Source: Chloroflexota bacterium
GTDB taxonomy: Bacteria; Chloroflexota; Dehalococcoidia; UBA3495
Direction of reading: 5' to 3'
Assembly (NCBI GenBank): GCA_002697005.1
Contig: NZUD01000026.1
Coordinates: 1-9,888 of the forward strand
Length of the DNA stretch: 9,888 nt
Numbering within the stretch: position 1 is the first letter of the stretch; every line of letters starts with the position of its first letter. Shown piece after piece: positions 1 through 9,888 of the stretch. A program made the translations under genes and the position numbers. A model generated the notes under the pieces. The model worked only from the letters and a program-made list of their open reading frames with translations, did not search any database and was not told the DNA's origin.

Positions 1-402
1 ACCAGCGAGATTGCGGCTGATGCTCTGAAGCAAGCTCTGGAAGAAGACAAATTGTCGGCGAACCGACTAGGGGCATACCAGAAAGAGTGGAAGGCCTTGC
101 TGTCCAACGAATTGGAGGTGGGCTACTCTGCGCGTCGAGTGTTTGAGTACCTAGGCGATAACCACATCACTTCCCTCATCAATCAGGCTAGCGTAAATGG
201 TTTCGTTGCCGAATTGGCTTATTCGCCAGATGTCTCGTTCGACTGGCATAGCTCGATGATTGGCAAGATCATGGGTCATCCGACGTTGGGAATTGTATTA
301 AGGCTAGCGAATCCGTTGCTGGCTAGGATGGCGAAATCACCGGCACCAGACGAGGTCTTTGCGCCGGAGGTGTCCATGGCCGAGTTTGGCACCCTGGTAT
401 AA
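1..402 (+). CDS. FAD-dependent oxidoreductase, geranylgeranyl reductase family (C-terminal part)
   Basis: The reading frame is open from the first base and stops with TAA at 400-402, so this is the last 133 residues of a gene that begins upstream. An internal TTG at 52 lies inside the domain and is not a start. The fragment matches the tail of geranylgeranyl-reductase-type flavoproteins: an Ile-Ala-Ala-Asp-Ala-Leu helix that follows the FAD-binding glycine in that family, then a Leu-x-x-Tyr-x-x-x-Trp segment and a mostly helical C-terminus. Family members reduce isoprenoid double bonds in lipids, quinone tails or chlorophyll side chains using reduced flavin. The nucleotide-binding motifs and the substrate-defining part lie outside the window, so the substrate cannot be assigned. 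The nfeD gene follows on the same strand after 58 bases and could be co-transcribed. Another flavoprotein monooxygenase-like family remains possible. Confidence 0.62.
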   Translation, partial: TSEIAADALKQALEEDKLSANRLGAYQKEWKALLSNELEVGYSARRVFEYLGDNHITSLINQASVNGFVAELAYSPDVSFDWHSSMIGKIMGHPTLGIVLRLANPLLARMAKSPAPDEVFAPEVSMAEFGTLV

Positions 403-450
403 ACCAAACTTTGGCCGGGCTTTACCGGTATAAAAGGTTTCAAAGAAGAC

Positions 451-455
451 GGTGG
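451..455 (+). promoter_or_regulatory. Ribosome binding site deciding the nfeD start
   Basis: GGTGG lies five bases before ATG 461. An in-frame GTG at 452 overlaps this site and would add three residues with a poorer upstream sequence, so ATG 461 is preferred. Confidence 0.45.
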
Positions 456-460
456 ATCTT

Positions 461-1831
461 ATGACCCAGCGCCTCTGTATTATCCGGGCCATTTTCGCTT
501 TTCTATTCTTGGCCATGTTCGTTACCGGCATGCTCGGCCCGGTGTTGGCGCACGCCAAAGAGCCCAAGGCACCCCATGTATTGGTAATGACCGTTGATGG
601 CATTATCAACCCTGTCAAAACGAAATTCATTTCCAGAGCCATTGACCAAGCCCAACGAGATAGTGCGGCCGTGTTGATTATCCGGTTGGATACTCCTGGA
701 GGCCTCCTCGGCGCCACGCGTGGAATCGTTACGCTTCTACTCGAGTCGCAGGTGCCTGTGGCGGTGTTCGTGTCTCCCAGAGGAGCTAGGGCCGGCTCAG
801 CAGGGGCCTTCATAACGGTAGCGGCTAACTTCGCCGTGATGGCTCCCGGGAGCAACATCGGTGCAGCTTCCCCTATCTCATCCACAGGTGAAGACATTGA
901 TGACACACTAGCCAGCAAGGTGGAGAATGACGCGGCAGCTTTGATCCGCAGTATCGCCCAAACTCGTGGCCGCAATCAGGACGGACTTGAACAGACTGTC
1001 CGCACCGCTGCGTCCTACTCCGCCCAAGAAGCGTTGGCTGAAAACGTGGTGGACTTTATTGCTGATGACCTGAACGACCTAATTACCATGCTTGACGGTC
1101 TGACTGCGGAAACGTCATCTGGATCAGTTGTATTGGAGACCGAGGGCCTCGGGGTCCGTTCATTCGAAAAGAACATCCTGGAACACTTCCTAGAGTTCAT
1201 ATCTGACCCCAACGTGTCGTTCCTCTTGCTGGCAGTTGGGGGGCTTGGAATCGTGGTGGAGATGTTCAACCCAGGTTTGGTCGCTCCGGCAGTAGTCGGC
1301 GTGATATGCCTGCTTCTGGCTTTCTTGGCCTTGGGTAACCTACCAATCAACTGGGCGGGTGTGGTGTTTGTAATTCTGGCATCAGTGCTAATCGTGCTGG
1401 AAGTGGTAGTTGCCGGGTTTGGCATTCTGGGCGTTGGAGCCATCGTCAGCCTGATTGTGGGAGGCCTGTTGTTATTCACCCAGTTCGGCGACACGTCACC
1501 GACCATGCCACCCATCGCGGTTAGTAAATGGATGGTATACGGCGCAGGCGGAGCCACGGCGTTAGCATTGGTGTACGTGGTCCGCCAGGCGCACTTGTCT
1601 CGAATGCAAGGCCCAGAAGACAAATCATTCATCCTTATTGGTTCACTGGGCACTGTGACAGGCGAACTAAATCCCAAGGGCATAGTTCTGGTGGGAAACG
1701 AAACCTGGACAGCGGTAAGTGGAGATGATAGTGTGATCGCTGTAGGAGAAACCGTTGAAGTTCGGAGCATTGACGGCCTCGTATTGACTGTGTTTCGACG
1801 TAATAATCAAGATATAGTAGACAACTCGTAG
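461..1831 (+). CDS. nfeD: NfeD family membrane-bound serine protease (ClpP class)
   Basis: Full-length long-form NfeD protein of 456 residues, a normal size for the family. Residues 5-32 form a hydrophobic signal sequence ending in Ala-His-Ala. Residues about 38-215 are the ClpP/S49-like protease domain, with the Asp-Thr-Pro-Gly-Gly motif near 77-81. The nucleophile Ser113 sits in Gly-Ser-Ala-Gly-Ala-Phe, and the general base Lys153 comes 40 residues later, which matches the Ser-Lys dyad spacing known from Pyrococcus PH1510. Residues about 250-375 hold four or five membrane helices. Residues about 390-447 are the NfeD OB-fold. Known family members cleave the hydrophobic C-terminus of a partner stomatin, and an SPFH gene follows here after 53 bases on the same strand, so the pair is probably one operon. 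The protease domain should face outward, given the signal sequence. The catalytic residues appear intact. Confidence 0.93.
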   Translation: MTQRLCIIRAIFAFLFLAMFVTGMLGPVLAHAKEPKAPHVLVMTVDGIINPVKTKFISRAIDQAQRDSAAVLIIRLDTPGGLLGATRGIVTLLLESQVPVAVFVSPRGARAGSAGAFITVAANFAVMAPGSNIGAASPISSTGEDIDDTLASKVENDAAALIRSIAQTRGRNQDGLEQTVRTAASYSAQEALAENVVDFIADDLNDLITMLDGLTAETSSGSVVLETEGLGVRSFEKNILEHFLEFISDPNVSFLLLAVGGLGIVVEMFNPGLVAPAVVGVICLLLAFLALGNLPINWAGVVFVILASVLIVLEVVVAGFGILGVGAIVSLIVGGLLLFTQFGDTSPTMPPIAVSKWMVYGAGGATALALVYVVRQAHLSRMQGPEDKSFILIGSLGTVTGELNPKGIVLVGNETWTAVSGDDSVIAVGETVEVRSIDGLVLTVFRRNNQDIVDNS

Positions 1832-1884
1832 TGCATGTACGCGAATCTCAATAATATTAGGCGTTCGGAAAAGAGGAGGAGCGC

Positions 1885-2748
1885 ATGGCTTTCGGTCTGA
1901 TACTCGTCCAGCAGTACCAAAGATTGGTCGTTCAGAAGTTCGGTACATTCATCGGAACAAAACCGTCTGGTTTGCGCTTCTTGTTGCCTTTTGTCTACCA
2001 CGGGACCAAGGTTGACCTCCGAGAGAGAGTCACCAGGGTGCCTACTCAAAAGTACATCACCGCCGACAACGTGGTGGTGGATATGGATTTTGTCATCTAC
2101 TATCGGGTGATGGAGGAATGCGCCGAGCGCGCCGTGCTGGAAGTCCAGAACTTTGAATTGGCGGTGGTGAACCTGGCGTTTGCGACTCTAAGGGCAGTGA
2201 TTGGCGCTACCACGTTGTCTGACGCCCTGGCGGAAAGAGAGCGCATCAGGGATGCTCTACAAGTACGGATGGACGAAGTCACCGAACGGTGGGGGGTTAA
2301 GATTTCACAGGTGGAAATTAACGAAATAGACCCACCTCCTGGAGTAAAAGCTGCCATGGAAAGAGAGAAATCAGCGGCTGCCATCAAAACTGCTGAGATA
2401 ACCGAATCCGAGGGAGCAAGGCAGTCCCAGATCAACATAGCCGAAGGAGAGAAGCAGGCGGCGATCCTATCGGCCGAAGGGATGCGCCAATCAGAGATTC
2501 TGCGGGCGGAAGGCGAACAACAGGCTGCAGTCCTCAGAGCTTCTGGTTTCAGTGAGGCGTTGGAGCGGATCAATAGCGTGGCCAGTGGAGCAGACGGCCG
2601 AACCATGAGCCTTCAATATTTCGAGACGCTAAAATCCTTGGGCGACAGCCCTTCTACCAAATGGATTTTCCCTATGGAATTCACTTCCATGTTGGGGAAC
2701 TTCCTAGGGATGGGAGGCCAGAGCAACGGAGGCACCGACTCTAAGTAG
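1885..2748 (+). CDS. SPFH/stomatin-like (slipin) protein, NfeD partner
   Basis: 287-residue SPFH-domain protein. The start ATG has a strong GAGGAGGA ribosome site at 1873-1880. Residues about 5-155 are the SPFH/band-7 domain, including the Pro-Ser-Gly-Leu-Arg-Phe-Leu-Leu-Pro-Phe stretch and the Asn-Glu-Ile-Asp-Pro-Pro segment where stomatins typically end the domain. Residues 174-217 are four consecutive 11-residue repeats of the form x-A-E-G-x-x-Q-x-x-I-L, the coiled coil by which stomatins oligomerise. A hydrophobic C-terminal patch (260-278) resembles the region that NfeD proteases cut in archaeal stomatin. Unusually, the protein starts directly at the SPFH domain with no long N-terminal membrane helix. 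An in-frame stop (TAG, 1858-1860) excludes a hidden N-terminal extension. Its likely role is a membrane-microdomain scaffold working with NfeD; the actual client is unknown. Confidence 0.9.
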   Translation: MAFGLILVQQYQRLVVQKFGTFIGTKPSGLRFLLPFVYHGTKVDLRERVTRVPTQKYITADNVVVDMDFVIYYRVMEECAERAVLEVQNFELAVVNLAFATLRAVIGATTLSDALAERERIRDALQVRMDEVTERWGVKISQVEINEIDPPPGVKAAMEREKSAAAIKTAEITESEGARQSQINIAEGEKQAAILSAEGMRQSEILRAEGEQQAAVLRASGFSEALERINSVASGADGRTMSLQYFETLKSLGDSPSTKWIFPMEFTSMLGNFLGMGGQSNGGTDSK

Positions 2749-2770
2749 AGCTGATCTCTTGACCCGGACA

Positions 2771-2808
2771 AAAATCCCGTCCGTCCAAAACTGGAATGAC
2801 GGGATTTT
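2771..2808 (+). terminator. Rho-independent terminator after the SPFH gene, probably bidirectional
   Basis: A perfect 11-bp inverted repeat (AAAATCCCGTC at 2771-2781, GACGGGATTTT at 2798-2808) with a 16-base loop lies 23 bases after the SPFH stop. T-runs end the stem on either strand, so it can also stop transcription arriving from the convergent DUF429 gene. Confidence 0.85.
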
Positions 2809-2848
2809 CTTACCTGGAACTGTGGTTTTTGTTGAAAGGTCTCTAAAG

Positions 2849-2869
2849 CCGAGGGCCAACTGGCCACGG
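2849..2869. repeat. Short GC-rich hairpin in the convergent intergenic gap
   Basis: GGCCA (2854-2858) and TGGCC (2861-2865) form a 5-bp stem around a 2-base centre. The stem is extended by CCG (2849-2851) pairing with CGG (2867-2869) across small bulges. No T-run follows on either strand. Function unknown. Confidence 0.4.
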
Positions 2870-2892
2870 TGCGAAGATACAATTGTAACCCC

Positions 2893-2936
2893 AGGCCAAA
2901 TAGGAAAGCCGTAGGCTGGAATCGTCTATTTGGCCT
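2893..2936. repeat. Perfect 11-bp inverted repeat with a nested hairpin
   Basis: AGGCCAAATAG (2893-2903) and CTATTTGGCCT (2926-2936) are exact reverse complements. The 22-base interior contains a further AGCC-GTA-GGCT mini-hairpin (2907-2917). It lies 24 bases beyond the DUF429 stop and may be that gene's 3' RNA structure, but no U-tract follows on either strand, so it is not a classical terminator. Confidence 0.6.
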
Positions 2937-2959
2937 TGTATTGGGCCCGGTGACCGAGA

Positions 2960-3598
2960 TCAGTTCGGGAGTTTGGGCAGGACTAATATGCCTTCTTCTG
3001 GATCTCCCAGGAGGTCCGTGTTCGACTGGGCATGTAACTGGCCAGTGTAGGCGTTAATGATTGAGTCGCAGCTATTCCGGTCTAGGTCATCGGCGTGTTC
3101 TTCCATACCCGAGACCAGTGGGGTGAGATGGCCAATCATGTAGCTGATACTGGCGGCGCTGTTCTTTGGTGGCACCTTATCGCCGAATAGCAGCATCTTC
3201 GTGGCGTGCGGATAAACCTCGATTACGTTGTGACCGGCTTCTCTGAGGGTTTTGCTCAGTCGGATTCCACGGTAGATGAGCTCCCTGATAATCGATCCCT
3301 TGTTGGTGTAGAAACAACTGATTCCCATCTTAGCCAATTCCAATTCGAGCAAACGGCCTTTTCGATTGGGTTCTGAGAAGTGGCATTCACAAGCCTGATC
3401 CAGACAACAGAAACCGGACGGCAGATTGAGCGGCGCTCCGATGGCCACCAAGTCCGGACGTATGTTGTCTACTACGTCGATCAGTTCGGTATCTTCGAAG
3501 AAACTGCCGAGTTCTACCAGACGGGATTGGGTATCTAATACTGCTATGGAAGAGGGTTTTTTTCGGGAGGCCCTTAAATCAACACCTAGAACTGCCAT
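2960..3598 (-). CDS. DUF429 family protein (predicted RNase H-like fold)
   Basis: 212-residue protein of the DUF429 family, whose function is not established. The start is ATG 3598, giving Met-Ala-Val-Leu-Gly-Val-Asp-Leu, the usual N-terminal strand of the family. A TGGAG ribosome site lies seven bases upstream; the frame is open further upstream, but that part does not resemble the family. Visible hallmarks are Asp7, a Cys-rich block (Cys64, 65, 70, 72), the Tyr-Thr-Asn-Lys-Gly-Ser-Ile-Ile segment (97-104), Val-Ile-Glu-Val-Tyr-Pro (125-130), Cys-Asp near 177-178, and Gly-Asp-Pro-Glu-Glu-Gly near the C-terminus. The normally conserved Asp in the Ile-Asp-Ala-Pro-Leu motif is Gly54 here, which may weaken or abolish any metal-dependent activity. 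The gene lies 150 bases downstream of meaB on the same strand, but a probable terminator separates them. Family assignment is firm; the biochemical role is not known. Confidence 0.82.
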   Translation of the reverse strand: MAVLGVDLRASRKKPSSIAVLDTQSRLVELGSFFEDTELIDVVDNIRPDLVAIGAPLNLPSGFCCLDQACECHFSEPNRKGRLLELELAKMGISCFYTNKGSIIRELIYRGIRLSKTLREAGHNVIEVYPHATKMLLFGDKVPPKNSAASISYMIGHLTPLVSGMEEHADDLDRNSCDSIINAYTGQLHAQSNTDLLGDPEEGILVLPKLPN

Positions 3599-3605
3599 TA
3601 CGAAT

Positions 3606-3610
3606 CTCCA
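3606..3610 (-). promoter_or_regulatory. Ribosome binding site deciding the DUF429 start
   Basis: TGGAG on the minus strand, seven bases before ATG 3598. It supports this start over upstream in-frame codons. Confidence 0.55.
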
Positions 3611-3721
3611 CGTTCGTGAATCGGATATATTGGCCTTCTCGGTCTCTTCCGGAAGGGCGCCTTTGCCCTTGGAAGGTCGAGTGGAGTTATCTGACCGCAC
3701 CGCGATTATGTTGTTATAACG

Positions 3722-3739
3722 AAAAATCCGCCTATGCGG
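3722..3739 (-). terminator. Short terminator after meaB
   Basis: On the minus strand CCGC-ATAG-GCGG is followed by A and five T residues, beginning about ten bases after the meaB stop. The stem is only 4 bp but is all G-C and carries a T-run. It may be leaky, allowing some read-through into the DUF429 gene. Confidence 0.45.
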
Positions 3740-3748
3740 GTGGTGCGT

Positions 3749-4702
3749 TTAGCCAGTCTGGCGAAAAAGAGACGAATCTAGATAGTTCAACGCTGCGGAG
3801 TATGGATCGGTCTCTTTCGCCGCTACCTGCTCCAAGGTAGCATTTAGGCCCGTGTCGTTTTTGACTCTTTCGCGAAGACGTTGCACCAACCCCTCCTCTA
3901 CTGCTTCTAAGAACTCCCGTTTGCGCTGTCTTCCCCGGCGGGCTTCAAGTTCGCCGCTAATGGTCTGAAACTGTCGGTGGCCCTGTATCTTCCCCCATAG
4001 ATCGTCTATTCCCTGCCCGGTATGTGCCGTTGTTAGCACCACCGGCGGGCTCCACCTGGGACTGGTTGTGGACATTTGGAGCATTCCGGTGATGGCCGTT
4101 GCCATTCGTTCTGCTCCTTCTCGGTCCGCCTTGTTGACCAAGAAAACGTCGGCAATCTCCATAACTCCCGCTTTCAACGTCTGAATTGAGTCCCCAGACT
4201 CCGGGTTCAAAGCCACCAAGACAGTGTCTGCCACACTGACGATTCCTAATTCGGTCTGTCCGACACCGACAGTTTCTACCAATATCAGATCGGTTCCGGC
4301 GGCATCAAGCGCCCGGACCATGCTTTTGACTATCCGCGGCAATCCTCCTGATTGGCCACGGGTGGCCACGCTGCGGATGAAAACCCCTGAGTCCAGATAA
4401 TGACGCTGCATCCGAATGCGGTCGCCGAGGATGGCTCCGCCGCTATAGGGACTGGTTGGATCGACAGCGATTATGCCTACTGTTGAGCCGGATGTTCGAG
4501 CCAATTGGGTCAGTTGGTCAACAATGGTGCTTTTTCCAGCGCCGGGAGGGCCGGTGATTCCCACGGTGTATGCCCGTCCGGTTTGACCATCAATCGCCTT
4601 CATTGCCATGGCGGCATCGGGGTCTCCCCGTTCCAGTAAGGTGATCAACCTTGATAGAGCCCTTTGTTCTCCAGCCAATAATCTTTCAGCAATGTCGGAC
4701 AT
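3749..4702 (-). CDS. meaB: MeaB/ArgK family GTPase, chaperone of a B12-dependent acyl-CoA mutase
   Basis: 317 residues, the normal length for MeaB/ArgK/YgfD P-loop GTPases of the G3E group. These proteins load and protect adenosylcobalamin-dependent mutases, usually methylmalonyl-CoA mutase, in the cytoplasm. Visible motifs: Walker A Gly-Pro-Pro-Gly-Ala-Gly-Lys-Ser-Thr (51-59); the switch segment starting Asp-Pro-Thr-Ser-Pro (81-85) and continuing to Gly-Asp-Arg-Ile-Arg-Met (93-98); Glu-Thr-Val-Gly-Val-Gly-Gln (143-149); and the guanine-specificity motif Asn-Lys-Ala-Asp (190-193). All look intact. The start is ATG 4702, with GGAG about ten bases upstream, which is a longish spacing. No mutase gene is in the window: the upstream neighbour is the end of cysS, 473 bases away. 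The mutase partner must therefore lie elsewhere, or be a different B12 enzyme such as isobutyryl-CoA mutase. A promoter with an overlapping inverted repeat lies just upstream. Confidence 0.93.
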   Translation of the reverse strand: MSDIAERLLAGEQRALSRLITLLERGDPDAAMAMKAIDGQTGRAYTVGITGPPGAGKSTIVDQLTQLARTSGSTVGIIAVDPTSPYSGGAILGDRIRMQRHYLDSGVFIRSVATRGQSGGLPRIVKSMVRALDAAGTDLILVETVGVGQTELGIVSVADTVLVALNPESGDSIQTLKAGVMEIADVFLVNKADREGAERMATAITGMLQMSTTSPRWSPPVVLTTAHTGQGIDDLWGKIQGHRQFQTISGELEARRGRQRKREFLEAVEEGLVQRLRERVKNDTGLNATLEQVAAKETDPYSAALNYLDSSLFRQTG

Positions 4703-4743
4703 CGGCTAGGCGCTCCGTTGGGTGGTCCCAGAGGTCAGGAAAA

Positions 4744-4776
4744 CCAGTGCTGAACCACTTCGGAATCTAGCACTGG
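4744..4776. repeat. Inverted repeat overlapping the meaB promoter (candidate operator)
   Basis: CCAGTGCT (4744-4751) and AGCACTGG (4769-4776) are perfect 8-bp complements separated by 17 bases, with arm centres 25 bp apart. One arm overlaps the predicted -10 box and spacer; the other falls just past the likely transcription start. In RNA the hairpin would be followed by TTTT on the minus strand, but the predicted start site would exclude the first arm from the transcript, so an operator is the better reading. Confidence 0.45.
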
Positions 4777-4792
4777 CTAGGCACAGCGTCAA
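4764..4792 (-). promoter_or_regulatory. Predicted sigma-70-type promoter for meaB
   Basis: On the minus strand, -35 TTGACG (4792-4787; 5 of 6 consensus bases), a 17-base spacer, and -10 TAGATT (4769-4764; 4 of 6) preceded by TG in the extended -10 position. Transcription would start near 4757, giving a leader of about 55 bases before the meaB ATG. Confidence 0.55.
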
Positions 4793-4882
4793 CAGCGAGT
4801 TTAGGATATTGGATAGAGATGAATATCGCATGTGGGTTATGTTAATAAACTCCCATGATTCGTCGCTTATTTGTCATAGAGC

Positions 4883-4904
4883 AGACATGAAATCAATCAT
4901 GTCT
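4883..4904. repeat. 22-bp palindrome in the AT-rich intergenic region
   Basis: AGACATGA (4883-4890) and TCATGTCT (4897-4904) are exact complements around a 6-base centre. The symmetry and size fit a site for a dimeric DNA-binding regulator, about 90 bases upstream of the predicted meaB -35 box. No regulator gene is in the window. Confidence 0.45.
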
Positions 4905-5175
4905 TACGATTACAAACTATGGCTTGCGATGTAGAAAACAACATCAATCAAAAAACGTTAGTGAGATTAACGGCTATTACGCTACAACGTGGCGCATTTG
5001 TTAAGGGTGAATCGACTTAGAAATACACACCGTTCGCCGGAGGTGGGGTCAAATGGAACCTAGAGACAGCGGGAGGCCGGTCCGGTGACTGCAAAATACA
5101 GCTGGCCAGATACTCGCGCGAAAGGCCTTAGACCACCGGCTGGCAGAGGAATGCTTCTGGTCTTGTTTCTCTAGT

Positions 5176-7380
5176 CTAGTGATGGAACCGCTGCTGATTT
5201 TCGAACCCGACGGCGTCGGCGGCAATCAGCAGGTCCGGCCTATTGCCCCAGCGTTTCAGGAACCGCCCAAAATTCTTCCGGCTCAACTCGTCCCGCTGGT
5301 TATCATCCAGCTCGGTCCATTGGCGGTGTTCATGGCGCACCAAAGGCAGGCTCGAGTCGGCTATTATCTTAAAGCCTTTGTCCTTGAACTGGAAGCAATA
5401 GTCGATGTCCAGGTTACGATAGAAACGGAAGCACTCCCGCATTAACCCAACGGTATTGACCTCCTCCCTGCGAAACGCCATGCAATAGGCTTGCATAGCG
5501 TCGGCCTCTCCAGTGTCAACTTCTTCATGGAAGTGTTGCATGTCAGGAGTACTTAGCCCCCAAGGGCCAAAAATTCCTACCGCTGGGTCGTCGAGGGTAA
5601 GGGATACGGAATCTAGGATGTTGCCGGTTATCTCCGCCGAACCGTCCAAGACCACTATATTGCGTCCACGGCTCTGCATGAGACCAATGTTCTTGCTGGC
5701 GGCATCGCCGATGACGTGGTCACAGTGAACCACTCGTAATTCAGGGTGCTGTGTGAGCATCTCTTCCAGAAGTTCCCCAGTACCGTCCGTGGAGCCGTTG
5801 TCTATGACGAGGACTTCTATAGAGTAGTTTCCTGAGTGTTTTAGCATGCCTTCGATACAGCGTTTTACATCGCTAGGATACCCGTAAGCGTTCAATATAA
5901 ACGTGAAATCCAACTCGGGTGGCTGGTCCAGATAAGACTCAACTTCCCGCGATGACGACACCGAGGCCCACTTTTCCTGCCGCAGTTCTAAGGGCGTCTT
6001 GGGTCGGGCCCTTGTCCCAATCAGTGTGTCTTCAACCAGATAACCGTCGGACGCCAGCTGGCCGCGGAGGGAATCGGCGGTGGCATAATCGGACTGCTCC
6101 CTATGGCCGCCCCTGAGATCTAGAGTAGTGGTAATCTCGCTGGTAACGGCGTTCTCGGCCGGCGCCTTGTGCAGGTCTAGGCCGAACATCTCATCGAATT
6201 CCAACAATAGGTCCAATTTGGCACGTCCTGGCATTTCCGACCGAACCATCTCCCAGGTCAAAGCTAAGGCACGAGGCATGTCCAGGTCCGATTCAACGGC
6301 GTCCCAGAACTTGCGCCGGTACTCTTCTTTGTTGGAGTCATGGCCGCTCACTTCCGGCTCTTGGCTCCAGAGCCAAATACGATGCCGTAGGCCAGTCAGC
6401 GCCTTTTCGGCGGCCTTCAATGAAGTGAAGGTGAAGTTCATGCGGTGGCGGTAAAGGATGGTCATGCACAGGTAGCGGAAGGAGAGGGGCGAGAACCCGC
6501 GCTCAATGAGTTCTTCGATAAGGAAAACATTGCCAGCAGACTTGGCCATCTTGGCGCCGTCAGCCAGCAAGTGTTGCGCGTGTATCCAGTAATTGACGTG
6601 CTGGTGCTGGAAGGCAGCTTCGCTTTGGGCAATCTCGTCTTCGTGGTGAGGAAATACGTTGTCGACGCCGCCAGTGTGGATGTCAAAACTCTCTCCCAGG
6701 TACTTCGAAGCCATAGCCGAACACTCGATGTGCCAGCCGGGAAATCCCTCGCCCCAGGGGCTGGCCCATTTTACGTCGCGGCCAGGTTCTGCAGCCTTCC
6801 ACAACGTGAAGTCTCTGGGGTCTTTCTTCAAGGGGTCGGCTTCGGAGCGGACCCCCTCTAGGAGGTCACCGCCGAAATTGTTGGAAAGCTTTCCGTAGTT
6901 AGGGAATGAAGGAACATCGAAGTATAGGTTGCCGCCTTTCTCATAGGCGTGGCCGTTCGCGAGAAGAGTCTCATTGATGGCTATCATCTCTGGGATGTGT
7001 TCGCTGGCCCAGGGGAAGACGGTGGCTTCCATGATGTTCAGCCGCGCTTCGTCTCTGTGGAACCGGCCGGCATAAAGTTGGGCGATCTCTTGGATCGTCT
7101 TTCCCTCAGCCAGGGCCGCCATAATCATTTTGTCACCGCCAGTCTCGGCCAACTCCTGGCGCATATGGCCGACGTCGGTGATGTTTTTGATGTGGGTGAC
7201 TTGCATGCCACTGTGGATTAGCGAACGTCGCACCCAATCTGCCATGAGATAGGTGCGTAGGTTTCCGATATGGGCGTCGCGGTACACGGTGGGACCGCAG
7301 GTGTACATTTGAATAATCCCCGGCGTGGAGGGTTGTATCTCTTCAACCTTTTTTGCCAGGGTGTTGTAGATGCGGAGCAA
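5176..7380 (-). CDS. cysS: Cysteinyl-tRNA synthetase fused to a family 2 glycosyltransferase
   Basis: One uninterrupted frame encodes two complete modules. I place the start at TTG 7380: it gives Met-Leu-Arg-Ile-Tyr-Asn-Thr-Leu, aligns Cys28 with the first zinc ligand of E. coli CysRS, and has GAGG five bases upstream. A GTG at 7407 would add nine residues. Residues 1-468 are a full class I CysRS: the HIGH-type motif His-Ile-Gly-Asn (37-40), zinc ligands Cys28, Cys220, His245 and Glu249, the KMSKS-type motif Lys-Met-Ala-Lys-Ser (277-281), and the helical and C-terminal domains. After a linker (about 469-489), residues 490-690 form a GT2 domain with Asp527 in Ile-Asp-Asn-Gly-Ser-Thr-Asp-Gly-Thr, but Asp-Gly-Ser (579-581) instead of DxD. 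The synthetase charges tRNA-Cys in the cytoplasm; the role and acceptor of the GT2 part are unknown. There are no membrane helices. A thiol-biosynthesis ligase (MshC-like) is less likely because the tRNA-binding C-terminal domains are present. Confidence 0.9.
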   Translation of the reverse strand: MLRIYNTLAKKVEEIQPSTPGIIQMYTCGPTVYRDAHIGNLRTYLMADWVRRSLIHSGMQVTHIKNITDVGHMRQELAETGGDKMIMAALAEGKTIQEIAQLYAGRFHRDEARLNIMEATVFPWASEHIPEMIAINETLLANGHAYEKGGNLYFDVPSFPNYGKLSNNFGGDLLEGVRSEADPLKKDPRDFTLWKAAEPGRDVKWASPWGEGFPGWHIECSAMASKYLGESFDIHTGGVDNVFPHHEDEIAQSEAAFQHQHVNYWIHAQHLLADGAKMAKSAGNVFLIEELIERGFSPLSFRYLCMTILYRHRMNFTFTSLKAAEKALTGLRHRIWLWSQEPEVSGHDSNKEEYRRKFWDAVESDLDMPRALALTWEMVRSEMPGRAKLDLLLEFDEMFGLDLHKAPAENAVTSEITTTLDLRGGHREQSDYATADSLRGQLASDGYLVEDTLIGTRARPKTPLELRQEKWASVSSSREVESYLDQPPELDFTFILNAYGYPSDVKRCIEGMLKHSGNYSIEVLVIDNGSTDGTGELLEEMLTQHPELRVVHCDHVIGDAASKNIGLMQSRGRNIVVLDGSAEITGNILDSVSLTLDDPAVGIFGPWGLSTPDMQHFHEEVDTGEADAMQAYCMAFRREEVNTVGLMRECFRFYRNLDIDYCFQFKDKGFKIIADSSLPLVRHEHRQWTELDDNQRDELSRKNFGRFLKRWGNRPDLLIAADAVGFENQQRFHH

Positions 7381-7385
7381 AGGGA

Positions 7386-7393
7386 CCTCTTCT
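7386..7393 (-). promoter_or_regulatory. Ribosome binding site deciding the cysS start
   Basis: On the minus strand AGAAGAGG ends five bases before TTG 7380. The alternative GTG at 7407 has only a weak AGG four bases upstream. Together with the canonical CysRS N-terminus this favours the TTG. Confidence 0.55.
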
Positions 7394-7499
7394 ACCTGAG
7401 GTTGCACGCCTGATGTGGCGGGCTCAATCGTCTGGCCAGTTTAGCACGTTACCTGTCTCTGTGCCATAGAGAAATAACCCCTTACCGTCCTCATAATAG

Positions 7500-7682
7500 T
7501 TAAGAGGGTTCACGGGCGGCTGGTTTCACGTCAGAAAAATGGAATGTGAACGAATCCGAGGATGCCTGCACGTGGAAGGGAAAGTCTTCCAATCCAATCA
7601 GGTCGTCTATCATATATTCGCCCAAAGACAGCGTTCGGAGTCCGGCCGGCTGATCAGCGCTGAGGCGTTCATAATCCATCAC
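7500..7682 (-). CDS. Small hypothetical protein or gene remnant
   Basis: A 60-residue open frame between the CoA-transferase and cysS, on the same strand as both. It begins GTG-ATG (7682, 7679) and ends with TAA. The product is acidic and rich in aromatics, with stretches such as Gly-Glu-Tyr-Met-Ile-Asp-Asp-Leu-Ile-Gly that look protein-like, but I recognise no family. No ribosome site precedes the start. The frame stays open upstream to a TAG at 7758-7760 without an ATG, GTG or TTG, so it may be the tail of a decayed larger gene rather than a working one. The overlapping plus-strand frame (7539-7724) looks less protein-like. Confidence 0.3.
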   Translation of the reverse strand: MMDYERLSADQPAGLRTLSLGEYMIDDLIGLEDFPFHVQASSDSFTFHFSDVKPAAREPS

Positions 7683-7773
7683 TGGGTGAATGACCGGACC
7701 GAGACCCTCTTGCCACGATATTGATCTCTTTCTGCGCAGTGTGGGTGAAGAGATAGTCTAATCTCAACCTCTT

Positions 7774-9888
7774 CTAGGGATGGTACTGGACCACTGCTCC
7801 AGCCAGTTTCAAGGACTCAATCTGCTCTCCGGTGTACCCAGCCTCGCTGAGAATCTCGTCGGTTTCTGCCCCTAACATGGGAGTAGGCCGCCCGATCCGC
7901 ATGGGTGTCTCGGAGAGCTTGGCCACGCTACCCAGATGATCTGCCTGTCCGACGTTTGGATGGTCCCGGCCCACGATGAGGCCCGCCTTGCGGATGTCGG
8001 CGTCGTCCCGGAATTCTTCGACAACCCGGTTGGCGATGACGCTAACTCCGGTGGGGTTGACCAGTTCCGCCCATTGGTCCCGGTTCTTCCCAGTCAATAT
8101 CTCTGATAGAGATTCCGTAAGAGCCTTGTCGTTACCGTCGGCCATCCCTGAGAAATCAGATAACGCAGTGAAGCGCTCCCAGGCTTCGTCGTCAGGGCAA
8201 TGGAGATACATCCAACCGTCGGCAGCCTGGTAGAGGCGTGATTTGGCAGAAAACCCGCGGACTCCCAGCCCTTCCGGCTCGTTTCTTTCATACCCTTCGT
8301 AATCCAGGAAGTAGGGCGATTGAAGCAGTCCGGCAGTTAGTGCCAAGCCGCTGTTGACCGTCTGTCCCAGGCCGGTCCGGTTGCGTTCGTGGACGGCCAG
8401 GGCAACCGCGTAAGCTCCCATCAACCCGGTACCATAGTCGTTCATAGGATAGGGCAACAGTTTGGGGGCAGAGTCACGGCCACCGCGCCGCACCTGGATT
8501 CCACTGGTGGCCTGGGCCAGTTGTTCCCAGCCAGGACGCTCAGCCCAAGGGCCGTCGTAACCGAAGGCGTTCAGGGATGCGTGGATGATGTCTGGTTTGC
8601 GTTTCTTCATCTCGTCGTAGCTGATCCCGAGCCTGGCCAAGCTGGCGGCGCGGTTGTTCTCTACCACCACGTCGGCTGTCTCAAGTAGCTTGTAGAAGAC
8701 CGCCAATCCATCTGGGGTTTTTAGATTAATATTTATGCTGCGCTTGCCGCGGTTGACGTCGGTGTTGCCGGCGATATCGTAGGGACGCGACGGGTCGTCA
8801 ATCTTGATGACCTCCGCGCCGAACTCACCTAGTGTGCGGCCGCAGGTCGGCCCGGCCAGGACTATGCATAGGTCTAGCACCCGTATGCCCTCTAGGGCGC
8901 TCATAATGTTTTCGCGGGCCTCCGGGTAAGTCACTTCTCGCCCAGGGGCATTAATCTCGGCCATAATCTCTGATGTGTGCTCTCCCAGAGTTGGAGCGCG
9001 TCCCTGGATCTCCCCCGGTGTCCCTCGCAGCCGCACCTGTACTCCTGGCTGCTTCATGCGTCCATATTGCGCGTCGTTAATCTCCCTAACCATCTGGCCC
9101 GCGATGGCATGCTCGTGGACGAGCCATTCGTCGATGGTCTTGCAGATTGTGCCGACGCCACTGGCATCGGCGATGTCATCTTCCCATTGCTTGGCGGTCC
9201 GCTCCTTGAACATATTCTCGAAGCGATCCTTCCACATGGAGATAGTTTCATCGGATACGTTGGCGCCGTAGAGGTCTTCTAGGTCTTCGATCCAGTCGGG
9301 GCGGTTGGCGGCGGCCATCAGTTGGCTGACGAACCGCTGGTACATACCGTGCGATTGGAAGTACCGGCCGTCGGCGCACATGTATTGGTGGGACATGACG
9401 TTCCGGGGCAGGTTGAACAGGTCTGGAGGATCGATGTCGTAGAGCTTGACCAGGTGGCGTCCAATGGCCGAGAACATGGCGCTGTGCATGGGCACTTCGA
9501 TACGCTGGCCTTTACCGCTGCGATCCCTTGCCACCATGGCCATTGTCACCGAAACAGATGCCACGATAGCGGCGAAGGTACTGGCGGCCGGTAAGGGAAG
9601 GAACAACGGTTCTTCGGTGTTGTCATAGGGCTGGTAGACGCCAGTGGAGGCGGCGACGATCCCTTCCCAACCCCTCTCATTGCGGTGGGGGTTGTCTTCT
9701 CCGAAACCAGGAATGGAGACATATAGTAGTCTAGGATTGTTCTTGGAGAGGACTTCGTATCCGATGCCCAGCCGGTCGGCTACACCGGGGCGGTAGTTCT
9801 CTATAACGATGTCGGCCTTCTTGGCGAGGGCTCGCGCATTATCCTGGCCTTCGGGAGTTTTCAGGTCAAGTTCGATCGACCGTTTGCC
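7774..9888 (-). CDS. Tandem two-domain CaiB/BaiF (class III) CoA-transferase, N-terminus off window
   Basis: The frame is open from the window edge to TAG 7774-7776: 704 residues, with probably 65-70 N-terminal residues missing. It is one polypeptide with two CoA-transferase domains. The first (to about residue 320) begins in Gly-Lys-Arg-Ser-Ile-Glu-Leu-Asp-Leu and contains Glu-Asn-Tyr-Arg-Pro-Gly. The second starts at Leu-Glu-Gly-Ile-Arg-Val-Leu-Asp-Leu (about 332) and repeats the pattern: Arg-Gly-Lys-Arg-Ser, Ala-Asp-Val-Val-Val-Glu-Asn, and Arg-Thr-Gly-Leu-Gly-Gln. The Asp that forms the CoA anhydride in this family is present in domain 2 (Asp484, codon 8437-8439), but aligns with Ser103 (codon 9580-9582) in domain 1. 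These enzymes move CoA between carboxylic acids. The two-domain layout recalls DMSP CoA-transferase/lyase DddD, but substrate and orthology cannot be judged here. A TTG at 9606 lies inside domain 1 and is not the start. Confidence 0.9.
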   Translation of the reverse strand, partial: GKRSIELDLKTPEGQDNARALAKKADIVIENYRPGVADRLGIGYEVLSKNNPRLLYVSIPGFGEDNPHRNERGWEGIVAASTGVYQPYDNTEEPLFLPLPAASTFAAIVASVSVTMAMVARDRSGKGQRIEVPMHSAMFSAIGRHLVKLYDIDPPDLFNLPRNVMSHQYMCADGRYFQSHGMYQRFVSQLMAAANRPDWIEDLEDLYGANVSDETISMWKDRFENMFKERTAKQWEDDIADASGVGTICKTIDEWLVHEHAIAGQMVREINDAQYGRMKQPGVQVRLRGTPGEIQGRAPTLGEHTSEIMAEINAPGREVTYPEARENIMSALEGIRVLDLCIVLAGPTCGRTLGEFGAEVIKIDDPSRPYDIAGNTDVNRGKRSININLKTPDGLAVFYKLLETADVVVENNRAASLARLGISYDEMKKRKPDIIHASLNAFGYDGPWAERPGWEQLAQATSGIQVRRGGRDSAPKLLPYPMNDYGTGLMGAYAVALAVHERNRTGLGQTVNSGLALTAGLLQSPYFLDYEGYERNEPEGLGVRGFSAKSRLYQAADGWMYLHCPDDEAWERFTALSDFSGMADGNDKALTESLSEILTGKNRDQWAELVNPTGVSVIANRVVEEFRDDADIRKAGLIVGRDHPNVGQADHLGSVAKLSETPMRIGRPTPMLGAETDEILSEAGYTGEQIESLKLAGAVVQYHP

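Follow-up and report, generated by a model that had tools for sequence, protein, structure and literature searches.

In the window analysed here, a 9,888-nucleotide stretch of DNA taken as a whole, a single minus-strand open frame encodes, from N to C terminus, a complete cysteinyl-tRNA synthetase (CysRS), a linker of ~30 residues, and a GT2 domain with a GT-A fold (Table 1). This fusion is old, clade-wide, and nearly fixed in its spacing, and its CysRS is a paralogue kept alongside the housekeeping CysRS. We tentatively read the protein as a bifunctional enzyme, in which a tRNA-Cys-charging paralogue would be coupled to a glycosyltransferase, and give this reading a little less than an even chance. 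Residues 11 to 467 match the cysS model TIGR00435 (positions 1 to 463 of 466) with 397 bits against a cut-off of 340, and residues 504 to 594 match the GT2 model PF00535 with 47.7 bits against a cut-off of 23.3; the GT-A fold was also recognized. The linker contains no stop and no frameshift, so the in-frame fusion reported in the preliminary description stands, with both models above cut-off in one frame. The TTG at 7380, with GAAGAGG 5 bases ahead of it, is the more likely start, since the relatives begin with MLRIYNT or LLRIYNT.

Table 1. Position of the fused frame and its parts in the window.
Feature	Window positions	Strand	Remarks
Whole fused frame	5176..7407	-	743 aa from GTG; probable start TTG 7380, 734 aa
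Full-length CysRS, residues 10-467	6007..7380	-	C-terminal anticodon-binding domain, ~residues 321-467
KMAKS signature, residues 286-290	6538..6552	-	
Anticodon-domain residues R436, D445, R448, D460	6024..6101	-	Alignment to E. coli R427, D436, R439, D451
Linker, residues 468-498	5914..6006	-	
GT2 domain, GT-A fold, residues 499-727	5227..5913	-	
GT2 DxD position, here D588-G589-S590	5638..5646	-	
D667-I-D669, presumed place of the GT2 catalytic base	5401..5409	-	D667 in 41/41, D669 in 23/41 fused rows
H692-E-H694-R-Q-W697 motif	5317..5334	-	H692, H694, W697 invariant in 41/41 fused rows

When the window protein was used as a query, both domains were present in all 120 matches listed (the best 120 of 7,997 database matches). 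The same was observed with a distant fused query (the best 120 of 7,951), whose named matches were Chloroflexi, Ktedonobacteraceae, and Chloroflexia. A genome scan with the GT2 domain returned 46 loci, all from Dehalococcoidia, SAR202, or Chloroflexi/Chloroflexota, 45 of which are fused, while the other (L012) ends at a contig end. The recurrence of the domain order across a clade, raised earlier as a check, is thus borne out. The genome sample consisted of Chloroflexota only: a GT2-domain relative (E value of 1e-30 or better) was found in 73 of 301 genomes, lying within a CysRS-containing frame in 41, cut at a contig end in 1 (G184), and present only as a separate protein in 31. In the class of the nearest genome, GT2 occurs in 25 of 197 genomes and, judged by frame length alone, 24 of these carry it in frames of 726 to 850 aa.

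The two domain matches are 25 to 33 residues apart in 82 of 87 frames (the gene of G001 being entered twice) and never more than 46. In comparisons of the window with 12 relatives, the linker had dN values of 0.04 to 0.33, with dS at least 0.96 or saturated; for the GT2 domain, dN was far below dS, which was often saturated. Purifying selection acts across the linker. A neutral gene fusion or an assembly artefact, allowed for in the preliminary description, is hardly credible: occasional broken frames (internal stops in a few of the matches listed and a split frame in L127) are all that could be set in its favor, and it is contradicted by the recurrence in the matches, loci, and class carriers described above, by the near-constant linker length, and by dN far below dS. 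We therefore rejected an assembly artefact. The coupled or extra function also proposed earlier is likely, because the fusion recurs across the clade and its GT2 half is still under selection.

All 20 SAR202-type fusion genomes also carry a stand-alone CysRS (in two pieces in G006), confirming the second cysS that had been suggested for checking. The stand-alone enzymes score 439 to 529 bits on TIGR00435, versus 402 to 427 for the fused ones, and the fused frame was rejected as the housekeeping CysRS of these genomes because all 20 have the stand-alone form. Only two CysRS over the cut-off, and no truncated MshC-like one, were found in the SAR202-type genomes. In the signature region, their stand-alone enzymes (L047-L066) read CGVTPY, versus CGPTVY in the fused ones. 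A full-length stand-alone CysRS also occurs in 34 of 41 further Chloroflexota carriers, being split into two pieces in two of these, and 4 others have part of one; no separate CysRS was found in the other three (G157, G034, and G232), possibly because these genomes are incomplete. Of these 41 carriers, 26 have a truncated third homologue, mostly of ~400 to 420 aa, which ends before the anticodon domain. The 54 fused rows group together (support, 99) in a tree of 118 CysRS, and the 20 truncated rows form a group of their own (99); in a more careful 66-row tree, the fused group has 100/96. The companion copies and the separate tree groups indicate that the fused protein is neither the housekeeping nor an MshC-like enzyme. 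In G016, a complete SAR202 metagenome-assembled genome (MAG), a single tRNA-Cys gene (anticodon GCA) was found among 48 tRNA matches; therefore, if the two CysRS each charge tRNA, they must use the same one, and a dedicated second tRNA-Cys was rejected on this one genome. Since both CysRS look competent and many Chloroflexota have more than one, the fused copy could be a back-up or stress enzyme, for example an inhibitor- or metal-tolerant one, with GT2 as a passenger. We give this little probability, because a passenger would decay, whereas the C-terminal half of GT2 is conserved as strongly as the catalytic domain.

The zinc ligands and both signature motifs noted in the preliminary description are present, with C37 kept in 53 of 54 fused rows and C229, H254, and E258 in all 54. 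That description is refined in that the second motif, following HIGN, reads KMAKS, with Ala at the third position of KMSKS (50 of 54 fused rows), and that the GT2 motif reads D-G-S. H46, K286, and K289 are also retained in the 54 rows. The anticodon-binding domain is present, and its residues R436, D445, R448, and D460, aligned with the E. coli residues that we take to read the anticodon, are kept in 53 to 54 of the 54 fused rows; the 20 truncated rows lack all four, save one stray D. Like CysS, the fused protein thus has a full-length match over cut-off, the zinc ligands, the signature motifs, and the anticodon domain, but it differs in being a paralogue, in KMAKS, in the loss of the terminal Trp, and in its C-terminal GT2. 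Retention of the zinc site, the signature motifs, and the anticodon-domain residues makes it probable that the CysRS half can still activate cysteine and charge tRNA-Cys. Over the last 50 residues of the anticodon domain, mean identity is 0.41 among 20 fused proteins versus 0.53 among 20 stand-alone ones from the same genomes, and this variable end and the lost Trp count against the bifunctional reading.

The preliminary description had likened the fusion to the mycothiol pair of MshC and MshA. MshA belongs to GT4, a different transferase family, and on the MshC model TIGR03447 the fused protein reaches 210.5 bits, below the cut-off of 485.1. One study describes MshC as a tRNA-free CysRS paralogue of mycothiol synthesis (PMC2922099). 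An anticodon domain and a fusion partner are both missing from MshC, whereas the fused protein has that domain and GT2, and MshC-like homologues form a clade separate from the fused CysRS. For five truncated homologues, scores were 341 to 415 bits with the cysS model and 337 to 375 with that of MshC (cut-off, 485). The truncated MshC-like homologues are those of L170-L189 and L292-L296, and MshA-like and MshB-like genes were found in the genomes tested. With its score below the MshC cut-off, its anticodon domain kept, and its position outside the truncated clade, the fused protein was rejected as an MshC equivalent, and the parallel is weakened.

Of the thiol genes proposed earlier for checking, two kinds were found, mostly below cut-off: MshA-like genes in 22 of 22 carriers tested (none over cut-off) and MshB-like genes in 21 of 22 (two over cut-off). 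Adjacent to the MshA-like gene of G016, two genes upstream, is a threonine-synthase-like gene, and no thiol gene cluster was seen around it. Together with the truncated MshC-like homologues, the MshA-like and MshB-like genes point to a possible mycothiol-like thiol pathway in Chloroflexota. These genes, together with the SAR202-type genomes having no truncated MshC-like enzyme beside their two CysRS, would suit a tRNA-free cysteine ligase, in which GT2 makes a glycoside and the CysRS half adds cysteine to give a small, mycothiol-like thiol. Such a ligase is distinctly unlikely, given the retained anticodon domain and key residues, the low score on the MshC model, the position of the fused CysRS in the tree, and the separate MshC-like homologue in 26 of 41 other carriers.

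None of the 78 aligned GT2 domains, fused or unfused, has the second Asp of the DxD motif, which is replaced by Ser, Gly, Ala, Asn, or Cys, and the first residue is D in 77 of the 78; chondroitin polymerase has Asp (D-x-D) at the second position. This loss counts against the bifunctional reading. The missing Asp is a metal-binding one, and one unfused clade has lost further GT2 residues, both of which would fit a GT2 half that has ceased to be a transferase and serves instead for binding, docking, or sensing (of a nucleotide sugar, tRNA, or a partner), with the protein acting as a second CysRS under its control. We consider this somewhat unlikely, because D588, E592, D667, H692, and others are nearly invariant in fused members despite 35 to 40% identity, and because the motif can vary. 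GalNAc-transferases (family GT27), the nearest folds to the GT2 half, work with D-x-H, so the changed motif is compatible with catalysis. The relationship to WrtF, chondroitin polymerase (GT2), and the GalNAc-transferases is distant, with <25% identity and D-x-D or D-x-H versus D-x-S here. All 41 fused rows share D563, D588, D636, R661, R664, D667, H692, H694, and W697, and several of these nine positions vary among 37 unfused rows (H692, H694, and W697 are kept in 32, 19, and 19 of them, respectively), a pattern suggesting one conserved task rather than decay. For the GT2 half of the putative bifunctional enzyme, sugar transfer is rather likely.

The possibility, raised earlier, that relatives carry GT2 as a separate adjacent gene holds in part: relatives are mostly fused (45 of 46 loci), and four genomes without the fusion (G135, G215, G298, and G231) have separate GT2 and CysRS genes arranged tail to tail, the distance between them being at most ~25 bases in three of the genomes and ~775 in the fourth. 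The same four genomes have another, higher-scoring CysRS elsewhere. These pairs suggest that a second CysRS and this GT2 associate even when unfused. In the 66-row tree, the tail-to-tail CysRS fall among the stand-alone enzymes, next to the fused clade (97/98) and not within it, and the tail-to-tail GT2 fall outside a weakly supported group containing the fused GT2. The link may therefore be parallel rather than inherited, and these positions, weak for GT2, count against the bifunctional reading; common descent of the fused and tail-to-tail pairing is possible. In the GT2 tree, 13 unfused GT2 form a clade within or adjacent to the fused group, and nine genomes combine an unfused copy with a fused one, which in one genome is cut at a contig end. 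Unfused GT2 genes of L097-L104, L107, L111-L113, L115, L116, and L118 adjoin oligoendopeptidase F and have lost several active-site residues; some have a mannose-1-phosphate guanylyltransferase-like gene, glucose-6-phosphate dehydrogenase, and gamma-glutamyltransferase as neighbors. Another unfused clade (L128-L130, L132, L137-L140, L142, L144, L145, and L148) lies directly before a methylmalonyl-CoA decarboxylase-like carboxyltransferase, near ETF genes.

Around the fused gene, SAR202-type loci contain a class III CoA-transferase, MeaB, a DUF429-like protein, a band-7 protein, and NfeD, the conserved neighbors being the CoA-transferase and MeaB. No sugar or thiol pathway gene was found among these neighbors, which are of general metabolism only, and this counts against the bifunctional reading. 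The neighbors appear to reflect chromosomal synteny, not a pathway. In the window, the CoA-transferase III gene (7774-9606, minus strand) encodes 610 aa from its listed start in a frame of 704 aa; its relatives are longer (about 770 to 800 aa), with two matched stretches, and many SAR202-type loci have this gene ahead of the fused one.

As a bifunctional enzyme, the protein would activate cysteine and charge tRNA-Cys with its CysRS half, and its GT2 half would use a nucleotide sugar as donor and glycosylate an acceptor linked to what the CysRS half makes, the two halves being coupled through a shared substrate or product. Candidate acceptors are Cys-tRNA, the tRNA held at its anticodon side, or a cysteine-containing compound made from Cys-tRNA. 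Sugars occur on the queuosine of tRNA in animals, and SunS belongs to GT2. The acceptor could be tRNA, as for the queuosine sugars, or a cysteine thiol, as for SunS. SunS-type S-glycosyltransferases, which act on peptides, transfer sugar to a cysteine thiol (PMC6405829), and this chemistry is already known within the broad class. The 50 matches listed for the GT2 half do not include SunS, although kinship may still exist. More specifically, with tRNA bound, GT2 might lie on its anticodon side and glycosylate a tRNA-Cys nucleoside or the thiol of the same protein's Cys-tRNA. This is improbable, but if true, bacteria would have a synthetase-linked system for glycosylating tRNA or aminoacyl-tRNA. 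A similar arrangement is LysX, a lysyl-tRNA synthetase fused to MprF, in which a duplicate synthetase is joined to the user of its product (PMC2713425). Both combine a duplicate synthetase and a second enzyme in one protein; LysX handles another amino acid, and its partner is a lipid lysyl-transferase and no glycosyltransferase. By analogy, LysX-type logic, in which the partner consumes the aminoacyl-tRNA, would apply to the fused protein.

Synthetases with added domains are already known, and we found no paper on a CysRS-glycosyltransferase fusion in the open-licence PubMed Central literature searched. Carriers of the fusion include Ktedonobacteraceae, Chloroflexia, and the SAR202-type Dehalococcoidia, a group abundant in the deep ocean. 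Overall, the old and conserved pairing suggests that cysteine charging and sugar transfer are probably coupled in these cells. Should the fused protein be active, it could make a glycosylated tRNA, open a new route to a thiol bearing a sugar, or control cysteine use in a new way.
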